64,000 nucleotides of DNA from Flavobacteriia bacterium (GTDB lineage: Bacteria > Bacteroidota > Bacteroidia > Flavobacteriales_D > Crocinitomicaceae). The stretch is taken from NCBI GenBank assembly GCA_009924735.1, contig RFQZ01000004.1, positions 1 through 64,000 on the forward strand, given 5' to 3'. The notes beneath the pieces were generated by a model. That model saw only the letters and a program-made list of their open reading frames with translations, searched no databases and was not told where the DNA came from. The translations under genes and the position numbers were made by a program. Positions 1 through 64,000 of this stretch are shown here, in pieces (positions within the stretch are counted from its first letter, which is position 1; each line of letters starts with the position of its first letter).

Positions 1-1
1 T

Positions 2-109
2 AAATTACATGAATTGTTAGCATTAACAGATGCTTTGAGAGTTGGAAGAGCGAGAGAACGAGAAATAGCAATATCTGAACTCAATAAACGATTCGAACTT
101 GGAAAATAA
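2..109 (+). CDS. C-terminal fragment of a small protein upstream of an AbiEii-type remnant
   Basis: An open frame enters from the left edge and ends at TAA 107-109, giving 35 residues that include the segment ALRVGRAREREIAISEL. I recall similar tails on small proteins encoded just upstream of AbiEii-like nucleotidyltransferases in Bacteroidota, where they would be the antitoxin-side partner. That assignment is recollection plus context. The reading frame overlaps the next frame by about 10 nt, as in a translationally coupled pair. Only the end of the gene is visible. Confidence 0.4.
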   Translation, partial: KLHELLALTDALRVGRAREREIAISELNKRFELGK

Positions 110-236
110 AGTTATAAATATTCATGTTGTTGCTGAAATTGCAGAGGCTCTCGGAGAAATTAAAAATGACATCGTATTTGTTGGGGGTGCGGAGGTGGTT
201 GCCACAAAAGCTTCAATTGCCTTTGATGGATGTTAA
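99..236 (+). pseudogene. Truncated remnant of an AbiEii/nucleotidyltransferase-like gene
   Basis: The frame from TTG 99 runs to TAA 234-236 and encodes 45 residues. The first part, containing VVAEIAEALGEIKNDIVFVGG, matches what I know of the N-terminus of AbiEii/AbiGii-type nucleotidyltransferases, where a V-x-V-G-G-A strand-turn opens the nucleotide-binding fold. After G-G-A the sequence no longer follows the family and stops within 16 codons. The catalytic Asp motif and the rest of a roughly 250-300 residue protein are absent. I read it as the 5' stub of a gene deleted from its middle to its end. The junction should lie near 200. Confidence 0.5.
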
Positions 237-321
237 GATTTAATAAATCGTTAATTACGCTGCACTACCCTTCCACAATTTGACCTGCGTTTAGTTTAAT
301 GTAACCTTTAAACGTGTGTTC

Positions 322-891
322 ATGAAAATGAAATCCATTTACCTACTACTTCTGCTCAGTTTAAGCTTATTGGCTTGTAAGAAAACTTCCCCTTGTCCAT
401 CATCAACCTATTATACTTCAAAAGGAAACCTACTTGTATTGCAGTTAGGCGAACGCTTCGAAGGGGCCTACGAATATGATTTAGCCTATAACTCATTAAA
501 CAACGATTCTTTACCCTTAAGCTTTGAATCCTATCTGGGTCCCCAAGGCGACGTAACGAACTTACGGGTTTTACCAAACCCTGTCCCGATTTTCCGGCTT
601 TTCGCCAATACCATCCAATGGAATACCCCGGTGATTGATCCTACCAAACTTCAGCAACTGCCCGTTTCATATCCCATAGATACGTCTGCAATTCAAGCCT
701 TTGGAAACCCGGGAAATCCGAATTACCCTCACCTCTGGGAGAAAATTTCCAAGCTTGACATCGTGCATACCTATCGAAAAGCCAATCCGAATGCTCCTGT
801 AACGGTAATGAAATTGATTACCACCAGCTATAATCCTGAATTAGGATTTAGCATTCCATCCACAAAACACCTGATTTTTTTAGTAAGGTAA
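322..891 (+). CDS. Putative lipoprotein of unknown function
   Basis: This encodes 189 residues starting at ATG 322; a GTG two codons upstream is less likely. The N-terminus has charged residues, a Leu-rich core and a lipobox L-L-A-C followed by K-K, so it should be a lipid-anchored envelope protein. The mature part has no motif I recognise and only one more cysteine, close to the anchor. It ends 10 bp from the end of the convergent mtnA remnant. A -33-like TTTG lies at 279-282, with a poor -7 box 19 bp downstream. Function unknown. Confidence 0.6.
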   Translation: MKMKSIYLLLLLSLSLLACKKTSPCPSSTYYTSKGNLLVLQLGERFEGAYEYDLAYNSLNNDSLPLSFESYLGPQGDVTNLRVLPNPVPIFRLFANTIQWNTPVIDPTKLQQLPVSYPIDTSAIQAFGNPGNPNYPHLWEKISKLDIVHTYRKANPNAPVTVMKLITTSYNPELGFSIPSTKHLIFLVR

Positions 892-900
892 GTATCTAAC

Positions 901-1691
901 CTATTTCTCCAAATCCCCAAACATGGCCAATATCGCCGCTTCATTGGGTGCGCAAATTCCGCGTTCGGTAATTAATCCCGTCACTAAGCGTGCTGGGGTT
1001 ACGTCAAAGCCGTGATTCACCGCTTGGGTCGTTTCCGGGCAGATCAAGACGGGTTCAATGGCTCCCGCGGCACTTTTTCCAATCACATAACGTACCTCGT
1101 CTTGGTTTCGTTCCTCAATTGGAATTTCTTTTAATCCGTCGCTTACCGCTAAATATAAATGGGCGAGGTTACCGTACCCCATTCAATACAACCCAACATG
1201 CCCGCATTGCAATGCGTTAAGATGTTAATGCGCTGACCCGGTTTTTTAGCCGCAATTTCTTCTAAAATCGGAAGACCGTGCACGCCAATTAAACGGCAGG
1301 TTTCTACGTCTTGCTCCACAATGGCTTGAGCTTCTTCCCAAGCGGTTTGGACTAAATCCTCGGCTCCTTCTAAGCGCGCTTTCATTCGATTCAAGGCCCA
1401 GAACAGGTTAACTGCCGTTGGTCGTGACTTGGCCAAGGCGACAAAGGCTTCCTCGAGGTATGACGGCGAAAGGTTTTTTTCTTCGAATTCTTTTGCTGCC
1501 AAGTAAATCCCATAAGCCGCAGTAGCACCAATAAGAGGTGCCCCTCGAACCACCATGTCTTTAATGGCGTTCTCTGCCTCTTGATAGGTGTGTAATTTTA
1601 CGGTTACCCATTCATGGGGTAAAAACCTTTGGTCTATGACCTCAACATAGGCATCTTCTGTGGGCCAAATGGTTCTGAATGGACTTGCCAA
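901..1691 (-). pseudogene. mtnA: S-methyl-5-thioribose-1-phosphate isomerase, internally deleted and frameshifted
   Basis: Two minus-strand frames, 1149-1691 and 901-1182, together match MtnA, which isomerises methylthioribose-1-phosphate to methylthioribulose-1-phosphate in methionine salvage. The first half has the substrate segment VVRGAP and the catalytic-Cys motif T-H-C-N-A-G, and ends at T-S-P-I-Y. The second half resumes at SDGLKEIPIEERN and continues to the normal C-terminus. Roughly 95 residues between them are missing, including the region of the catalytic Asp (G-T-D-R). The frame also shifts at the junction near 1150-1165. Family members have about 340-360 residues; about 270 remain. 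The apparent start is TTG at 1691, 2 bp after the metK stop. It cannot make a working enzyme unless the assembly is wrong here. Confidence 0.85.
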
Positions 1692-1693
1692 GA

Positions 1694-2950
1694 CTATAAA
1701 TTAAATGCTTCTTTGAGTTGATCTACGTAATCTAATTTTTCCCAAGTGAAAAGTTCAACCTCAACGGGTTTCTTTTCTCCATTTGGTGAAATAAAGACCT
1801 TTGTTTTTTTCTCATATTCCCGGCCCATGTGACCATAAGAAGCGGTTTCTGCATAAATTGGACTTCTTAGTTTCAAGCGTTGCTCGATGAAGTATGGACG
1901 CATGTCAAAAATTTCTTCAATCTTCTTCGCGATTTCACCGTCGGTCATGGCAACTTTTTTGGTCCCTTTGGTATCGACATTTAAGCCACAAGGTTCTGCA
2001 ACACCAATGGCATAAGACACCTGCACCAACACTTCATCACAAATACCTGCTGCGACCATATTTTTCGCAATGTGGCGCGTGGCATAAGCCGCTGAACGGT
2101 CTACTTTTGAAGGATCTTTTCCAGAGAATGCGCCACCACCGTGGGCGCCTTTGCCTCCATAGGTGTCGACTATGATTTTCCTCCCCGTAAGGCCGGTATC
2201 TCCATGCGGTCCACCGATAACAAATTTTCCTGTAGGGTTGATGTGAAAAATAATCTCTTCGGTAAAAAGTTCTTGAATGGATGCTTTCAATTTTGCTTTT
2301 ACGCGTGGGATGACAATTTCTATGATGTCTTTTTTAATTTTTTCAAGCATTTCTGCTTCCGGAGCGAAATCATCGTGTTGCGTTGACACGACAATGGTAT
2401 CGATTCGCATGGGTTTATTTTCGTCGGAATATTCAATGGTTACTTGCGATTTCGCATCTGGACGTAGGTAAGGAATCAACGAAGACTCATGGTTACGAAT
2501 GTGGGACAATTCTTGAAGAATTTTGTGCGACAAATCCAATGCAAGGGGCATGTAGTTGTCGGTTTCACGTGTCGCATATCCGAACATCATTCCTTGGTCA
2601 CCTGCACCTTGGTTTTCTGGGTTTTCTTTTTCAACCCCTTGGTTTATGTCGGGGGATTGGCCATGGATGGCAGACATGATTCCACAAGAATTCGCGTCAA
2701 ATTTATATTCTGATTTTGTATACCCGATGGTACGAATGGTATCCCTCACGATGGTTTGCACATCGAGGATAACTTTCGACTTCACTTCACCCGCTAAAAT
2801 AACGAGACCCGTAGTTACCAAGGTTTCACAAGCCACCTTTGATTCTGGATCAAAAGCCAAATAATTGTCGATTAATGCATCCGAAATTTGGTCAGAAACT
2901 TTGTCTGGGTGACCTTCAGAAACAGACTCAGAAGTAAATAAATAAGGCAT
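1694..2950 (-). CDS. metK: S-adenosylmethionine synthetase
   Basis: This encodes 418 residues and makes S-adenosylmethionine from methionine and ATP in the cytosol. Visible motifs include the N-terminal [19 protein letters not shown], the GAGDQG loop, and the C-terminal [13 protein letters not shown] and [16 protein letters not shown] segments that bind phosphate and metal. The length fits the Bacteroidota form, which is longer than the 384-residue enterobacterial one. I start at ATG 2950 (MPYLFTSES) rather than the TTG seven codons upstream, because the family begins there. A TATTTTTG box at 2969-2976 lies just upstream. The broken mtnA follows 2 bp downstream, pairing SAM synthesis with salvage of its by-product. 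Confidence 0.97.
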
Positions 2951-2968
2951 AGCAAAAAATATTAGATG

Positions 2969-2976
2969 CAAAAATA
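2969..2976 (-). promoter_or_regulatory. -7 promoter box for metK
   Basis: Read on the minus strand this is TATTTTTG, followed by C, matching the Bacteroidota -7 consensus TAnnTTTG. It lies 18 bp before the metK ATG. I see no clear TTTG at the expected -33 distance. Confidence 0.5.
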
Positions 2977-3012
2977 AGGATTTCCGATAAATTGTTGGTT
3001 TCTTATCAACGA

Positions 3013-4176
3013 TTAGCCTAAAATCAAGCCTTCACGAACACATTTTCTCAACAATGGGTTGGGACGATACCTGTCTTCACCGTATTCCAAAAACAAAGTT
3101 TCCAAGGTGGCGAGAATTTTTTCGGGCCCCATGGCAACGGACCATTCCAAAAGCCCTCTAGGATAGTTCACCCCTTTCACCATAGCCAAATCGATGTCCT
3201 TCGGGCTCGCTACCTGCATGAAAACCGCATCATACGCTTCATTCACGAGCATGGAAAGAATGCGATTAAAAATTTCCATTCCCATTTTTTCATCGGTATT
3301 GGGTTTTGGCTTTTCTTCATTTGGATCGTAGGAATAAAACCCTCGCCCTGTCTTTTTTCCCCACAATCCAGCTTCCTTCAATCGCTTTTGCGTAAAGGAG
3401 GGCTTAAACCTTGGATCGAAGTAAAAGGCTTCAAAAACCGTTTCGGTCACGGTATAGTTGACATCATTTCCTATGTAATCCATCAACTCAAAAGGTCCCA
3501 TCTTGAATCCTCCAAAGGTTTTCATCGCCCAGTCGATGGTGGCGAAATCTGCGATACCTTCTTCATATATACGGAGGGCCTCACCATAAAAAGGCCTTGC
3601 CACGCGGTTTACAATGAATCCTGGCGTATCCTTACAAACGACCGTATCCTTTCCCAATCCGTCAATGTACGCTTTGGCTTTGACCGTGATTTTAGGATCT
3701 GTCAAAACACTGGGTATAATTTCCACCAAAGGCATTAGGGTCGCCGGGTTAAAGAAATGAATTCCAAGGAAGCGAGAAGGGACTTTCAAGGCAACGGCTA
3801 TCGAAGCAATGGACAGGGAAGATGTGTTGGTTGCCAAGATGCAATCTTCACTCGCCAAAGCCTCTAGCGCTATGAAAACTTTATGTTTGATCGCTACATC
3901 TTCAACAATGGCTTCAATGACCAAATCGGAATGGGCAACTTCATGAAGTTCATTGACAAATTTCAATTTCCTTAAGATTTCTACTTGATTTTCTTGGGTC
4001 AATTTTCCTTTCTCAACCAGTTTTTCAAGTGATTTTTCAATTTGACTTTTGGCTTTCTCCAAAGCAATGGAATGTAGGTCATACAGGCAAACATCGTGGC
4101 CTTTTTGGGCTGCCAATTGTGCAATCCCTTGTCCCATCGTTCCAGCGCCGACTACAAATATTTTTGGTGTATTCAT
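3013..4176 (-). CDS. paaH: 3-hydroxyacyl-CoA dehydrogenase, probably phenylacetate pathway
   Basis: This 387-residue NAD-dependent dehydrogenase has the Rossmann motif [12 protein letters not shown] at residues 9-20. It also has the [14 protein letters not shown] segment holding the catalytic His of the family, then two C-terminal 3-hydroxyacyl-CoA dehydrogenase lobes (one near 185-290, a second after 305). The family oxidises L-3-hydroxyacyl-CoA to 3-oxoacyl-CoA. The start codon overlaps the stop of paaG by 4 bp, which points to the 3-hydroxyadipyl-CoA step of phenylacetate breakdown (PaaH). A general 3-hydroxybutyryl-CoA dehydrogenase remains possible, since the sequence alone does not fix the chain specificity. 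Confidence 0.85.
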
Positions 4177-4949
4177 TTCCCTGAAAAATTAGGTTTACGT
4201 TTTTCTAAAAAGGCACTAACCCCTTCGCTGAAATCTTCGGTCTTGCCTGCCACCACTTGACTTTCCAATTCTGTGGCAAGTTGTTGTTCGAGGTTTTGAC
4301 TCCACGCTTTATGTACTGCATGCTTGGTCAGCGCCAAACCTTTGGTAGGCATGGAAGCGATGTTGTGGACAAAATCACTTACATATTGCTCAAAAGCATC
4401 ATCTGCAACGGCTTTATAAATCATATTCATTGCTTCGGCGTCTTTTCCCGAAACCTTTTCACCCGTCATCATCAATCCCAACGCTTTTTGTTGGCCCACC
4501 AAACGAGGTAAGAAATAGGTGCCCCCTGAGTCTGGGATCAAACCTATTTTCGAGAATGCTTGGATAAAGGATGCAGATTCTTTGGCAAGTACGATGTCAC
4601 ACGCCAAGGCGATGTTTGCGCCTGCGCCCGCAGCAACACCATTCACCGCAGCTATTACGGGACGGTTCAATTGGGTAATGGCCAAGACAATTGGATTGTA
4701 GTGTTTGTCCACAATTTCTTGTAAACCCGGACCTTCTGGGTGGATGGCTTCGGCCAAATCTTGTCCGGCACAAAACGCTTTGCCATTTCCAGTCAACACA
4801 ACGGCGCGTACCGCAGGGTTTTCAGCAACGGACTGCAAGGCTTCCTGCAGCTGAAGCGCCATGCTTCGGTTGAATGCGTTGTACACCTCGGGGCGATTGA
4901 AGGCAATCCATGCAACGCCTTCTTTCAGTTGAAATTGGATTTCACTCAT
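4173..4949 (-). CDS. paaG: 2-(1,2-epoxy-1,2-dihydrophenyl)acetyl-CoA isomerase (crotonase family)
   Basis: This encodes 258 residues of the enoyl-CoA hydratase/isomerase fold. It carries the oxyanion-hole segments FCAGQDL and NGVAAGAGA, the Y-N-P triplet, and SKIGLIPDSGGTYFLPR, all typical of PaaG rather than of general hydratases. In the G-L-I-P-D-S-G segment the Asp is the catalytic acid of PaaG. The enzyme turns the ring-epoxide CoA ester into the oxepin. Both ends overlap neighbours by 4 bp (WYL regulator upstream, paaH downstream), so the three are translated as one unit. Confidence 0.9.
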   Translation of the reverse strand: MSEIQFQLKEGVAWIAFNRPEVYNAFNRSMALQLQEALQSVAENPAVRAVVLTGNGKAFCAGQDLAEAIHPEGPGLQEIVDKHYNPIVLAITQLNRPVIAAVNGVAAGAGANIALACDIVLAKESASFIQAFSKIGLIPDSGGTYFLPRLVGQQKALGLMMTGEKVSGKDAEAMNMIYKAVADDAFEQYVSDFVHNIASMPTKGLALTKHAVHKAWSQNLEQQLATELESQVVAGKTEDFSEGVSAFLEKRKPNFSGK

Positions 4950-5947
4950 GATTGATAAATTTCAAGTTGTTTGTTTATTCTGTTCATAATTTTTTCTTGA
5001 AGATGGGCAGGTTCGAGCACTTTAATTTCTCCCAAATAACCCAAGAAAGTCCTTATCAATTCTTCGTTGACCTGAACTTTTAATTCAAAGATAAAAGAAT
5101 CGGGAATTCTGTGTTGTGAAGCGTGAATCGGTTGTGAATCGATGTATTTTGCCGCAACGTCATTGGTTTCAAACCGAACCGTTTCGGGCAGGTTTTTACC
5201 TGTTGTAATGCCAATGGTATCTGCGAAAAAGGCTTGCGCATTGAACGCAATAATTTCTGTAGCGATTTCTTCCAAAAATGCCAAGTCCGTGATGCGGTCC
5301 AAAGCATAGGTAATAAGGTCATTTTTATCCACATCCATGGAGATGAGGTACCATCGATTGCGGTATTCCTTCAAGTAAATTGGCAATACTTTGCGGGGTT
5401 TTGAAATACCCGAAACGAAGCTGGCATACTTAAATGTGACAAACGTTTTGTTGCGAATTGCGCTCAATAAATCGGGTAAATAATGGGTGCCTCCAGCGGA
5501 AAGTATGGTTTCAAACCCCACATATTTGGACACATCTTCATCATCAGGGCTAACAATGCTAACCCGGTTTGCGATTTTATCAATGGCGTTTCCAAATTCT
5601 TTAAAGTAGGGTACTTCCTGAAATTGTTGTAGGGTTTGCACAGCAAAACGAATGGCACTTAATTCATCCTCAGAAAGGGGAATGTCATTGATGCTAAAAT
5701 CAGGGTTTTCATAATAATACCCCTCGTTGCGTTTGCTGTATTTGATGGGGGCATCGTGGTCCATTCGCATGGCGAAAAGGTCTTTTTCAATGGTAGAATC
5801 ACAAATATGCTCCCCGTAACTTGACCCAAAGAGGGATTCTTCACAAGCTTCGCGGAGGTCGCTTTTACTGGGAAAAGGATTGTATGGATTTCGAATCATT
5901 CTGTCTATGATCCTAAAACGAATGAGCGCGTTTTTAATGTGGGGCAT
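4946..5947 (-). CDS. WYL-domain transcriptional regulator
   Basis: This encodes 333 residues. The N-terminal 75 residues contain a helix-turn-helix segment (RIIDRMIRN...SKSDLREACEES), and the segment near 175-235 is a WYL domain with the R-W-Y-L motif. WYL regulators sense small ligands or nucleic acids and act as repressors or activators. The gene overlaps paaG by 4 bp and follows a conserved unknown gene by 11 bp, so it may control its own operon or the phenylacetate genes. That is inference from position; no PaaX- or PaaR-type regulator is visible elsewhere in the window. Confidence 0.85.
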   Translation of the reverse strand: MPHIKNALIRFRIIDRMIRNPYNPFPSKSDLREACEESLFGSSYGEHICDSTIEKDLFAMRMDHDAPIKYSKRNEGYYYENPDFSINDIPLSEDELSAIRFAVQTLQQFQEVPYFKEFGNAIDKIANRVSIVSPDDEDVSKYVGFETILSAGGTHYLPDLLSAIRNKTFVTFKYASFVSGISKPRKVLPIYLKEYRNRWYLISMDVDKNDLITYALDRITDLAFLEEIATEIIAFNAQAFFADTIGITTGKNLPETVRFETNDVAAKYIDSQPIHASQHRIPDSFIFELKVQVNEELIRTFLGYLGEIKVLEPAHLQEKIMNRINKQLEIYQS

Positions 5948-5958
5948 TTCGGAATGGC

Positions 5959-7356
5959 TTATTTTGAATACCCAAACAGTTCAAAGAATTTAATGGCTTG
6001 AACGGCTTCGTAGGGCACATCTTCCTCCCAGTTTTTGGCACCAAATTTAATTTTGCTTAGGACATCATCCGACATGATGTGTAGGTTTTTTTCATCGTAA
6101 TTCTTGATGGGTGCCATTTTATCATTGACAATCATAAACTCGAGCAATCCTTTGAGTTTTTCAGGGATTTCAAGGTTGTAGATGTCGAGTAAAGACCCAT
6201 CTTCAACATCCAAAGCTGGGTACACATACAATTTAACATTGTGACCGAATCCTCTTCCAAACGCTTCCAACAAACCACCCGGTAAATTGTCATAATACCT
6301 TTCGTCAAAAATGGTTGCAAGGTTATATACACCAAGGATTACACCCATAAACTGACCCTTCGCAATGGCAGAAAGGTATTCCACCATTTTGTAATGTTTC
6401 AAATAATTTGAAATCATGACGGTATAACCCAATGATCCCAACAACTCTGCCCTGTCCATAAAGTCTTTGTCGGAAATCTTCCCGTCGGCGGTAAGATCCT
6501 TCAAAGTCAATTCCACAATTACTTCTACATGATTGGGTTTCACCCTAGGGTCTTCCATGAAACAAACTTTTCCGTTCTCAATCATGTCTATGTGGACATT
6601 CGTCACGGGTCTAAAGCGTCCACGCATCAACAAGATGTTTTTCTTATAGAGCGCTGCAGCAGGCTGTAGTACATTTTTAGCAAGGTCAAACATCGTCGCA
6701 TCGGTGATTCCTTTTTTCACCAAATTGAGGGCAACAATTCGGTTGTCTATTTCTTCGAAATCGCCTCCCGAAAACCGCAGCATGTCAATTTCCATTCGCT
6801 CTCTAGGAAGTCGCATCACCAGGGATGTAATGAATTCATCCATGTCTTTGATTTGGAAGAACGCGCCATAAATCAAGTTTACGCCTAAAATTCCGAGGGC
6901 TTCTTGTTGCGCTTTGTTGGAAATGTCATGCATTTTCACGTGAAGAATGATGTCGTTAAACGGGCCTCCAATTTTTGTTTGGTATCGAATTCCAAACCAC
7001 CCTTGTCCTTGGTTGGTTTTATGGTAATTCAAAGATTCAACGGTATTACACAAAGCGAAGAACCTACATTCTTTGTTTTTTTGGGGCAATACATTCAAAA
7101 GCTGTTGACATTCTGCTTCGAGCATGGTTAGGAGGCGCTCTTCGCAAACATATCTTTTGGCAACGCCATACATGGCATCGGATACTTTCATGTCATAGGC
7201 AGATCGCGTAAAGGCTATGGTCCCTGAACTTCCGCCCGCTTTGAAAAAATTCGCAGCCACCTCTTGTCCGGCACCAATTTCAGCAAAACAGCCGTAAATG
7301 TCTTTGGTAAGGTTAATCTTAAGGGCTTTGTCTTCGGTCGTAAGTTTGTCCAACAT
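5959..7356 (-). CDS. Conserved Bacteroidota protein of unknown function
   Basis: This encodes 465 residues with no signal peptide or membrane segment. It opens with MLDKLTTEDKALKINLTKDIYG, then FAEIGAGQEVA and FKAGGSSGTIA. I recall closely similar proteins across Bacteroidota. Database labels for them vary, including nicotinate-nucleotide adenylyltransferase, and I see no nucleotidyltransferase motif to justify that label. The even hydrophobic and charged pattern suggests a soluble cytosolic protein. It lies 1 bp from the di-heme peroxidase gene upstream and 11 bp from the WYL regulator downstream, so it is probably co-transcribed with both. Confidence 0.7.
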   Translation of the reverse strand: MLDKLTTEDKALKINLTKDIYGCFAEIGAGQEVAANFFKAGGSSGTIAFTRSAYDMKVSDAMYGVAKRYVCEERLLTMLEAECQQLLNVLPQKNKECRFFALCNTVESLNYHKTNQGQGWFGIRYQTKIGGPFNDIILHVKMHDISNKAQQEALGILGVNLIYGAFFQIKDMDEFITSLVMRLPRERMEIDMLRFSGGDFEEIDNRIVALNLVKKGITDATMFDLAKNVLQPAAALYKKNILLMRGRFRPVTNVHIDMIENGKVCFMEDPRVKPNHVEVIVELTLKDLTADGKISDKDFMDRAELLGSLGYTVMISNYLKHYKMVEYLSAIAKGQFMGVILGVYNLATIFDERYYDNLPGGLLEAFGRGFGHNVKLYVYPALDVEDGSLLDIYNLEIPEKLKGLLEFMIVNDKMAPIKNYDEKNLHIMSDDVLSKIKFGAKNWEEDVPYEAVQAIKFFELFGYSK

Positions 7357-7357
7357 C

Positions 7358-8425
7358 TTAATTAGGGTCTTTAAATTTCGGATTGTTAATGAATTCAGTA
7401 TCGGTCAACGTAAGTAAAAATCGTTTAAGAAGGTACTTTTCTTGTGCATCTAATTGTACCCCACCTTGTCCCGCAAACTCAATTTTGGGGTCGATGGTAG
7501 ATGAGATGTGAATGCCTGAAGAATAGTGTTCTATGACTTGGTCGAGGTTTTGAAACCTTCCATCGTGCATGTAGGGAGCTGAAAGGGCGATGTTCCTAAG
7601 GGTTGGGACTTTAAACTTACCATGGTCGTTGGGGTTAAGATTGATTCCTCCGCGTCCCAAATCTGTAAAAGTGAAATCCAAACCATTGTTGCTAAACTTT
7701 TTAATGCGCATCATGGGTCCGTTATGGCAATGAAAGCAATCCGCGCCGTTCAAACTTTTGAATAAATCATACCCCGCCCATTCTTCCGCATCAATGAGTA
7801 CCAATTGTTCACTTGCGTTCAGGGGGAGGTTGTTTTCAATCTTATACATCACATCGAATTTACTTCCTCCAGAAATCAGGGTGCGAATGAATTGCGCAAT
7901 GGCTTTTGCTGCATGTGTAGAATCAAAATCGGCCGTGCCAAATGCGCGAAAAAATCGATTTCGATACAACAAATCCGATTGCAACTCGACCATTGCATTT
8001 TTCCATGATTCATGCATCTCTATGGGGTTGATAACTGGATCAAGAATTTGCTTCTCCAAAGAAGATTCTCTCCCGTCCCAAAAAAAGAAATCATCCCAAC
8101 CCAAATTGATGAGCGCCATGGCATTTCGAGTGCCTTGAATTCCGTCAATTCCTACCGAATACTTGGCAGAATCTGAAAAAGCAGTGGCCGGCATGTGACA
8201 AGAAGCGCATGCCATATTGTTGTCACCACTCAGCCGTTTTTCATAAAACAAGTACCTGCCCAATTCGACCCCTTCTACCGTCATTGGATTGTCCGCAGGA
8301 ATGTTCATTTGAGGAAAATGGGAAGGAATTTCTAGGTTGTATGGGGTTGGATTGTAGGTTGTTTTGTCTTTTTTACAAGAAAAAAACAGGGGTAAAAACA
8401 GCAAGAAAAAAAGATGCTTTTTCAT
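7358..8425 (-). CDS. Di-heme cytochrome c peroxidase/MauG-family lipoprotein, MbnH-like
   Basis: This encodes 355 residues. The N-terminus is a lipoprotein signal with C17 after F-F-S. Two heme c attachment sites are visible, C73-x2-C76-H77 and C230-x2-C233-H234, as in bacterial di-heme peroxidases and MauG. The family reduces peroxide or, in MauG and MbnH, oxidises tryptophan in a partner protein. The gene overlaps the downstream end of an MbnP-like lipoprotein gene by 4 bp (ATGA). The pairing favours an MbnH-type role over simple peroxide detoxification. The anchored protein should work in the periplasm. Confidence 0.85.
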   Translation of the reverse strand: MKKHLFFLLFLPLFFSCKKDKTTYNPTPYNLEIPSHFPQMNIPADNPMTVEGVELGRYLFYEKRLSGDNNMACASCHMPATAFSDSAKYSVGIDGIQGTRNAMALINLGWDDFFFWDGRESSLEKQILDPVINPIEMHESWKNAMVELQSDLLYRNRFFRAFGTADFDSTHAAKAIAQFIRTLISGGSKFDVMYKIENNLPLNASEQLVLIDAEEWAGYDLFKSLNGADCFHCHNGPMMRIKKFSNNGLDFTFTDLGRGGINLNPNDHGKFKVPTLRNIALSAPYMHDGRFQNLDQVIEHYSSGIHISSTIDPKIEFAGQGGVQLDAQEKYLLKRFLLTLTDTEFINNPKFKDPN

Positions 8426-9171
8426 TGGGGAGTTAAAGCCGTTAAAAAATTTGAAGCTGCTTTTTGGGTAAGGGCTTGGTAGCCTGCTCCGGAATGTGTG
8501 AAATACTCCGTGTTAAGGTTGATGGGTTGGTTGGGATTGAAAAAGAACTGATAGAGGTCCAAATTCAAATAAAAGGCATGCTGGTTCGCTGCAGGAGATT
8601 GCCAAACGATGTTTTGAAAAGCCATGTTTTGGAGAAAGGCATCGGTTCCTATGTGGTAACTAAAACTCAAATCCAATTGGTCAACACCATCAATTAAGGT
8701 GTCTGCTTTTCCTTCAATGTTGATGAAAATGTACCCCGGATTCCAACCCCAATGCATGGTTCCTGCATTTGAAATGTTCAACGGGCTTTGGTTTGGAAAG
8801 GCTGAAGGGTCTTGATGGTTATACGTTGAGTCAACGCCTAGCTTTCCTTCGAGTGAAGGAAAAAGACCATGGTCCTTGTTCACAGAAAGCAATAGATTTC
8901 CCTTTTCACGAAAATCATACAGTCCAACCTCTGCAAAAACATTGTTTTGATACCCTAACTTCGTTACGTAAAAAAGGATGTCTGTCACTTTGATTTTATA
9001 CCCATTGGGCGCCGTGTACACAGAATCAAGAAAGAGAGGCTGACCATTGTAAACGGGATTAACCAAAATGCTTGAAGTTACCTCAGGCACAATTGGATCA
9101 GGCACCTTGTCCTTATCGCAAGCCACTAAAAAGAGTGAAAAAAATAGGTAATAAAATATATTTTTATTCAT
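8422..9171 (-). CDS. MbnP-like lipoprotein, predicted copper-binding
   Basis: This encodes 249 residues with lipobox L-V-A-C (C18). The layout matches the MbnP family as I know it: a beta-rich domain with DILFYVTKL near 64-72, and a strand containing M139-H-W-G-W-N-P-G-Y147 leading into FINIEG. In characterised MbnP proteins a tryptophan is converted to kynurenine by the MbnH di-heme partner, creating a copper site. W141 or W143 are candidates here. The translationally coupled di-heme gene downstream supports this. A TATTTTTG box lies at 9176-9183, directly upstream of the ATG. Copper binding itself is inferred. Confidence 0.75.
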   Translation of the reverse strand: MNKNIFYYLFFSLFLVACDKDKVPDPIVPEVTSSILVNPVYNGQPLFLDSVYTAPNGYKIKVTDILFYVTKLGYQNNVFAEVGLYDFREKGNLLLSVNKDHGLFPSLEGKLGVDSTYNHQDPSAFPNQSPLNISNAGTMHWGWNPGYIFINIEGKADTLIDGVDQLDLSFSYHIGTDAFLQNMAFQNIVWQSPAANQHAFYLNLDLYQFFFNPNQPINLNTEYFTHSGAGYQALTQKAASNFLTALTPQ

Positions 9172-9175
9172 ACAA

Positions 9176-9183
9176 CAAAAATA
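9176..9183 (-). promoter_or_regulatory. -7 promoter box for the mbnP-like operon
   Basis: On the minus strand this reads TATTTTTG, 4 bp before the ATG at 9171. If used, transcription would start at or inside the start codon, so either the message is nearly leaderless or the true start lies downstream. No TTTG is visible at -33. Confidence 0.3.
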
Positions 9184-9229
9184 AGGTAATACTGACTAAT
9201 TTTAATTTTTAAACCTCAATTTTTACGGA

Positions 9230-12200
9230 TTGCAAAAAGAAACCGATATAAAACGACTCAAAGTAATGAGTGCGTCAGCCGGAAGCGGGAAAACCTATCA
9301 ACTTGTATTAGAATATTTGGAGATTTTATTGGACTACCAGAAAGATTCAGCAAAATTCAAGCACATTGTGGCCATGACTTTCACAAACAAGGCGGCCTTT
9401 GAGATGAAAGACCGGGTACTCAAAACCTTGTTCTCTTTAGCGACACATGATGGGACGAATGGAAAGACGGCAGAAATCGTAACCAAATTATCCGAACGGC
9501 TTCAAGTGGATGGTGTAATGCTTCAAAAAAGAGCCCAAAACACACTGACAGAAATCTTGCATTCCTACGAAGATTTTCAAATTTCTACCATAGACAAATT
9601 CAACCTGCGCCTAATTCGTTCTTTTAACCGTGATTTGAACCTACCGCAAGAATTTGAGGTCATCATGAATGAAAACGAAATTTTGGAGCGTGTAATCGAC
9701 TCCATATTCGGGAAAATCGGGAAGCCTGGGCAGGAGAATTTAACCAAATTAATTGAAAATTACACGCGAAAAAACCTGGACGATGGTGCCAAATGGAATT
9801 TTCGAGACAAACTCATTGATTTCAGTTCTATACTTGGGAAGGAGCGTTACATTCCAATGGTTGCAAAGCTTTTAAAACAAACCTACAATGAATCGGATTT
9901 AACCGAAGCCAAACAGCGCCAAAAAAACTTCATTCAACTGGTAAAAGTCATGGCAGATCGATTGGTTTCGAACTACCTCGAGCTGAACATCGATGTTGAA
10001 AAAATTCCAAATAAAAGCAAAACACACAATGCAATCATCGAAACGGCAGGGGTTGAAGAATTTAAGCTTGATCGAATTGCCAAACCCTTGTTTTCCGCAA
10101 AATTTATGGAGTACCTAGACGCCGGTTTCAAAGGTGTTTTCCCTCCTGATTTTTGTGATTCACTTTATGAAATTCAAGCCTACTATGCATCCGGTCACAT
10201 TGAATACATCAAGCTTCAGTACTACACAGATACCTTCTACAACCTTGCTTTGCTGCAATATGTTGCCAAGGAAATGGAAGTTGTTCGCAACGATGAACAA
10301 TTCATTCGAATTTCAGAATTTAATACCCTTATCAGTAAATTGGTCTGGGACCAAGTGGTGCCCTACATCTATGAAAAATTAGGAAACAGGCTCCATCATT
10401 TTTTACTTGACGAATTTCAGGACACCTCTAAAATGCAATGGTTAAATTTAATCCCTTTGTTAGAGGAATCCTTATCCAAAGGACACAAAAACCTCATCGT
10501 GGGAGATTCAAAGCAGTCCATTTATCGATTTAACAATGGATTGGCACAGCAGTTTGTGGAATTACCTCGCATCTACAATCCAGACAATGATGCAGAAATC
10601 GCACGAAAATCCGCCTATTTTGAAACCATGGGTGAGGTAATAAATTTAGAGGAGAATTTTCGCTCTGCCGATGAAATCGTCCATTTTAACAACGAAATTT
10701 TTAAGGCATTTCTTCCGCGTATACCGTTGGATTCCGTCAATTTTTACAATTCCATACACCAAAACACCGTAAAAAAATTCAAAGGGGTCGTTTCAATTAA
10801 AAGTGAACTCGGAGAAGACTCTGAAGTAGATGTATACACTGAGATACAAGAAATCATTGACCGTTGTGTTTCGGACGGCTTTAAGTTAGGAGACATCTGC
10901 ATTTTGAGTGAGAAAAATGTTCAGGGAAATGAAATCGCTCAATTTCTTACAAGCCTCAATTACAAGGTGGTTTCCTCTGATTCCCTTTTGATTTATTATG
11001 ATGCACGCATTCGTTTGTGTCTATCTTATTTAAGAAGACGGAAAAAACCTTCCAACCTCACGGAAGCCAAAAGATTTGCTGAGCTGTACCTGCGATTGAA
11101 CCACGAAGATGCTGTTTTGAAATACATGGCATTGTTTAAGCCAATATCTCCTCAAGAGCCAGACAAACGATTTTTTGATGACCAAGACTTCATTTGTTCC
11201 TATTTCAATGCGCCAGATCAATTCTTTTATAAATACGACAACCTGTATGACCTCATTGAGAAATTCTACGCAATGATGAATTGGAAGGAAACAGAAGATG
11301 TGTATTTGCATCATTTTGCGGATGTCTGTTTCAATTACCAAAACGGGAAGAAGGTCGATGTGGAGAGCTTTTTAGACTATTTCGAAGAGAACAAATTTAA
11401 GATTGCCATCCAATTGCCAAAGACAGACGATGCGATTCAAATCATGACCATACATAAATCCAAGGGACTTGAATTTCCTGTGGTTATCATCCCAAATCTG
11501 AATTTTACGACGGCAAAATCAAAAGGATTTTATTTGATTGACGACGTAGACCAAGTGTATTATCGCATGTTGAAAAAGGACAGCCCCATTCCACTGATAA
11601 GAGAATATACGGCGATGGAAATGAACCAAATATTCATGGATAAGTTGAATCTTTTATACGTTGCCCTTACAAGGCCCACCCACAGGCTCTATGGATTCAA
11701 CCTCTTTGAAAAAGACCAGCTTGGAAACACCCTTCACGATGCATTGCTCGGCTTGTATCCATCCCACCTCGATGGGGAGTTGTTACATGTTAAGATCGGT
11801 GAGGAAGCTGCCGTTGAAAGAGCCGTTGAAACGACCGATGTTTTTTACCACGCAGAAGAATTCGGCAACCGTTTGTGGTACCCTGATTTGGTGGTCGCAG
11901 GGAATTTTAGCAATGATGAAATCGGTTTTGGCAAAGGCTTCCACGCCCTTGCGGCGGCTTGTGACGATGCAGACCAATTGTCAGAAACCCTAGACGACCT
12001 CATTGAGGCTTCCATCGTCGAAATGAATGATCGGGATGCTTTATTGGCTTGTGGAACAAAAATGTTTGCCCATGGCCCTTATAAAAGCTGGATTCAAGAA
12101 TCAATCAACATTCGAAGTGAAAATTGGATCATTGATACAACCGGAAACTTAGCGAGACCAGATAAAATCATAGAATTAGCGGATGCTATGGTTCTTATTG

Positions 12201-12337
12201 ATTTTAAAACAGGAGAACCCAAACCCAATCATACAACGCAAATTACAGCCTACAGCGATTTACTTTCGAAAATGACAACCAAAGAAATAAAGCCATATTT
12301 GTATTATACCCGTCTGGACGCTTGGCTTGCTTGCTGA
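9230..12337 (+). CDS. UvrD/Rep-family helicase with C-terminal RecB-like nuclease (AddA-like)
   Basis: This encodes 1035 residues. Superfamily 1 helicase motifs appear in order: Walker A S-A-S-A-G-S-G-K-T (14-22), Walker B L-L-D-E-F-Q-D-T (near 395), GDSKQSIYRF, MTIHKSKGLEFPVV (near 740) and LLYVALTRPTHRLYGF. The C-terminus has RPDKII and IDFKTG followed by Q-x3-Y, the RecB/AddA nuclease core. The family resects double-strand breaks. I keep the TTG start at 9230 because the first ATG (9266) would remove the strand before Walker A. An AddB-like partner is usual but is not in the window. The last 34 bp overlap the convergent gene. Confidence 0.9.
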   Translation: MQKETDIKRLKVMSASAGSGKTYQLVLEYLEILLDYQKDSAKFKHIVAMTFTNKAAFEMKDRVLKTLFSLATHDGTNGKTAEIVTKLSERLQVDGVMLQKRAQNTLTEILHSYEDFQISTIDKFNLRLIRSFNRDLNLPQEFEVIMNENEILERVIDSIFGKIGKPGQENLTKLIENYTRKNLDDGAKWNFRDKLIDFSSILGKERYIPMVAKLLKQTYNESDLTEAKQRQKNFIQLVKVMADRLVSNYLELNIDVEKIPNKSKTHNAIIETAGVEEFKLDRIAKPLFSAKFMEYLDAGFKGVFPPDFCDSLYEIQAYYASGHIEYIKLQYYTDTFYNLALLQYVAKEMEVVRNDEQFIRISEFNTLISKLVWDQVVPYIYEKLGNRLHHFLLDEFQDTSKMQWLNLIPLLEESLSKGHKNLIVGDSKQSIYRFNNGLAQQFVELPRIYNPDNDAEIARKSAYFETMGEVINLEENFRSADEIVHFNNEIFKAFLPRIPLDSVNFYNSIHQNTVKKFKGVVSIKSELGEDSEVDVYTEIQEIIDRCVSDGFKLGDICILSEKNVQGNEIAQFLTSLNYKVVSSDSLLIYYDARIRLCLSYLRRRKKPSNLTEAKRFAELYLRLNHEDAVLKYMALFKPISPQEPDKRFFDDQDFICSYFNAPDQFFYKYDNLYDLIEKFYAMMNWKETEDVYLHHFADVCFNYQNGKKVDVESFLDYFEENKFKIAIQLPKTDDAIQIMTIHKSKGLEFPVVIIPNLNFTTAKSKGFYLIDDVDQVYYRMLKKDSPIPLIREYTAMEMNQIFMDKLNLLYVALTRPTHRLYGFNLFEKDQLGNTLHDALLGLYPSHLDGELLHVKIGEEAAVERAVETTDVFYHAEEFGNRLWYPDLVVAGNFSNDEIGFGKGFHALAAACDDADQLSETLDDLIEASIVEMNDRDALLACGTKMFAHGPYKSWIQESINIRSENWIIDTTGNLARPDKIIELADAMVLIDFKTGEPKPNHTTQITAYSDLLSKMTTKEIKPYLYYTRLDAWLAC

Positions 12338-13002
12338 GCGATGATTGCCGATTTTACAAAGGTGTAAATAATGGGGTGAGGCAAATCCCTTGTTGATGAA
12401 ACCTGTGGGTAAAAAGTAACCGCAAGGAAAAAGGTTTGACCTTTCAACGTGATGGCTTCTGGATCATCAAACTGGTTGATGGCTTCCACATCAATGAAAC
12501 TTCCTTCGAGCTCATTTCTTAGGTTTGGGTACAAACTAAAACGGGTTGCAGATAACTCTTTGTTGGTGAAATGGTCGTACAGTTTGACAAAGGCTGGAGA
12601 CTTAGGTTCAATGATTACATTTTCGAAATAGGCCCCGGTAATTAAATTGTCAGAAATCAACTTTTCACCTGCCTGATTCAAACTGTTTTTCATGATTAGG
12701 TATTCGATAAATAACTTATACCCTTCTCCAGTAATCAAGACAGATTTGTTTAGTGCAGTTAGCCTGGCAAAGATTCCGTTTAAAAAAAATGGATTTAGAA
12801 AAGGACCTGGTGCAATCCAAAATGCATCATATTGATCAAAGAAGGCAATCTTTTGTTGTGCGACTTCTGATACCCGGATCCAATAATAGTTGACATCAAC
12901 ATCTAAAAAATTGGAGGCGTGATCTAAGGCCAGATTCGTGGCGTGGTGCGCGTTGAAAGTAAAATTGTAATCCCCTATTATTGCAATTTTTACTGTATGC
13001 AT
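12304..13002 (-). CDS. Class I glutamine amidotransferase-like protein lacking the catalytic triad
   Basis: This encodes 232 residues resembling the amidotransferase half of CTP synthase: an opening strand IAIIGDYN, A-P-G-P-F, and near the end YPQVSSTRDLPHPI, matching the family's H-P-E and P-H-P-L segments. The nucleophile elbow, normally G-x-C-x-G, reads T-G-E-G-Y-K, and the whole protein contains no cysteine. The His-x-Glu pair is Tyr-Pro-Gln. It therefore cannot hydrolyse glutamine by the usual mechanism and may be a binding or regulatory relative. Its 3' end overlaps the helicase gene by 34 bp. Confidence 0.7.
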   Translation of the reverse strand: MHTVKIAIIGDYNFTFNAHHATNLALDHASNFLDVDVNYYWIRVSEVAQQKIAFFDQYDAFWIAPGPFLNPFFLNGIFARLTALNKSVLITGEGYKLFIEYLIMKNSLNQAGEKLISDNLITGAYFENVIIEPKSPAFVKLYDHFTNKELSATRFSLYPNLRNELEGSFIDVEAINQFDDPEAITLKGQTFFLAVTFYPQVSSTRDLPHPIIYTFVKSAIIAQQASQASRRV

Positions 13003-13009
13003 TTGCGTA

Positions 13010-13038
13010 TATAAAAAATGCCGTTTGTGAACGGCATT
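13010..13038 (-). terminator. Rho-independent terminator after the 13045 lipoprotein gene
   Basis: AATGCCGTT (13017-13025) pairs perfectly with AACGGCATT (13030-13038) around a 4-nt loop. On the minus strand the hairpin is followed by a T-rich run. It lies 7 bp after the stop of the lipoprotein gene and before the amidotransferase-like gene, so it separates the two transcripts. The plus side is also T-rich, so it may act in both directions. Confidence 0.8.
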
Positions 13039-13044
13039 ACATTT

Positions 13045-13680
13045 TTATCTTCTAAACCAACCGTGGTATTTACCATTTTGGATATACAACGAATCAAGTA
13101 AACTGGTTTGTGGATCAATTCGATACACATAGCAAGAAAAATTACAATCAAAGAAGGAGTAATCACCTGTACCATCTGATTGTTGTTTGATGTTGGTAAA
13201 CGCTACCGTTTGAGGCATGGGATTGTTTCCTTTAGACAACCAAACCGCTGAGTTGTTATCTGTATAAATTACTTCAAAACCATTGATTGCTGAATTTGAA
13301 TAAGATGGAGAAGCGGCTGCTGAAGTTAAATGAAAATCATTGAACATGGTTAAGCTAGGCTCTGTATTTGCCGCAACGTCCCAATTCAACGCACCCAATT
13401 TAATGCGTACACTTAAAGGTTTGTTAGGGGAAAGCATTTCGAACATATATACCCTTTCGGATGGTTGAGGGGAAGGAGAAATGTAAGTATCAGATCCTGT
13501 ATACCCTTTGTAGCCTTCAACGTTTTGGGTGTATTCAACCTGGGTACCATTGATGTATCCGGAGAAATTCGCATTTAAATTTACAGAATTTGTTGGCGGA
13601 GGAACCACTTCATGTTCAATACAAGAAGAAAAAGCCAAAAGAAAAATAAAAGCAGATGCGAAGTAAATTAAATTTTTCAT
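13045..13680 (-). CDS. Putative lipoprotein of unknown function
   Basis: This encodes 211 residues. The signal peptide runs M-K-N-L to a lipobox-like F-S-S-C, followed by I-E-H-E, so the protein should be lipid-anchored. The rest is rich in Asn, Ser and Tyr with alternating strands, typical of small secreted Bacteroidota beta proteins, and I find no named domain. A well-formed promoter precedes it (13697-13728) and a terminator follows, so it is probably a single-gene transcript. Confidence 0.7.
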   Translation of the reverse strand: MKNLIYFASAFIFLLAFSSCIEHEVVPPPTNSVNLNANFSGYINGTQVEYTQNVEGYKGYTGSDTYISPSPQPSERVYMFEMLSPNKPLSVRIKLGALNWDVAANTEPSLTMFNDFHLTSAAASPSYSNSAINGFEVIYTDNNSAVWLSKGNNPMPQTVAFTNIKQQSDGTGDYSFFDCNFSCYVYRIDPQTSLLDSLYIQNGKYHGWFRR

Positions 13681-13696
13681 AGTGTACGATTGAATT

Positions 13697-13728
13697 CAAA
13701 TGTACGGCTTTAACGCTAAATATACAAA
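13697..13728 (-). promoter_or_regulatory. Bacteroidota-type promoter for the 13680 lipoprotein gene
   Basis: On the minus strand TTTG (13728-13725) is separated by 20 bp from TACATTTG (13704-13697), matching the -33/-7 consensus. The gene starts 16 bp downstream. Confidence 0.75.
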
Positions 13729-13761
13729 AAAGATGCTTTTGACATTAAAATTTATCTGTAG

Positions 13762-13833
13762 TGACCTCGCCAGGAATCGAACCTGGATCAAAAGTTTAGG
13801 AAACTTCTATTCTATCCATTGAACTACGAAGTC
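13762..13833 (-). tRNA. tRNA-Arg (anticodon CCT)
   Basis: The 72-nt minus-strand sequence folds as a full cloverleaf: acceptor stem GACTTCG with CGAGGTC, D-stem GTTC with GAAT, anticodon stem GAAGT with ACTTT, loop TTCCTAA with anticodon CCT, and T-arm CCAGG-TTCGATT-CCTGG. The discriminator is A and CCA is not encoded. It reads AGG codons. It begins 6 bp after the stop of the M14 peptidase gene on the same strand, so it may be co-transcribed with it. Confidence 0.96.
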
Positions 13834-13839
13834 CAAAGA

Positions 13840-16695
13840 TCACTCTTTGATCACAATCTGTCGTCTAACTTGCCCCTGCCCAAGACATTCCAAGAGGTAG
13901 GTTCCTCCTGAAAGTCGCTCTGTATTCATACCCATTTTATTAGATGAAACCACCATTTGGATGACTGCCTTTCCGTTTAGGTCAAGCACTTGTATTTTAG
14001 ACCCTATTTCAAATCCTTCCAATATCAACATTGTATTAAATGGATTTGGGTACACCATTCCTTGATTTACAGACGTAGTTTCTATGCCTGCACAATTTTG
14101 AACAGACACGCTTAAAGTGTCTTGTCCAACACAACCGTTCGGATCTGCAACTGTAGCAATCAAATTAAATGAACCTATACCCGCAACGGCTGGATCGAAA
14201 TTCAATCCATTTACACCCACACCACTTACATTCGCATTCACGGGATTCACAGTCAATGCAACATTCCCTTGGTTAAGGCAAACCACGTTATCCACGTCCG
14301 AAGACGTTAACAGAACGGCAGGCGTGGTTAATACCTCAACCGAATCTGTAAACACATCCGATCCGGCAGCATTGTTTGCGGTTAGACTAACCACATACCA
14401 ACCTGCATTTGCAAAAGCATGGGAAGGATTTTGTTGCGTAGATTGTGTACCATCTCCAAAATCCCACACCCAAGAAGTAGGTGCATTGGTGGAAGCATCG
14501 TTAAATTGGATGGTGTTTCCTTGGCAAAGTGAGCCATTGTTCACGGTAAACCCAGCAATTGGATTTACAGGAGGGGTTTGCAGATTATATAAAACTTCAA
14601 AATCATCGAAATAATAGCCGTCTGCAACGGTACCACCATCTGATCCGAGTTTAAACCTAAACTTAATGATTTGACCTAAGTAATCACTCAGACTAATTTC
14701 TTCTAAAACCCAATTGCTTTGCACTCCTTCGTACACAGGTTGGTTGTTGGGTTGTACACTTCCATTCGCATTGGTGCCATTTACGGTATAGTTGCCACAC
14801 TGCGCAATCCAATTGGTGCCTCCATCGGTAGATACTTGAAATTGGACATAATCATAATCGGCTTCCAAGTTCCATTTGGCATAAAACCTTACCATCGCGC
14901 TGGAGGCATTCGTAAGGTCTACGGTAGGAACAAAGGTGTAGGTTTTGTTGGCATTGTTTGCATAATTTCCAACAGGTGAATCTGTAAAAGATTTGGTTGC
15001 AGAAACGTAGGTTGAGGCAGTGGTGGACCAGTTTCCTGTCCAATTTGTGGTAGCTGTTGCGTTTTCAGTTACCTGAACCGTTAAAGCCCCAAAGGTTTTA
15101 ACAATCGTGTCTTTTCTTACCCATAATCCATTGTCTGTTTTCAGAATGTAAATGATTTGATCACCAAATTGGATGTTTGGATTTAAAGCATAGGAAATGG
15201 TACCGTTTTGAGATTGCTGTTGGTTAAGGTTGTACACGATCGGTGCACCGACAGAGACAATGTTTTGAAGAGGTTGAATGGATACGGTGACGGGCCCTGA
15301 TTGTCTTCCCAATCTTTTTGCCGTATGGTTAAAAACCCCGTTGATGTTTGCAATCATGTTTGGATCGGCATCGCTAACGACGGTGTATACCCTTGACAAA
15401 TGCGCCAAAACCAAATTTGGGAAGAGCATTTCTTGACAGGTAGGGATGATTTCATTGGAAGGCTGCCAAAAAGCAGTGCCAATTTCAGGGGTGTGTACAA
15501 ACATAGTATCTTTTTGGTTTACACCAATGTCAACTTTGTACATGTAATCATCAGAATCACCTGAGGCAGGGTAAAGCCCACTGCTTTTCATCGCTACGTA
15601 GCCATTGTACTGAACTTGGTGATTTGATTCTTCTTGGAACCAATTGTGATGCGGCGCAAATTCAGCTGTGGTGGTACCAATTGGAAAAAGCATGTCATTC
15701 CCATAGGTATGCGCATTAAAAGCAGTAATAAAATGATTGTTTTGGACCAACCAACGCATGGCTTGTGTTTCGGGTTCAGAAAAAGCAGATGGACCGCAAT
15801 AGGTATCATTGCTGGTGGTGGTACTCGTTCCGGTTGTCCCCCATCCGTATGAATAATTTCTATTTAAATCTACCCCATATACACCCCCTCCATTGTTTCT
15901 TCGGTTTTTTCGCCACATCCCTCCACCATTTGGATTGGTTGTTTGGTTATAAACATACCCATCCGGGTTGATGCACGGCACAAAATACATTTGGGTATTG
16001 TTAACCAGGTAGGTAACCTCATCATTGGTTCCATAATTTTCCAAGACAAACCACATGTAAAAAATGGTCTCCATTAAACTCATAGGTTCACGGGCATGAT
16101 GAATGGCAGAATACAAAATTTTAGGTTCGCCTTCATCAACATTTGCATTGTCTGAAATCCTGACGAAGTAAATCGGTCTGTTTTCATGGGTAACAAAATT
16201 TGATATCTGGGCTTTTGCGGTAATCAACCCTGGGAAGGCGCTGAGCATTTCATCCAGTTCCGCAAGCATCTCCGAATACGTTAGGTATCCGCCCATGGTA
16301 CCTAGGTTGAAATGTGTTGGTACAGTTGGATTTACATAGGCATTTGGAGCGCCTCCTCCTCCAACACATGCTGCATTTCGATTCGTTTGGGAGGGTGAAT
16401 TGTCACTTAAAATCTGCGCATAGTACGCTTCAATGTCAGCAATAAGAACTTCATAGACAAAGTTAAGGGAGGCGATGGTTTGAATTTCCGCTGCGGAAAA
16501 ATCAGAGATAAAAAACACCCCTTCTTTGGTAATTCCGTGGTCAATGGTTACGCCATTCTGCGCCAACCATTGTAAACCTTGCGCATTCGCAAAAATTTTA
16601 ACCCTTGCGTAATCCCCAACGGGTTCTGTAGTGTTTTGAGCGAGGGAAGTAAATACAGTCAAAAGAAAAATCGACAAAAAATAAATTGATTTCAT
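13840..16695 (-). CDS. Secreted M14 zinc carboxypeptidase with PKD domain and T9SS type A tail
   Basis: This encodes 951 residues. A signal peptide (1-20) precedes the M14 catalytic domain (about 120-440). Zinc ligands are H200 and E203 in H-H-A-R-E-P and H329 in F-N-A-H-T-Y. R-x4-G-V-D-L-N-R-N is the substrate-binding segment, and E404 in H-T-P-E-I-G is the catalytic Glu. A beta-sandwich region near 550-710 resembles MAM or immune-inhibitor-A type domains. A PKD domain (W-V-W-D-F-G-D-G-T) follows near 745. The C-terminus has V-Y-P-N-P-F-N, typical of the type A T9SS sorting domain. It should be exported and cleave peptides at the C-terminal end outside the cell. Confidence 0.93.
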   Translation of the reverse strand: MKSIYFLSIFLLTVFTSLAQNTTEPVGDYARVKIFANAQGLQWLAQNGVTIDHGITKEGVFFISDFSAAEIQTIASLNFVYEVLIADIEAYYAQILSDNSPSQTNRNAACVGGGGAPNAYVNPTVPTHFNLGTMGGYLTYSEMLAELDEMLSAFPGLITAKAQISNFVTHENRPIYFVRISDNANVDEGEPKILYSAIHHAREPMSLMETIFYMWFVLENYGTNDEVTYLVNNTQMYFVPCINPDGYVYNQTTNPNGGGMWRKNRRNNGGGVYGVDLNRNYSYGWGTTGTSTTTSNDTYCGPSAFSEPETQAMRWLVQNNHFITAFNAHTYGNDMLFPIGTTTAEFAPHHNWFQEESNHQVQYNGYVAMKSSGLYPASGDSDDYMYKVDIGVNQKDTMFVHTPEIGTAFWQPSNEIIPTCQEMLFPNLVLAHLSRVYTVVSDADPNMIANINGVFNHTAKRLGRQSGPVTVSIQPLQNIVSVGAPIVYNLNQQQSQNGTISYALNPNIQFGDQIIYILKTDNGLWVRKDTIVKTFGALTVQVTENATATTNWTGNWSTTASTYVSATKSFTDSPVGNYANNANKTYTFVPTVDLTNASSAMVRFYAKWNLEADYDYVQFQVSTDGGTNWIAQCGNYTVNGTNANGSVQPNNQPVYEGVQSNWVLEEISLSDYLGQIIKFRFKLGSDGGTVADGYYFDDFEVLYNLQTPPVNPIAGFTVNNGSLCQGNTIQFNDASTNAPTSWVWDFGDGTQSTQQNPSHAFANAGWYVVSLTANNAAGSDVFTDSVEVLTTPAVLLTSSDVDNVVCLNQGNVALTVNPVNANVSGVGVNGLNFDPAVAGIGSFNLIATVADPNGCVGQDTLSVSVQNCAGIETTSVNQGMVYPNPFNTMLILEGFEIGSKIQVLDLNGKAVIQMVVSSNKMGMNTERLSGGTYLLECLGQGQVRRQIVIKE

Positions 16696-16817
16696 AGCAT
16701 TATTTTAGCGTCTAAAATTACAACATATTCGCAACTTCTAAAAGCCTTCGAATGAAAGCAACCCAAATGAAAGATTAAAGTACTTATTATTTGTTTTAGC
16801 TTGCGTAAATTAGCCTT

Positions 16818-19800
16818 ATGAAAGGATTGCTGTTTTCAATCTCGGTTTTTTTCTTCTTTACTGCCACCGCACAGGAAGTTTGGATGACCCCAAACCATGG
16901 ACAGTGGGAAAAGACCATTGACTATGCCATCCCTGTGAATTCAGGAAGGATTTACCTCAGTGGAAAGGGGCTTACCTATTTCATGTATCAACAACCAGAT
17001 GCACACCAACCACAAAATGAAAGTACAGACGTAAAAATTCATAGCATTCAACAAAACTTTATTCAACCAAACAACACAAGGCCTCAGAACGTCGGAGCGA
17101 AATCAACCCACTATTCAAGCTATTTTGTGGGTAACGATACGACCAAATGGAAAAGTAAGGTGTTTGACTATCAATCAGCGGTATACGAGGAACTTTATGA
17201 TGGAATTAAAGCGGTTTACTCCACTTCAGGGGGTCAACTACAGTATGCTTTTCAACTCCAATCAGATGCCGATGTAAAAAAAATTCAATTTGAATTTACG
17301 GGGAGCAAAGATATCGCCTTGGACCAGAAAGGAAACCTCATTGTTAAGCATCGTTTTGGGCAAATTCTTCAAACAAAGCCAAAGGCATGGGCCTATGCAA
17401 ACGGACAGCAAAAAGAAATTAACATTCAATTTAAAGAACATGAAGGCGTTTGGGGTTTTGGTTTTCCTGAAGGACTCCCCTCTTATGATTCGCTCACGAT
17501 TGATCCCAGTTTAACTTTTTCAACTTTTTCAGGTTCTAGCGCTGACAATTGGGGATTTACAGCCACGCCTGATGTTGCAGGGAATCTTTATGGTGCGGGG
17601 ATTGTTTTCGGTTACGGATATCCAACCACGCCAGGATCTTATGACATCACCTTTAACAATGGTGTGGGAAGCCTGCCATTTGATGTCGGGATTACAAAAT
17701 TCAATTCCACCGGCAGCAATTTACTTTACTCGATTTATTTTGGGGGATCTGGCAACGAAACCCCACATAGCATTGTTACTGGACCCACGGGTGAGCTTTA
17801 TGTTTATGGCGTCACCTGCTCTCCCAATTTTCCAACCACAGCAGGCGCATACGACGCCACTTTCAATGGCGGACCTACGGAAGTAGAAAATTCATTGACC
17901 TTCAATGGCAGTGATATATATTTGTCAAGATTCAGTACGAATGGAACCAATTTAATAGCCTCTACCTATGTGGGGGGAAGTGGTTCCGATGGTTTAAACC
18001 TTAACAGCCTGCACTATAATTACGGGGATCAATTTCGGGGAGAAATTATTTTAGATGGGTCAGGGAATGTATTGATTTCAAGTACAACTGCATCTATGAA
18101 TTTTCCTACAACGGCGGGGTCCTTCTCGAATGTACTTAATGGTTTACAAGATGCGGTTGTCTGTAAATTCAACAACACCTTTACCAATTTACTTTGGGGC
18201 ACTTTCTTTGGCGGAATGGGTGAGGAAAGTGGAAACTCAATTGAAATCAGCCCTAATGGCACTGTCTACCTTGCGGGCGGCTCCACCTCCCCTTCTTTTC
18301 CGGGGGTTTCCTCTGGGAATGACTTGTCGAACAATGGAGGACTTAGCGATGGGTATTTGGCGAGGATAAATGCGGGTACAGGTTCGGTTTTATCTGCAAC
18401 ATTCTTAGGAATGAACGAATATGACCAAGCCTATTTTGTCCGTTGTGATCCTTCTAATTTAGTGTATGTCTATGGTCAAACGGAATCTTCTTGGCCCATC
18501 ACAGCAGGATGCACGGGTACGCCAAATTCAGGTCAATTCCTTCGAAAGTACAATGGCAATTTGCAAAACATATCATGGACAACCATGTTTGGCGCAGGGA
18601 CTGGGCATGTTGAAATATCCCCCACGGCCTTTTTGGTATCGGATTGTTATGAAATCTATGTTGCGGGTTGGGGTGGGACGTTGAATGCAAACAGTTCCGT
18701 ATCGCAAGCCACACATTCTACTACCAATGGATTTCTCATTACTCCCAATGCTTATCAAAGCAACACCAACGGTTCTAATTTTTATTTAAGTGTGTTTTCG
18801 CAAGATGCCCAAAGCGTAACCTATGGGACCTACATGGGTGGGCTTACCGGAAGCTCCAATCACGTTGACGGGGGTACCAGTCGGTTCGATAAAAATGGTC
18901 GAATTTACCATGCGGTTTGTGGGGCCTGTGGTGGTAATAATTTTGGTTTCACCTCAACGCCCGGAAGTTGGTCTCCTCAGAACCCAAGCCCGAACTGTAA
19001 CATGGCCGTTTTTAAATTTGAACTAAGCACCTTGGACGCGGTCATTTCACAACCTTCCCCCTTGATTTGTATTCCCCAACCTGTAATTTTCGGAAACAAC
19101 AGTGTTAATGGGAATAACTACCAATGGCTTTTTGGAGACAATACTACCTCTACACAATTTCAACCCACGCATTACTACAATGTACCGGGCATCTACAATG
19201 TTACCTTAATCGTCTCGGATTCGTCGAATTGTTATGTGCCGGACACCGCTGTTATTCAAGTGAACATAGGCGATTTCCAAGGAGGCGTTACCCTACCATC
19301 CACTGCCATTTGCCCAGGTTCTTCCTATCCATTGGATGCGTTTGGTGGCTCCAACTATTCGTGGTCCCCCGCCAATTTGGTAAGCAATCCAAACATCCCA
19401 AATCCGATTGCGACGATACAAAGCAACACTGTATTCACCGTTGTTATCAGTGACAGTTGTGGATCAGACACGCTCCAAGTTCCTTTGAACGTTGTCCCAA
19501 TATCATTAACCGTTTCAAACGACACTTCCCTTTGTGTAGGTGGAAGTGCCATGCTAGTGGCTGTGGGAAATGGGACCTTACTGTGGTCGCCAAGCGGTTC
19601 GCTTAATACAAACCAAGGAAATACAGTGATGGCAACGCCAGATTCTACGACAAGTTATGTGGTTTCACTCACCAGCCCCGAAGGGTGTGTGCTTTCGGAT
19701 ACGGCGACGGTTTTCGTGTATTACAATCCACCTGTCTCCAATTTACCCGATACGGTTATTTTGTGTCAAGGAACCTCAACTACCCTTTCCGTTTCGGGTG

Positions 19801-20681
19801 CGACAACCTACAATTGGAGTCCCAATCAAAACATTTCAACAACCATTGGCCCACTCGTTACGATTTGGCCAGATTCAAACATGTATTACTACTGTGCCTT
19901 TACCAATGCATGTGGAACCCTAATAGACTCAGTGTATGCCAACATCCTTCAAGCGAATGTCACCGCAGGGAATGATACCATCATTTGTCCCAATGAGATT
20001 GCACAATTGTGGGCGAATGGTGCACAACATTACCTTTGGTCTCCGAGTAACTTCATCGTAAACCAAGCAGGAAATCAAGTGTGGGTAAGCCCGGCAACCT
20101 CCACCAATTTCCAGGTGGTAGGCATCGATTCCAATGGTTGTTTGGACACTGCCTACGTGGAGGTTGTTTTGCATCCACTCCCATCCATCTTGATCAATAA
20201 CAATGTGCAGGCTTTTTATGGAGATCAAATAGCGTTGGATGCCCAAGGGAACAGTCCCGGAACCTATGTTTGGAGTCCAGGTGAATTTCTATCGTGCATC
20301 AATTGTCCGAATCCAATTGCGACACCTGAACAGGATTATACCTACTACGTTAATTTTACCGATTTAAATGGTTGTACGGCAGACGCTCAGGTAAACATAA
20401 GTTATGACCCCATCATCTATGTCCCAAACGCATTTATTCCAGATGGAAATGGCATAAATGATCTTTTTGGTGTCTATGGAGGGAATATAAAAAGCATGGA
20501 AATGTTAATTTTTAACCGTTGGGGAGAATTGATTTGCACCTTGGGAAGTATGCAAGAAAAATGGGATGGAACCTATGATGGCAAGGCTTGTCAAGACGGA
20601 ACGTACACTTGGAAATTGAAATACACCGACAAGCAACAACACAAATTTGCGTTAACAGGTCACGTTATCCTTCTTCGATAG
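16818..20681 (+). CDS. Large secreted protein with SBBP repeats, PKD domain and type B T9SS tail
   Basis: This encodes 1287 residues. After a signal peptide (1-18), an N-terminal domain begins N-H-G-Q-W, as in the DUF7948-type domain of such proteins. Residues 240-740 hold repeated beta-propeller (SBBP-like) units with G-G-S-G, F-P-T-T-A-G and Y-V-Y-G patterns. A PKD domain near 765-840 includes Y-Q-W-L-F-G-D-N-T. Several Ig-like segments follow, each with a paired Cys and W-S-P. The end carries YVPNAFIPDGNGINDLFGVYG, the gliding-motility-associated (CHU_C, type B) sorting domain. It is probably a surface or secreted adhesin-like protein; its ligand is unknown. Confidence 0.9.
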   Translation: MKGLLFSISVFFFFTATAQEVWMTPNHGQWEKTIDYAIPVNSGRIYLSGKGLTYFMYQQPDAHQPQNESTDVKIHSIQQNFIQPNNTRPQNVGAKSTHYSSYFVGNDTTKWKSKVFDYQSAVYEELYDGIKAVYSTSGGQLQYAFQLQSDADVKKIQFEFTGSKDIALDQKGNLIVKHRFGQILQTKPKAWAYANGQQKEINIQFKEHEGVWGFGFPEGLPSYDSLTIDPSLTFSTFSGSSADNWGFTATPDVAGNLYGAGIVFGYGYPTTPGSYDITFNNGVGSLPFDVGITKFNSTGSNLLYSIYFGGSGNETPHSIVTGPTGELYVYGVTCSPNFPTTAGAYDATFNGGPTEVENSLTFNGSDIYLSRFSTNGTNLIASTYVGGSGSDGLNLNSLHYNYGDQFRGEIILDGSGNVLISSTTASMNFPTTAGSFSNVLNGLQDAVVCKFNNTFTNLLWGTFFGGMGEESGNSIEISPNGTVYLAGGSTSPSFPGVSSGNDLSNNGGLSDGYLARINAGTGSVLSATFLGMNEYDQAYFVRCDPSNLVYVYGQTESSWPITAGCTGTPNSGQFLRKYNGNLQNISWTTMFGAGTGHVEISPTAFLVSDCYEIYVAGWGGTLNANSSVSQATHSTTNGFLITPNAYQSNTNGSNFYLSVFSQDAQSVTYGTYMGGLTGSSNHVDGGTSRFDKNGRIYHAVCGACGGNNFGFTSTPGSWSPQNPSPNCNMAVFKFELSTLDAVISQPSPLICIPQPVIFGNNSVNGNNYQWLFGDNTTSTQFQPTHYYNVPGIYNVTLIVSDSSNCYVPDTAVIQVNIGDFQGGVTLPSTAICPGSSYPLDAFGGSNYSWSPANLVSNPNIPNPIATIQSNTVFTVVISDSCGSDTLQVPLNVVPISLTVSNDTSLCVGGSAMLVAVGNGTLLWSPSGSLNTNQGNTVMATPDSTTSYVVSLTSPEGCVLSDTATVFVYYNPPVSNLPDTVILCQGTSTTLSVSGATTYNWSPNQNISTTIGPLVTIWPDSNMYYYCAFTNACGTLIDSVYANILQANVTAGNDTIICPNEIAQLWANGAQHYLWSPSNFIVNQAGNQVWVSPATSTNFQVVGIDSNGCLDTAYVEVVLHPLPSILINNNVQAFYGDQIALDAQGNSPGTYVWSPGEFLSCINCPNPIATPEQDYTYYVNFTDLNGCTADAQVNISYDPIIYVPNAFIPDGNGINDLFGVYGGNIKSMEMLIFNRWGELICTLGSMQEKWDGTYDGKACQDGTYTWKLKYTDKQQHKFALTGHVILLR

Positions 20682-20710
20682 TCATCCCTTTTGTTTAACT
20701 TTATCGCGTT

Positions 20711-21367
20711 ATGGCAAACATTATCGTAAAGGAGTTTACCTTTAATTCTTTCCAAGAAAACACCTTTGTCGTAAGCGACGAACTGGGAAATGCAATCATC
20801 TTTGACCCCGGTTGTTACACGCTTAAAGAGGAAAAGGAACTTTTCAATTACATAGAATCACAGAACCTTGCTGTATGTGCTTTGTTCAATACGCATTGTC
20901 ACATTGATCACGTCCTCGGGAATGCATTCATTCACAATGTTTTTGCCGCCTCATTACAAATTCATGAAGCCGACCAAATAACCTTGGACCGCGTAGCCGA
21001 ATATGCTCATGTGTATGGTTTTGAAGGGTACAAATTATCTCCAGCACCCATTGAATCCTCCTATCTTTATGACCAACAGAAATTGCAATATGGTGACCTA
21101 GCATTCACGGTGTTTCATACCCCTGGACATTCGCCTGGCCATGTTGTGTTTTACTTCGAATCGGACCATTTTGTGATCAATGGAGATGTATTGTTTAAAG
21201 GCAGTTTTGGGCGTACTGATTTACCTGGTGGTGATTTAGAAACCTTGAAACGCTCCATTCACGAAGTGCTTTTTCAACTTCCAGACGATACGATTGTTTA
21301 TTGTGGTCATGGCCCATCGACGACGATTGGTATAGAAAAACAAACCAATTACATCCTGCAGTTTTAA
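20711..21367 (+). CDS. Metallo-beta-lactamase-fold hydrolase, glyoxalase II-like
   Basis: This encodes 218 residues with the complete metal-binding set: T-H-C-H-I-D-H, G-H-S-P-G-H, G-D-V-L-F and a terminal G-H-G-P-S-T-T. The spacing fits the small YcbL/glyoxalase II-like branch, which hydrolyses thioesters such as S-lactoylglutathione or analogous compounds. The physiological substrate is not fixed by sequence. A near-consensus TAACTTTA box lies at 20696-20703. The stop TAA overlaps the start ATG of the following glycosyltransferase by one base. Confidence 0.88.
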   Translation: MANIIVKEFTFNSFQENTFVVSDELGNAIIFDPGCYTLKEEKELFNYIESQNLAVCALFNTHCHIDHVLGNAFIHNVFAASLQIHEADQITLDRVAEYAHVYGFEGYKLSPAPIESSYLYDQQKLQYGDLAFTVFHTPGHSPGHVVFYFESDHFVINGDVLFKGSFGRTDLPGGDLETLKRSIHEVLFQLPDDTIVYCGHGPSTTIGIEKQTNYILQF

Positions 21368-22470
21368 TGAAGGTTGCCATCAATTGTAGAAACCTTACGG
21401 CACCGAAATTAGAGGGTTTTGGAAACTATACTTTTGAAATTGTCTCACGTTGGATTGAATCGCATCCAGAGGTTGAATTTCTATTGATCTACGACAGAAA
21501 ACCACAGCATTTCTTGCCCATGTTACAAAATGTAAAAGAATGTGTGATTCCACCAGCCACTCGCCACCCCATTCTTTATTTTATTTGGTTTGAATTTCAA
21601 CTCACGCGCTTGTTGCGAAGGGAAAAAGTGGACCTGTTTTTTTCACCTGATGGCTATTCCTCTTTGGGTTCCAAGGTAAAAAAAGTAATTACCATTCACG
21701 ATTTAAACTTTGAACACAATCCAAAGGATTTGCCTTTTGTAGTGAGAAATTATTTGCGTTGTTTTTTTCCAAAATTTGCAAGAAAAGCAGACCATATTCT
21801 TACCGTTTCTGCGTATTCAAAAAATGACATTGTGAAGGCTTACGCAATTGACCCCTCCAAAATTTCGGTTGTTTACAACGCACCAAATCCCATTTACGCG
21901 CCTGTTTCTGAAAGCGAAAAACAAGCGGTAAGGATTGAATACACCAAAGGCAAGCCTTTTTTTCTGTTTGTAGGGTCCTTACATCCCCGTAAAAATGTAC
22001 AACGTTTACTCGAGGCTTTTTCCATGTTGGATAATCCACCCGCAGATTTAGTGATTGTAGGTAAGAAAATGTGGAAAAACACGGACATACAACTCCCTGA
22101 AAAAAATCAGGCACAGGTTCATTTTGTAGGTTATTTAGACAAGGAGAAACTTGCAAAAGTTATGGGCTCTGCATTGGCATTGACCTATGTACCCTATTTC
22201 GAAGGGTTTGGTATCCCAATGGTGGAGGCCATGGCATGTGGCACGCCGCTGATTGCAGCAAATGCAACCTGTTTACCAGAGATTGCAGGTGACGCTGCCT
22301 TGTATTGCGACCCCTTTTCCATAAAAGACATCCATGCCGCCATGGAACAATTGCTTAATGATGGTGAATTGAGAGAAACCTTAAAACAAAAAGGGTTGGA
22401 AAGGGTGAAAAATTTTAGCTGGGATAAAGCGGCGAAAGAGGCTTGGGAAAAGTTACAGACTGTATTTTAG
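21367..22470 (+). CDS. Glycosyltransferase family 4-type protein
   Basis: This encodes 367 residues from ATG 21367 (MKVAINCRN); the longer frame upstream only overlaps the hydrolase gene. It has the two-Rossmann GT-B plan: F-V-G-S-L-H-P-R-K-N near 215-225, and the nucleotide-sugar motif E-G-F-G-I-P-M-V-E-A-M-A-C-G-T-P near 280, with the E-x7-E pair. The family transfers sugars from nucleotide donors to lipid or polysaccharide acceptors at the cytoplasmic face. No polysaccharide cluster surrounds it, so the acceptor is unknown. Its stop overlaps the stop of paaD by 3 bp in convergent orientation. Confidence 0.88.
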   Translation: MKVAINCRNLTAPKLEGFGNYTFEIVSRWIESHPEVEFLLIYDRKPQHFLPMLQNVKECVIPPATRHPILYFIWFEFQLTRLLRREKVDLFFSPDGYSSLGSKVKKVITIHDLNFEHNPKDLPFVVRNYLRCFFPKFARKADHILTVSAYSKNDIVKAYAIDPSKISVVYNAPNPIYAPVSESEKQAVRIEYTKGKPFFLFVGSLHPRKNVQRLLEAFSMLDNPPADLVIVGKKMWKNTDIQLPEKNQAQVHFVGYLDKEKLAKVMGSALALTYVPYFEGFGIPMVEAMACGTPLIAANATCLPEIAGDAALYCDPFSIKDIHAAMEQLLNDGELRETLKQKGLERVKNFSWDKAAKEAWEKLQTVF

Positions 22471-22952
22471 CGGAAACACTTGAAATAATCAAAGGGCTCT
22501 AAACAGGCGTTACATTGATAATGTGCCTTGCATGCCGTGCTTCCGAATTGACTTACCATTTTCGTATTTTCACTTAAACATTGAGGACAAGGAACAACAA
22601 TGGGTTTCTCAAAAAGGGTACTTTTGTCCAATTCATTAACCGGCGGAGCTATTCCAAAGGCTTGAAGTTTGGCCTTTCCCTCCTCCGTCATCCAATCGGT
22701 AGTCCAAGCCGGTGACAAAACGGATTCAACTCGGAAGTTTTCAATTCCAAAGTGCTTTAAGGTCGTTTGGATATCTTGTTCAATGGTTTGCATTGCTGGA
22801 CAACCGCTGTAGGTCGGCGTGATGGTAATCACCCATGTTTCAGCGTCCAATGTAACATTGCGTAGGATCCCAAGTTCACGAATGGACAGGGCCGGAATTT
22901 CAGGGTCTTTAACTTCTTCGAGGTAATTGTATACAGATGCTAATGTTACCAT
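22467..22952 (-). CDS. paaD: 1,2-phenylacetyl-CoA epoxidase subunit PaaD
   Basis: This encodes 161 residues. The first 100 form a MIP18/DUF59 domain (V-K-D-P-E-I-P to P-T-Y-S-G-C-P-A-M). The C-terminus is a zinc-ribbon-like segment with C-P-Q-C near 128-131 and C-x7-C-x2-C, as in PaaD. The family is thought to help assemble or mature the iron centre of the epoxidase. The start ATGGTAA overlaps the end of paaC, so the pair is translationally coupled. The gene is last in the minus-strand paaABCD operon. Confidence 0.93.
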   Translation of the reverse strand: MVTLASVYNYLEEVKDPEIPALSIRELGILRNVTLDAETWVITITPTYSGCPAMQTIEQDIQTTLKHFGIENFRVESVLSPAWTTDWMTEEGKAKLQAFGIAPPVNELDKSTLFEKPIVVPCPQCLSENTKMVSQFGSTACKAHYQCNACLEPFDYFKCFR

Positions 22953-23701
22953 TTCATGTTTGGAAAAGTGCGTTGCATGTATTGCATTTGAGCCAAAATA
23001 TAGCCCATGTTCTCACTGTGTCTACCCAATCTACCCCCACCAAAATATCCCTTGTCTTCAGGGACAATTAGCGTAGCCATTTTGCATACAGAAGTAATTT
23101 CTTCCATCCATTGGGTTTTCAGGGAGGAAATGTTTCCAATGATGCCTTGATTGCAAAGGGTGTCTTCCACCGCATCCGTGAAAAACATTTCGTCCGTATA
23201 TCGCCACAATCCGTTGATTGCATTTTGAGCACGTTCGTGAGAAAGTTCTGTACCATCTCCTAACCTAATCAGCCATTCTGAGGAGTGCTGGGTATGGTAC
23301 CTGGTTTCTTTCAAAGATTTTTCAGCGATGGCAGCAATTTGTGTATCTGTGGATGAAAGCAACTGGTTAAGGAGCAACTTTCGGTATACGTCAAAGAAAA
23401 ACTGTCTGACCATTGTATCGGCAAAATTTCCATTGGTTTGTTCCACCAAAAGGGTATTGAAATATTGATTTTCCAATCTTAAAAAAGCCAAATCGTCTGC
23501 ATCTTTCCCTTTTCCTTCAACAGCCGCAGCATATTCGTAAATGAAAGTTGCTTGACCTAATAAATCCAACGCTATGTTGGTGATTGCGATGTCTTCCTCA
23601 AGGATGGGGCCATGACCACACCATTCCGAAAGCCTTTGGCTAAGAATTAGGCTATCATCCCCAAGTCTCAATAAAAACGTAAAAAGTGATTGATTTTCCA
23701 T
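22946..23701 (-). CDS. paaC: 1,2-phenylacetyl-CoA epoxidase structural subunit PaaC
   Basis: This encodes 251 residues from ATG 23701 (MENQSLFTFLLRLGDDSL). The longer frame up to 23794 runs into paaB and is rejected. Segments LRLGDDSLILSQRLSEWCGHGP, DLLGQA and R-Y-H-x-Q-H-S-S-E-W match PaaC, the catalytically inactive ferritin-like partner that forms a heterodimer with PaaA. The start lies 1 bp after the paaB stop and the 3' end overlaps paaD. Confidence 0.95.
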   Translation of the reverse strand: MENQSLFTFLLRLGDDSLILSQRLSEWCGHGPILEEDIAITNIALDLLGQATFIYEYAAAVEGKGKDADDLAFLRLENQYFNTLLVEQTNGNFADTMVRQFFFDVYRKLLLNQLLSSTDTQIAAIAEKSLKETRYHTQHSSEWLIRLGDGTELSHERAQNAINGLWRYTDEMFFTDAVEDTLCNQGIIGNISSLKTQWMEEITSVCKMATLIVPEDKGYFGGGRLGRHSENMGYILAQMQYMQRTFPNMKW

Positions 23702-23702
23702 G

Positions 23703-23990
23703 TTACATGTGTTCAATGCCATCTGGCACTTTGTAAAAAGTTGGGTGACGGTAAACTTTTGCATCAGAAGGCTCAAAATACGCATCCGCATCACTTGAAT
23801 CTGAAGCTACGATAGCATTTGACGGGATGACCCAGATGGAAATACCCTCTGATCTACGGGTGTAAACGTCGCGTGCATTTTGCAACGCCATTTCAGCATC
23901 TGCTGCCCGAAGACTTCCAACGTGTTTGTGATTCAATCCTTGCTTGCTTCTGATAAAAACTTCCCAAAGGGGCCATTCGTTGTTCGACAT
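23703..23990 (-). CDS. paaB: 1,2-phenylacetyl-CoA epoxidase subunit PaaB
   Basis: This encodes 95 residues, the usual size. Segments W-P-L-W-E-V-F-I-R, G-L-N-H-K-H-V-G-S-L-x-A and A-R-D-V-Y-T-R-R match PaaB, the small subunit that bridges PaaA-PaaC heterodimers in the complex. It follows paaA by 7 bp and precedes paaC by 1 bp on the minus strand. Confidence 0.95.
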   Translation of the reverse strand: MSNNEWPLWEVFIRSKQGLNHKHVGSLRAADAEMALQNARDVYTRRSEGISIWVIPSNAIVASDSSDADAYFEPSDAKVYRHPTFYKVPDGIEHM

Positions 23991-23997
23991 TGTTTGG

Positions 23998-24945
23998 TTA
24001 ATTGTGTGTGACTAAACTCCTTTTTTGTGCATGTGCCAGGGCAGCTTCCATTACCCATTCGCCCTCTTTTTTCGCTTTTACGCGTGCTTCGATTCGCTCT
24101 TTGTTGCATGGCCCATTTCCGCCTACTACTTGCCAAAACTCCTCCCAATCGATGTCGCCGAAATCATAGTGTCCTCGTTCTTCATTCCATTTTAATTTGT
24201 CGTCTGGAATGGTCAGACCAATTAATTCGGCCTGTGGTACCGTCGCATCAACAAATTGTTGACGTAATTCATCGTTTGTGTACCTTTTAATTCTCCATTT
24301 CATGGATTGCTCCGTGTGTTTAGAAAATTCGTCGCTAGGTCCAAACATCATCAACGCTGGCCACCAAAAACGGTTCATGGCATCTTGCGCCATGTCTTTT
24401 TGCGCTTGGGTTCCGTTCATCAAAGTTGTCATGATTTCAAAGCCTTGTCGTTGATGAAAAGACTCTTCCTTGCAAATTTTTACCATTGCACGCGCGTAAG
24501 GACCATAAGAAGTCCTGCACAACGCAACTTGATTCAAAATGGCCGCTCCATCAACCAACCAACCCACTGCACCCATGTCTGCCCATGTCAATGTTGGATA
24601 GTTAAAAATGGAAGAATATTTAACCCTTCCTGCATTCAAGTCGTCAATGGTATCCTCACGGCTAACACCTAAGGTTTCAGTTGCGGAGTAAAGATACAAA
24701 CCATGTCCAGCCTCATCTTGTACCTTGGCAAGTAGTACCGCTTTTCTTCTAAGGTTTGGGGCTCGGGTAATCCAATTCCCTTCTGGCAACATCCCAACGA
24801 TTTCACTGTGGGCATGTTGAGAAATTTGACGAACCAAGGTTTTACGGTAATTATCTGGCATCCAATCATTTGGTTCAATCCTAATGTCGGCATCAATTTT
24901 AGCTTGGAATTTTTCTTCCAATTGGGTGATTGATAAAGTATCCAT
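23998..24945 (-). CDS. paaA: 1,2-phenylacetyl-CoA epoxidase catalytic subunit PaaA
   Basis: This encodes 315 residues. It has the ferritin-like di-iron signatures D-E-A-G-H and E-E-S-F-H, each providing E-x2-H ligands, within the segments [14 protein letters not shown] and [13 protein letters not shown]. It inserts one oxygen atom into the aromatic ring of phenylacetyl-CoA, using electrons from PaaE. It leads the minus-strand paaABCD operon, and the plus-strand paaE genes start 144 bp away, facing the other direction. A TATATTTG box lies upstream at 24968-24975. Confidence 0.97.
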
Positions 24946-24967
24946 AACAGAAATTTATTTTGTTAGA

Positions 24968-24975
24968 CAAATATA
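24968..24975 (-). promoter_or_regulatory. -7 promoter box for paaABCD
   Basis: On the minus strand this is TATATTTG, 22 bp before the paaA start. Together with the plus-strand box at 25063 it makes the 143-bp paaA-paaE interval a divergent promoter region. No convincing -33 TTTG is visible at 19-20 bp. Confidence 0.55.
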
Positions 24976-25062
24976 CATAATTCACATCCAAGGAAAATAA
25001 CACATCTTCTTTGAAACACGAATGAATTTCGTCTTTTAAACAACACTTCAATTGGATTTGTT

Positions 25063-25070
25063 TAATTTTG
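25063..25070 (+). promoter_or_regulatory. -7 promoter box for paaE
   Basis: TAATTTTG lies 18 bp before the ATG at 25089 and matches TAnnTTTG. This supports the ATG over the upstream TTG at 25068, which lies inside the box. Confidence 0.5.
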
Positions 25071-25088
25071 CCTTCATTCGTAAATCCA

Positions 25089-26156
25089 ATGTCGCTAAAA
25101 TTTCATACCCTTCGCATCGCATCCGTCCAACCTTTGACAGCGGATTCTTCAAAAATCACGTTTCAGGTTCCTGATTCCCTGAAGGGAGATTATCGTTATT
25201 TGTCTGGACAATACATCACCTTAAAGGCCAATATTGACGGTGTAGAAGTACGTCGTTCGTATTCTTTATGCTCTTCTCCTTTTGAGGATGAGTGGAGCGT
25301 AGGAATCAAAAGGGTTTCAAATGGTGTTTTTTCGAATTATGCCCTGGATCATTTGGCTGCTGGCGATGAAATCGAAGCCATGACCCCTGCGGGAACGTTT
25401 CTTTATGAAAGCAACCCAACACAGAAAAAAACAATTGTTTTGTACGCTGCGGGGAGTGGAATAACCCCTGTGCTTTCAATCGCAAAAACCGTTTTGAGAG
25501 ATGAACCAAATTCAGAAGTTTGCCTGTTTTTTGGCAATAAAGGATTTTCAAGTGTGATGTTCAGTGAGGCCTTGGAGTCTTTAAAAAACAAATACATTTC
25601 AAGGTTTAGGCTTTACCATATTTTTAGCCAGGAAAGTCAAGGAATTCCGGTACAAAAAGGAAGAATGGATTCGGAAAAACTGGAAGCATTGCACACGTAT
25701 TTTTTACGCAATGACAAGGTTGACGATGTATATGTTTGTGGGCCAGAGGCCATGATTCATGCCGTGAGGAATTTTTATTTATCCAAAGGACTTAAAGCCG
25801 AACAGATTCATTTCGAATTGTTCCATGCGAATGCCAAAGCATCTGAATACACAACGGTTAAAATTGAACCTCAAAGCAGTTGTGAAATTGATTTAATCAT
25901 CGACGACGACAGAATTTCATTTACCATGACCCCAGAAGACGATAGCATTTTGAGCGCAGCTCAGCGTGCAGGCGCCGATGTTCCTTACGCATGTTTGGGA
26001 GGGGTGTGTTGTACCTGTAAAGCAAGAATATTATCAGGTGAAGCGGAGATGAAAGTAAATTATTCCCTAGAAAAAGATGAAATAACTGCAGGATATATTT
26101 TAACTTGCCAGGCGGTTCCAACTTCAGAAAAAATAGTAGTATCATTTGACGATTAA
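25089..26156 (+). CDS. paaE: 1,2-phenylacetyl-CoA epoxidase reductase subunit PaaE
   Basis: This encodes 355 residues from ATG 25089. It has the ferredoxin-reductase FAD motif R-R-S-Y-S-L-C-S, the NADPH-side motifs A-A-G-S-G-I-T-P and C-G-P-E-A-M, and a C-terminal plant-type 2Fe-2S domain with C-L-G-G-V-C-C-T-C and a final T-C-Q. PaaE passes electrons from NADPH to the PaaA di-iron centre. It is divergent from paaABCD rather than the fifth gene of that operon. A second paralog follows 2 bp downstream. Confidence 0.93.
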   Translation: MSLKFHTLRIASVQPLTADSSKITFQVPDSLKGDYRYLSGQYITLKANIDGVEVRRSYSLCSSPFEDEWSVGIKRVSNGVFSNYALDHLAAGDEIEAMTPAGTFLYESNPTQKKTIVLYAAGSGITPVLSIAKTVLRDEPNSEVCLFFGNKGFSSVMFSEALESLKNKYISRFRLYHIFSQESQGIPVQKGRMDSEKLEALHTYFLRNDKVDDVYVCGPEAMIHAVRNFYLSKGLKAEQIHFELFHANAKASEYTTVKIEPQSSCEIDLIIDDDRISFTMTPEDDSILSAAQRAGADVPYACLGGVCCTCKARILSGEAEMKVNYSLEKDEITAGYILTCQAVPTSEKIVVSFDD

Positions 26157-26158
26157 TT

Positions 26159-27202
26159 ATGGGCTTACTCTCCTTTTTAAATAGCAAAAAACATGGTCCT
26201 TGGCATACCCTAGAGGTCTCCGAAAAAGAACATGTTTCCCCCACCTTCGTGATTTTAACCCTTAAGATTCCTTCAGAGTTTTCTTCAAAATTTATTTTCG
26301 AACCCGGTCAATACCTAACGATTTCAAATGATTTCGGAGGGAAAGAAATCCGCCGTTCTTACTCCATTTGCAGCACAGATGACCAACAGCTTCAAATTGG
26401 CGTGCGTCGCATTGACGGTGGCATTATGTCGACCTATTTACACGATACTTTAATCATAGGTGCCAAAGTGAAGGTGCACATCCCAGAAGGGAATTTCACC
26501 GTTAAATCGGCTCAAAAAATTTGTGTTTTTGCCGCTGGTAGTGGCATAACACCCATTGCGTCCATGGTTGGAAAATATGGTAGCACCAAAGAATTCAAGG
26601 TTTTTTACAATGTAAAAACAGAAGAAGAGATCTTGTTTAAAGACCTGTTGGATACTGTGCAATCCACGTATTACCTAAGCCAACAAACCCAAAGTCCTTA
26701 CCAGGCGGGAAGACTGGATTACGACGCTTTAATTGAAGCCTTGAAAAATGACCTGAGTCTGCTTCAATGTGATTCATTTTTAATTTGTGGACCGAATGAA
26801 TTCATGGAGAAAATTGAAAATGGGTTGAACTTCTTTGGTGTTCCAGAACACAAAATTCTCCAAGAACATTTCATCCCCCCGGTAAAAGAAGTTTCACTCG
26901 ACAATCCGATACAATACGAGGGGACTGCGAAATTAGAGGTGATCATGGATGGTGAAACCCATCAACTTGAAATGCAAACAGGCAAGCAAACGATATTGGA
27001 GGCATTGGAAAAAGCAAAGTTAGACCCTCCGTATTCTTGCCGAGGGGGCGTATGTAGCTCGTGTAAAGCAAAGGTTACGTCAGGAACTGCCAACATGCGA
27101 CAAAACTTTAACCTAACGCAGAATGAAATCGCGAAAGGCTACATTCTCACATGTCAAGCCGACCCAACCTCAGCGAATTTAACCTTGAGTTTTGATGAAT
27201 AA
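26159..27202 (+). CDS. Second PaaE-like ferredoxin reductase with 2Fe-2S domain
   Basis: This encodes 347 residues with the same plan as the preceding paaE: R-R-S-Y-S-I-C-S, A-A-G-S-G-I-T-P, C-G-P-N-E-F, and a 2Fe-2S domain C-R-G-G-V-C-S-S-C with terminal T-C-Q. All cofactor motifs are intact, so it should be active. The middle is clearly diverged from its neighbour, which suggests an old duplication. It may serve another monooxygenase or desaturase, or offer an alternative electron route to PaaA. It sits between paaE (2 bp) and the SDR gene (8-bp overlap). Confidence 0.85.
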   Translation: MGLLSFLNSKKHGPWHTLEVSEKEHVSPTFVILTLKIPSEFSSKFIFEPGQYLTISNDFGGKEIRRSYSICSTDDQQLQIGVRRIDGGIMSTYLHDTLIIGAKVKVHIPEGNFTVKSAQKICVFAAGSGITPIASMVGKYGSTKEFKVFYNVKTEEEILFKDLLDTVQSTYYLSQQTQSPYQAGRLDYDALIEALKNDLSLLQCDSFLICGPNEFMEKIENGLNFFGVPEHKILQEHFIPPVKEVSLDNPIQYEGTAKLEVIMDGETHQLEMQTGKQTILEALEKAKLDPPYSCRGGVCSSCKAKVTSGTANMRQNFNLTQNEIAKGYILTCQADPTSANLTLSFDE

Positions 27203-27881
27203 GAACATTGTCGTGAATGGGGCCTCAAGAGGCATTGGTAAGGAAATCACATTGCAGCTCGCTCAAAACCCATTGTACAATGTCTATGCCCTGGGAAGGA
27301 ATGTTGACGCCATGCATGCTGCTTTTTCTGCGTATCCAAATGTTAAAGTATTGCCTTTTGACTTGGAAATGGAAATGGAGGGTCAAATGGGCATTCTGTC
27401 GGAATTACAGGAAATCCATGTATTGATCAACAATGCGGGATTATTGATAAAAAACACTTTTTCTTCCCTAACCCAAAAGGATTTCGAAAGGTCAATGCGA
27501 GTGAATTTTTTTGCACAGGTTGCTTTAATTCAGAAGTTGCTACCCTCAATTGTCAAAGGAAAAGGCCATGTGGTAAACATCAGCAGCATGGGTGCGTTTC
27601 AAGGATCCATGAAATTCCCTGAGCTTACTGCCTATGCCAGTTCAAAAGCAGCCATTGCAAACTTTACAGAGGTTTTTGCAGAGGAATACAAGGACCAGGA
27701 AATTTGGATGAATTGCCTTTGTTTAGGTGCCGTTCAAACAGAAATGTTGGAAGAAGCCTTTCCGGGCTACCAAGCGCCTATCGATGCCAAGGGGATGGCG
27801 GCATTTATTGTAGATTTCGCGTTGAATCGATTTCCGTTCTTCAACGGGAAAATTATTCCTGTTTCAACCAGCACTCCATAG
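27195..27881 (+). CDS. Short-chain dehydrogenase/reductase
   Basis: This encodes 228 residues from ATG 27195. It shows the NAD(P)-binding T/N-G-A-S-R-G-I-G pattern near residues 8-15, the N-N-A-G motif, a catalytic Ser in N-I-S-S-M-G, and Y-A-S-S-K (Tyr and Lys). It is an intact classical SDR oxidising or reducing a hydroxyl or keto group on an unknown substrate. It overlaps the second paaE-like gene by 8 bp and probably shares its transcript, so a link to aromatic breakdown is possible but unproven. Confidence 0.85.
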   Translation: MNKNIVVNGASRGIGKEITLQLAQNPLYNVYALGRNVDAMHAAFSAYPNVKVLPFDLEMEMEGQMGILSELQEIHVLINNAGLLIKNTFSSLTQKDFERSMRVNFFAQVALIQKLLPSIVKGKGHVVNISSMGAFQGSMKFPELTAYASSKAAIANFTEVFAEEYKDQEIWMNCLCLGAVQTEMLEEAFPGYQAPIDAKGMAAFIVDFALNRFPFFNGKIIPVSTSTP

Positions 27882-27901
27882 CAAGTCTTTTATTGCAACT
27901 T

Positions 27902-27909
27902 TATTTTTG
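27902..27909 (+). promoter_or_regulatory. -7 promoter box for porP/porE-like pair
   Basis: TATTTTTG lies 15 bp before the ATG at 27925. It favours that ATG over the TTG at 27907, which is part of the box. The -33 element is not obvious. Confidence 0.45.
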
Positions 27910-27924
27910 GTAAATTTACCCAAC

Positions 27925-28929
27925 ATGCAAAGAACATTTTGTTTTTGGGGGTTTTGTTTGTTTTTGAATGGCTTTGCGCTCTTTGGGCAAGACATCCATT
28001 GGTCGCAATTCAACGACAATCCTATTTTTCAAAATCCAGCAAACACAGGGGATTTTATCGGAGACACGCGCTTTATAGGCAATTTCAGAGACCAATGGAG
28101 AAGTGTTACCCTTCCCTACCAAACCTTTTCCTTTTCCATTGATCGTAAAACAAAGTCGTTTAATTACGGAATACTGGCGTTTCACGACCAAGCGGGCGAC
28201 GGTAAATTTCGCACCCTCGAACTCCAAGCAAATCTTTCAAAATCATTTAAAATTACTTCTGATTCAATGCATTCCATCACTGCGGGACTAAACCTAGGCT
28301 TAAACCACAGACAGCTGAATACAGATGCTTTTTATTTTGATTCTCAGTACAATGGATACATCTTCAATCCACTTTTACCCACCAATGAAAATTTTCAAAC
28401 TGACCGTAAAACGAATCTAAACGTAGGGCTTGGCGCCTTGTACACCTATCATGTTTCTCCAAGAAACCATTTGAAAGTTGGCTTGAGTGCTTTTAACCTA
28501 AACCAACCTAACCAAGGGTTTTATCAATCGGTTGTAAAAAGAGACGTGCGTTGGGTTGCACAGGTAAAGTATTGTCAACCCATTGCGGACAGGTGGGATG
28601 TTTTGCCTTCGATACAGTATTCAAAACAAGGGGTTTACGACGAATTAATGGTTGGTTCCTCTGTACGCTATTACCTTCCCGGGAGTGACCGAAATTATGT
28701 GTACAAAGCCCTTTTGGCTGGTGTTTGGATTCGTGGAAAAGATGCCGACATTCTATCCGTTGGATGCGAGTACCAAGATTGGTTTGTCGGATTAAGTTAT
28801 GACATTAACATTTCCAAATTGGTTCCAGCGAGCCAAGCCCGAGGGGGATTCGAGATTGCTGTACGCTACATCTTATTTCGCTTCAATCCCAAAAGAATTG
28901 ACCACCGTGTATGCCCAGATTTTATTTAA
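27925..28929 (+). CDS. PorP/SprF-family type IX secretion membrane protein
   Basis: This encodes 334 residues. A signal peptide ends near F-G-Q. The mature start D-I-H-W-S-Q-F-N-D-N-P-x-F-Q-N-P-A-x-T-G is the hallmark of PorP/SprF proteins, followed by outer-membrane beta-strands with alternating aromatic residues. In the family these 14-strand barrels work with PorE- or SprE-like proteins and T9SS substrates such as SprB. The gene overlaps the next (PorE-like) by 19 bp, which is a typical arrangement. Several PorP paralogs usually occur per genome, so the substrate served here is unknown. Confidence 0.9.
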   Translation: MQRTFCFWGFCLFLNGFALFGQDIHWSQFNDNPIFQNPANTGDFIGDTRFIGNFRDQWRSVTLPYQTFSFSIDRKTKSFNYGILAFHDQAGDGKFRTLELQANLSKSFKITSDSMHSITAGLNLGLNHRQLNTDAFYFDSQYNGYIFNPLLPTNENFQTDRKTNLNVGLGALYTYHVSPRNHLKVGLSAFNLNQPNQGFYQSVVKRDVRWVAQVKYCQPIADRWDVLPSIQYSKQGVYDELMVGSSVRYYLPGSDRNYVYKALLAGVWIRGKDADILSVGCEYQDWFVGLSYDINISKLVPASQARGGFEIAVRYILFRFNPKRIDHRVCPDFI

Positions 28930-31106
28930 CCTTTCTCTTGTGTTGGCTTCCCTTTTTTGCTTTTAACCAAGTAAAACTGAAGGACCTCATCCAATTTGGC
29001 GACGAACAGTTTTCAAAAGGAGATTATTATTATGCAGGCAAAATATACCAACAAGCATTAACCCTTGATTCCTCTTCAAGCCAACTACATTGGAAGCAAG
29101 CAGAAACACAAAGGGCCTATAAAAACTATACCGACGCTGCAAAATGGTATGCAAAAGTCTATGCCGAAGATCCTGACAAGGTGTATCCAAATGCCTTGAT
29201 TTACTATGCCCTCATGGTGAAACAATCTGGGAACTATACCCAAGCACTCACCTTGTTCAAAAAAGCTTACAAAGAATCGGCTCAATTCCCAGATGAATAT
29301 GCATACAAAAAGGCTAAACAGGAAATAAAATCGACAGAATTCGCTCTTAAATCTAAACCAGACACAAGTGTCTCCATTCAAGCAATGCCAGAAGGCATCA
29401 ATTCTTTCGATGCAGAATTCGGACATACCTACAAGAATGGCGTCTTCTACTTTTCATCCTTAAAAGCAGACTCCATCAATAACGCTGAAGAAGTTTATAC
29501 AAAATACTATCGCACGCGAAATTACACATCATCTAAAGACAGCAATGGGTTTACAAATCCTAAGCAATGGGAGGCATTGTCGACATTCGAGCGAAGCACT
29601 GGAAACGGAAGTTTTGATGATAAAGGATGGTATTATTACAGCATTTGCAACGACAAGGGATACAATTACAATTGTAAAATCGCGAAATTCAAAACAGAGA
29701 ATGGGGTCAACCAAATCGACACCCTTTCAGAAGTAATCAATGCGCCTAATTCCAACAATACAAACCCGGTAATGGTTAAGTTAAAAAATGGAAAATCCTA
29801 TTTGTTTTTTTCCTCAGATCGCGAGGGTGGACAAGGAGGAATGGACATATGGTACGCGCAGCTAAAATCAAATGGCACCTACGAACGTCCCAAAAACATT
29901 TCAGCGATTAATTCGATGGAAAACGAAATCACGCCTTGGTTTGATGTAGATTCCAGTAAATTGTATTTTTCCTCCAATTGGCATTTTGGATTTGGGGGTT
30001 ATGATGTGTTCTCCTCTCGTGTGCTTGACAAATTTCAATTTTCCAAACCGATAAACCTTGGAACTCCCATCAACAATCCAGCGAATGACTTGTATTTTTT
30101 CCGTCAAACGGACAGTATATTTGTCTCTTCCAACCGTTTGGGAAGTTTATCCAAGAAAAACCCTACCTGTTGCAGCGATATCTTTTATGCAGTCATTCCG
30201 CCCCCCCCCCCTTCCAACGTAATCCCTCCTGACAGCACCCAAATTGATTCTGTAAGAATTACCTTTCCGGTAACCCTCTACTTTAGAAATGATTACCCCA
30301 ATCCAAAATCGTATGCGAAAAAAAGCAATGTGCCTTATGATCTGTTGTATGCGGATTACTTCAACGCGAGGAAAGGGTACTTGGACAGTGTTGTAAACAA
30401 GGATGCGTTGTCCGTTTTTTTCACAGGAAAAGTAGATTTTGGGTATGAAATCTTGTTGAAACTATATGATTCTGTGGCCCATGAAATCGAACGTGGAAAT
30501 TCCATTCTCCTTTTTGCGAGGGGATATGCCAGCCCATTGAATGTAACGCAATACAACGTAAACCTAACCCAACGAAGAATTTCTTCCATTGAGCGTTATT
30601 TTTTAGAATTTCAAAACAACCGACTGAAATTACTTCTTTCAAAAAACCCTTCGGTCTCGTTTGAAATTGTAGAAGTTCCCCTGGGTGAATATGCGGCAAA
30701 CCAATCCACGTCAGACAATTTGAAAGACAAAGCGGCCTCGGTTTATTCTTTAGAAGCATGTATCGAACGAAAAGTGGAAATTCTGTACTTGGCGCGAACG
30801 GTCATGGATCAACAACAAACCTTATCGGCCAACCCGTTGGTGCAAAGTGAAGAAATCAAAGAGGGTCAAAATGTACATAAGAAAATCACTTTAAGTCATA
30901 CCGCAACGGAAATCAGCATAGAGCAAATCACTTTTAGCCAAGAAGGGTTGAGTTACAAATTGAAAAAAATCGCCCCCAATGAAACAGAATTGGACATGGA
31001 ATTCATTCCAGAATTTTCAGGGAAACATGCCAGTTGCTACGCGGACATTTACTTTACCGACATCGAAAATCCTGTTCGGGTGTATTTTACCTTCCTTAAA
31101 AAATAA
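28911..31106 (+). CDS. PorE-like protein: TPR, beta-propeller and OmpA-like domains
   Basis: This encodes 731 residues: a signal peptide, TPR helices (about 20-150), a PD40/WD40-type beta-propeller (about 165-428) with repeated Y-L-F-F-S-S-D-R and D-I-W-Y motifs, a proline stretch coded by a C11 tract (431-436), and a divergent OmpA-like domain (about 505-625) with G-Y-A-S-P and Y-N-x-N-L-T-Q-R-R-I. A further roughly 75-residue beta domain follows, whereas OmpA normally ends PorE. In PorE the OmpA domain anchors the T9SS to peptidoglycan. The start overlaps the porP-like gene by 19 bp. Confidence 0.83.
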   Translation: MPRFYLTFLLCWLPFFAFNQVKLKDLIQFGDEQFSKGDYYYAGKIYQQALTLDSSSSQLHWKQAETQRAYKNYTDAAKWYAKVYAEDPDKVYPNALIYYALMVKQSGNYTQALTLFKKAYKESAQFPDEYAYKKAKQEIKSTEFALKSKPDTSVSIQAMPEGINSFDAEFGHTYKNGVFYFSSLKADSINNAEEVYTKYYRTRNYTSSKDSNGFTNPKQWEALSTFERSTGNGSFDDKGWYYYSICNDKGYNYNCKIAKFKTENGVNQIDTLSEVINAPNSNNTNPVMVKLKNGKSYLFFSSDREGGQGGMDIWYAQLKSNGTYERPKNISAINSMENEITPWFDVDSSKLYFSSNWHFGFGGYDVFSSRVLDKFQFSKPINLGTPINNPANDLYFFRQTDSIFVSSNRLGSLSKKNPTCCSDIFYAVIPPPPPSNVIPPDSTQIDSVRITFPVTLYFRNDYPNPKSYAKKSNVPYDLLYADYFNARKGYLDSVVNKDALSVFFTGKVDFGYEILLKLYDSVAHEIERGNSILLFARGYASPLNVTQYNVNLTQRRISSIERYFLEFQNNRLKLLLSKNPSVSFEIVEVPLGEYAANQSTSDNLKDKAASVYSLEACIERKVEILYLARTVMDQQQTLSANPLVQSEEIKEGQNVHKKITLSHTATEISIEQITFSQEGLSYKLKKIAPNETELDMEFIPEFSGKHASCYADIYFTDIENPVRVYFTFLKK
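30201..30211 (+). repeat. Homopolymeric C11 tract inside the PorE-like gene
   Basis: Eleven consecutive C residues encode part of a run of five prolines between the beta-propeller and OmpA-like domains. A single-base slip would shift the frame and remove the OmpA domain. No other C or G run of this length was seen in the window. Confidence 0.95.
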
Positions 31107-31187
31107 AGGTCAATGCTTTCATTGGCGGCTCAATGCTTCGGCCATCCGTTGAAATCAGCGCAAACATAGATTAAACGCAGAAAAAGC

Positions 31188-31195
31188 TATCTTTG
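31188..31195 (+). promoter_or_regulatory. -7 promoter box for the acyltransferase-like gene
   Basis: TATCTTTG, followed by C, matches TAnnTTTG. It includes the most upstream possible start codon (TTG 31193), which argues for a start further downstream. No clear -33 element. Confidence 0.4.
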
Positions 31196-31219
31196 CCCTC
31201 GAAAACACAGAAGTTAAGA

Positions 31220-32413
31220 TTGGCAACAGAAAAGAAGCGATTAAAATTCATAGACATGGCGAGGAGTCTGGCCATTCTTTTAATGCTTGAAGGTCATTTT
31301 ACCGGCGCTGCATTGGCAAACCAATACCGTGACCATTCCAACCTCATTTTCGAATTATGGTATTTCATTCATGGATTAACTTCCCCCCTCTTTTTTACGG
31401 TGACGGGATTGGTCTTTGTGTATTTACTTACCGCAGAAAAATCTCCCTCCGTTCGGTTTTGGCAAAACGACCGCGTAAAAAAAGGATTTAAAAGGGTTTG
31501 GGACCTAATCTTTTGGGGATATTTTATTCAAATTAATTTAATCGGAATGGTAAAGGCCCTTTACTATCGAATTCCGTTGAAAACAGATTGGTTATCGGCC
31601 TTTCACGTACTTCAATCGATTGGGGTGGGCATATTCTTTCTAATGTTGACGTATGGCTTGTATTCACTGATCAGAAAAGGAAAAATCCATTTTTATTTCT
31701 TGGCAATGGCGCTGGTTATTTTAGGCTTTTACATTAAAATGGCTTCCTACATTCAATGGGATGAAATTGCCAATCCAAACCATCCAAACTACTGGCCAAT
31801 GCATTTCCCAAGGTTTATACAAAACCTCTTTTATGGTCCTTTTTCCGATTTTAGCTTTTTACGGTATGGGCCCTACGTGTTGTTAGGAGGCACTGTAGGG
31901 AGCATCATCCGTGTCTATGAATCCAAAACGAGAGAATGGTGGTTCGCACTGATCTTTATCGGCGTTGGCCTTGCTTTAACCTTTTTGATTCCCTTTCTTT
32001 TTGGTGTAATAGACAGTGCATTGGTTACCTTGAAAATTTTAAAGTATACGTTTCTCTATTTAGGTCAAAATACGTTTTCAAGGTTTGGTCAAGTGCTGGT
32101 TATGTTAGGTATTTTAATGCTCATTGATGCTCGATTTAACGTCAAGGCCAAGCTTTTCCTGAAATTAGGACAAAATACCTTTCCGATCTATGTGGTGCAC
32201 GTAATTTTCTTGTATGGAGGGATTTTTGGCGTTGGATTGAAAACATATTTTGCCGACGCCCAAGGCAATCCAATGCTCAACCCCTATGCTGCAATTGCCG
32301 TTTCTCTAGGTGCCATAGGATTTTTTACGCTTATGGTCTATTATATGGAGCCGTTGGCAAAACTTTACGAACGGACACTGGGCAGAATTCGGATTTTTGG
32401 GAAACGAAAATAA
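31220..32413 (+). CDS. Multi-pass membrane protein, acyltransferase-like (DUF1624/HGSNAT type)
   Basis: This encodes about 397 residues with around ten hydrophobic segments. The opening K-K-R-L-K-F-I-D-M-A-R-S and the following L-L-M-L-E-G-H-F resemble the heparan-alpha-glucosaminide N-acetyltransferase/DUF1624 superfamily. Members move acyl groups across the membrane onto sugars; the substrate here is unknown. The start is uncertain. TTG 31193 lies inside a TATCTTTG box, so TTG 31220 is preferred, and ATG 31256 would cut the conserved opening. The gene ends 1 bp from the convergent SGNH hydrolase gene. Confidence 0.72.
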   Translation: MATEKKRLKFIDMARSLAILLMLEGHFTGAALANQYRDHSNLIFELWYFIHGLTSPLFFTVTGLVFVYLLTAEKSPSVRFWQNDRVKKGFKRVWDLIFWGYFIQINLIGMVKALYYRIPLKTDWLSAFHVLQSIGVGIFFLMLTYGLYSLIRKGKIHFYFLAMALVILGFYIKMASYIQWDEIANPNHPNYWPMHFPRFIQNLFYGPFSDFSFLRYGPYVLLGGTVGSIIRVYESKTREWWFALIFIGVGLALTFLIPFLFGVIDSALVTLKILKYTFLYLGQNTFSRFGQVLVMLGILMLIDARFNVKAKLFLKLGQNTFPIYVVHVIFLYGGIFGVGLKTYFADAQGNPMLNPYAAIAVSLGAIGFFTLMVYYMEPLAKLYERTLGRIRIFGKRK

Positions 32414-33403
32414 CTATTTTACAATCACTTCTTTGACGTAGGATTGTTCTTCACCACAACTTCTTTTGAGGGTGAATTTGACCTTATACTTCCCGGGAGC
32501 TGTAAGGTTAAATACAAGTTTACTACCATTCGAGACAATTCCTGAGGAAGTCTCCCAACTGTAGCTTTTAGCATCTGGATAATTGGCCGAACAAGTCACT
32601 TGTGTAATGGAGTTTCCACCGTTTAACACTTGCTTGAAAGATTTTACGCTAAAAGTGTTTTCATGGAGGCTAAACTTCTGAAGGTTTCTTAACACAAAGT
32701 TGGATACGGTCTCTTGGATTCTATTCGCATCCTCGAAGGCTATGGTTTTTGTGAGTGCGCCAATGCATGACTCCTTAAAAATAGCTGAATAAAAAGTACA
32801 TGCTGCCAGGTAAGACCCTTCCTTGCTTGGATGCATAGCATCTTCGGCATACAAATTAATTTTCGGGTATTTTGCCCGTACCAATTGAAAAACATTACCA
32901 ACCGGAACAAGGGGTATCCCATATTTTTTACCAATGAAAGCATATCCTTTTTGGATTTTTAGCGACATTTTTTCAAAGGTGTTGATGTCTTCGGACTCAG
33001 CAAATCCATTTTTATAGCCCCAGGTGACATAAAACAACAAGTTTGCACAGGGTTGGTGTTCTTTTACACTGTCGATGATTGCTGACAAATAAGGAACCGT
33101 TGCGGTATCAATGTGAGAATTACTGACGGCAAACTCTCTTGAATAACCTTGAAGAATTACATAATCCCATTGGCGTTTTTTGATTGCTTTATACAGTTCG
33201 ACACGTTCACTATGTATGGCAAAAGAAGATCCAGATTGTGTATTCCATTCCACATGAATTTTTTTGTTCTTGCTTTCGGCAATTTTATTAAAAATTGCTG
33301 GCATCTCATGCATGTGTGTAAAGGAATTTCCTATGAACAAAACATTCAAGGAATCAGCTGCTTCTGCTTGATTGCATAGAAATAGGAACGGTAGTATTTT
33401 CAT
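32414..33403 (-). CDS. Secreted SGNH-type hydrolase-like protein (DUF4886 type) with PKD-like tail
   Basis: This encodes 329 residues from ATG 33403 (MKILPFLF). After a short signal peptide the segment L-F-I-G-N-S-F-T is a block I variant of SGNH hydrolases (Ser nucleophile). Y-V-I-L-Q-G-Y follows, and D-A-M-H-P-S supplies the Asp-x2-His near 210. The last 90 residues look like an Ig/PKD domain. The family cleaves ester bonds in lipids or acetylated sugars; the substrate is unknown. No T9SS tail is visible. Confidence 0.8.
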   Translation of the reverse strand: MKILPFLFLCNQAEAADSLNVLFIGNSFTHMHEMPAIFNKIAESKNKKIHVEWNTQSGSSFAIHSERVELYKAIKKRQWDYVILQGYSREFAVSNSHIDTATVPYLSAIIDSVKEHQPCANLLFYVTWGYKNGFAESEDINTFEKMSLKIQKGYAFIGKKYGIPLVPVGNVFQLVRAKYPKINLYAEDAMHPSKEGSYLAACTFYSAIFKESCIGALTKTIAFEDANRIQETVSNFVLRNLQKFSLHENTFSVKSFKQVLNGGNSITQVTCSANYPDAKSYSWETSSGIVSNGSKLVFNLTAPGKYKVKFTLKRSCGEEQSYVKEVIVK

Positions 33404-33430
33404 TAATTTACTTCGCACGAAATCAATTCA

Positions 33431-33817
33431 TTAGGTATGTATCGTTTTCAATAGGTCCTCAAAGTCTTGGGTAGATAATTCAAGTTTAGGTCTTTTAAAA
33501 TTCATATCCTCGATGTCATCGATTGGCACCAAATGTACATGTGCATGAGGTACTTCGAGTCCAATCACAGAAACACCAATTTTCTTACAAGGGAATTTTT
33601 CCTTAAGAAGCTTGGCTACCTTTTTCGAAAACAGCATTAAATGGGTCATTTGCGTATCATCCAAGTCAAAGAAATAGTCAACTTCAACCTTCGGGATGAC
33701 CAAAGTATGCCCTAAACGCAAGGGATGTAAATCCAAAAAAGCCAAGAAATCATCATCTTCTGCTACTTTATAGCAAGGGATGTCACCACTAACAATTTTA
33801 GAGAACAGGCTTGCCAT
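33431..33817 (-). CDS. HIT-family (histidine triad) nucleotide-binding protein
   Basis: This encodes 128 residues. The catalytic triad motif H-A-H-V-H-L-V is near 95-101, and the N-terminal F-x-K-I-V-x-G-D-I-P-C-Y-K-V is typical of HIT hydrolases, which cleave nucleoside phosphoramidates. The start ATG shares one base with the stop of greA (TAATG), so the two genes are coupled. The pairing of greA with a HIT gene is familiar from other Bacteroidota. Confidence 0.93.
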   Translation of the reverse strand: MASLFSKIVSGDIPCYKVAEDDDFLAFLDLHPLRLGHTLVIPKVEVDYFFDLDDTQMTHLMLFSKKVAKLLKEKFPCKKIGVSVIGLEVPHAHVHLVPIDDIEDMNFKRPKLELSTQDFEDLLKTIHT

Positions 33818-34290
33818 TATCGAGAGATGGATACAATTTCCAATTGAAGAATCCCACCTGGGGTGTTAATTTCTGCAATGTCTCCAACTTCCTTACCTAA
33901 AAGACCTTTTCCGATGGGAGAATCGACTGATATTTTCTTTTCCTTGATGTCTGCTTCGTTTTCAGCTACCAAGGTGTAGGTTATCTCCATATCGTTTGAC
34001 TTGTTGCGAATCAAGACTTTTGATAGGATATAAGCCTTTGAGTTATCAATGTGCGTATCATCGATGAGGCGAGCATTTGCGATGATGTTTTCCATTTTTG
34101 AAATTTTCATTTCAAGGATGCCTTGTGCCTCCTTCGCGGCATCGTATTCCGCATTTTCTGATAAATCTCCTTTGTCTCTTGCTTCGGCAATTTGATTTGA
34201 GATGGATGGACGTTGAACATGAATTAAATCATGTAATTCATCCTTTAATTTTTTCAGCCCTTGTTCGGTGTAGTAATTTATTTGCGACAT
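33817..34290 (-). CDS. greA: Transcription elongation factor GreA
   Basis: This encodes 157 residues from ATG 34290 (MSQINYYTEQGL). The N-terminal coiled coil includes E-A-R-D-K-G-D-L-S-E-N-A-E-Y-D-A-A-K-E, whose tip acidic residues stimulate transcript cleavage in stalled RNA polymerase. The C-terminal domain includes the S-P-I-G-K-G-L-L-G-K-E-V-G-D loop. Size and motifs are standard. A long hairpin (34312-34336) lies 22 bp upstream and may affect expression. Confidence 0.97.
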   Translation of the reverse strand: MSQINYYTEQGLKKLKDELHDLIHVQRPSISNQIAEARDKGDLSENAEYDAAKEAQGILEMKISKMENIIANARLIDDTHIDNSKAYILSKVLIRNKSNDMEITYTLVAENEADIKEKKISVDSPIGKGLLGKEVGDIAEINTPGGILQLEIVSISR

Positions 34291-34299
34291 ACTTCTAAT

Positions 34300-34336
34300 A
34301 ATTAAACAAAACAAGAGCGCTCAATGAGCCCTCTTG
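34300..34336 (-). terminator. Hairpin plus T-rich run between the PorV-like gene and greA
   Basis: On the minus strand a 25-nt near-palindrome (34336-34312) has two paired arms of 11 bp plus one mismatch and a 1-nt centre, followed by TTTTGTTTAATT. It fits a rho-independent terminator for the TonB receptor-cargo-PorV operon. A possible greA -7 box (TAATTTTG at 34349-34342) lies upstream of it, so it could instead be a leader attenuator of greA. Confidence 0.65.
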
Positions 34337-34360
34337 CCTGACAAAATTACAACTTTAAAT

Positions 34361-35413
34361 TTATTTTAAACTAATCGTAGCCCCAATGGTATGGATGATA
34401 CCAAATACGCCTGCAAAACGCGAGCAGTACTCAATTCCTAAAGCGCTTTTGTTTTTACCAACCAAAGCATCAACCGAAAATCCTGCCGTAGGACCTACCA
34501 ACGCATTCGAACGATTTTCTTGGCTAAAAATTCCTTTCTCATAAACAAAACCACCGCGCAAGTTAAATGCAAGCTTTTCTGTATTCATTCCGTAGTCTAA
34601 ACCTATTTTGTACTGGTCTTTTGAAAAGGAATTTGCTTGAAAACCTAAAGCAAGTGTCAATCTGCTGTCATCCGAGAAGATAAAATCATATGACCCACCA
34701 ATGGATAATAAAGAAGGAAGCTCATACGTCGCAGAACGCTGCTCCAATGAAGCAATGAATCCACTTGATACATAAGATACTTGTTGAGCCAAACCGTCGC
34801 CTTTAAAACGCATCACAGGGCCCACGTTTTTAAGTGCAATGCCAAACTTCAGTTGGTTTTGTTCACCCGTAACATATCGAATACCTGCATCCAATGCAAT
34901 TCCATTCGATTTCAAGTTGAAAATACTCTCTGTAACCACTTTAAAGTTAATTCCACCGTAAATGGAAGATGAGAATTTTTTAGCAAAGCCGAGATTAAAG
35001 ATGTTTGCTCTTGGAGAGAAATAACCAATGTTACCCTCAGGATTTGCAACCGTAGTAATGGGAACATCCCCATAACTTAATGATTGAATGCTTACTGCAA
35101 ACACATTAGACTCGCCAACTTTTTGGGCAATTCCCGCTGAGTTCATTGCAATTCCAGCACCGCCCATCCAATTTGTATAATTGAACTTGATTTGTGTTTT
35201 GTCGGTGAATGCCAAGCCAGCGATGTTCGAAAACTGCGCTTCCAAACCATTGACATTGGCAATACCAACGTCTCCTATGGCAGAACCACGTGCCCATGGG
35301 TTGATGAGTAAATGGGATGCGCCGGCAGAACCGACACGGTCTTCGTTTCCACCAAACCCAAAAAAGGAAATGGCAGAAAAAAGGATGATGTTATAAAGTG
35401 TTATTCTTTTCAT
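34361..35413 (-). CDS. PorV/PorQ-family outer-membrane protein (PorV2-like)
   Basis: This encodes 350 residues from ATG 35413; the TTG four codons upstream is rejected. After a signal peptide, the segments S-A-G-A-S-H-L-L-I-N-P-W-A-R-G and N-V-N-G-L-E-A-Q-F-S-N-I-A-G-L-A-F match PorV/PorQ-type T9SS barrels, of the branch usually labelled PorV2. PorV shuttles T9SS cargo from the translocon to the cell-surface attachment complex. The gene is last in an operon with the giant secreted protein (18 bp upstream) and the TonB receptor, so it may be dedicated to that cargo. Confidence 0.85.
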   Translation of the reverse strand: MKRITLYNIILFSAISFFGFGGNEDRVGSAGASHLLINPWARGSAIGDVGIANVNGLEAQFSNIAGLAFTDKTQIKFNYTNWMGGAGIAMNSAGIAQKVGESNVFAVSIQSLSYGDVPITTVANPEGNIGYFSPRANIFNLGFAKKFSSSIYGGINFKVVTESIFNLKSNGIALDAGIRYVTGEQNQLKFGIALKNVGPVMRFKGDGLAQQVSYVSSGFIASLEQRSATYELPSLLSIGGSYDFIFSDDSRLTLALGFQANSFSKDQYKIGLDYGMNTEKLAFNLRGGFVYEKGIFSQENRSNALVGPTAGFSVDALVGKNKSALGIEYCSRFAGVFGIIHTIGATISLK

Positions 35414-35431
35414 TACTACGTTCAATAAAAA

Positions 35432-38400
35432 TTAAATTCCTTGATAATCCGGGGTACGAGTACCTCCAAAAAACTTCAAGATGACTTCTCCGACATTCGG
35501 AACTTCTACGTGAATTAGGTATACCCCTCCTGCAATCGGTATGGATTTGTTATTTGTTAAATCCCAATCTAACGAGGTTACGTAACTGTCCTTTTTAAAC
35601 GTGCGGATCAATTTCCCGTTCACAGAATAAATCTTCACGGTACACTTATCTGGCAAGTTGGTGATTTTCACCTTGGTTTCAAGACGCGTACGTTCGTAAT
35701 CTGAATAGGCATAATATGGATTAGGCACTACGTTAATCATTTTCAACGCTTCATCCAACGCATCATGTGATCCGAGCGTAGTCGCAATTTCATCCATTGA
35801 CCAACCGTACATTGGTTTTCCATTGTTTTGACCCGTTGCTGTGAAATTCTTGTATTCTTTATTGATACGAAGTTTAATGGTTACATCGGTTTCAAGTATA
35901 GAATGCCCCATATTCAAAATTGGGTAAGAAATCCAACTTAAACTTCCGTACAAATCTCTTTTCGCTTGGGTACTGATTGAACCAGATGGATTTTGTACAT
36001 CGGTCCATTTTTGGTACAACTCATTTGTTGCTGTATCTACTGCCGTTGCTGGATTGTATGCAGGGAAGTCATAGCTAGAGGTATATCCGTTGATGGATTT
36101 TTGGTTATAGCTAAATACATACACAGGGTGCATTCCACCCATTAATGGTGTACCCACATTGCTAACCAAACGATCGGTTGGATTCCATTTCATGTCCGCG
36201 CCATTTTCACCTCCAAGGAATGAATTTTCACCAAAAGCCATATACAAACGAGCGCCTGACTCTAGGTCAATGGCATAACCAGGAAACCAACCCATACCGA
36301 AACCTGTACCATCAGGGTTTCCATCCTTATCTACGCTTGGACTTTTTCGCATTGCACCTGGCGCTGCGGAGCCTACGTTTAGTCCAGACGTTCGACCCAA
36401 TTCAATAACCGGACATCTTGTCCAAAGGCTTTTGTCATTGGTTAGTACGATGTCAACACTTGGCAAGAAGGAAATGGATGCATTTTGTTTTGAAGAACCA
36501 CTGAATGTTCCATAATAAGCCAGCGGCATATAATCTGCTTGATATCCAACCAAACGATGCGGCGCAATAACACCATCCAATATCCCTTCATATTTTTGAG
36601 AGGGATCCGGACCTACTTCATCTGGATAGTTACAAGGATTTAGGTAAACAGGTGCATTTGGCAAACATTCATAGCCTGCAGCACCAATGGTTGATACAGG
36701 GGAATAATCACCCGAACGAATCCAGTTGGTAGGAAAATAGGAATCATTGTCCGAGATACCTGAAAGCCATCTTTTAGAGGAGTCTTTGAAGGTAACAGAT
36801 GATTCAATCATGTCTGTTGTTTTGGCTGTGATGTTACCAGAACCTGAAGGAAAAAAGTATTTCTCTTGGTGAATTTGCACTGAAATCCCCCAATCAGGAA
36901 TGATTTGTTCATTATCTCCCGCAATGGTAACTTCGGAAGTTACAGAATCCAACAAAGTACCCCCTTTAACATCGTATTGATATACGATCCAACTTGCCGT
37001 ATCGGCTGCATTTCCTGGGGAAGTTGCTGTGTAGTCTCTGAATTTACATTCGTAATACCCTTTTTTAAGGTTCAGTGGATCAACAACTTTTATGTTGATT
37101 GGCCCCTTTCCTTTTTCATATTCTGGAGTATCTAAAAATCCATTTGTCAAAATGCTTTTAACAGAAGCATCTGTTAGCTCCAAGGACCTGTTTCCATTTC
37201 CATACCCATCCAACCGGGTAATTTTAGGAGAGGAACCATATTCAATGTTTTGATAGGTACCTTCCAATTCCGGCATCGGATTGTGAGGAACGGCCGCGGT
37301 TGCACTGATTGCGGTTCCATCAAAATTCAAACGCGAAGATATGTAAGGAATTTTTTGACCATCTAAGAACAATGGATCGGTTGGATCATATTTTTTGAAT
37401 TGATTAAATGCATACGCTACGGCTACGTAGTAATATGTTTTGTGATTTACCAAACGTCTTGCTCCTTGGGCAAAAGCGTCTTCCAATACTTGGAAAGAGT
37501 GACGAATTCCTTTGTTTTCGCCATCTACTTTTTCAACAGGCACTGAAAATCCAAGTGCTTCATTGAATTCAAAATTAATAATGCGGTCGTGTCCATTTTT
37601 GATGTCACACTGCGCTACCAACCTTGCTTTGGTTGGGTCGGTGATGTCAGCAACAGAAACATCCGTACTTTTCAATTGGAAGATTTGGTATCCTTCAAAT
37701 CGGTATTTTCTATCAACCGTTGGATCCGGGATATTAATTTCATCTATTTCCTCATACCCTTCTCTGTAGTTGTTCGATGAAGAAGGATTTTCAAGCATGA
37801 TGATAAGTTCGTTGTTAAGTTCTTGAATGGTCACTTTAGGAGCATCCGGTGGAGAAAGGATTTTAAAGCAAGCATCGAACAAAGCTTGGGCTTTGGTATC
37901 CGCCCTTTTCATTGCATCTACAGAAGCCAATAAGGTTCCATCCGTGCTACGGCCATAAACAATTCCAACGGTAATGTTATTTACGGCACCCGGTTTCAAG
38001 GTAAATGGACCTGCAGACTGAACAAAACGTCTGTCTCCTGGAGGATTGTTATTTGTAGATTCATCCCATCCGTTCGGATATGCACCGGTCATGTCTTGAC
38101 CTGCCGTAGACCAGCTTAATGGATCCGAAGTTCCTGGGAACATATAATCAGAGAGTACGCCTTGGGCAGTACCTAAACCACCGTAGTACATTTCTGATCC
38201 ATTTGCCCACTGTCCTTCCATGAAGTTGTAAAACTCTGAAGCAGATCCGGGGTCATTGTATGGGTAGGCAGCAGTTGAGGTATAGTAGGTAAATCTTCTC
38301 ATACCAAAACGCTCATTGTCAATGATGCCATCGGAATAACCAATGCCAATGCCTTTGTATACAATTCCGTTGTTTGCAAGTGCATCTACAACGGTTGGGA

Positions 38401-39607
38401 CAATGTTTGTTTGGGTTGCTTGGTCGAAATAAGGACCTGGATTGTCAATGCCGTCTGCATCTTGATAAGGACCTTCAAAGAAGTCACATCCAATGGCAGG
38501 TGGGTTCTCACCGTATCCTAATCTTCCAGCGTTGGTCTCGTCATTCAAGTCACCATTGAACATGTAACCCAATCCACGAGAAACATCACAACCTGCATAG
38601 TCATCAGAAAAATTTCCTACATCCGCATCGAGGTATTGCGCAAAATACGTATCGTACAAAGTTTGTGTTCCACGGTTAATTAATTCATAGTTGTAGAAAG
38701 TCATACGGTTAACCTCATCATTAGTAGCAAACGAAAAAGCTTGTGCACGAATTTCCATTCCAATTGGATCCCCATTGGTTTCGGTATGTATGTTCCCTTT
38801 GTCGTTAAATACCCACCAATGCGTTTCATCACCATAAAGCGAAATGCGACGGTCAAATCCACATTGAATGTCATCTCTTCCCAAAATGTCATCATACCAA
38901 GGGTGATCACCGTTGTCTGGGTTATAGTTCCCATCTTGGTCTCTGTCGTAATAAGGCGCTAAGAAATAATCTTGACCTCTTGAAACATCACCATGCGCTG
39001 GCCAGTTATAAATTCTATTGAGCTCATCGTTTGTTGGCGCGATGATATCGTTGCATTCCGTTGAAATTCCAGCGTTGCATTCCCACCAAATGTTAAAGCG
39101 AATGATTTCTGCTTTTCGGATGGTATAAAATTGGTCATACGCGATACATTGATCCGGATCGATGTTTGCTTCTCCGAAATCCCGAATCGCTTCGTTTCCT
39201 ACAGGGAATAAAGGATTATAATTTCCAGTTCCAGGGTTAACACTTAGGGGGCCAGGCCAGAAATCATTGCCTGAACGGTAGCGCAGCGCTGCCAGTTTTA
39301 ACTGACCGTTGACATCGGTACCTCCCATCCAAAGCGCACCTGCAAAAATGGCAAATCTGTTGCTCCCTTTAGGAATTTCATAAGCAGCAACGCTATTTTG
39401 ACGATTTTGGAACATGCTTCCACCTTGTTCAATTAGGGCACGTACATCATTAAACTCCATGATGTATTTTGCCGTAGCGGGACTACAATTTGCTCCTTTT
39501 GGTTTACCTGAAGGTTTTGTGATTTTATCATTAGGGCCGTAATATGCCAAGGCATTAGATCCTAAAAATAAAAAGCCTATTAGGGTTGCAAGTATTTGCT
39601 TTTTCAT
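35432..39607 (-). CDS. Giant secreted protein with C-terminal T9SS-like sorting domain
   Basis: This encodes 1391 residues. The signal peptide ends at A-L-A (about 1-21). The body has many Asp, Asn, Gly and Tyr residues, and D-R-D-Q-D-G-N-Y-N-P-D-N-G-D near 225-240 looks like a calcium-binding Asp-rich loop. I see no named enzyme domain. The last 95 residues have V-V-P-N-P-Y-Y-A-Y-S, V-K-I-Y-S-V-N-G-K-L and G-G-V-Y-L-I, the pattern of a type A T9SS or FlgD-Ig-like sorting domain, followed by an extra F-F-G-G-T-R-T-P-D-Y-Q-G-I tail. It lies between a TonB receptor (21 bp) and PorV2 (18 bp), so it is probably exposed on the cell surface. Confidence 0.78.
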   Translation of the reverse strand: MKKQILATLIGFLFLGSNALAYYGPNDKITKPSGKPKGANCSPATAKYIMEFNDVRALIEQGGSMFQNRQNSVAAYEIPKGSNRFAIFAGALWMGGTDVNGQLKLAALRYRSGNDFWPGPLSVNPGTGNYNPLFPVGNEAIRDFGEANIDPDQCIAYDQFYTIRKAEIIRFNIWWECNAGISTECNDIIAPTNDELNRIYNWPAHGDVSRGQDYFLAPYYDRDQDGNYNPDNGDHPWYDDILGRDDIQCGFDRRISLYGDETHWWVFNDKGNIHTETNGDPIGMEIRAQAFSFATNDEVNRMTFYNYELINRGTQTLYDTYFAQYLDADVGNFSDDYAGCDVSRGLGYMFNGDLNDETNAGRLGYGENPPAIGCDFFEGPYQDADGIDNPGPYFDQATQTNIVPTVVDALANNGIVYKGIGIGYSDGIIDNERFGMRRFTYYTSTAAYPYNDPGSASEFYNFMEGQWANGSEMYYGGLGTAQGVLSDYMFPGTSDPLSWSTAGQDMTGAYPNGWDESTNNNPPGDRRFVQSAGPFTLKPGAVNNITVGIVYGRSTDGTLLASVDAMKRADTKAQALFDACFKILSPPDAPKVTIQELNNELIIMLENPSSSNNYREGYEEIDEINIPDPTVDRKYRFEGYQIFQLKSTDVSVADITDPTKARLVAQCDIKNGHDRIINFEFNEALGFSVPVEKVDGENKGIRHSFQVLEDAFAQGARRLVNHKTYYYVAVAYAFNQFKKYDPTDPLFLDGQKIPYISSRLNFDGTAISATAAVPHNPMPELEGTYQNIEYGSSPKITRLDGYGNGNRSLELTDASVKSILTNGFLDTPEYEKGKGPINIKVVDPLNLKKGYYECKFRDYTATSPGNAADTASWIVYQYDVKGGTLLDSVTSEVTIAGDNEQIIPDWGISVQIHQEKYFFPSGSGNITAKTTDMIESSVTFKDSSKRWLSGISDNDSYFPTNWIRSGDYSPVSTIGAAGYECLPNAPVYLNPCNYPDEVGPDPSQKYEGILDGVIAPHRLVGYQADYMPLAYYGTFSGSSKQNASISFLPSVDIVLTNDKSLWTRCPVIELGRTSGLNVGSAAPGAMRKSPSVDKDGNPDGTGFGMGWFPGYAIDLESGARLYMAFGENSFLGGENGADMKWNPTDRLVSNVGTPLMGGMHPVYVFSYNQKSINGYTSSYDFPAYNPATAVDTATNELYQKWTDVQNPSGSISTQAKRDLYGSLSWISYPILNMGHSILETDVTIKLRINKEYKNFTATGQNNGKPMYGWSMDEIATTLGSHDALDEALKMINVVPNPYYAYSDYERTRLETKVKITNLPDKCTVKIYSVNGKLIRTFKKDSYVTSLDWDLTNNKSIPIAGGVYLIHVEVPNVGEVILKFFGGTRTPDYQGI

Positions 39608-39628
39608 GCTATTGTTCTGTTTTCTTAA

Positions 39629-42600
39629 TTAAAAATCATATTTAACACCCAAACGAATGGTACGAGGTACACTTACGTTAAACGGATTATTTACCTTCAT
39701 GGAGTAGTAATCCCTAAAGGATTGTTCATCGGTTTGGTTTTGAATGGAAGTTTGGCTCGACGCTGCAGCGAGGTAACCATCATCATCTGCATTTCCTGTA
39801 GCTCGATAAATTCCGAGTACATTAAACTGATTAAATAGATTGGTTGCACGGATGTAGATGTTGAAGTTGGAAACCTTTTTCTTGTCTTTGCTTTTTGCAT
39901 CCTTGTTTTCATGAACGATGATAAAGTTTTTATCTAACTGCATGTCCAATCGATAGGTCCATGGCATTCTAGAACCATTCACTGTTCCGCTGATACCCGC
40001 ACTTAAATTCCCAATTCCTTCATCCGTAATAGCCGTTTGTGCGGAGTATGGATAACCTGAATTGATGTTTGTAAAGATGTTCAAACCGGTATTTTCAAAC
40101 AAGTTGAATTTTCCGATTTTAGGTCCATTGTAATCTTTTCCATCTCCATATCGGTAATCGAAAGTAATGGCAAAAGCATGACGTTGATCGAAACTGTAAG
40201 GAAAGATGTTTCTTAGGTTAGGGATGCCCGCATTGATAAAAGATGACATTGAATTCGCATCTGACCCTGTACCATCAGCGAATTGCAAGGTGTAGTTTGC
40301 TGTCATACGAATGTTACCTGTTTGTCTTAAATCATATGCGATGGTTAGTCCTTTAACGGTACCAAAGTCTCTGTTTCCATATGTTTTATAGGATGCTGGA
40401 TAAGCCATGAACATATTGATTAACTGAACATTGTTTCTTTGTTCACGGTAAAACGCCGAGATTTTAAGTGAAGACGTTTCGGAAAGCACTTGTTGAAATC
40501 CGAGTTCGTAATCCACCGTTGTTTCTGGTTTCAGGTTCGCATTGTTAATGATTGCTGATCTTGATTGAACAAACTGGTATTCAAACGGATCAAATCTAAA
40601 TCCTGAAGTCGGTCTTTTAGTCAAGATGTCATAATGTGCGAAGAAAGACGCTTTTTCCGAAATTGGAAATGAGAAAGCAATACGAGGCATTACGTTCACT
40701 TGCGCTTTGTAATCTTCAAACGCCGTTGCATCAGGTGTGGTTTGTCCTGGAGTTAGCAACCATGGAGCAATACCACCAGAACCTTGAATGGTTTTAGGGT
40801 CTTCAACGTTTGTCCCCACAGCATTGTACCAGCTTGATCCCGTTCTAAAACCATTGATGCCTGTAGGATTTGAGATGTCGTTCACATAAACTATGTAATC
40901 ATCCCCCATGCTTTCAGGTATTACTACCCAACTGTATTGGGAAGGATCTGCAGCTTTGAGAGCTTTCGCTTCTTTTACGGTTCGTGCATTGTAAAATAAA
41001 TATGGATCTTTTAGTACCGGTTGGTTTGCATCAAACACATCCACTCGAACACCGACATTGAAAACGATGTCTTTGAAGGCGAATTTATCCATGATGTAAC
41101 CCGCCATGTAGGTTGGTTGAAAAGCCCCAACAAATCTTTTGTAATTTCCGTTTTTATCAAATTCATTGAAGTATTTGTTAATGTCTGTTGTCCCTTTCAC
41201 GCGTTTTCCTGTATGATCAAAGCCCCAATAAGAAACAAAAGAATTCCCCCCGTTGAGAAGCTCATCCGGAGCAAACATGTCAAATTGAAATAAAGTTGGA
41301 TCGTAGTTATCGATGTCAACATAGTCATTTCCATCTACAGCCAGACCCAATTCTTTACGTAAATTGTAATCGAAAAACGATTGGTTGTCATTGTTAAGCT
41401 GACCTCCATATTGGCCTGTTCCAGATTGATGTGCATATCCGGAATTCAAACGTTGGTACGTAATGGCTTTGAAAGAACCTGAATCTGAAAGAACACCTGT
41501 TGAGTAGTCCAATTCTTCAATATGGAAATTCGTCAACTGTCTTGCAATCGACCAAATTCCTATTGGACCATTGGTTCCGTCGCTGGTTGTAGTTCCTGAT
41601 GTCCATCCACGGTCTACCCTTTGTTCAAACTCAAATCCTAGGGAAATGCTATGGTCTCCGAATACCAATGAACCAGAACCGGTTACACGAAACTGGTCGT
41701 TTTCAGTTTTACCAAAGTAATTGTAAGGGCTACCGATGTTACTCCAAATTCCATAAACACTTTGAGGGGCATCTCCATTTCTAAGGGCATTTCCCTGTTG
41801 AAGTTGGAATAAGTTCTCGTAGTGACCCAGGGGTAATCCTTGGTATAAGTTATAATATTGGGTGGTAATTGAAGCCAAGGCGGCGTTGGTTGTAGATGGG
41901 GTGTAGTTTACTTCAAGGTCTTTGAAACCATTGTGTTCCCATCGTTGTAAATTTTCATTAAACTCATATGAAGCGGTTCGGTTGGTAACGAATTTTCCGA
42001 CATGACCATAATTAAACAAATTGTATTTGTGGGTTGGGTCGTAGGTGTCCGATTTGGATTTTGAATAATCTACCATCAAAGTGTAGTTGGCTGACTTTAA
42101 TTTACTACCTTTTTTGTCATTGGTAAAACGTTGGGAAATTTTTCCATAAACCCTGTAATCTAGGTTTTTGGATTTGCCAAAATTTGTAAAATTTAATAGT
42201 GAACCTGTATAGGAGTAATTGGAACCATTTGAGTAGTTCAATGAACCTCCAAATTGCAAGTTGACCGAGGGGCCTGTATTTACATCAATTTTTCCTTGAG
42301 CGGAAATAGAGGTGGACCTAGCGTTCATTCGCCAAGCTTCTTTTTCGAAATCATTCTTCCTAAGAAACAAGGCATTGTGAAAGGTACCAAAGCCAGATGC
42401 AGTAGGACGTAAGGGATTATTCAACAAGGCAGTTCTAACTGAATCCTTGATTCGGTAACCTCCCCCTGCAAGCGGTCTGTTGTCTAATTGATCGGTAAGG
42501 TTTCCTGAAAATAAAAACCCAAGTCTTGGTTTGGTTTTCTTACCCGTTGAGTCTTTTTGCATCCAAAGTGGACCTGAAAGCATTCCTTCTACAAGGTTGT

Positions 42601-43411
42601 AACCAAATTTATCCAATCCGATTACTTTTCCATCATATCCATTTGGATTTTTTCCTTTAAAGTAGGCCCCAGAGGTTACCAATTCGATGCTTCCGAAATA
42701 GACCGCAGAAGGACCACGTGTGGTAACTGAAATGATTCCACCTGTAACATCACCATAGTTAGCGGGAACACCTCCGGTAATTACAGATACTTCTTCTAAA
42801 GCTGCCTTAGGTAAATTTGAAGACCCTCGCACTTTGATTCCGTCAATATAAAAATAGGTTGCATCTGAACGCGACCCCCTTACAGATATCTCACCGCTTC
42901 CTTCGTTGGTACCTACACCACCGACAGATTGTGCCACCCCTGCAGCAGAACGAATAGGCATTCTAGCGATGTCCTCTCTACCAACCGTAGCACCTGTTGC
43001 GCCACCATCTTTGTTAATTAAAGGTATTTTATAGCGTGAAACTTTCACCTCATCGATGTTTTTTATGTTTTCCGGTTTGGCCAAAGTAAGCTTTTCCAAA
43101 AAGGTGATTTTATCGGTGGAAATGAGTACATTTTGGGTAACCGCATCTTGATATCCTTCAATTTTGAGGGTAACTTTTAGGTCATACGAACCCGGCAAGA
43201 TTGCGTCAATTTGAAATTCACCTTTTTCATCTGTTAAGGTGCTTCCTTTAATGCTCGTTCCCGACATTAACATCACTTTCGCACCTACGATTAGGGTGCT
43301 TGTTTTATCGTCCTTTACGGTGCCTTTAAGGGTACCTAAACCCGATTGCGCAAACATACAAGAGCTTGTGAATAAAACACTTACAAATAATATTTTAATT
43401 TTATCTAACAT
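39629..43411 (-). CDS. TonB-dependent receptor with carboxypeptidase-regulatory-like N-domain
   Basis: This encodes 1260 residues. After a signal peptide (to about 22), a beta-sandwich L-K-G-T-V-K-D-D-K-T domain (25-110) is the carboxypeptidase-regulatory-like domain of SusC-type receptors. A plug domain follows (about 135-235), with I-S-V-R-G-S-R-S-D-A-T-Y-F-Y-I-D-G and G-D-V-T-G-G-I-I-S-V-T-T-R-G. The long C-terminal barrel ends with an aromatic residue, V-K-Y-D-F. It imports, or binds at the surface, an unknown ligand powered by TonB. No SusD homolog is next to it; the partner is the giant T9SS-like protein. A well-formed promoter lies at 43457-43487. Confidence 0.9.
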   Translation of the reverse strand: MLDKIKILFVSVLFTSSCMFAQSGLGTLKGTVKDDKTSTLIVGAKVMLMSGTSIKGSTLTDEKGEFQIDAILPGSYDLKVTLKIEGYQDAVTQNVLISTDKITFLEKLTLAKPENIKNIDEVKVSRYKIPLINKDGGATGATVGREDIARMPIRSAAGVAQSVGGVGTNEGSGEISVRGSRSDATYFYIDGIKVRGSSNLPKAALEEVSVITGGVPANYGDVTGGIISVTTRGPSAVYFGSIELVTSGAYFKGKNPNGYDGKVIGLDKFGYNLVEGMLSGPLWMQKDSTGKKTKPRLGFLFSGNLTDQLDNRPLAGGGYRIKDSVRTALLNNPLRPTASGFGTFHNALFLRKNDFEKEAWRMNARSTSISAQGKIDVNTGPSVNLQFGGSLNYSNGSNYSYTGSLLNFTNFGKSKNLDYRVYGKISQRFTNDKKGSKLKSANYTLMVDYSKSKSDTYDPTHKYNLFNYGHVGKFVTNRTASYEFNENLQRWEHNGFKDLEVNYTPSTTNAALASITTQYYNLYQGLPLGHYENLFQLQQGNALRNGDAPQSVYGIWSNIGSPYNYFGKTENDQFRVTGSGSLVFGDHSISLGFEFEQRVDRGWTSGTTTSDGTNGPIGIWSIARQLTNFHIEELDYSTGVLSDSGSFKAITYQRLNSGYAHQSGTGQYGGQLNNDNQSFFDYNLRKELGLAVDGNDYVDIDNYDPTLFQFDMFAPDELLNGGNSFVSYWGFDHTGKRVKGTTDINKYFNEFDKNGNYKRFVGAFQPTYMAGYIMDKFAFKDIVFNVGVRVDVFDANQPVLKDPYLFYNARTVKEAKALKAADPSQYSWVVIPESMGDDYIVYVNDISNPTGINGFRTGSSWYNAVGTNVEDPKTIQGSGGIAPWLLTPGQTTPDATAFEDYKAQVNVMPRIAFSFPISEKASFFAHYDILTKRPTSGFRFDPFEYQFVQSRSAIINNANLKPETTVDYELGFQQVLSETSSLKISAFYREQRNNVQLINMFMAYPASYKTYGNRDFGTVKGLTIAYDLRQTGNIRMTANYTLQFADGTGSDANSMSSFINAGIPNLRNIFPYSFDQRHAFAITFDYRYGDGKDYNGPKIGKFNLFENTGLNIFTNINSGYPYSAQTAITDEGIGNLSAGISGTVNGSRMPWTYRLDMQLDKNFIIVHENKDAKSKDKKKVSNFNIYIRATNLFNQFNVLGIYRATGNADDDGYLAAASSQTSIQNQTDEQSFRDYYSMKVNNPFNVSVPRTIRLGVKYDF

Positions 43412-43456
43412 AGGTTAACGTATAAGAAACATTGTATTCGCATGAATTAAAGCTGT

Positions 43457-43487
43457 TAAATATAGAAATATTCGGCGTTTTGGCAAA
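43457..43487 (-). promoter_or_regulatory. Promoter of the TonB receptor-cargo-PorV operon
   Basis: On the minus strand TTTG (43487-43484) is separated by exactly 19 bp from TATATTTA (43464-43457), one base from the -7 consensus. The leader to the ATG is about 40 nt. Confidence 0.7.
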
Positions 43488-43556
43488 AATGTTAAAAAAA
43501 TAAAATAAAAAAATTACGGACTTTTGTTGCGTGTTAATCTTTACTCAAGTTTACAA

Positions 43557-44186
43557 ATGAGCGCTTTACCTGAACTAATTATTGGGAAAACCGGTGAAAT
43601 CAGCTGGAAGCTTATCCCTCTTCATAGCATAGAGGCGCATCGTGAAATTTTAACAAATGACTTAACCCCGATTGAAAAGAAAGAAATGGAGGTGCACTCC
43701 CTGCAAAAACGCCAAATGGAATATTTAGCCATACGGTCCCTAAAAAACATTGGTTTCCCATCTATTTCTATAGCCTATAAACCTTCGGGAAAACCTTTAT
43801 TCCATGGTATCAAGACTGAGATCGGCATCAGTCACTCCCGGTCTTTTGCTTTATGGGCAATCTCGGACTTTCCTTTTGGTTGCGATGTTGAAGAAATTGA
43901 TGAGCGATTGGTTCGAGTTTCACAACGTTTTTGCAGCCATGAAGAATTGACTGTCATCGAGGAAAACGTTTCTACAAAATCTTTGACAAAACTATGGTCA
44001 TGCAAAGAGGCCATCTATAAACTTTGTGATGACCCCGGTATTCATTGGAAAACCGACATGGTGTGCATTGGCGTGGAACAGGAACAATGGTTGTTTTCGG
44101 TACGGTCCTTTGGCCAAACAAAAAAAGTTGTGTGCACTGTAATCCCTGTAGAAAATGCTATTTTAGCCTTTGCGTATGATGCATAA
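43557..44186 (+). CDS. 4'-phosphopantetheinyl transferase superfamily protein
   Basis: This encodes 209 residues from ATG 43557. The Sfp-type signatures are present: G-I-S-H-S-R-S near 85, F-G-C-D-V-E-E-I-D (magnesium-binding Asp and Glu) near 107-115, and L-W-S-C-K-E-A-I-Y-K near 150. It transfers the phosphopantetheine arm of CoA to carrier proteins. No carrier protein or synthase gene is adjacent, so it is probably the housekeeping enzyme for fatty-acid carrier protein. It overlaps the GGGP synthase gene by 11 bp. Confidence 0.9.
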   Translation: MSALPELIIGKTGEISWKLIPLHSIEAHREILTNDLTPIEKKEMEVHSLQKRQMEYLAIRSLKNIGFPSISIAYKPSGKPLFHGIKTEIGISHSRSFALWAISDFPFGCDVEEIDERLVRVSQRFCSHEELTVIEENVSTKSLTKLWSCKEAIYKLCDDPGIHWKTDMVCIGVEQEQWLFSVRSFGQTKKVVCTVIPVENAILAFAYDA

Positions 44187-44910
44187 ATCCTCGGTATATT
44201 CTAAATTGGTAAACGCTCACCAAGGCATTGCTGTATTGATTGATCCAGACAAACAAACCAATGAAGATTCTTTGCTGTTTTTGATTAATCAATTAAATGA
44301 ATTACAACCTGATTTCATATTCGTTGGGGGAAGCACGGTGACAGAGGATGCCTTTGTACGTTGTGTCTCTCAGATAAAACGTCGCAGTGCCATTCCCTTG
44401 GTTATTTTCCCTGGGTCTTCTGTTCAAGTGGATAAAAACGCAGACGCCATCTTATTTTTATCGTTGTTGTCGGGCCGAAATCCAGAATTTTTAATTGGTC
44501 ACCAGGTAGAAGCGGCTTGCAAGGTTTATCGTTCTGGAATCGAAGTCATTCCTACGGCTTACTTGCTATTGGATGGTGGCAGCTCTTCTTCCGTGGCAAA
44601 GGCCTCCAAAACAGCCCCCATCCCTCAAGTTGAAAGTGAAACGATTTTTAATACTTCTTTGGCGGGAAAGCTATTGGGAATGCAATGTATTTATTTGGAC
44701 GCTGGCAGTGGGGCGCAAAACGCAGTTGACCCTTCACACATTCAATCCGTTAAGAAGCTGGGATTGCCGCTTATTGTTGGAGGTGGAATTCGTACCACGG
44801 CACAAATTTCACGAGCGCATCAAGCAGGGGCTAATTTGGTCGTTATTGGAAACCGAATTGAGGAAAATAAAACCTTTATTCAGGACCTTATTGATTACAA
44901 AAACAGATGA
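44176..44910 (+). CDS. Geranylgeranylglyceryl phosphate synthase-like (PcrB/GGGPS family)
   Basis: This encodes 244 residues of a TIM barrel. Motifs are I-D-P-D-K near 18-22, F-V-G-G-S-T-V-T, Y-L-D-A-G-S-G-A and I-V-G-G-G-I-R-T for phosphate binding, and a terminal V-I-G-N-R-I-E-E. The family joins a polyprenyl diphosphate to glycerol-1-phosphate, making ether lipid precursors. Bacteroidota enzymes of this group are known, but what lipid they feed in the cell is not settled. ATG 44179 is an equally good start. It overlaps genes on both sides. Confidence 0.87.
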   Translation: MMHKSSVYSKLVNAHQGIAVLIDPDKQTNEDSLLFLINQLNELQPDFIFVGGSTVTEDAFVRCVSQIKRRSAIPLVIFPGSSVQVDKNADAILFLSLLSGRNPEFLIGHQVEAACKVYRSGIEVIPTAYLLLDGGSSSSVAKASKTAPIPQVESETIFNTSLAGKLLGMQCIYLDAGSGAQNAVDPSHIQSVKKLGLPLIVGGGIRTTAQISRAHQAGANLVVIGNRIEENKTFIQDLIDYKNR

Positions 44911-45299
44911 AAATACCCTTGATAAAAAAAATTGCTGGCGTTTTGTTTGCACTTGGTTTCACGAGTGGTATTTTTTTCTTTTTCGCTCAAAATTTTAAAA
45001 TTACCTTATTACCTATTGACCCCAGCATTTATTTAGGGTTGTTTTTTGCCTTTGGAATCCTAGGTTTTGCTTTGAATTTAGTGAGCTTTAAAAAAGACAC
45101 CGTCGGCATTAAATCAGGTAATTTGATGTATTGGTTAGGCGCATCCATGGTGTTGGTTGGATTGCTATTGTATTTTTTTCAAATCATTCTTTGGAACTGG
45201 ATTTTACTTTCTGTTGGCTGTGTCCTCATCTTGATAAGCTTTTACCTCAATCGAAAGAAAAAACCTCAGAAATCTGAATTCATTGACGTGGATGAATAA
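44907..45299 (+). CDS. Small membrane protein of unknown function
   Basis: This encodes 130 residues with four predicted transmembrane segments (about 8-30, 38-58, 71-90, 94-112) and a charged, Lys-rich C-terminus. The start overlaps the GGGPS stop by 4 bp (ATGA), so it is translated with that gene. I recognise no motif, and a transporter role is not supported at this size. The last 20 bp overlap the convergent nadC. Confidence 0.65.
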   Translation: MKIPLIKKIAGVLFALGFTSGIFFFFAQNFKITLLPIDPSIYLGLFFAFGILGFALNLVSFKKDTVGIKSGNLMYWLGASMVLVGLLLYFFQIILWNWILLSVGCVLILISFYLNRKKKPQKSEFIDVDE

Positions 45300-46125
45300 C
45301 TGCCTTGAGGCTTAAATCCAGACTGTCGACATGATGCGTAAGCGTGCCCATTGAAATGAAATGCACCCCTGTTTCAGCGTAAGCAACTAGGTTATCTTCA
45401 TCAATCCCACCAGAGGCTTCCACTTCCACATTTGCTGGAATCCATTTAAGACATTCAAGGATTTCCTTTGGCGTAAAGTTGTCCAGCATAATTCGGTTGA
45501 TCTCCTTAATCTCGATGGCTTCCTTCAATTCTTGAAAATTTCTCACTTCCACTTCAACAGGTAAATTCAATCCTGAACTCAGCTGATATGCCACGACTTT
45601 GTCCATCGCTAACTTGATGCCTCCACAAAAATCAATGTGATTGTCCTTCAACATGATCCGGTCAAACAGCCCAAAGCGATGGTTTGCTCCGCCGCCAATG
45701 CGAACGGCTTCCTTTTCCAACAATCGAAACCCAGGCGTTGTCTTTCTGGTATCCAAAAGGGTTACCTCGGTATGTTTTACCTTCTCCACAAGCCTTTTCG
45801 TTTTGGTCGCTATGCCTGACATCCGTTGCATGCAATTCAAAATCAACCTTTCGGTGGAAAGTAAATTTTGTGCATTCCCAAAAATGGTAAAGGCGATGTC
45901 ACCGACCTCAATGGCATCTCCATCGTTAAAATAAAAAGTGATTTCAGCTGAGGGGTCCGTTTTCTCTATGATGCGTTTTGCGACTTTAACGCCTGCAAGA
46001 ATGCCCTTTTCTTTTACCAAAAGTTTCGCTGTTCCTTTTTGGGTTGAATCAATTGCAGCCAGTGTGGAATAATCTCCGGGACCTAAATCCTCCTGCAACC
46101 AAAAATCTATACATTCATCAAGCAT
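45280..46125 (-). CDS. nadC: Nicotinate-nucleotide pyrophosphorylase (carboxylating)
   Basis: This encodes 281 residues, the normal length. It shows E-D-L-G-P-G-D-Y-S-T near 12-21, the phosphoribosyl and quinolinate site T-R-K-T-T-P-G-F-R-x-L-E-K-x-A-V-x-x-G-G-G-x-N-H-R, L-K-D-N-H-I, and E-A-S-G-G-I-D. It converts quinolinate and PRPP to nicotinate mononucleotide in de novo NAD synthesis. nadA and nadB are not in the window. A TACCTTTG box (46130-46137) lies 4 bp before the ATG. Confidence 0.96.
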   Translation of the reverse strand: MLDECIDFWLQEDLGPGDYSTLAAIDSTQKGTAKLLVKEKGILAGVKVAKRIIEKTDPSAEITFYFNDGDAIEVGDIAFTIFGNAQNLLSTERLILNCMQRMSGIATKTKRLVEKVKHTEVTLLDTRKTTPGFRLLEKEAVRIGGGANHRFGLFDRIMLKDNHIDFCGGIKLAMDKVVAYQLSSGLNLPVEVEVRNFQELKEAIEIKEINRIMLDNFTPKEILECLKWIPANVEVEASGGIDEDNLVAYAETGVHFISMGTLTHHVDSLDLSLKAVIHPRQ

Positions 46126-46129
46126 AATG

Positions 46130-46137
46130 CAAAGGTA
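46130..46137 (-). promoter_or_regulatory. -7 promoter box for nadC
   Basis: On the minus strand TACCTTTG, followed by C, matches the consensus. It is so close to the nadC ATG that the transcript would have almost no leader. It forms a divergent promoter region with the box at 46172. Confidence 0.5.
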
Positions 46138-46171
46138 TTAAGGACAAGCGTAAAAAGTACATCATGTTCCT

Positions 46172-46179
46172 TATATTTG
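46172..46179 (+). promoter_or_regulatory. -7 promoter box for the histidine kinase gene
   Basis: TATATTTG ends 7 bp before the ATG at 46187. A very short leader is implied. No clear -33 element is visible. Confidence 0.5.
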
Positions 46180-46186
46180 TTAAGAA

Positions 46187-48349
46187 ATGCGACAAAACAA
46201 GCAGCTTTTTGTATTCCTTATCGGTTTTTTAGGGTGTTTTCTTTGGACCTCTTGTTTTGGCCAAACCGAGAAAATCCAAAAGGCTTTAAATGTCTTAAAT
46301 CACACATCGCAATACAATCCCATCTCATTTCACAAAGCAGTCGAATCTTTTAAGAAACCATCGCAATCAGACATCAATGCTTTGCTACTCATTGCATATG
46401 ACGAGCGGCAAAATGGTAACATTCGCGATTTTTTAATTCATGTAAAGCGAATAGAAAATTCTTCCCAAGAAATAAGGTACCCTGCACTCAAACATTTGTC
46501 ATATTTGGTTTTTTCGGATTATTACGAATTGGTAGGTAAAATACCCAAGGCTAAATTTTACAGTTCCTCAGCGATTGAATTTGCGAAGAAGAATCATAAA
46601 AACCGTTGGGTCTCTCAGGCATATCGGTCGATGGCATCGGTTTACATGTCTCAATACAACAGTGATTCTACTTTTTTTTACATCGATAAATCCATGCAAT
46701 TTGCCAAGCGATCCGACAGTGAGCTCGAGTTGGCATTTTGCTTTGACCAAGCCGCGATGGGGTATGCTCAATTCAGCAAGCTTGAAGAGGCTGTAACCCA
46801 AGAATTGTTGGCCCTTCAGGTAACGGAGAAAATCAACAACAACTATTACCAAGCGTTGTACAACCGAAACATTTCTGATTTTTCACTTTTGGCGAAAAAC
46901 CTCCGAGAAGCGGAGAATTATTTACGAAAAAGCAATGTCAAGCTCAAAAACATCTTGAGTCCTAGAATGAATGCAGAGAACGACATTTCAAATGCAAGGA
47001 TTTTGGTTGAGCAAGGCATGGCAACCGAGGCTTTGCGGTTTTTACCTTCGTCAATTAAAAAACTAGAACGGATGAAGGACATCCGCGCTTTGGGCAAGGG
47101 ATGGTTGGTCCTTGGACAAGTTTATAACCAACTGGGGAGGACACAAGATGCATTGAAATCCTTTGAAAATTCGCTCACCTATTTTGGATTGTCCCGTGCC
47201 TTAGACCCCTCTGCAGAGGTGTACAATGAAATTGGGAATGTCTACTATCGGGTACGGGACTTAGAAAGCGCAGAGACAAACATTCTGAAATCAATGACGA
47301 TTCGCTATGAAATCAAAGAGAAAATACGAATTTTTGACAGCTACTTGGTTTTGGCGAACATCTATGAAAAACGGAACCAGAAGCAAAGGGCTTACGATTA
47401 TTTGAAGATGTACAACGACTTTCTGCGAAAGAATTCAACGTCCATTGACAGTAAAATGATTGAAGACTTAACCCAAACAAATTCCCGCGAGGAAAGGGAA
47501 CGATTGATAGAAACACAAGGAGAGAAACTACAAAAGGAACTTAAAGAAAAAGAAATTTTGCAACTTCAGAGTGACCGTCAATTGCTTGGGATTGGGATTG
47601 TGATTTCGATATTCTTCCTTTCAGCCCTCGTTGTATTTTTCGTGATACGTCAAAGGAATACTTTACAAGAACAGAAAGAGTCAGAAATGGCCCAGACCCT
47701 TCTTCGCTCACAAATGAATCCACACTTTATTTTCAATGCCTTGGCGGTGATACAAAGTTACATTTACGAAAACACACCGGAAAAAACCTCAAAATTTCTC
47801 GTGAATTTCTCTCGATTGATACGGTTAATATTGGAAAACTCTCCTAAAGAATTCATTACGATTGATACGGAAAAGGAGATTTTAAGCAAGTATTTAACCA
47901 CACAAAAACTACGGTTTGAGGAGCGCTTTAATTTTAACCTATTGATTGACGAAGATTTGATTTTTAGGAGGGCAATGATTCCCCCGATGATTACCCAACC
48001 CTTTATTGAAAATGCAATCGAACATGGACAATTGCACACCATCGAGGAAGGGATGATCCAAATCGAAATGAACGAAAGGGAAGGTATGTTGGAAATCATT
48101 ATTACCGACAACGGGGTGGGTCGTGCACAATCCGCAAAAATTAAGAAGAACAAATCGCACAAGAGTATGGCCATAGACATAACGCGCCAAAGGATTGAGA
48201 TTTTAAATAAAAAATACAAAGGCAAAGGCAGTTTAGCGATTGAAGATTTGGTGCAAAGTGACAGAACCGGAACCAAGGTAATTATTTGTTTGCCAATTAT
48301 TTACGAAAAGACTATATTTGGAAATGATGAAAAAGGTACTCATAATTGA
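46187..48349 (+). CDS. TPR-containing sensor histidine kinase of the LytS/YehU class
   Basis: This encodes 720 residues: a signal peptide (to F-G-Q), a long periplasmic helical region with TPR-like repeats (about 90-420), one transmembrane segment near 463-487, a short coiled coil, and a His_kinase domain whose phosphoacceptor is in Q-M-N-P-H-F-I-F-N-A-L near 510. The ATPase part has P-F-I-E-N-A-I-E-H-G (N box) and D-N-G-V-G. It should phosphorylate the LytTR regulator encoded immediately downstream (26-bp overlap). The signal is unknown; the TPRs suggest protein or peptide binding. Confidence 0.93.
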   Translation: MRQNKQLFVFLIGFLGCFLWTSCFGQTEKIQKALNVLNHTSQYNPISFHKAVESFKKPSQSDINALLLIAYDERQNGNIRDFLIHVKRIENSSQEIRYPALKHLSYLVFSDYYELVGKIPKAKFYSSSAIEFAKKNHKNRWVSQAYRSMASVYMSQYNSDSTFFYIDKSMQFAKRSDSELELAFCFDQAAMGYAQFSKLEEAVTQELLALQVTEKINNNYYQALYNRNISDFSLLAKNLREAENYLRKSNVKLKNILSPRMNAENDISNARILVEQGMATEALRFLPSSIKKLERMKDIRALGKGWLVLGQVYNQLGRTQDALKSFENSLTYFGLSRALDPSAEVYNEIGNVYYRVRDLESAETNILKSMTIRYEIKEKIRIFDSYLVLANIYEKRNQKQRAYDYLKMYNDFLRKNSTSIDSKMIEDLTQTNSREERERLIETQGEKLQKELKEKEILQLQSDRQLLGIGIVISIFFLSALVVFFVIRQRNTLQEQKESEMAQTLLRSQMNPHFIFNALAVIQSYIYENTPEKTSKFLVNFSRLIRLILENSPKEFITIDTEKEILSKYLTTQKLRFEERFNFNLLIDEDLIFRRAMIPPMITQPFIENAIEHGQLHTIEEGMIQIEMNEREGMLEIIITDNGVGRAQSAKIKKNKSHKSMAIDITRQRIEILNKKYKGKGSLAIEDLVQSDRTGTKVIICLPIIYEKTIFGNDEKGTHN

Positions 48350-49070
48350 TGACGAAAAACGAATCCGTGATTTCGTTAAACGTATGATCGACTCATTTGG
48401 CTTGGACCTAACGGTTTATACCGATGGTGAAAACGTAGAAACGGGGTTGGCATCCATCGAAAGCCTTAAACCTGACATCGTTTTCTTAGACATACAAATG
48501 CCTGACGGGACAGGGTTTGATTTGTTGAACCGCGTGAAAGAGAAAAATTTTGAGCTTATTTTTATCACTGCATTTCAAGAATATGCCATCATGGCGATTA
48601 AATTCAGTGCATTGGATTATATCCTAAAACCCATTGATGAAGAGGAGTTGAGAACGGCAATCATCAACGCCATTGATACCATCGATTTTAAGAAAGACGA
48701 CACACAATTTGAAGCATTAAGCCACAACCTACTGCCCAATCAAAAACGCAAATTGGTATTAAAAACCCAGGAAAGTGTTCATGTCGTGGATTTGAGTGAC
48801 ATCATTCGTTGCGAAGCAGATAAGAATTATACCTTTTTTTACTTGAGCAATGGAAAGAAAATCTTGGTTTCAAGGACATTAAAGGATTTCGAAACCCTGC
48901 TTTCTAACCAAGGGTTTTTCCGGGTACAGCAGTCCCACCTCATCAACTTGGATTTTATTGACCGATATGACAAGCAAGAAGGAGGATCTGTCATTTTAAA
49001 AGACGGTTCTTCGGTTCCCTTATCTCCCGCGAAAAAAGAGCAGTTTTTTACCTTGTTAGAGAAGCTCTAA
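48324..49070 (+). CDS. LytTR-family response regulator
   Basis: This encodes 248 residues from ATG 48324 (ATG 48327 is equally possible). The receiver domain has D9-D10, the phosphoacceptor D56 in F-L-D-I-Q-M-P-D-G, and K-P-I near 105. The LytTR DNA-binding domain occupies about 145-245 with I-I-R-C-E-A-D-K-N-Y and F-F-R-V-Q-Q-S-H-L-I-N. It pairs with the overlapping kinase. Targets cannot be read from the window. The gene ends 5 bp from the convergent metB-like gene. Confidence 0.95.
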   Translation: MMKKVLIIDDEKRIRDFVKRMIDSFGLDLTVYTDGENVETGLASIESLKPDIVFLDIQMPDGTGFDLLNRVKEKNFELIFITAFQEYAIMAIKFSALDYILKPIDEEELRTAIINAIDTIDFKKDDTQFEALSHNLLPNQKRKLVLKTQESVHVVDLSDIIRCEADKNYTFFYLSNGKKILVSRTLKDFETLLSNQGFFRVQQSHLINLDFIDRYDKQEGGSVILKDGSSVPLSPAKKEQFFTLLEKL

Positions 49071-49075
49071 GGAAA

Positions 49076-50215
49076 TTAACCGAGGGCTTTACTCATATCG
49101 TCAATCAGGTCTTCCGCATCTTCAATTCCTATGCTAAGGCGTATCAAGGAATCTACCACCCCACTTTTTTCTCTCTCTTCTTTCGGAATGGAGGCATGTG
49201 TCATGCTTGCAGGATGACCCACCAAAGACTCTACGCCACCGAGGGATTCTGCCAATGCAAAAATCTCAAACTTATTTACAATTTCAAGGGCTTCGTCCAA
49301 TCGATTTCCCTTTAAGGTAAAGGACAACATTCCTCCAAAACCATTCATTTGTTTTAACGCTACGTGGTGGTTTGGATGGGATTCAAATCCTGGCCAATAC
49401 ACTTTGTCAACTTTGGGATGTTGCACCAAATAGTGGGCAAGTTTCTCTCCATTGAAACAGTGTCTTTCCATCCTCAAATGCAGCGTTTTAATTCCTCGAA
49501 GCACAAGAAAGGCATCCATGGGACCGGCAACGGCGCCACAAGAATTTTGAATGCGATACATTTCAGTTGCAAGGGATTCATCTCGAGTTACGAGCGCACC
49601 CATGACCACATCTGAATGGCCTCCTAAATATTTGGTAGCGGAATGCATGACGAAGTCAGCCCCAAGGTCCAAGGGTGTTTGCAAAAAAGGCGTAGCAAAC
49701 GTATTGTCAACACAAAGCATTGCACCTACCTCCTTGGCGATTTTGGAAGCGGCGGCAATGTCGATGATGTTCATCATTGGGTTGGTGGGTGTTTCTATCC
49801 AAATCATTTTGGTTTTCGCATTGACTTTATCGGAGATGTTCTTAATGTCTTGCATGTTTACAAAATGAAAAACAATCCCATATTTCTCAAAAATGGTTTT
49901 AAACAATCGATAAGAGCCCCCATACAAATCATGGGTAGAAATCACTTCATCGCCTGGGTTGAGCATTTTGATGAGGCAGTCTATGGCGGCGAGTCCAGAA
50001 GCGAAGCATGCCCCGAATTTACCATTTTCAATGGCTGCCAGGTTTTTTTCCAAGGCATGGCGGGTCGGATTCAGGGTGCGGGAATATTCATATCCCTTGT
50101 GATTTCCAACGCCATCCTGAACATAGGTTGAGGTTTGATAAATCGGTGTCATGATGGCCCCTGTTGCTGGGTCTGGCGCCACTCCTTCGTGAATTGCTTT
50201 GGTTGCGAATTTCAT
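49076..50215 (-). CDS. Cystathionine gamma-synthase or gamma-lyase (PLP-dependent)
   Basis: This encodes 379 residues, standard for the Cys/Met-metabolism PLP family. The motifs are S-R-T-x-N-P-T-R, F-A-S-G-L-A-A, V-D-N-T-F-A-T-P, and the PLP lysine in H-S-A-T-K-Y-L-G-G-H-S-D. Homologs in Bacteroidota are usually called cystathionine gamma-synthase (metB), but the sequence alone does not separate synthase from lyase. With metK and the mtnA remnant it belongs to methionine and SAM metabolism, though it lies 46 kb away. A near-consensus TAATTTTA box is at 50225-50232. Confidence 0.88.
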   Translation of the reverse strand: MKFATKAIHEGVAPDPATGAIMTPIYQTSTYVQDGVGNHKGYEYSRTLNPTRHALEKNLAAIENGKFGACFASGLAAIDCLIKMLNPGDEVISTHDLYGGSYRLFKTIFEKYGIVFHFVNMQDIKNISDKVNAKTKMIWIETPTNPMMNIIDIAAASKIAKEVGAMLCVDNTFATPFLQTPLDLGADFVMHSATKYLGGHSDVVMGALVTRDESLATEMYRIQNSCGAVAGPMDAFLVLRGIKTLHLRMERHCFNGEKLAHYLVQHPKVDKVYWPGFESHPNHHVALKQMNGFGGMLSFTLKGNRLDEALEIVNKFEIFALAESLGGVESLVGHPASMTHASIPKEEREKSGVVDSLIRLSIGIEDAEDLIDDMSKALG

Positions 50216-50251
50216 TTTTTTGCTTAAAATTAGTAAAAAGCCCTTACTTGA

Positions 50252-50569
50252 TTAGAGTTCTAGGAAAGGATCCCAGAAATGTTTTTCAAAGCTTACGATT
50301 TGGTCATTAATCACGGTGAGCCCCTCTGCTTCGAGAAGTGTTTGCATTCGTTCTGGTGGGGTAAAGTGCATTTTTCCTGTGAGGAGTCCATTTCTATTCA
50401 CAACCCGATGCGCAGGTACATTTTCAAGGGAATGGCTTGCATTCATCGCCCAACCTACCATCCGAGACGATTGTGCACTTCCTAAGGCTTTGGCGATTGC
50501 GCCGTAAGTGGTCACTCTTCCCTCTGGAATCCTTTTAACGATTTCGTAAACTGAATGGTAAAAATCCAA
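50252..50569 (-). CDS. Alkyltransferase-like (ATL) DNA-binding protein
   Basis: This encodes 105 residues corresponding to the DNA-binding domain of O6-alkylguanine alkyltransferases: I-P-x-G-R-V-T-T-Y-G-A-I-A near 14-26, S-R-M-V-G-W-A-M, and V-P-A-H-R-V-V-N-R-N-G. The reactive Cys of the P-C-H-R motif is Ala here, which defines ATL proteins. These bind alkylated guanine without repairing it and recruit nucleotide excision repair. The gene lies between metB-like and hppA on the same strand. Confidence 0.92.
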   Translation of the reverse strand: MDFYHSVYEIVKRIPEGRVTTYGAIAKALGSAQSSRMVGWAMNASHSLENVPAHRVVNRNGLLTGKMHFTPPERMQTLLEAEGLTVINDQIVSFEKHFWDPFLEL

Positions 50570-50609
50570 ATGTATGGCGGGTCTTTGTCAGTACCTTTCG
50601 GTGACTGCA

Positions 50610-53120
50610 TCAGTGTTTTTTACAACAGTCTTTCTTGTCTTTTGAACAGGTTTCATTCCCTCCAATCCACTTGCCATCTTTTCCAAAATGGGATAAACAC
50701 ATTGCTTTTTCTTCTGGAGAGCAACCTTTTTCGTCGCACATCTTTGCGCATTCTTCTTTGTTCATTTTGGAACATTCGTTCATGTTGCATTTTCCCATCA
50801 TTGCATTGTCTTTTTTGCAACAATCTTTTTCAGTGCATTTACCTGATTGCATACCTGATTTACATTGTCCATTCTCGCCTTGGCATTCCATTTTCGATCC
50901 ATTGGCATTCGTGTTTTTATCAGAAGTTGCATGCCCATTTCCAAGGATCGGTGCAATCACCAATCCAATAAGGCACGTAAGTTTGATTAAGATATTCATA
51001 GATGGCCCGGAAGTGTCTTTGAATGGATCTCCAACGGTATCACCCGTTACTGCAGCTTTATGAGCATCAGAACCTTTGTAGGTCATTTCGCCATTGATTT
51101 CCACACCTGCTTCAAAAGATTTTTTTGCGTTGTCCCATGCACCGCCGGCATTGTTTTGGAAAACGGCCCAAAGTACACCGGATACCGTAACCCCAGCCAT
51201 ATAACCACCTAACATTTCAGCTACCAATCGCTTTGCATCAATGTCTGTTCCGTATATTCCTATACCTAAAAGTACGATTGCAATAGGGAAACCAATGGTC
51301 ATAACTCCTGGCAACATCATTTCACGCAACGCCGCTTTCGTAGAAATTTCTACGCATTTTCCGTATTCTGGCTTACCCGTACCTTCCATAATACCTGGAA
51401 TTTCTTTGAACTGACGACGTACTTCATACACCATATCCATGGCTGCTTTACCAACAGAATTCATTGCTAATGCTGAGAAAACAACAGGAATCATTCCACC
51501 AATAAACAACATGGCCAAAACAGGCGCTTTGAAAATATTAATTCCATCAATATCAGTGAAAGTAACATAAGCCGCAAACAACGCCAATGAAGTAAGTGCT
51601 GCCGAAGCAATCGCAAATCCTTTTCCTGTGGCCGCGGTAGTGTTCCCCACAGAATCCAAAATATCTGTACGTGTTCTCACTTCCTTAGGCAATTCGCTCA
51701 TTTCAGCAATTCCGCCTGCGTTGTCAGAGATGGGACCAAATGCATCAATAGCCAATTGCATAGCGGTTGTAGCCATCATTGCAGAAGCTGCCATTGCAAC
51801 CCCATAGAAACCTGCCAAAGCGTAGGATCCCCAAATGGCACCTGCAAACAACAATACGGTTGGAAAGGTTGAAATCATTCCTGTGGCTAACCCTGCAATC
51901 ACGTTTGTTCCTGCACCTGTGGATGATTTTTGTACAATTTTCAATACGGGTTTTGTGCCCAATCCAGTGTAATATTCTGTCACTGATGAAATTGCTCCTC
52001 CTACGATTAAACCGATGATGGCTGCGAAGAAAACCCGAATGGAAGTGATTTCTTTAACCCCTTCTCCAAAAAACTCCATTTTCATGGTTTGAGGAAGCAT
52101 GTATTGAACCAAGAAGAAACAAGCAATTGCGGTTAGAATGATTGAAACCCAGTTACCGATGTTCAAGGCTTTTTGCACTTGTTTTTCTTTTGCTGAATCA
52201 CTGGTGATTTTCACCAACAAGGTTCCTATGATGGAGAACAAGATACCGAAACCAGCGATGGCCATTGGCAATAAAATCGGTCCAATTCCACCAAAAGCGT
52301 CTTTGATATTTCCGCCCATGTCCTTAATTACATAGTTTCCAAGAACCATGGCTGCCAATACGGTGGCCACGTAAGATCCAAATAAATCGGCACCCATACC
52401 GGCAACATCTCCTACGTTATCTCCTACGTTATCTGCAATGGTAGCAGGGTTACGAGGGTCGTCTTCTGGAATTCCTGCTTCTACTTTCCCTACTAAATCC
52501 GCACCAACGTCTGCTGCTTTTGTATAGATTCCACCACCAACACGCGCAAACAAAGCAATGGACTCAGCCCCAAGGGAGAAACCTGCCAATGTTTCAAGTA
52601 CTATGGTCATTTTAACGGTTCCATCCGTTCCCCAGACACCGCCCATAAAATATTGGAAGAAGATGATGAAGAAAGCCGTCAGTCCTAATACCGCCAATCC
52701 AGCAACGCCTAAGCCCATAACCGTTCCACCTCCGAAAGATACTTTAAGTGCTTGGGGTAGACTGGTACGCGCGGCTTGTGTGGTTCGTACATTTGTTTTA
52801 GTAGCGATTTTCATACCCATGTTTCCTGCCAAGGCAGAAAAGAAGGCGCCAAAAATGAACGCAACAATGATTAAAATATGGGTTGTGGGTACAACAAAAG
52901 AAATTGCTGCAAGGACAAGGCTGGCGATGACAACAAAGATTGCCAACAAACGGTATTCTGCTTTTAGAAAAGCCAAGGCTCCTTCGTAGATGTAATCTGA
53001 AATTTCTTTCATTTTTCCATCACCGGCATCTTGTTTTAAGACCCAACTTCTTTTAATTGCCATAAAGGCCAAACCTATTAATGCCATCACAATCGGCAAA
53101 TAAATCATTATTGATCCCAT
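50610..53120 (-). CDS. hppA: Ion-pumping membrane pyrophosphatase with Cys-rich C-terminal tail
   Basis: This encodes 836 residues. Residues 1-726 are a membrane pyrophosphatase of about 16 helices with D-V-G-A-D-L-V-G-K-V-E, D-D-P-R-N-P-A-T-I-A-D-N-V-G-D-N-V-G-D and G-D-T-V-G-D-P-F-K-D-T-S-G-P. These bind magnesium pyrophosphate and couple its hydrolysis to Na+ or H+ export. G-N-T-T-A-A has Ala at the position that marks potassium-dependent enzymes. Residues 727-836 form a hydrophilic tail with 14 Cys and 8 Met, including K-D-C-C-K-K twice. Known family members end near the last helix. As both termini of these enzymes face the periplasm, the tail should too. Confidence 0.93.
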   Translation of the reverse strand: MGSIMIYLPIVMALIGLAFMAIKRSWVLKQDAGDGKMKEISDYIYEGALAFLKAEYRLLAIFVVIASLVLAAISFVVPTTHILIIVAFIFGAFFSALAGNMGMKIATKTNVRTTQAARTSLPQALKVSFGGGTVMGLGVAGLAVLGLTAFFIIFFQYFMGGVWGTDGTVKMTIVLETLAGFSLGAESIALFARVGGGIYTKAADVGADLVGKVEAGIPEDDPRNPATIADNVGDNVGDVAGMGADLFGSYVATVLAAMVLGNYVIKDMGGNIKDAFGGIGPILLPMAIAGFGILFSIIGTLLVKITSDSAKEKQVQKALNIGNWVSIILTAIACFFLVQYMLPQTMKMEFFGEGVKEITSIRVFFAAIIGLIVGGAISSVTEYYTGLGTKPVLKIVQKSSTGAGTNVIAGLATGMISTFPTVLLFAGAIWGSYALAGFYGVAMAASAMMATTAMQLAIDAFGPISDNAGGIAEMSELPKEVRTRTDILDSVGNTTAATGKGFAIASAALTSLALFAAYVTFTDIDGINIFKAPVLAMLFIGGMIPVVFSALAMNSVGKAAMDMVYEVRRQFKEIPGIMEGTGKPEYGKCVEISTKAALREMMLPGVMTIGFPIAIVLLGIGIYGTDIDAKRLVAEMLGGYMAGVTVSGVLWAVFQNNAGGAWDNAKKSFEAGVEINGEMTYKGSDAHKAAVTGDTVGDPFKDTSGPSMNILIKLTCLIGLVIAPILGNGHATSDKNTNANGSKMECQGENGQCKSGMQSGKCTEKDCCKKDNAMMGKCNMNECSKMNKEECAKMCDEKGCSPEEKAMCLSHFGKDGKWIGGNETCSKDKKDCCKKH

Positions 53121-53156
53121 AGATGTAATTTTTGTTCTTGTTTTTTAAGAGGTCAG

Positions 53157-53188
53157 CAAAAGTATATTTTTCCGACTATGTTTGCAAA
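53157..53188 (-). promoter_or_regulatory. Bacteroidota-type promoter for hppA
   Basis: On the minus strand TTTG (53188-53185), a 20-bp spacer and TACTTTTG (53164-53157) match the -33/-7 consensus. The ATG lies 36 bp downstream. Confidence 0.75.
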
Positions 53189-53199
53189 TAGGTGCTTTA

Positions 53200-54165
53200 T
53201 CAGTTGTTTGAAATTATTTCATAAAGCGCATTTAGGTCTGGAGAAATGATGATTTCAATCCTACGGTTTTTGGCTTTATCACTAGGGTCTACGGGCAAAA
53301 ACTCACTTCTTCCTGAAGCTACTAATTTTACAGGGTTCATTTTAGAATTGTTCAAGAGAATTTCAACAACAGACGTTGCCCTCAATACTGATAATTCCCA
53401 ATTGTTTCGAGGAAAGGCGGTACTCGTCAGTTTGTCCGTATCCGTATGTCCTTCCACCACAATCTCCAAATCCTTTTCATTTTCAAGGGCTTTTCCAATT
53501 TGAACAAGGGCAGATTTTCCTTCGGCCTCCACGGTGATGCTCCCTGATTTAAACAATAGCTTGGCCTCCATACTCACATAAATTTTTCCGTTTTTCTGCT
53601 CGACCTTTAGGCCTTTATTTTCAAATCCAATCAAGGCATCGCTGACTTTTTTACGCAGTGTTTTGAGTGCATTGTCTTGGCGTTTTAGCAATTCTTCGAG
53701 TTCATTTACCCTAGCCTCGCGCTCTTCTAGGAGTTTTTCTTTGGATTTTAATTCAGCATCCAAATCAACCAAGGCCTCAGATTTTTTTTGAAGCTCTATG
53801 TTTTTCTGTTCCAATTGTTTTTGCAGTGCATTGGTTTCTTTAGACCCAAGTGATTTATACTTTTCAAAAGATTTGGTTAGCTCATCAAATTCCTTCCTTG
53901 TTTCTTGAAAATCGTTGCTTGCTTTGCGAAAGGACGTTCCCAATGCCGAGGTATCCATTTTTAATTTCGTCAACTGGCTTTGTGCAACGTCGAACTTTAC
54001 TTGAAGGTCTTTGGATGTGGTCTCAAAATCTTGACTGCTTTGTTTAAATTTTGCCAAGTCGTCCGAACATACTTTCTGCTGTTGAAGCAGTTCCTTGTAC
54101 TTTTTTGAAGAGACACAAGCAGAAGATAGCAATGCGATGCTGAACATTAAGATATATACTCTCAT
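53200..54165 (-). CDS. OmpA-family lipoprotein with long coiled coil
   Basis: This encodes 321 residues. The lipobox S-S-A-C gives a lipid-anchored N-terminus. Residues 25-170 form a coiled coil rich in Lys, Glu, Gln and Leu. The C-terminal OmpA domain (about 195-315) has E-G-H-T-D-T and A-S-G-R-S-E-F with N-R-R-I-E-I-I, the peptidoglycan-binding residues. It should bridge the outer membrane and cell wall. It is divergent from pnuC, with starts only 3 bp apart if the long pnuC frame is used. Confidence 0.92.
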   Translation of the reverse strand: MRVYILMFSIALLSSACVSSKKYKELLQQQKVCSDDLAKFKQSSQDFETTSKDLQVKFDVAQSQLTKLKMDTSALGTSFRKASNDFQETRKEFDELTKSFEKYKSLGSKETNALQKQLEQKNIELQKKSEALVDLDAELKSKEKLLEEREARVNELEELLKRQDNALKTLRKKVSDALIGFENKGLKVEQKNGKIYVSMEAKLLFKSGSITVEAEGKSALVQIGKALENEKDLEIVVEGHTDTDKLTSTAFPRNNWELSVLRATSVVEILLNNSKMNPVKLVASGRSEFLPVDPSDKAKNRRIEIIISPDLNALYEIISNN

Positions 54166-54168
54166 GGG

Positions 54169-54846
54169 ATGGATTTTTTACAAATGTCAAAAGATGTGGC
54201 ATACGAATACCAAGGTTGCCATATAGTTTTTAACACGAAAAGTTTAATACCCTTAGGATTCGATTTATACATTTGTGTAATTAAAACCATCGACAGCATT
54301 TTTTACATAGAACTATTTGCGGCATTCTTCGGGATCATCTACAGCTTTTTAATGGCGCGAAAATTTGCCATTGGATGGCTTATTGGCGCTGTTACTTGTG
54401 CACTATTGGCCTATGTTAGCTTTGAAAACGAGCTGTATTTTCAGGTTCTCGTGCAAGGAATCAATGTGGGGATGGGAATTTGGGGCTATGTACAATGGAA
54501 AAACACAAGCCATGGTTTTGGCAGTTTATCCAAGAAAACCTCAGTGCTCCTTTCCGTCCTTAACCTTGGCTTGACAGCGGTTCTGATGGCGCTTTACAGC
54601 AAACATCTGCTTAACTGGACGCAAACCATGGATGTTGTTACGTTGATTTTGTCTTTAACAGGTACATTCTTAACCATTTTCAAATTCAAAGACAGTTGGT
54701 ATTATTGGATTGCCGTAAACCTATTTACGGGGATTTTGGCCTTTGGGGTGCACTTGTATTTCTTTGCGGGATTATCCGTTTTGTATTTACTTGTTTCCTT
54801 ATATGGACTATATGAATGGAATCGAAATGAAAAACAACCTTCGTAG
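54169..54846 (+). CDS. pnuC: PnuC-type nicotinamide riboside transporter
   Basis: The frame gives up to 225 residues with about seven transmembrane segments. I-E-L-F-A-A-F-F-G-I-I-Y-S-F, V-Q-G-I-N-V-G-M-G-I-W-G-Y-V-Q-W, and the terminal L-V-S-L-Y-G-L-Y-E-W match PnuC, which imports nicotinamide riboside trapped by phosphorylation. The start is doubtful. The first 35 residues do not look like the family, and a TACATTTG promoter box lies inside them. No ATG, GTG or TTG follows before the conserved part, so an ATT start near 54280 or 54298 is possible. The kinase NadR overlaps its 3' end. Confidence 0.85.
   Translation: MDFLQMSKDVAYEYQGCHIVFNTKSLIPLGFDLYICVIKTIDSIFYIELFAAFFGIIYSFLMARKFAIGWLIGAVTCALLAYVSFENELYFQVLVQGINVGMGIWGYVQWKNTSHGFGSLSKKTSVLLSVLNLGLTAVLMALYSKHLLNWTQTMDVVTLILSLTGTFLTIFKFKDSWYYWIAVNLFTGILAFGVHLYFFAGLSVLYLLVSLYGLYEWNRNEKQPS
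54268..54275 (+). promoter_or_regulatory. Possible -7 box inside the 5' part of the pnuC frame
   Basis: TACATTTG matches TAnnTTTG, with TTTA 21 bp upstream (54243-54246) as a weak -33. If active it would place the pnuC start downstream of the annotated ATG. Confidence 0.4.
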
Positions 54847-55336
54847 AATCGCTTTTACCGGACCTGAGTGCTCTGGAAAAACAACACTGTCCCTTTGGTT
54901 AGCGACTCATTTGCAATGGACTTATGTACCCGAATTTGCGCGAACTTTTTTGGAAGGCAAGCCTTCGTATACACATTCGGACCTTGAATACATTGCAAAA
55001 AAACAACTTGAATCAAGTCATGGAAAGGAACCTTGTGTTTCTGATACAGAAATGATGGTCATAAAAATTTGGGAAGAAGAAAAATTCGGCCTCACCTCGC
55101 CAAAGATCATGACCTGTTTTGAAGAAGATCACCATGACCTCTACTTTTTATGTCGACCCGATTTTGAATGGGAGGAAGATCCACTAAGGGAAAATCCGAA
55201 TGACCGCGAGCGCTTATTTGAGATTTATTTGAACCAATTAACATTCCATGCGAAACCCTTTGTGATTTTGGACGGAGCCATTTCCACACGAAAAAGCACC
55301 CTATTAAAGCACCTTGATCTACCCGAATTGACTTAA
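54827..55336 (+). CDS. NadR-like ribosylnicotinamide kinase
   Basis: This encodes 169 residues from ATG 54827 (MKNNLRRIAFTGPECSGKTT). The P-loop G-P-E-C-S-G-K-T-T, E-F-A-R-T-F near 32-37, and D-T-E-M-M-V near 70 match the kinase domain of NadR; the adenylyltransferase domain is absent. It should phosphorylate nicotinamide riboside imported by PnuC, whose gene it overlaps by 20 bp. Upstream in-frame ATGs exist but add residues not typical of the family. Confidence 0.88.
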   Translation: MKNNLRRIAFTGPECSGKTTLSLWLATHLQWTYVPEFARTFLEGKPSYTHSDLEYIAKKQLESSHGKEPCVSDTEMMVIKIWEEEKFGLTSPKIMTCFEEDHHDLYFLCRPDFEWEEDPLRENPNDRERLFEIYLNQLTFHAKPFVILDGAISTRKSTLLKHLDLPELT

Positions 55337-55341
55337 CTTTG
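55334..55341 (+). promoter_or_regulatory. -7 promoter box for the SCO1-like gene
   Basis: TAACTTTG, followed by C, begins within the nadR stop codon and lies 4 bp before the ATG at 55346. TTG at 55314-55316 gives a slightly short 17-bp spacer. Confidence 0.5.
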
Positions 55342-55345
55342 CACC

Positions 55346-56008
55346 ATGAAACGCATTTATTTTCTCCTGGTCATTTTTGTAATTGCAGTCGCCGGCACCT
55401 ATTTTTTTATCAACTCGAAAAAACCAGACCCACTTCCTGTGGTTAACCCGATTGATGTCCAACCTGATCTGGTTGATTCAAGTCTCATTCGGAAGGGACG
55501 GGGGCATAAAATTGGGAATTTCTCTTTGTTAGATCAAAATGGAAAAACCGTAACAGAATCCGTTATTGAAAAGAAGGTGTTTGTGGCTGAGTATTTTTTC
55601 TCCACCTGCGGAAGTATTTGCCCCATTATGAATGTACAAATGCAGCGCATCCAAGAAAAATTCAAGGGGAATGCAGCTTTTAAAATGCTAAGTTTCACGG
55701 TAGACCCTGAAACCGACAAACCAAGTGCCTTAAAAGAATACGCCCTTCGGCACCATTACCAAGACGGACAATGGTATTTTATTACCGGAAAGAAGGAGGA
55801 CTTGTATGCATTGGCTCGAAAATCTTTTTTTGTGTTAAAGCCTGCCGAGGCAGAAAACCTTGGGGACGCAGGGAACGATTTCATTCACACCAACAATTTT
55901 GTCTTGGTTGATAAACGCAAGCAAATCAGGGGGTATTATGATGGCACAAATCCCACGGAAGTTGACAAACTCATGGTAGACATTGCACGGTTGCTGGAGG
56001 AACAATGA
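55346..56008 (+). CDS. SCO1/SenC-family copper-binding thioredoxin-like protein
   Basis: This encodes 220 residues. An N-terminal signal anchor (4-24) holds a thioredoxin-fold domain in the periplasm. The copper site is C-G-S-I-C (C-x3-C) near 90 in F-F-S-T-C, with a distal His in F-I-H-T-N-N-F. SCO proteins deliver copper to the CuA centre of cytochrome oxidase. No oxidase genes are adjacent. It ends 6 bp from the convergent kinase gene. Confidence 0.92.
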   Translation: MKRIYFLLVIFVIAVAGTYFFINSKKPDPLPVVNPIDVQPDLVDSSLIRKGRGHKIGNFSLLDQNGKTVTESVIEKKVFVAEYFFSTCGSICPIMNVQMQRIQEKFKGNAAFKMLSFTVDPETDKPSALKEYALRHHYQDGQWYFITGKKEDLYALARKSFFVLKPAEAENLGDAGNDFIHTNNFVLVDKRKQIRGYYDGTNPTEVDKLMVDIARLLEEQ

Positions 56009-56014
56009 AACAAC

Positions 56015-57556
56015 TTAAAGCGGCAAACTGATCCTAAAAACCGTTCCCTTGTTGATTTCACTTTTCAGCACAAGAATTTTCCCTTTGTGGTAATCTTCAA
56101 TGATTCTTTTTGCCAAGGAAAGCCCTAAGCCCCATCCTCGTTTTTTTGTACTGTAGCCAGGTTGAAAAACGGTTTTAAATTGTTTTGGGGTAAGCCCTTT
56201 TCCCGTATCGCTCAAATCGATGTGAATCCAATGCGTATTTTGGACAATAGAAACCGAAAAACGACCACTCCCCCCCATGGCATCCACTGCATTTTTGGTG
56301 ATGTTCTCAATCACCCATTCAATCAACGCTGCATTGTGAGGCACCAACAAACCTTGTTCTTTTGCATCGATCTCAATGACTACTTTATTCGATAAACGTA
56401 TTTTTAAATAGCTTAAGATTTCCGTAACGGTTCTGACAATGTCTAAGGATTCCAATTTGGTTTCGGAGCCAATTTTTGAAAACCGGTCGGTAACTTTCCC
56501 CAATCGGCTTAAGTCCTTTCGCATTTCTTCAAGGCTCTCAGGGTCTGTATCTTTCGACTCAAGTAAGTCTACCCAGGCAACCAAAGAGGAAAGTGGCGTT
56601 CCCAACTGATGTGCCGTTTCCTTGGCCATCCCCGCCCAAACTTGGTTTTGTTCGGCGCGACGAAAGGTCGAGAAAACAAGGTAACCAATGAGAACCACAA
56701 TGGCGATCATACTGAACTGAATGTATGGAAACCATCGCAGTTGTTTTACTTCGGGACTTTGATCATAATACAACCAATGTGTGTTGTTATTCCCCAAATC
56801 AATCTTGATTGGGGCATTCATTGATTTAAATTTTTTCAAATAAACTGAGAGCGGTTCCTTTGTATCTTTTAGGTTACTGGCTAAAATATGTTCCTTTTTT
56901 GCATCTACAAGAATGACGGGCATCAGCCGTGCGTCCGCTATCAACTCTTGATTAAACGCCTTCAAGATGGAATCGCTTTGATGCTTCAGGTGTTTCAGTT
57001 TTTTGGATTCATCGTAGGCATATGTCATCTTAAAATCTTCGAATACAGCCAATTCAAAAAACCTTTGCTTCGCTTTCCATTCACGCGCATTAGAGGTCAA
57101 TATGGAATCTCGCAATGAAATGTTTTTAAGAATTTTGACAGAATCTGTTCCAAAATCTATGTTTTTATAGAGTGAGACCTTCCCTAAATCATCCAACAAT
57201 ACCACAGGGATGTCATTGTTTCCATTGATGATGCTTAGGGCAAAATCGATGTCTTGGTTCATGTTAAGACTGCTTGGATTGAGGATGGCCTTTTGGGCAT
57301 CTACGACCATTTGAATTCTTTGTCGTTCTCGTTCGCTTAAGGAAGTAAAGATTTCATGGGAGAAGCGTACCCATTCAGCTTTTTTTTGAATCGCATGCGC
57401 CCATTGCTTTGCCTTATAGGTTTCTTTCTCAGAGATTTTTGCAACCATTACATTTGACAAAATCAATGATCCACCCACGATGAGCAAGGCCAAAATCAAC
57501 AGAAGGACTTTCCATCTCTGCTTATTTGAATAAATATCTGGTTTCTTTTTCGCCAT
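56015..57556 (-). CDS. Membrane sensor histidine kinase
   Basis: This encodes 513 residues. Transmembrane segments near 18-40 and 280-300 flank a periplasmic sensor of about 240 residues. The H box is E-T-A-H-Q-L-G-T-P-L-S-S-L near 320, the N box N-I-T-K-N-A-V-D-A-M, G1 D-T-G-K-G-L, and G2 G-W-G-L-G-L-S-L-A-K-R-I. The kinase is complete, but no response regulator is next to it. The downstream glycosyltransferase (on minus, upstream in transcription) starts at 58655 and ends 10 bp before the kinase start, so the two may share a transcript. Confidence 0.92.
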   Translation of the reverse strand: MAKKKPDIYSNKQRWKVLLLILALLIVGGSLILSNVMVAKISEKETYKAKQWAHAIQKKAEWVRFSHEIFTSLSERERQRIQMVVDAQKAILNPSSLNMNQDIDFALSIINGNNDIPVVLLDDLGKVSLYKNIDFGTDSVKILKNISLRDSILTSNAREWKAKQRFFELAVFEDFKMTYAYDESKKLKHLKHQSDSILKAFNQELIADARLMPVILVDAKKEHILASNLKDTKEPLSVYLKKFKSMNAPIKIDLGNNNTHWLYYDQSPEVKQLRWFPYIQFSMIAIVVLIGYLVFSTFRRAEQNQVWAGMAKETAHQLGTPLSSLVAWVDLLESKDTDPESLEEMRKDLSRLGKVTDRFSKIGSETKLESLDIVRTVTEILSYLKIRLSNKVVIEIDAKEQGLLVPHNAALIEWVIENITKNAVDAMGGSGRFSVSIVQNTHWIHIDLSDTGKGLTPKQFKTVFQPGYSTKKRGWGLGLSLAKRIIEDYHKGKILVLKSEINKGTVFRISLPL

Positions 57557-57566
57557 CGGGGATAGG

Positions 57567-58655
57567 TTATGGGTTCAATGTGTTTTCAATGGCGATGCAT
57601 ACTTTTTCTTGGTCAAATTGACCGATAAAGGCATCTTTTTCCTCCGGATTTATCTGAAAATTTTCACCGACCATGGCGTCTAATTTCAATGCTAGGTCGT
57701 GGGCATTCATGCTTTGAAAACATCTGCCAAATTGTTCATTGTGAAGCAGGTCGGGCGTGCCGCCTAGGTGAGATCCAATCACAGGGATGCCGTGCGCAAT
57801 TGCTTCTAAACTTACCATGCCGAAGGTTTCAGCTTTGGTAGCCATGACCAAGCAATTGATGGCGCAGTAAAAAATGCCCACGTCTTTCATAAATGGTCGG
57901 ATTTCAACACGTTCAGTTAGATGATTTTTTTCAATAAATGTTAGCATTTGTTCATGTACACCATTGTTTTCATTCTTCGTAGGCTCCCCCAAAAACACCA
58001 CCTTAAAGTCGCTGCGCTTTGCATGGGTAATTGCCTCTAGAAGCAACAATTGTCCTTTCTGTAAATCAAACCGTCCTATCAACCCAAAGTAGAACACACC
58101 AGATTCCAACTGTAAATGTTTTCGTGCCTCCGAAGCAGGGATTTTTTCCAAACCCTGGGTGTCAATGCCCGATGGGACCAAGGAAATTTTCGCGGGATTT
58201 ACATGTGTCCAAGATTTTACCTGATCCACCAAATAAGGGAGCGGGCAAAACCAAAAATCTAAAAATGAAAACCGAAGGGTATGCAAGAAGTTTGTTTTCT
58301 TAACACCGAGCTGCATTTCCATGAAGTAAGCTGTGGTGATTTTAGTCCTTCGCAAACATTTAAGCGTAGCCATAATGCTAATGTCTCGGGTGTCGCGCAC
58401 AAACATTTTTTCAATGTTGTGTTTTTTCACCAAGGCATTTAAGGCAAGTGCTCCCAAAAAATCATAGTATTTCCGATGCCTGCGAACCTCCAAGATTTTT
58501 AATCCCAAGGTTTTGGCCTGTTCATAAAAGGGAGAATCTTTTACGCCCAACACATACACGTGATGCCCACGGTTTTTCATCCAAGTGGCATTTTTCAATT
58601 GGTTCAACTCCAATCCACCCAAACTTAAGGAAGAACATAGGTAAGCAATTCTCAT
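57567..58655 (-). CDS. Glycosyltransferase family 4-type protein
   Basis: This encodes 362 residues of GT-B type. The N-lobe has S-L-G-G-L-E-L-N-Q-L, the linker G-R-F-D-L-Q-K-G-Q, and the donor site A-E-T-F-G-M-V-S-L-E-A-I-A-H-G-I-P with E-x7-E. It probably transfers a sugar to a lipid or polysaccharide. It has no polysaccharide neighbours. It is transcribed toward the histidine kinase gene 10 bp away. Confidence 0.88.
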   Translation of the reverse strand: MRIAYLCSSLSLGGLELNQLKNATWMKNRGHHVYVLGVKDSPFYEQAKTLGLKILEVRRHRKYYDFLGALALNALVKKHNIEKMFVRDTRDISIMATLKCLRRTKITTAYFMEMQLGVKKTNFLHTLRFSFLDFWFCPLPYLVDQVKSWTHVNPAKISLVPSGIDTQGLEKIPASEARKHLQLESGVFYFGLIGRFDLQKGQLLLLEAITHAKRSDFKVVFLGEPTKNENNGVHEQMLTFIEKNHLTERVEIRPFMKDVGIFYCAINCLVMATKAETFGMVSLEAIAHGIPVIGSHLGGTPDLLHNEQFGRCFQSMNAHDLALKLDAMVGENFQINPEEKDAFIGQFDQEKVCIAIENTLNP

Positions 58656-58670
58656 TCTTTACAAATAAAC

Positions 58671-58678
58671 TAATTTTG
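58671..58678 (+). promoter_or_regulatory. -7 promoter box for the 58694 gene
   Basis: TAATTTTG, followed by C, lies 15 bp before the ATG at 58694, in the 38-bp divergent gap with the glycosyltransferase gene. This supports the short frame over the long one that begins inside the glycosyltransferase gene. Confidence 0.5.
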
Positions 58679-58693
58679 CATCAAATCCTTTTC

Positions 58694-59005
58694 ATGAAAA
58701 CACGCATTTCTCCTTTGTTGATCTTTATTGTTTTGGCCCTGGTGGTTGCAGCCCTGCTATTTACCCTTCCGCTGAACCTTTTTCCAGGTGAAATCACCTA
58801 TCAAAAAGGATTGAGTACTTACACATTAAAAGACCACAATCTAAGTTTGAGTTATTTTATCGGAATGGGATTAAACGAAGGGGACCTCGACAATGTAAAA
58901 TCTTTTAAACTCACGGCATGGGGCTATGCGTTGGCGGCATGTTATATTCTGCTCCTGCCGGGCATCATTGCTTACAGAGTATATATAAGTCAGAACAAAA
59001 AGTAA
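58694..59005 (+). CDS. Small two-helix membrane protein of unknown function
   Basis: This encodes 103 residues from ATG 58694. Hydrophobic segments near 7-28 and 77-97 flank a polar loop of about 45 residues with E-I-T-Y-Q-K-G-L-S-T-Y and N-L-S-L-S-Y-F-I-G-M-G. The first segment could be a signal anchor. I do not recognise the family. It ends directly against the convergent SDR gene. Confidence 0.6.
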   Translation: MKTRISPLLIFIVLALVVAALLFTLPLNLFPGEITYQKGLSTYTLKDHNLSLSYFIGMGLNEGDLDNVKSFKLTAWGYALAACYILLLPGIIAYRVYISQNKK

Positions 59006-59782
59006 TTACAGCGATTTTGTCCTTCCGCCATCCACTGGCATGTTGATTCCGTTTATGTAGGACGCGCTGGCCGAAGCCAAAAAACCTACAGCAGCAGCGA
59101 CTTCTTCCGTGGTAGCAATTCTTTGCATAGGCGATTCTTCTCCCATTTCATGTAGAATTTCCGCAACGCTTTCACCTGTTTTTGAGGCCCTAACCGCTGC
59201 GATTTCACCCAAACGAGGGGTGTTCGTCGCCCCTGGCAAGACGTTGTTTACGGTAATCCCGAAAGGCGCAACTTCGGTGGCCAAGGTTTTACTCCAACTG
59301 GCTACGGCACCGCGGATGGTATTCGACACGCCTAGATTTGGCAATGGTTGTTTCACGGAAGTGGAAATGATGTTGATGATTCTTCCGAAATTTTGAAGCT
59401 TCATTCCTGGTAATACGGCCTGCATCAAGATGTGATTGCATATCAAATGTTGATTAAACGCATCGAGGAATTCCTGTGGGGCTGCTGAAACGATGGGTCC
59501 GGATTTTGGTCCGCCCGTGTTGTTCACCAAAACACTGGCTGTATTCCCTTCTTTTACCCAAGCTTCGATGGTGCTTTTAACTTGTTCGGGAAAAGAGAAA
59601 TCAGCCACCAAGAAAGGGGGTTGTTTGCCGAAGCTGTTTTCCAATGATTCGCATGTCTCCCTTAATTTTTCCTGATTCCTTCCAACCAAAACAATTTTAT
59701 AGCCATCCGCTGCCAATTTAAAAGCGCATGCTTTGCCAATTCCTGAGGTGCTTCCACACACTAATGCAATTTTATTTTCCAT
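59006..59782 (-). CDS. SDR-family protein with altered catalytic motif
   Basis: This encodes 258 residues from ATG 59782. The cofactor motif C-G-S-T-S-G-I-G near 9-16, N-N-T-G-G in place of N-N-A-G, and the Ser in I-I-S-T-S-V are present. The Y-x3-K catalytic pair appears as S-x3-R (S-N-T-I-R), although the following helix and V-L-P-G-A-T-N-T-P are normal. I recall a subgroup of SDRs with this change. It may reduce substrates by another route or bind without catalysis. Confidence 0.85.
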   Translation of the reverse strand: MENKIALVCGSTSGIGKACAFKLAADGYKIVLVGRNQEKLRETCESLENSFGKQPPFLVADFSFPEQVKSTIEAWVKEGNTASVLVNNTGGPKSGPIVSAAPQEFLDAFNQHLICNHILMQAVLPGMKLQNFGRIINIISTSVKQPLPNLGVSNTIRGAVASWSKTLATEVAPFGITVNNVLPGATNTPRLGEIAAVRASKTGESVAEILHEMGEESPMQRIATTEEVAAAVGFLASASASYINGINMPVDGGRTKSL

Positions 59783-59822
59783 AGGTTCCAAAGATAAGAG
59801 ATTTGGCTAAAACGGTACTCGC

Positions 59823-59852
59823 TTGCATGCTGAATATTAAATTGTATTTTTG
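59823..59852 (+). promoter_or_regulatory. Bacteroidota-type promoter for the 59877 gene
   Basis: TTG (59823-59825), an exact 19-bp spacer and TATTTTTG (59845-59852) match the -33/-7 consensus. The ATG is 24 bp downstream. Confidence 0.75.
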
Positions 59853-59876
59853 ATAACCTAAAAACCAAAAGACCAC

Positions 59877-62800
59877 ATGAAAAAATTTTACTTGTTTCTT
59901 CTACTCACCATTTTCTCTGTTCAAAACCTTGAGGCTCAAGGTTGTATTTGCGCAAACCAATACCCAGCGGGAAACCTTACCCCTTTAACAAGTTGGTCAA
60001 GCATCAGCGCTTGTAATTACGCCGGTGAATACGCCGTGATCAATGTAGTTGCGGGGAACATTTATGAATTCTCAACCTGTGCAGCCTATGGTTCGAACGT
60101 AAGTTATGATTCAGAACTTACCCTTTTATCCAACGCACAACAATTGTTGGCTTACAACGACGATTTTTGTGGCAATCAATCCTACATTTCTTGGACAGCG
60201 ACCTACACTGGAACTGTACAAATTCACCTTACAGAATATTATTTAGGCGCCGGATGTTATACAAACATGACTTGTTCAACCATCAGATATAAGATGACTG
60301 CTGGGAGCCTTGTGGCACCCATCAATAACAACTGTGCATCCCCAACGATTTTAACGCCCTCTGCAAATTGCAACCTTGTCAACGGAACAACGCTGGGTGC
60401 AACTGAAGACTTATTACCCGATCCGTCATGTGACCTCGCAGGAGTTTTTAACGACGTTTGGTATTCTTTTAACTCCGGCGCATTTACCACGGTGAATTTA
60501 ACGGTAAATTTAGGTACTGCAGCATTGGTGGGTGTGGAATTTTATACCAGCTGTGGAAACCTGGCAACAGGGATAAACATTGGTGGTTCTCCAGGAAACT
60601 GTGATTTCAATACCAACGCACCCAACCCAACCGTATTCAGTGGTTTAACCCCGAATACAAATTACCTTTTTAGGTTGTTTACGAATGCTTCGTATGACAC
60701 CCCGGGAACATTTACAGCATGCTTAACTACGCCTCCTCCCCCTACGGTTTCCGTGAACAGTACAAACGTTTGTGCAGGCCAATCAATTACTTTAACTGCA
60801 ACCCCTTCTGTTGCTGGAGGAACCTATTTGTGGAGCAACGGAGCCATTACCCCTACCATTACCGTTAACCCGAATGTCACAACCACCTACACAGTAACCT
60901 ACAGCAACAATGGAACGGCGACCGGGTCTGGAACTGTTACGGTAAATCCGGCACCAACCATCAATGCAGGACAAGATCAAACGGTATGTCAAGGGGCAAA
61001 CGTAACGCTAAGCGGAACGGGTGGAAGTTCTTACACGTGGAATAATGGAGTGAACAATGGCGTTGCCTTTGTTCCAAATGCTACTACTACCTACACCGTT
61101 ACCGGCACGGATGCAAATGGTTGTACAAATACCGATCAGGTAACAGTAACTGTAAACGCATTACCTACGGTGAATGCCGTTAACAATCAAACACTCTGTA
61201 CTGGGGCAAGTGCTTCTGCGGTTGCTTTTTCAGGAACAGCAGGTGCTTCTTTTGCATGGGTTAATTCAAATCCAAGCATTGGACTCACAGCCAATGGTAC
61301 TGGAAACATTTCGGTATTTACAGCCGCAAATGCCACAGCGAACCCAATTACTGGAACAATCACAGTAACCCCAAGCCAAGCTGGGTGTACGGGTACACCA
61401 CAAACGTTTACCATAACGGTAAATCCAAACCCTACCATAACCGGAAACAATTCCCTATGTGTTGGAGCTACGCTTCAACTTACGGGCAGCGGTACGGCAG
61501 CGGCAAACAATGCGTGGGCTTCAGGGACACCTGCAAATGGAACGGTATCCAATGCGGGATTGGTAACGGCTGTCAATGCAGGAAGCACGGTAATCACCTA
61601 CACCAATGTTAATGGATGTATTGCAACACAAGCTGTAACAATAAATGCAAACCCAACCATAAGCGGAAACATTGTGATATGTCCGAACACAACTTCACAA
61701 TTAACAGCGAATGCTAACCCTGCCGCTTCTAACGCATGGACATCAAGCAACAACGCAGTAGCAACCATCTCAAATACAGGACTTGTAAACGCCGTAAGTT
61801 TTGGAACCAGTACGATTACCTTTACCAACACCAACGGTTGTACCGCAACTGCTAACGTTAACGTAACGAACCCAGTAGCGCCTACCTTCAATCCAATCTC
61901 GGCTGTTTGCTCAGGTGGAAGTATCACCTTACCGGCTGCATCAACCAATAACGTGCAAGGAACATGGTTGCCGGCGGTGAACAACACCCAAACCACCACG
62001 TATACCTTTACCCCATCCGCTGGTCAGTGTGCTACAACCGCGCAACAAACGGTAACGGTGAATCCTAACCCAACGATTTCAGGAGGAAACATTGTTTGTG
62101 TTGGAAGCACCTTACAATTGACCGGTAGCGGGTCCCCAGCAGTGAACACGCCTTGGGTTTCTGGAGCAGCAGCCATAGGTTCCGTGTCCAACAATGGTTT
62201 ATTCACCGCGCTTTCCCCAGGAACGAGTGTATTGACTTACACGAATTCCAATGGGTGTTTCGCAACCAAGACCGTAACCGTGCAGGGTCCTGTAATTGCA
62301 TCGCCGCAGCAGGTTACTGCATGTCTTTCGTATCTGTGGAATGGGCAAACTTACGTGCAAAGTGGTACATACTCAGATACCTTACAAACCGTGGTCGGTT
62401 GCGATTCCATTGTTTCCTTGAATTTAACCATCAGCGATAGCATCACGGGTCCAACAACACAACAAAACGCTTGCGGTCCATACACTTGGAATGGACAAAT
62501 ATATGCGCAAAGTGGAACGTACACGTACAATGGAACCACTCAAAACGGTTGCGACTCCAGCGCTACCTTGGTATTAACCATCGATCTGGCGCCAAGCAAT
62601 GCCACTTTAAGTTTGAACGCAGGTACGTTTACCGCAACGGCTCAAAATGCAAACAGCTACTTGTGGTTGGATTGTGCTACCAATACACCCATCCCGGGGG
62701 CAACTACAGCAACTTTTACGCCCGTAATTTCTGGGTCGTATGCCGCTGTAGCGATGAATGCATGTGGATCTGACACCACAACGTGTGAACCAATAGAAGT

Positions 62801-63056
62801 ACAAGGGTTAAATGAATTTGGAAACAGCACCCTAATGGCCTATCCAAACCCAACCCGCGATTGGCTCACCGTTAAATCTACACAAGAAACCATCGAAACC
62901 ATTGAGTGGTTAGATTTGAATGGAAGGACGTTGGAAACCATAGAAGTAAATGGCTTAGGAACAAGCCTTAATTTTACCGACTTTTCCAATGGTGTTTACT
63001 TTCTTCGAATCACAAGAAATTCAGGTAAGTCATTGCTTCGCATCGTTAAGCAATAA
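59877..63056 (+). CDS. Secreted Ig-like repeat protein with T9SS type A tail
   Basis: This encodes 1059 residues. A signal peptide (1-20) is followed by two CUB-like or pre-peptidase-like beta domains (about 25-300), then a string of Ig-like modules. Three BIG2-like modules of about 75 residues share N-P-T-I-x-G-N, N-G-L-V-x-A-V and S-T-I-T-x-T-N-x-N-G-C. Two further units share Y-x-W-N-G-Q-x-Y-x-Q-S-G-T-Y. The end has Y-P-N-P-T-R-D-W and G-V-Y-F-L-R-I, a type A T9SS sorting domain. It is probably a surface adhesin or matrix protein. Confidence 0.88.
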   Translation: MKKFYLFLLLTIFSVQNLEAQGCICANQYPAGNLTPLTSWSSISACNYAGEYAVINVVAGNIYEFSTCAAYGSNVSYDSELTLLSNAQQLLAYNDDFCGNQSYISWTATYTGTVQIHLTEYYLGAGCYTNMTCSTIRYKMTAGSLVAPINNNCASPTILTPSANCNLVNGTTLGATEDLLPDPSCDLAGVFNDVWYSFNSGAFTTVNLTVNLGTAALVGVEFYTSCGNLATGINIGGSPGNCDFNTNAPNPTVFSGLTPNTNYLFRLFTNASYDTPGTFTACLTTPPPPTVSVNSTNVCAGQSITLTATPSVAGGTYLWSNGAITPTITVNPNVTTTYTVTYSNNGTATGSGTVTVNPAPTINAGQDQTVCQGANVTLSGTGGSSYTWNNGVNNGVAFVPNATTTYTVTGTDANGCTNTDQVTVTVNALPTVNAVNNQTLCTGASASAVAFSGTAGASFAWVNSNPSIGLTANGTGNISVFTAANATANPITGTITVTPSQAGCTGTPQTFTITVNPNPTITGNNSLCVGATLQLTGSGTAAANNAWASGTPANGTVSNAGLVTAVNAGSTVITYTNVNGCIATQAVTINANPTISGNIVICPNTTSQLTANANPAASNAWTSSNNAVATISNTGLVNAVSFGTSTITFTNTNGCTATANVNVTNPVAPTFNPISAVCSGGSITLPAASTNNVQGTWLPAVNNTQTTTYTFTPSAGQCATTAQQTVTVNPNPTISGGNIVCVGSTLQLTGSGSPAVNTPWVSGAAAIGSVSNNGLFTALSPGTSVLTYTNSNGCFATKTVTVQGPVIASPQQVTACLSYLWNGQTYVQSGTYSDTLQTVVGCDSIVSLNLTISDSITGPTTQQNACGPYTWNGQIYAQSGTYTYNGTTQNGCDSSATLVLTIDLAPSNATLSLNAGTFTATAQNANSYLWLDCATNTPIPGATTATFTPVISGSYAAVAMNACGSDTTTCEPIEVQGLNEFGNSTLMAYPNPTRDWLTVKSTQETIETIEWLDLNGRTLETIEVNGLGTSLNFTDFSNGVYFLRITRNSGKSLLRIVKQ
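61422..62290 (+). repeat. Three related BIG2-like modules in the 59877 gene
   Basis: Modules begin near 61422, 61650 and 62061, each about 225 bp. The first and third are closest, sharing L-C/V-C-V-G-x-T-L-Q-L-T-G-S-G. About 190 bp of different sequence separates the second from the third. They look like an internal duplication series rather than exact DNA repeats. Confidence 0.7.
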
Positions 63057-63078
63057 GTTTAGGTTAACATTTTTATTT

Positions 63079-63103
63079 AAAAGGGGCTTCGGCCCCTTTT
63101 TTT
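63079..63103 (+). terminator. Rho-independent terminator after the 59877 gene
   Basis: AAAAGGGGC pairs with GCCCCTTTT around a TTCG tetraloop and is followed by TTT, 22 bp after the stop codon. It is strong and symmetric. Confidence 0.93.
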
Positions 63104-63166
63104 GGCTAGAAACAGGTTTCGTGCTTCATTGACACTCAATAAATTGCGCGCAATGTTAAATCTATG

Positions 63167-63197
63167 TTTTAATTAATTCAATTTTTCATTATCTTTG
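63167..63197 (+). promoter_or_regulatory. Promoter for the 63233 gene
   Basis: TTTT (63167-63170), a 19-bp spacer and TATCTTTG (63190-63197) are close to the -33/-7 consensus. The ATG is 35 bp downstream. Confidence 0.65.
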
Positions 63198-63232
63198 GCT
63201 CCGAAACTCAATTTTTACTTAAAGTACATATT

Positions 63233-64000
63233 ATGAAAAAAATGCTACCCGCAGTCACCCGTTTAATTGTATTGGCTTGTGTGTTGGTAATGTCAACATC
63301 TGCGTTTGCAACCATTTGTCCTAACGCATCTGTAATTTCACCTGCCTCTCTACCCATTGTAGGTCAAAATGTGGTTTGTGGTGGTACCGACGATATTAAT
63401 ACGGCGTCTATTGCCGCCTCAATTTTAACAGGCGGTTGTAATAGTACACTCTATTACGGAGGTCAAGAGGCCCTATACAGTTTCACACCATCAGCGTCTG
63501 GTCTGTACGATGTGTCCTACAGTGGACAAACATATACAAGTATTTTTGTTTTCAATGGTTGTCCAACCACGGGAGGGACCACCTGTGTTGGGGGTGTTTC
63601 AAGCTCCACAGCGTCAAAAACCCTTTCGGTAACCTTAACCGCAGGCGTTACTTACTACATAATGTTTGACACTTGGCCCAGTCCTGTCAGCCCTTGTCCT
63701 GGAACTTTTTCGTTAACGCAAATATTACCAAATACTGCAACAGCAACTATTAATGGTGGTTTGTGGTCGAGTCCACAAACATGGGTTTCTGGCACCGTCC
63801 CCAACGCTGGAAGTACGGTTGTAATTCCGGCCGGTAGCATTGTTGTGGTAGATCAAATCACCAGCATTGTTGCTTTGGATGTTACAGGGAACTTACAATG
63901 GAATGGAACCGCAAATGCAATGACTGTATTTGGTAACATCACAGTTAATCCAGGTGGGAAATTTTTACCATACACGACAACTGCGGGTGGAACTACTTCA
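63233..64000 (+). CDS. Secreted protein, 5' part only (runs off the window)
   Basis: The frame is open from ATG 63233 to the end, 256 codons without a stop. A signal peptide (about 1-26, ending A-F-A) leads into a Cys- and Gly-rich beta domain with Y-G-G-Q-E-A-L-Y-S-F, similar in style to the pre-peptidase-like domains of the preceding protein. From about 165, L-W-S-S-P-Q-T-W-V-S-G-T-V-P and V-V-I-P-A-G resemble a G8-like beta-helix start. It is probably another T9SS cargo, but the C-terminus is not in the window. Confidence 0.75.
   Translation, partial: MKKMLPAVTRLIVLACVLVMSTSAFATICPNASVISPASLPIVGQNVVCGGTDDINTASIAASILTGGCNSTLYYGGQEALYSFTPSASGLYDVSYSGQTYTSIFVFNGCPTTGGTTCVGGVSSSTASKTLSVTLTAGVTYYIMFDTWPSPVSPCPGTFSLTQILPNTATATINGGLWSSPQTWVSGTVPNAGSTVVIPAGSIVVVDQITSIVALDVTGNLQWNGTANAMTVFGNITVNPGGKFLPYTTTAGGTTS

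Follow-up and report, generated by a model that had tools for sequence, protein, structure and literature searches.

A conserved operon of Bacteroidota encoding a TonB-dependent receptor, a large secreted protein with a predicted T9SS-type C-terminal domain and a PorV-like barrel

Three adjacent genes in the window, the 64,000-nucleotide stretch of Crocinitomicaceae DNA analysed here, encode a TonB-dependent receptor, a large secreted protein (the cargo) and a PorV-like outer-membrane barrel (Table 1), and the same three-gene set is found across a large bacterial group. The gene order receptor-cargo-PorV is old, and the cargo and its barrel have been inherited in matched types. We put the probability at roughly one half that the three products make up one outer-membrane machine, in which the cargo, exported by the T9SS, is docked on its private barrel and partners the receptor in uptake.

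Table 1. Features of the three-gene locus in the window
Feature	Position	Strand	Basis
TonB-dependent receptor, 1260 aa	39629..43411	-	ORF and family models
Cargo, secreted protein, 1391 aa	35432..39607	-	ORF, family scans
PorV-like outer-membrane barrel, 350 aa	34361..35413	-	ATG start; NF033709 match
Large beta-sandwich, N-terminal part of cargo, residues about 41-583	37859..39487	-	predicted model
T9SS-type C-terminal domain (CTD) of cargo, residues about 1280-1391, conserved tail FFGG..R..D.QGI	35432..35770	-	predicted model
Promoter-like TTTG-N19-TATATTTA	43457..43487	-	sequence present; weakly conserved
Terminator-like hairpin then T-rich run, 3' of PorV-like gene	34309..34339	-	folding

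Organization of the locus

Re-reading of the coordinates confirmed the compact layout described by the sequence-only reading, with all three genes on the minus strand and intergenic gaps of 21 and 18 bp. For the PorV-like gene, a listed TTG at 35425 lies 12 bp upstream of the ATG start. The promoter-like sequence is present upstream of the receptor gene, but its conservation is weak, since no more than 30 of the 66 related loci have even a loose version of it (a count that carries no chance rate), and a sigma-70 scan of the region was unenriched, its 14 sites falling below the shuffle mean of 23.7. The hairpin 3' of the PorV-like gene has a folding energy of -18.0 kcal/mol (64 nt folded) and precedes a T-rich run but was missed by a simple terminator scan. 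Family scans of six flanking genes identified GreA, HIT and DUF4886 downstream of the trio and phosphopantetheinyl transferase, PcrB and NadC on the other flank, all of families other than those of the trio.

Linkage of the three genes across genomes

The search profile derives from cargos of the window's own order, nearly all of them in trios, which biases the survey toward trio-like relatives, and scoring was confined to the top two or three candidates in each genome. Of 199 genomes in the window's own order, 192 had cargo matches, including 149 of the 150 that were complete and clean; so did 131 of 247 sampled genomes, some of these matches being weak (about E 1e-6). The reading of neighbourhoods covered 71 of these 131 genomes, and at least one full trio was present in 65; in the remaining six, contig ends cut the locus (G059, G145, G149, G221 and G256) or the cargo was divided between two frames (G166). 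Among the 91 CTD-bearing cargo copies outside that order with both sides readable, 81 showed the arrangement receptor-cargo-PorV, across 24 family codes, and the other ten had neither neighbour beside them. The co-occurrence survey thus indicates that receptor, cargo and PorV-like genes have been passed on together as a unit, and routine unlinking, which the sequence-only reading had named as the finding that would count against its proposal, was looked for and not found.

Counts restricted by available sequence gave a similar picture, with the receptor immediately upstream in 72 of the 77 cargo copies that had more than 600 bases on that side, and the PorV-like gene immediately downstream in 42 of the 51 that had more than 1000 bases on the other. 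Of 80 loci, 36 had all three genes complete, and in these the gaps were 18-39 and 11-75 bp; locus rows L214, L215 and L323 were excluded (100-base fillers). A receptor profile at E 1e-20 identified 104 genomes, 102 of which also had a cargo match, and was missing from 29 of the 131 cargo-match genomes. SprA, encoded on contig C2 in the window's own genome, was present in all 131 cargo-match genomes compared to 59 of the 116 remaining sampled genomes, so that the cargo was found only with SprA, as a T9SS cargo would be.

The description of a single giant cargo holds for the window's own genome, but several relatives carry two full-length copies, and second copies lacking receptor or PorV occur at L049, L052 and L083. 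At L012, L013, L014 and L016 the PorV gene had apparently moved away, an interpretation that was rejected because PorV in these genomes borders a second cargo copy on its 3' side, near a contig edge. The receptor-linked cargo copy in the L012-L016 group has an altered tail; PorV loss was dropped as the cause, since it rests on a single clade.

The cargo and its C-terminal domain

In a predicted model of cargo residues 737-1391 (pLDDT 86.2), the CTD is Ig-like and adopts a T9SS-type fold, for which structure comparison found PorZ nearest (Z 10.2), followed by PorU (Z 8.6), with the CTDs of mirolase (Z 7.3), NucA (Z 7.0) and RemZ (TMt 0.74) also similar. Because other Ig-like domains score 7-8 (Vpr fibril Z 8.2, an S-layer protein 7.6, fibronectin 7.3), equalling the NucA and mirolase CTDs, PorZ alone stands clear. 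Among family models, the cargo fell narrowly below the 23-bit cut-off of TIGR04183 (17.8 bits for the whole protein, 22.2 for the last 160 aa), which two of the eight scanned CTDs exceeded (24.4 and 23.9). The PorZ model scored 33.0 bits on the CTD of the window cargo, and among eight CTDs the best NCBIfam model was PorZ for the five that are tail-extended, including that of the window, and PorU for the three others, a likeness resting on 15-40 bits. Outside the C-terminus, the cargo had no PorZ or PorU model match, and models for the type B CTD and PorP/SprF gave no match up to E 10 in NCBIfam or Pfam. As described in parts of PMC5562754 and PMC11285876, PorZ and PorU keep their CTDs uncleaved and are anchored on PorQ and PorV, respectively, whereas the CTD of type A T9SS cargos is cut off and the protein is then released or fixed to lipopolysaccharide, according to a portion of PMC10202324.

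The body of the cargo contained no Pfam or NCBIfam domain above cut-off, and its signal peptide was judged by eye to lack a lipobox. The N-terminal beta-sandwich, in a predicted model of residues 38-744 (pLDDT 83.4), resembled the first domain of GH15, GH94, GH116 and GH65 enzymes in structure comparison (best match Z 18.6, rmsd 3.2, 252 aligned, 11% identity). We take the matched domain to be the non-catalytic one of these enzymes and therefore claim no enzyme activity for the cargo; a shared fold is no demonstration of function. The middle of the cargo, residues about 780-1280, was hardly touched by the structural matches listed, and this scarcity was not taken as evidence for a new fold. 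Nine cysteine columns were conserved at 80% or more in an alignment of 29 cargo rows.

The PorV-like barrel and its pairing with the cargo

The barrel belongs to the PorV/PorQ family, scoring 139.1 bits with NF033709 (cut-off 90), as compared to 110-231 bits for seven further trio barrels. It scored well below the thresholds for true PorV (NF033710, 69.6 bits with 250 needed), true PorQ (NF033711, 80.5 with 220 needed) and PorV2 (NF052325, 43.3 with 325 needed), and no transporter family in NCBIfam or Pfam was above cut-off. The same genome encodes a true PorV on contig C5 (387.3 bits, scored in a frame that includes its neighbours) and a true PorQ on contig C40 (288.6 bits), making the PorV-like barrel a third one. 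In a tree of trio barrels, PorV and PorQ, built without PorV2 or any of the many other PorV-family paralogues, 75 trio rows fell on one side of a branch with SH-aLRT 90, below the 95 mark, and PorV (29 rows) and PorQ (27 rows) had support of 100 and 94. Excluded from this tree were L156, which is cut, sequences of odd length (L157, L175, the PorQ rows L263, L265 and L280, and the PorV row L243) and duplicates of the window genome's own proteins (L239 and L264).

A second tree of 102 barrels, which left out L156 and L157 and in which 15 own-order rows were hand-labelled from their tails, revealed that the cargo tail type changes once, with sub-clade supports of 99 and 97. The two tail types match the two PorV sub-clades with zero exceptions, and in the eight genomes with both types each cargo lies beside the matching barrel. 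These patterns support the proposed pairing of the PorV-like protein with its own cargo. The accompanying label of a shuttle implies hand-over, and an anchor fits better because the sorting domain of the cargo most resembles those of the anchored PorZ and PorU.

The TonB-dependent receptor

The receptor has a carboxypeptidase-like N-terminal domain and a plug, and its own profile gave a single strong match in the genome (2377.8 bits; next 63.8). In a receptor tree (n=78) the cargo tail type again changes once, with support of 100. TonB receptors of Bacteroidota are best known with lipoprotein partners, and in SusCD, too, a TonB-dependent receptor with an N-terminal carboxypeptidase-like domain is encoded beside a surface partner. 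Assignment as a SusC-like receptor was nevertheless rejected, since no SusC/RagA model was among its NCBIfam or Pfam matches and none of the six flanking genes scanned was a SusD; the surface partner of the trio also differs from that of SusCD in its T9SS-type domain and apparent lack of a lipobox.

Proposed mechanism and alternatives

We propose that the cargo would be made with a Sec signal and that its CTD would direct it across the outer membrane via SprA, the general T9SS translocon. The CTD would then keep the cargo at the surface in the private PorV-like barrel, in the manner of PorZ with PorQ and PorU with PorV, and would be neither cut off nor exchanged for attachment of the cargo to lipopolysaccharide. 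Export by the T9SS and retention by the CTD are suggested by these likenesses, and docking on the private barrel is probable. The TonB-dependent receptor would do the transport work, and the surface-held cargo might capture a ligand or present it to the receptor, the role of the lipoprotein SusD elsewhere; that the two form a complex, and that the ligand is glycan-like, are weaker suggestions. Somewhat more tentatively than the machine itself, we propose an importer architecture in which a non-lipoprotein, T9SS-exported surface partner is docked by its uncleaved CTD on its own PorV paralogue, an architecture that would be old and widespread among Bacteroidota, broadly defined, and would include two ancient operon types, one having the C-terminal tail extension and one lacking it, that coexist in some genomes and exchange no parts.

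Linkage and matched trees are also expected from plain inheritance of intact operons and so show a unit, not a complex, making it necessary to weigh other arrangements. The barrel could be solely a dedicated shuttle that carries one cargo from SprA to some location, or to PorU to be processed; the cargo would then act on its own at the surface, and the receptor would be co-regulated without touching it. Cognate shuttles for single cargos are the closest worked-out precedent in the sections of PMC12618676 drawn on here, the cargo is large with many conserved cysteines, as a structural surface protein might be, and cargo copies without a receptor exist. The receptor is, however, linked and tree-matched just as PorV is, and the CTD is most like retained ones, leaving this possibility unlikely, if the strongest of the alternatives. 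Chance grouping of three surface-protein genes with no functional unit has only the ten neighbourless cargo copies in its favour; it is contradicted by the survey and by the single switch of tail type on each partner tree, and we consider it barely credible.

Near-universal occurrence in the window's own order is more housekeeping-like than expected of a nutrient system, which would suit a complex of receptor and docked cargo acting in signalling or outer-membrane biogenesis, in the manner of BamG, the FadL-type barrel by which the surface lipoprotein BamH is held over BamA in the accounts excerpted from PMC12611786 and PMC12578637. Such a role appears improbable given that the six flanking genes scanned include no FecR/sigma-type regulator and no biogenesis gene, and that 59 of 190 SprA-bearing genomes lack a cargo match at E 1e-5, indicating that the trio is no general assembly part. 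Part of PMC12578637 describes PorV as a FadL homologue, so the barrel might itself pass a hydrophobic compound, with the cargo as its extracellular binding protein and the T9SS domain as a mere export signal. The match of the barrel to PorV/PorQ models in place of any transporter family, and the fit of its sub-clades to cargo tail types, make such uptake very improbable.

Relation to known systems

Compared to the systems described in the consulted parts of the literature, the arrangement proposed here, a cargo docked on its private barrel beside a receptor, is closest to PorQ-PorZ and PorV-PorU, in which a T9SS-exported protein retains its CTD and is held by a barrel of the PorV/PorQ family (PMC5562754, PMC11285876). 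The trio differs in the body of its cargo, in the TonB receptor within the operon and in a barrel that separates from true PorV and PorQ in the tree. Type B cargos and PorP/SprF also form specific pairs, each cargo gene being followed directly by a single barrel gene (PMC12618676, in part), and PorP-like barrels anchor their cargo (PMC9143113, in part); the trio, in contrast, has neither a type B CTD nor a PorP/SprF match and includes a receptor. In SprF, twin cysteines in the C-tail form the disulfide link to GldK, as reported in a portion of PMC12635249, whereas an alignment of 20 trio barrels contained no cysteine column at 80%, and SprF-like coupling via cysteines was therefore rejected. 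BamG-BamH similarly has a FadL-type barrel supporting a large extracellular protein, but in the excerpts cited above BamH is a surface lipoprotein, the partner is BamA and no TonB receptor takes part.

A description of this operon was not found in the titles and abstract beginnings of open-licence PMC papers, preprints being outside the scope of that search. If the proposed machine is real, its conserved operon, by bringing together receptor, cargo and private PorV paralogue, would connect the T9SS with TonB-dependent transport and give a testable role to a 1391-aa protein that is near-universal in its order. The trio may also account for part of the expansion of the PorV/PorQ family, whose matches per genome numbered up to 15 and 17.

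Operon organization

Analysis of the window confirmed the three genes at the positions of the sequence-only reading, in the order TonB-dependent receptor (1260 aa), secreted cargo protein (1391 aa) and PorV-like barrel (350 aa), all on the minus strand with intergenic gaps of 21 and 18 bp. The terminator-like hairpin proposed in that reading was also recovered 3' of the trio. The proposed promoter held up in part: a motif is present upstream, but it is weakly conserved, matching a loose pattern at 30 of 66 loci. Generic scans of the trio region added no support for the promoter-like motif or the hairpin. The six flanking genes scanned encode GreA, HIT, DUF4886, phosphopantetheinyl transferase, PcrB and NadC.

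Features of the receptor-cargo-barrel operon
Feature	Position	Strand	Remark
TonB-dependent receptor gene	43411-39629	minus	
Cargo gene	39607-35432	minus	
PorV-like gene	35413-34361	minus	
Promoter-like motif	43487-43457		upstream of receptor gene
Hairpin with T-rich run			downstream of PorV-like gene; -18.0 kcal/mol for 64 nt

Domain models matched a carboxypeptidase-like N-terminal domain and a plug in the receptor, and the SusC/RagA model was absent among its matches. The barrel belongs to the PorV/PorQ family, scoring 139.1 bits against a cut-off of 90, and falls under the cut-offs of the PorV, PorQ and PorV2 models. Six proteins of its own genome matched the family, three of them above the cut-off: true PorV (contig C5), the window barrel and true PorQ (contig C40). 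In a tree of 131 proteins, built without PorV2 and other paralogues, a branch with SH-aLRT 90 set the trio barrels (75 rows) apart, true PorV formed a separate branch (29 rows, 100) and PorQ a third (27 rows, 94). Eight sampled genomes (G017, G028, G033, G044, G049, G053, G065 and G069) each had 10 to 17 PorV/PorQ model matches at E 1e-10, in classes that differ from the window's. In G000, a PorV2 barrel (396 bits against a cut-off of 325) runs on into a PorU2 sortase (572.8 bits against 450) that has a T9SS tail, all within a single 1993-aa open frame (C16:15541-21519; L288:5542-11520, minus); since PorV2 and PorU2 occupy separate, overlapping frames in its near relative G010 (L100), this frame is either a fusion private to G000 or an artefact of assembly.

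Distribution and linkage

Cargo matches at E 1e-30 were found in 192 of 199 genomes of the window's order, in 149 of 150 complete and clean genomes and in 61 of 62 genera. In the phylum sample, 131 of 247 genomes had a match at E 1e-5, some of them weak (about 1e-6).

A contig scan found 196 relatives; among the best 80 of these 196, 72 of the 77 cargo copies with sufficient sequence had the receptor immediately upstream, and 42 of 51 had the PorV-like gene immediately downstream. The nine copies without PorV comprised four linked to a receptor (L012, L013, L014 and L016), in whose genomes PorV stands behind a different cargo copy, close to the end of a contig, and five second copies that also lack the receptor (L049, L052, L083 and the second copies in L058 and L067). 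The second copies in L058 and L067 are full-length, 3' of a complete trio on the same strand, and have the usual tail. Cargo copies at L012-L016, which are receptor-linked, and L212 have an altered C-terminal tail (AFIAMR for FFGGMR) and no adjoining PorV. Several database titles (Chryseobacterium gleum, Chitinophaga pinensis, Planktophila, Glaciecola; L007, L020, L034, L057, L058 and others) look like wrong names, on sequences that group with Flavobacteriales MAGs.

Neighbourhoods were examined in 71 of the 131 cargo genomes, plus six regions from the genomes of named loci, with profiles widened on the first matches. This yielded 125 cargo-profile frames, 103 of which had a match to the T9SS-type C-terminal domain (CTD) and an uncut 3' side. 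These 103 were receptor-cargo-PorV (82), PorV present with the upstream side cut (6), upstream side cut with PorV absent (5) or without either neighbour (10); excluding the window's own order, the counts were 81, 2, 4 and 10. Eight of the ten lone copies are in genomes that also have a full trio, and the other two share a genome in which the cargo frame is split. The other 22 frames were mostly cut or were relatives without a CTD match, several side by side. Overall, 65 of the 71 genomes, from 24 family codes, had a full trio. Relatives at L172, L173, L204 and L206, several of them adjacent, resemble the cargo chiefly in its N-terminal part; most end in a different C-terminus, and none has an adjoining receptor or PorV. 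L196, L304 and L318 each have a tandem pair of CTD-bearing cargo copies, likewise without these neighbours; L196 shares its contig with trio L324, whose cargo is in two frames.

Predicted cargo fold

No Pfam or NCBIfam domain was found above cut-off in the cargo. The prediction for residues 38-744 (pLDDT 83.4) contained a large beta-sandwich matching the first domain of dextran dextrinase, glucodextranase, GH94 phosphorylases and GH116 and GH65 enzymes (Z 18.6 to about 14; 218-272 residues aligned; 6-13% identity). The catalytic part of these enzymes, a helical barrel after the first domain, lies outside the match. Residues invariant across 52 rows include an acidic stretch (327, 335, 336, 341 and 356) that may bind calcium.

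The C-terminus matched PorZ, PorU and the type A sorting model weakly, narrowly missing the cut-off of the latter (TIGR04183). Despite this near-miss, the C-terminal domain is, by its predicted fold, a T9SS sorting domain, because in the prediction for residues 737-1391 (pLDDT 86.2) it best matched PorZ (Z 10.2, 91 residues aligned, 24% identity), then PorU (Z 8.6), and also matched the RemZ CTD (TMt 0.74); other Ig-like domains scored Z 7 to 8, the same as the NucA and mirolase CTDs. PorZ and PorU appear in a passage of PMC11285876 as cargos that keep this domain, and part of PMC5562754 gives PorQ and PorV as their respective anchors. Protection of CTDs from cleavage by cognate PorV-like barrels is a possibility raised in a section of PMC10202324.

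Inheritance of cargo and barrel types

The cargo has two kinds of end, the usual ...K end (K) and an added tail of about 8-12 residues (X), which is FFGGMRQVDLQGI-like in the window's order. Cargo type changed once in a tree of 102 cargo-adjoining barrels (70 X, 32 K; sub-clades 99 and 97) and once in a FastTree tree of 78 receptors (47 X, 31 K; support 100). Both types occur together, each in its own operon, in eight genomes (G015, G033, G045, G049, G080, G088, G096 and G107), where every barrel falls in the matching sub-clade; species descent alone is therefore insufficient for the tail-barrel match. The match is accounted for by two old types of operon being passed on whole, the outcome that would be expected of private partners. 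Secretion in P. gingivalis tolerates a C-terminal extension, according to a passage of PMC11285876, and the conserved X tail thus suggests a role beyond secretion, such as a grip on the barrel.

Proposed mechanism

The T9SS translocon SprA was found in 190 of 247 genomes, in 131 of 131 with a cargo match versus 59 of 116 without (raw counts that ignore relatedness). What the analysis shows is the anatomy and linkage of the trio, the predicted fold of the cargo and the matched inheritance; our best reading is that the cargo would be exported through SprA, retained by docking of its CTD on the private PorV-like barrel, and would work jointly with the TonB receptor, the receptor complex being the most inferential step. 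The most serious rival has the barrel as a shuttle for the cargo as an independent surface protein. In profile searches that scored two candidates per genome for cargo and receptor, 102 of 104 genomes with the receptor profile (E 1e-20) had a cargo match, and 29 of 131 cargo genomes had no receptor profile at that threshold (raw counts that ignore relatedness).

The trio, undescribed as far as we found in the open-licence literature searched, fits the definition of none of the systems compared: its receptor half is like SusCD with SusD missing, and its cargo and barrel resemble PorZ-PorQ and pairs of the SprB-SprF type.
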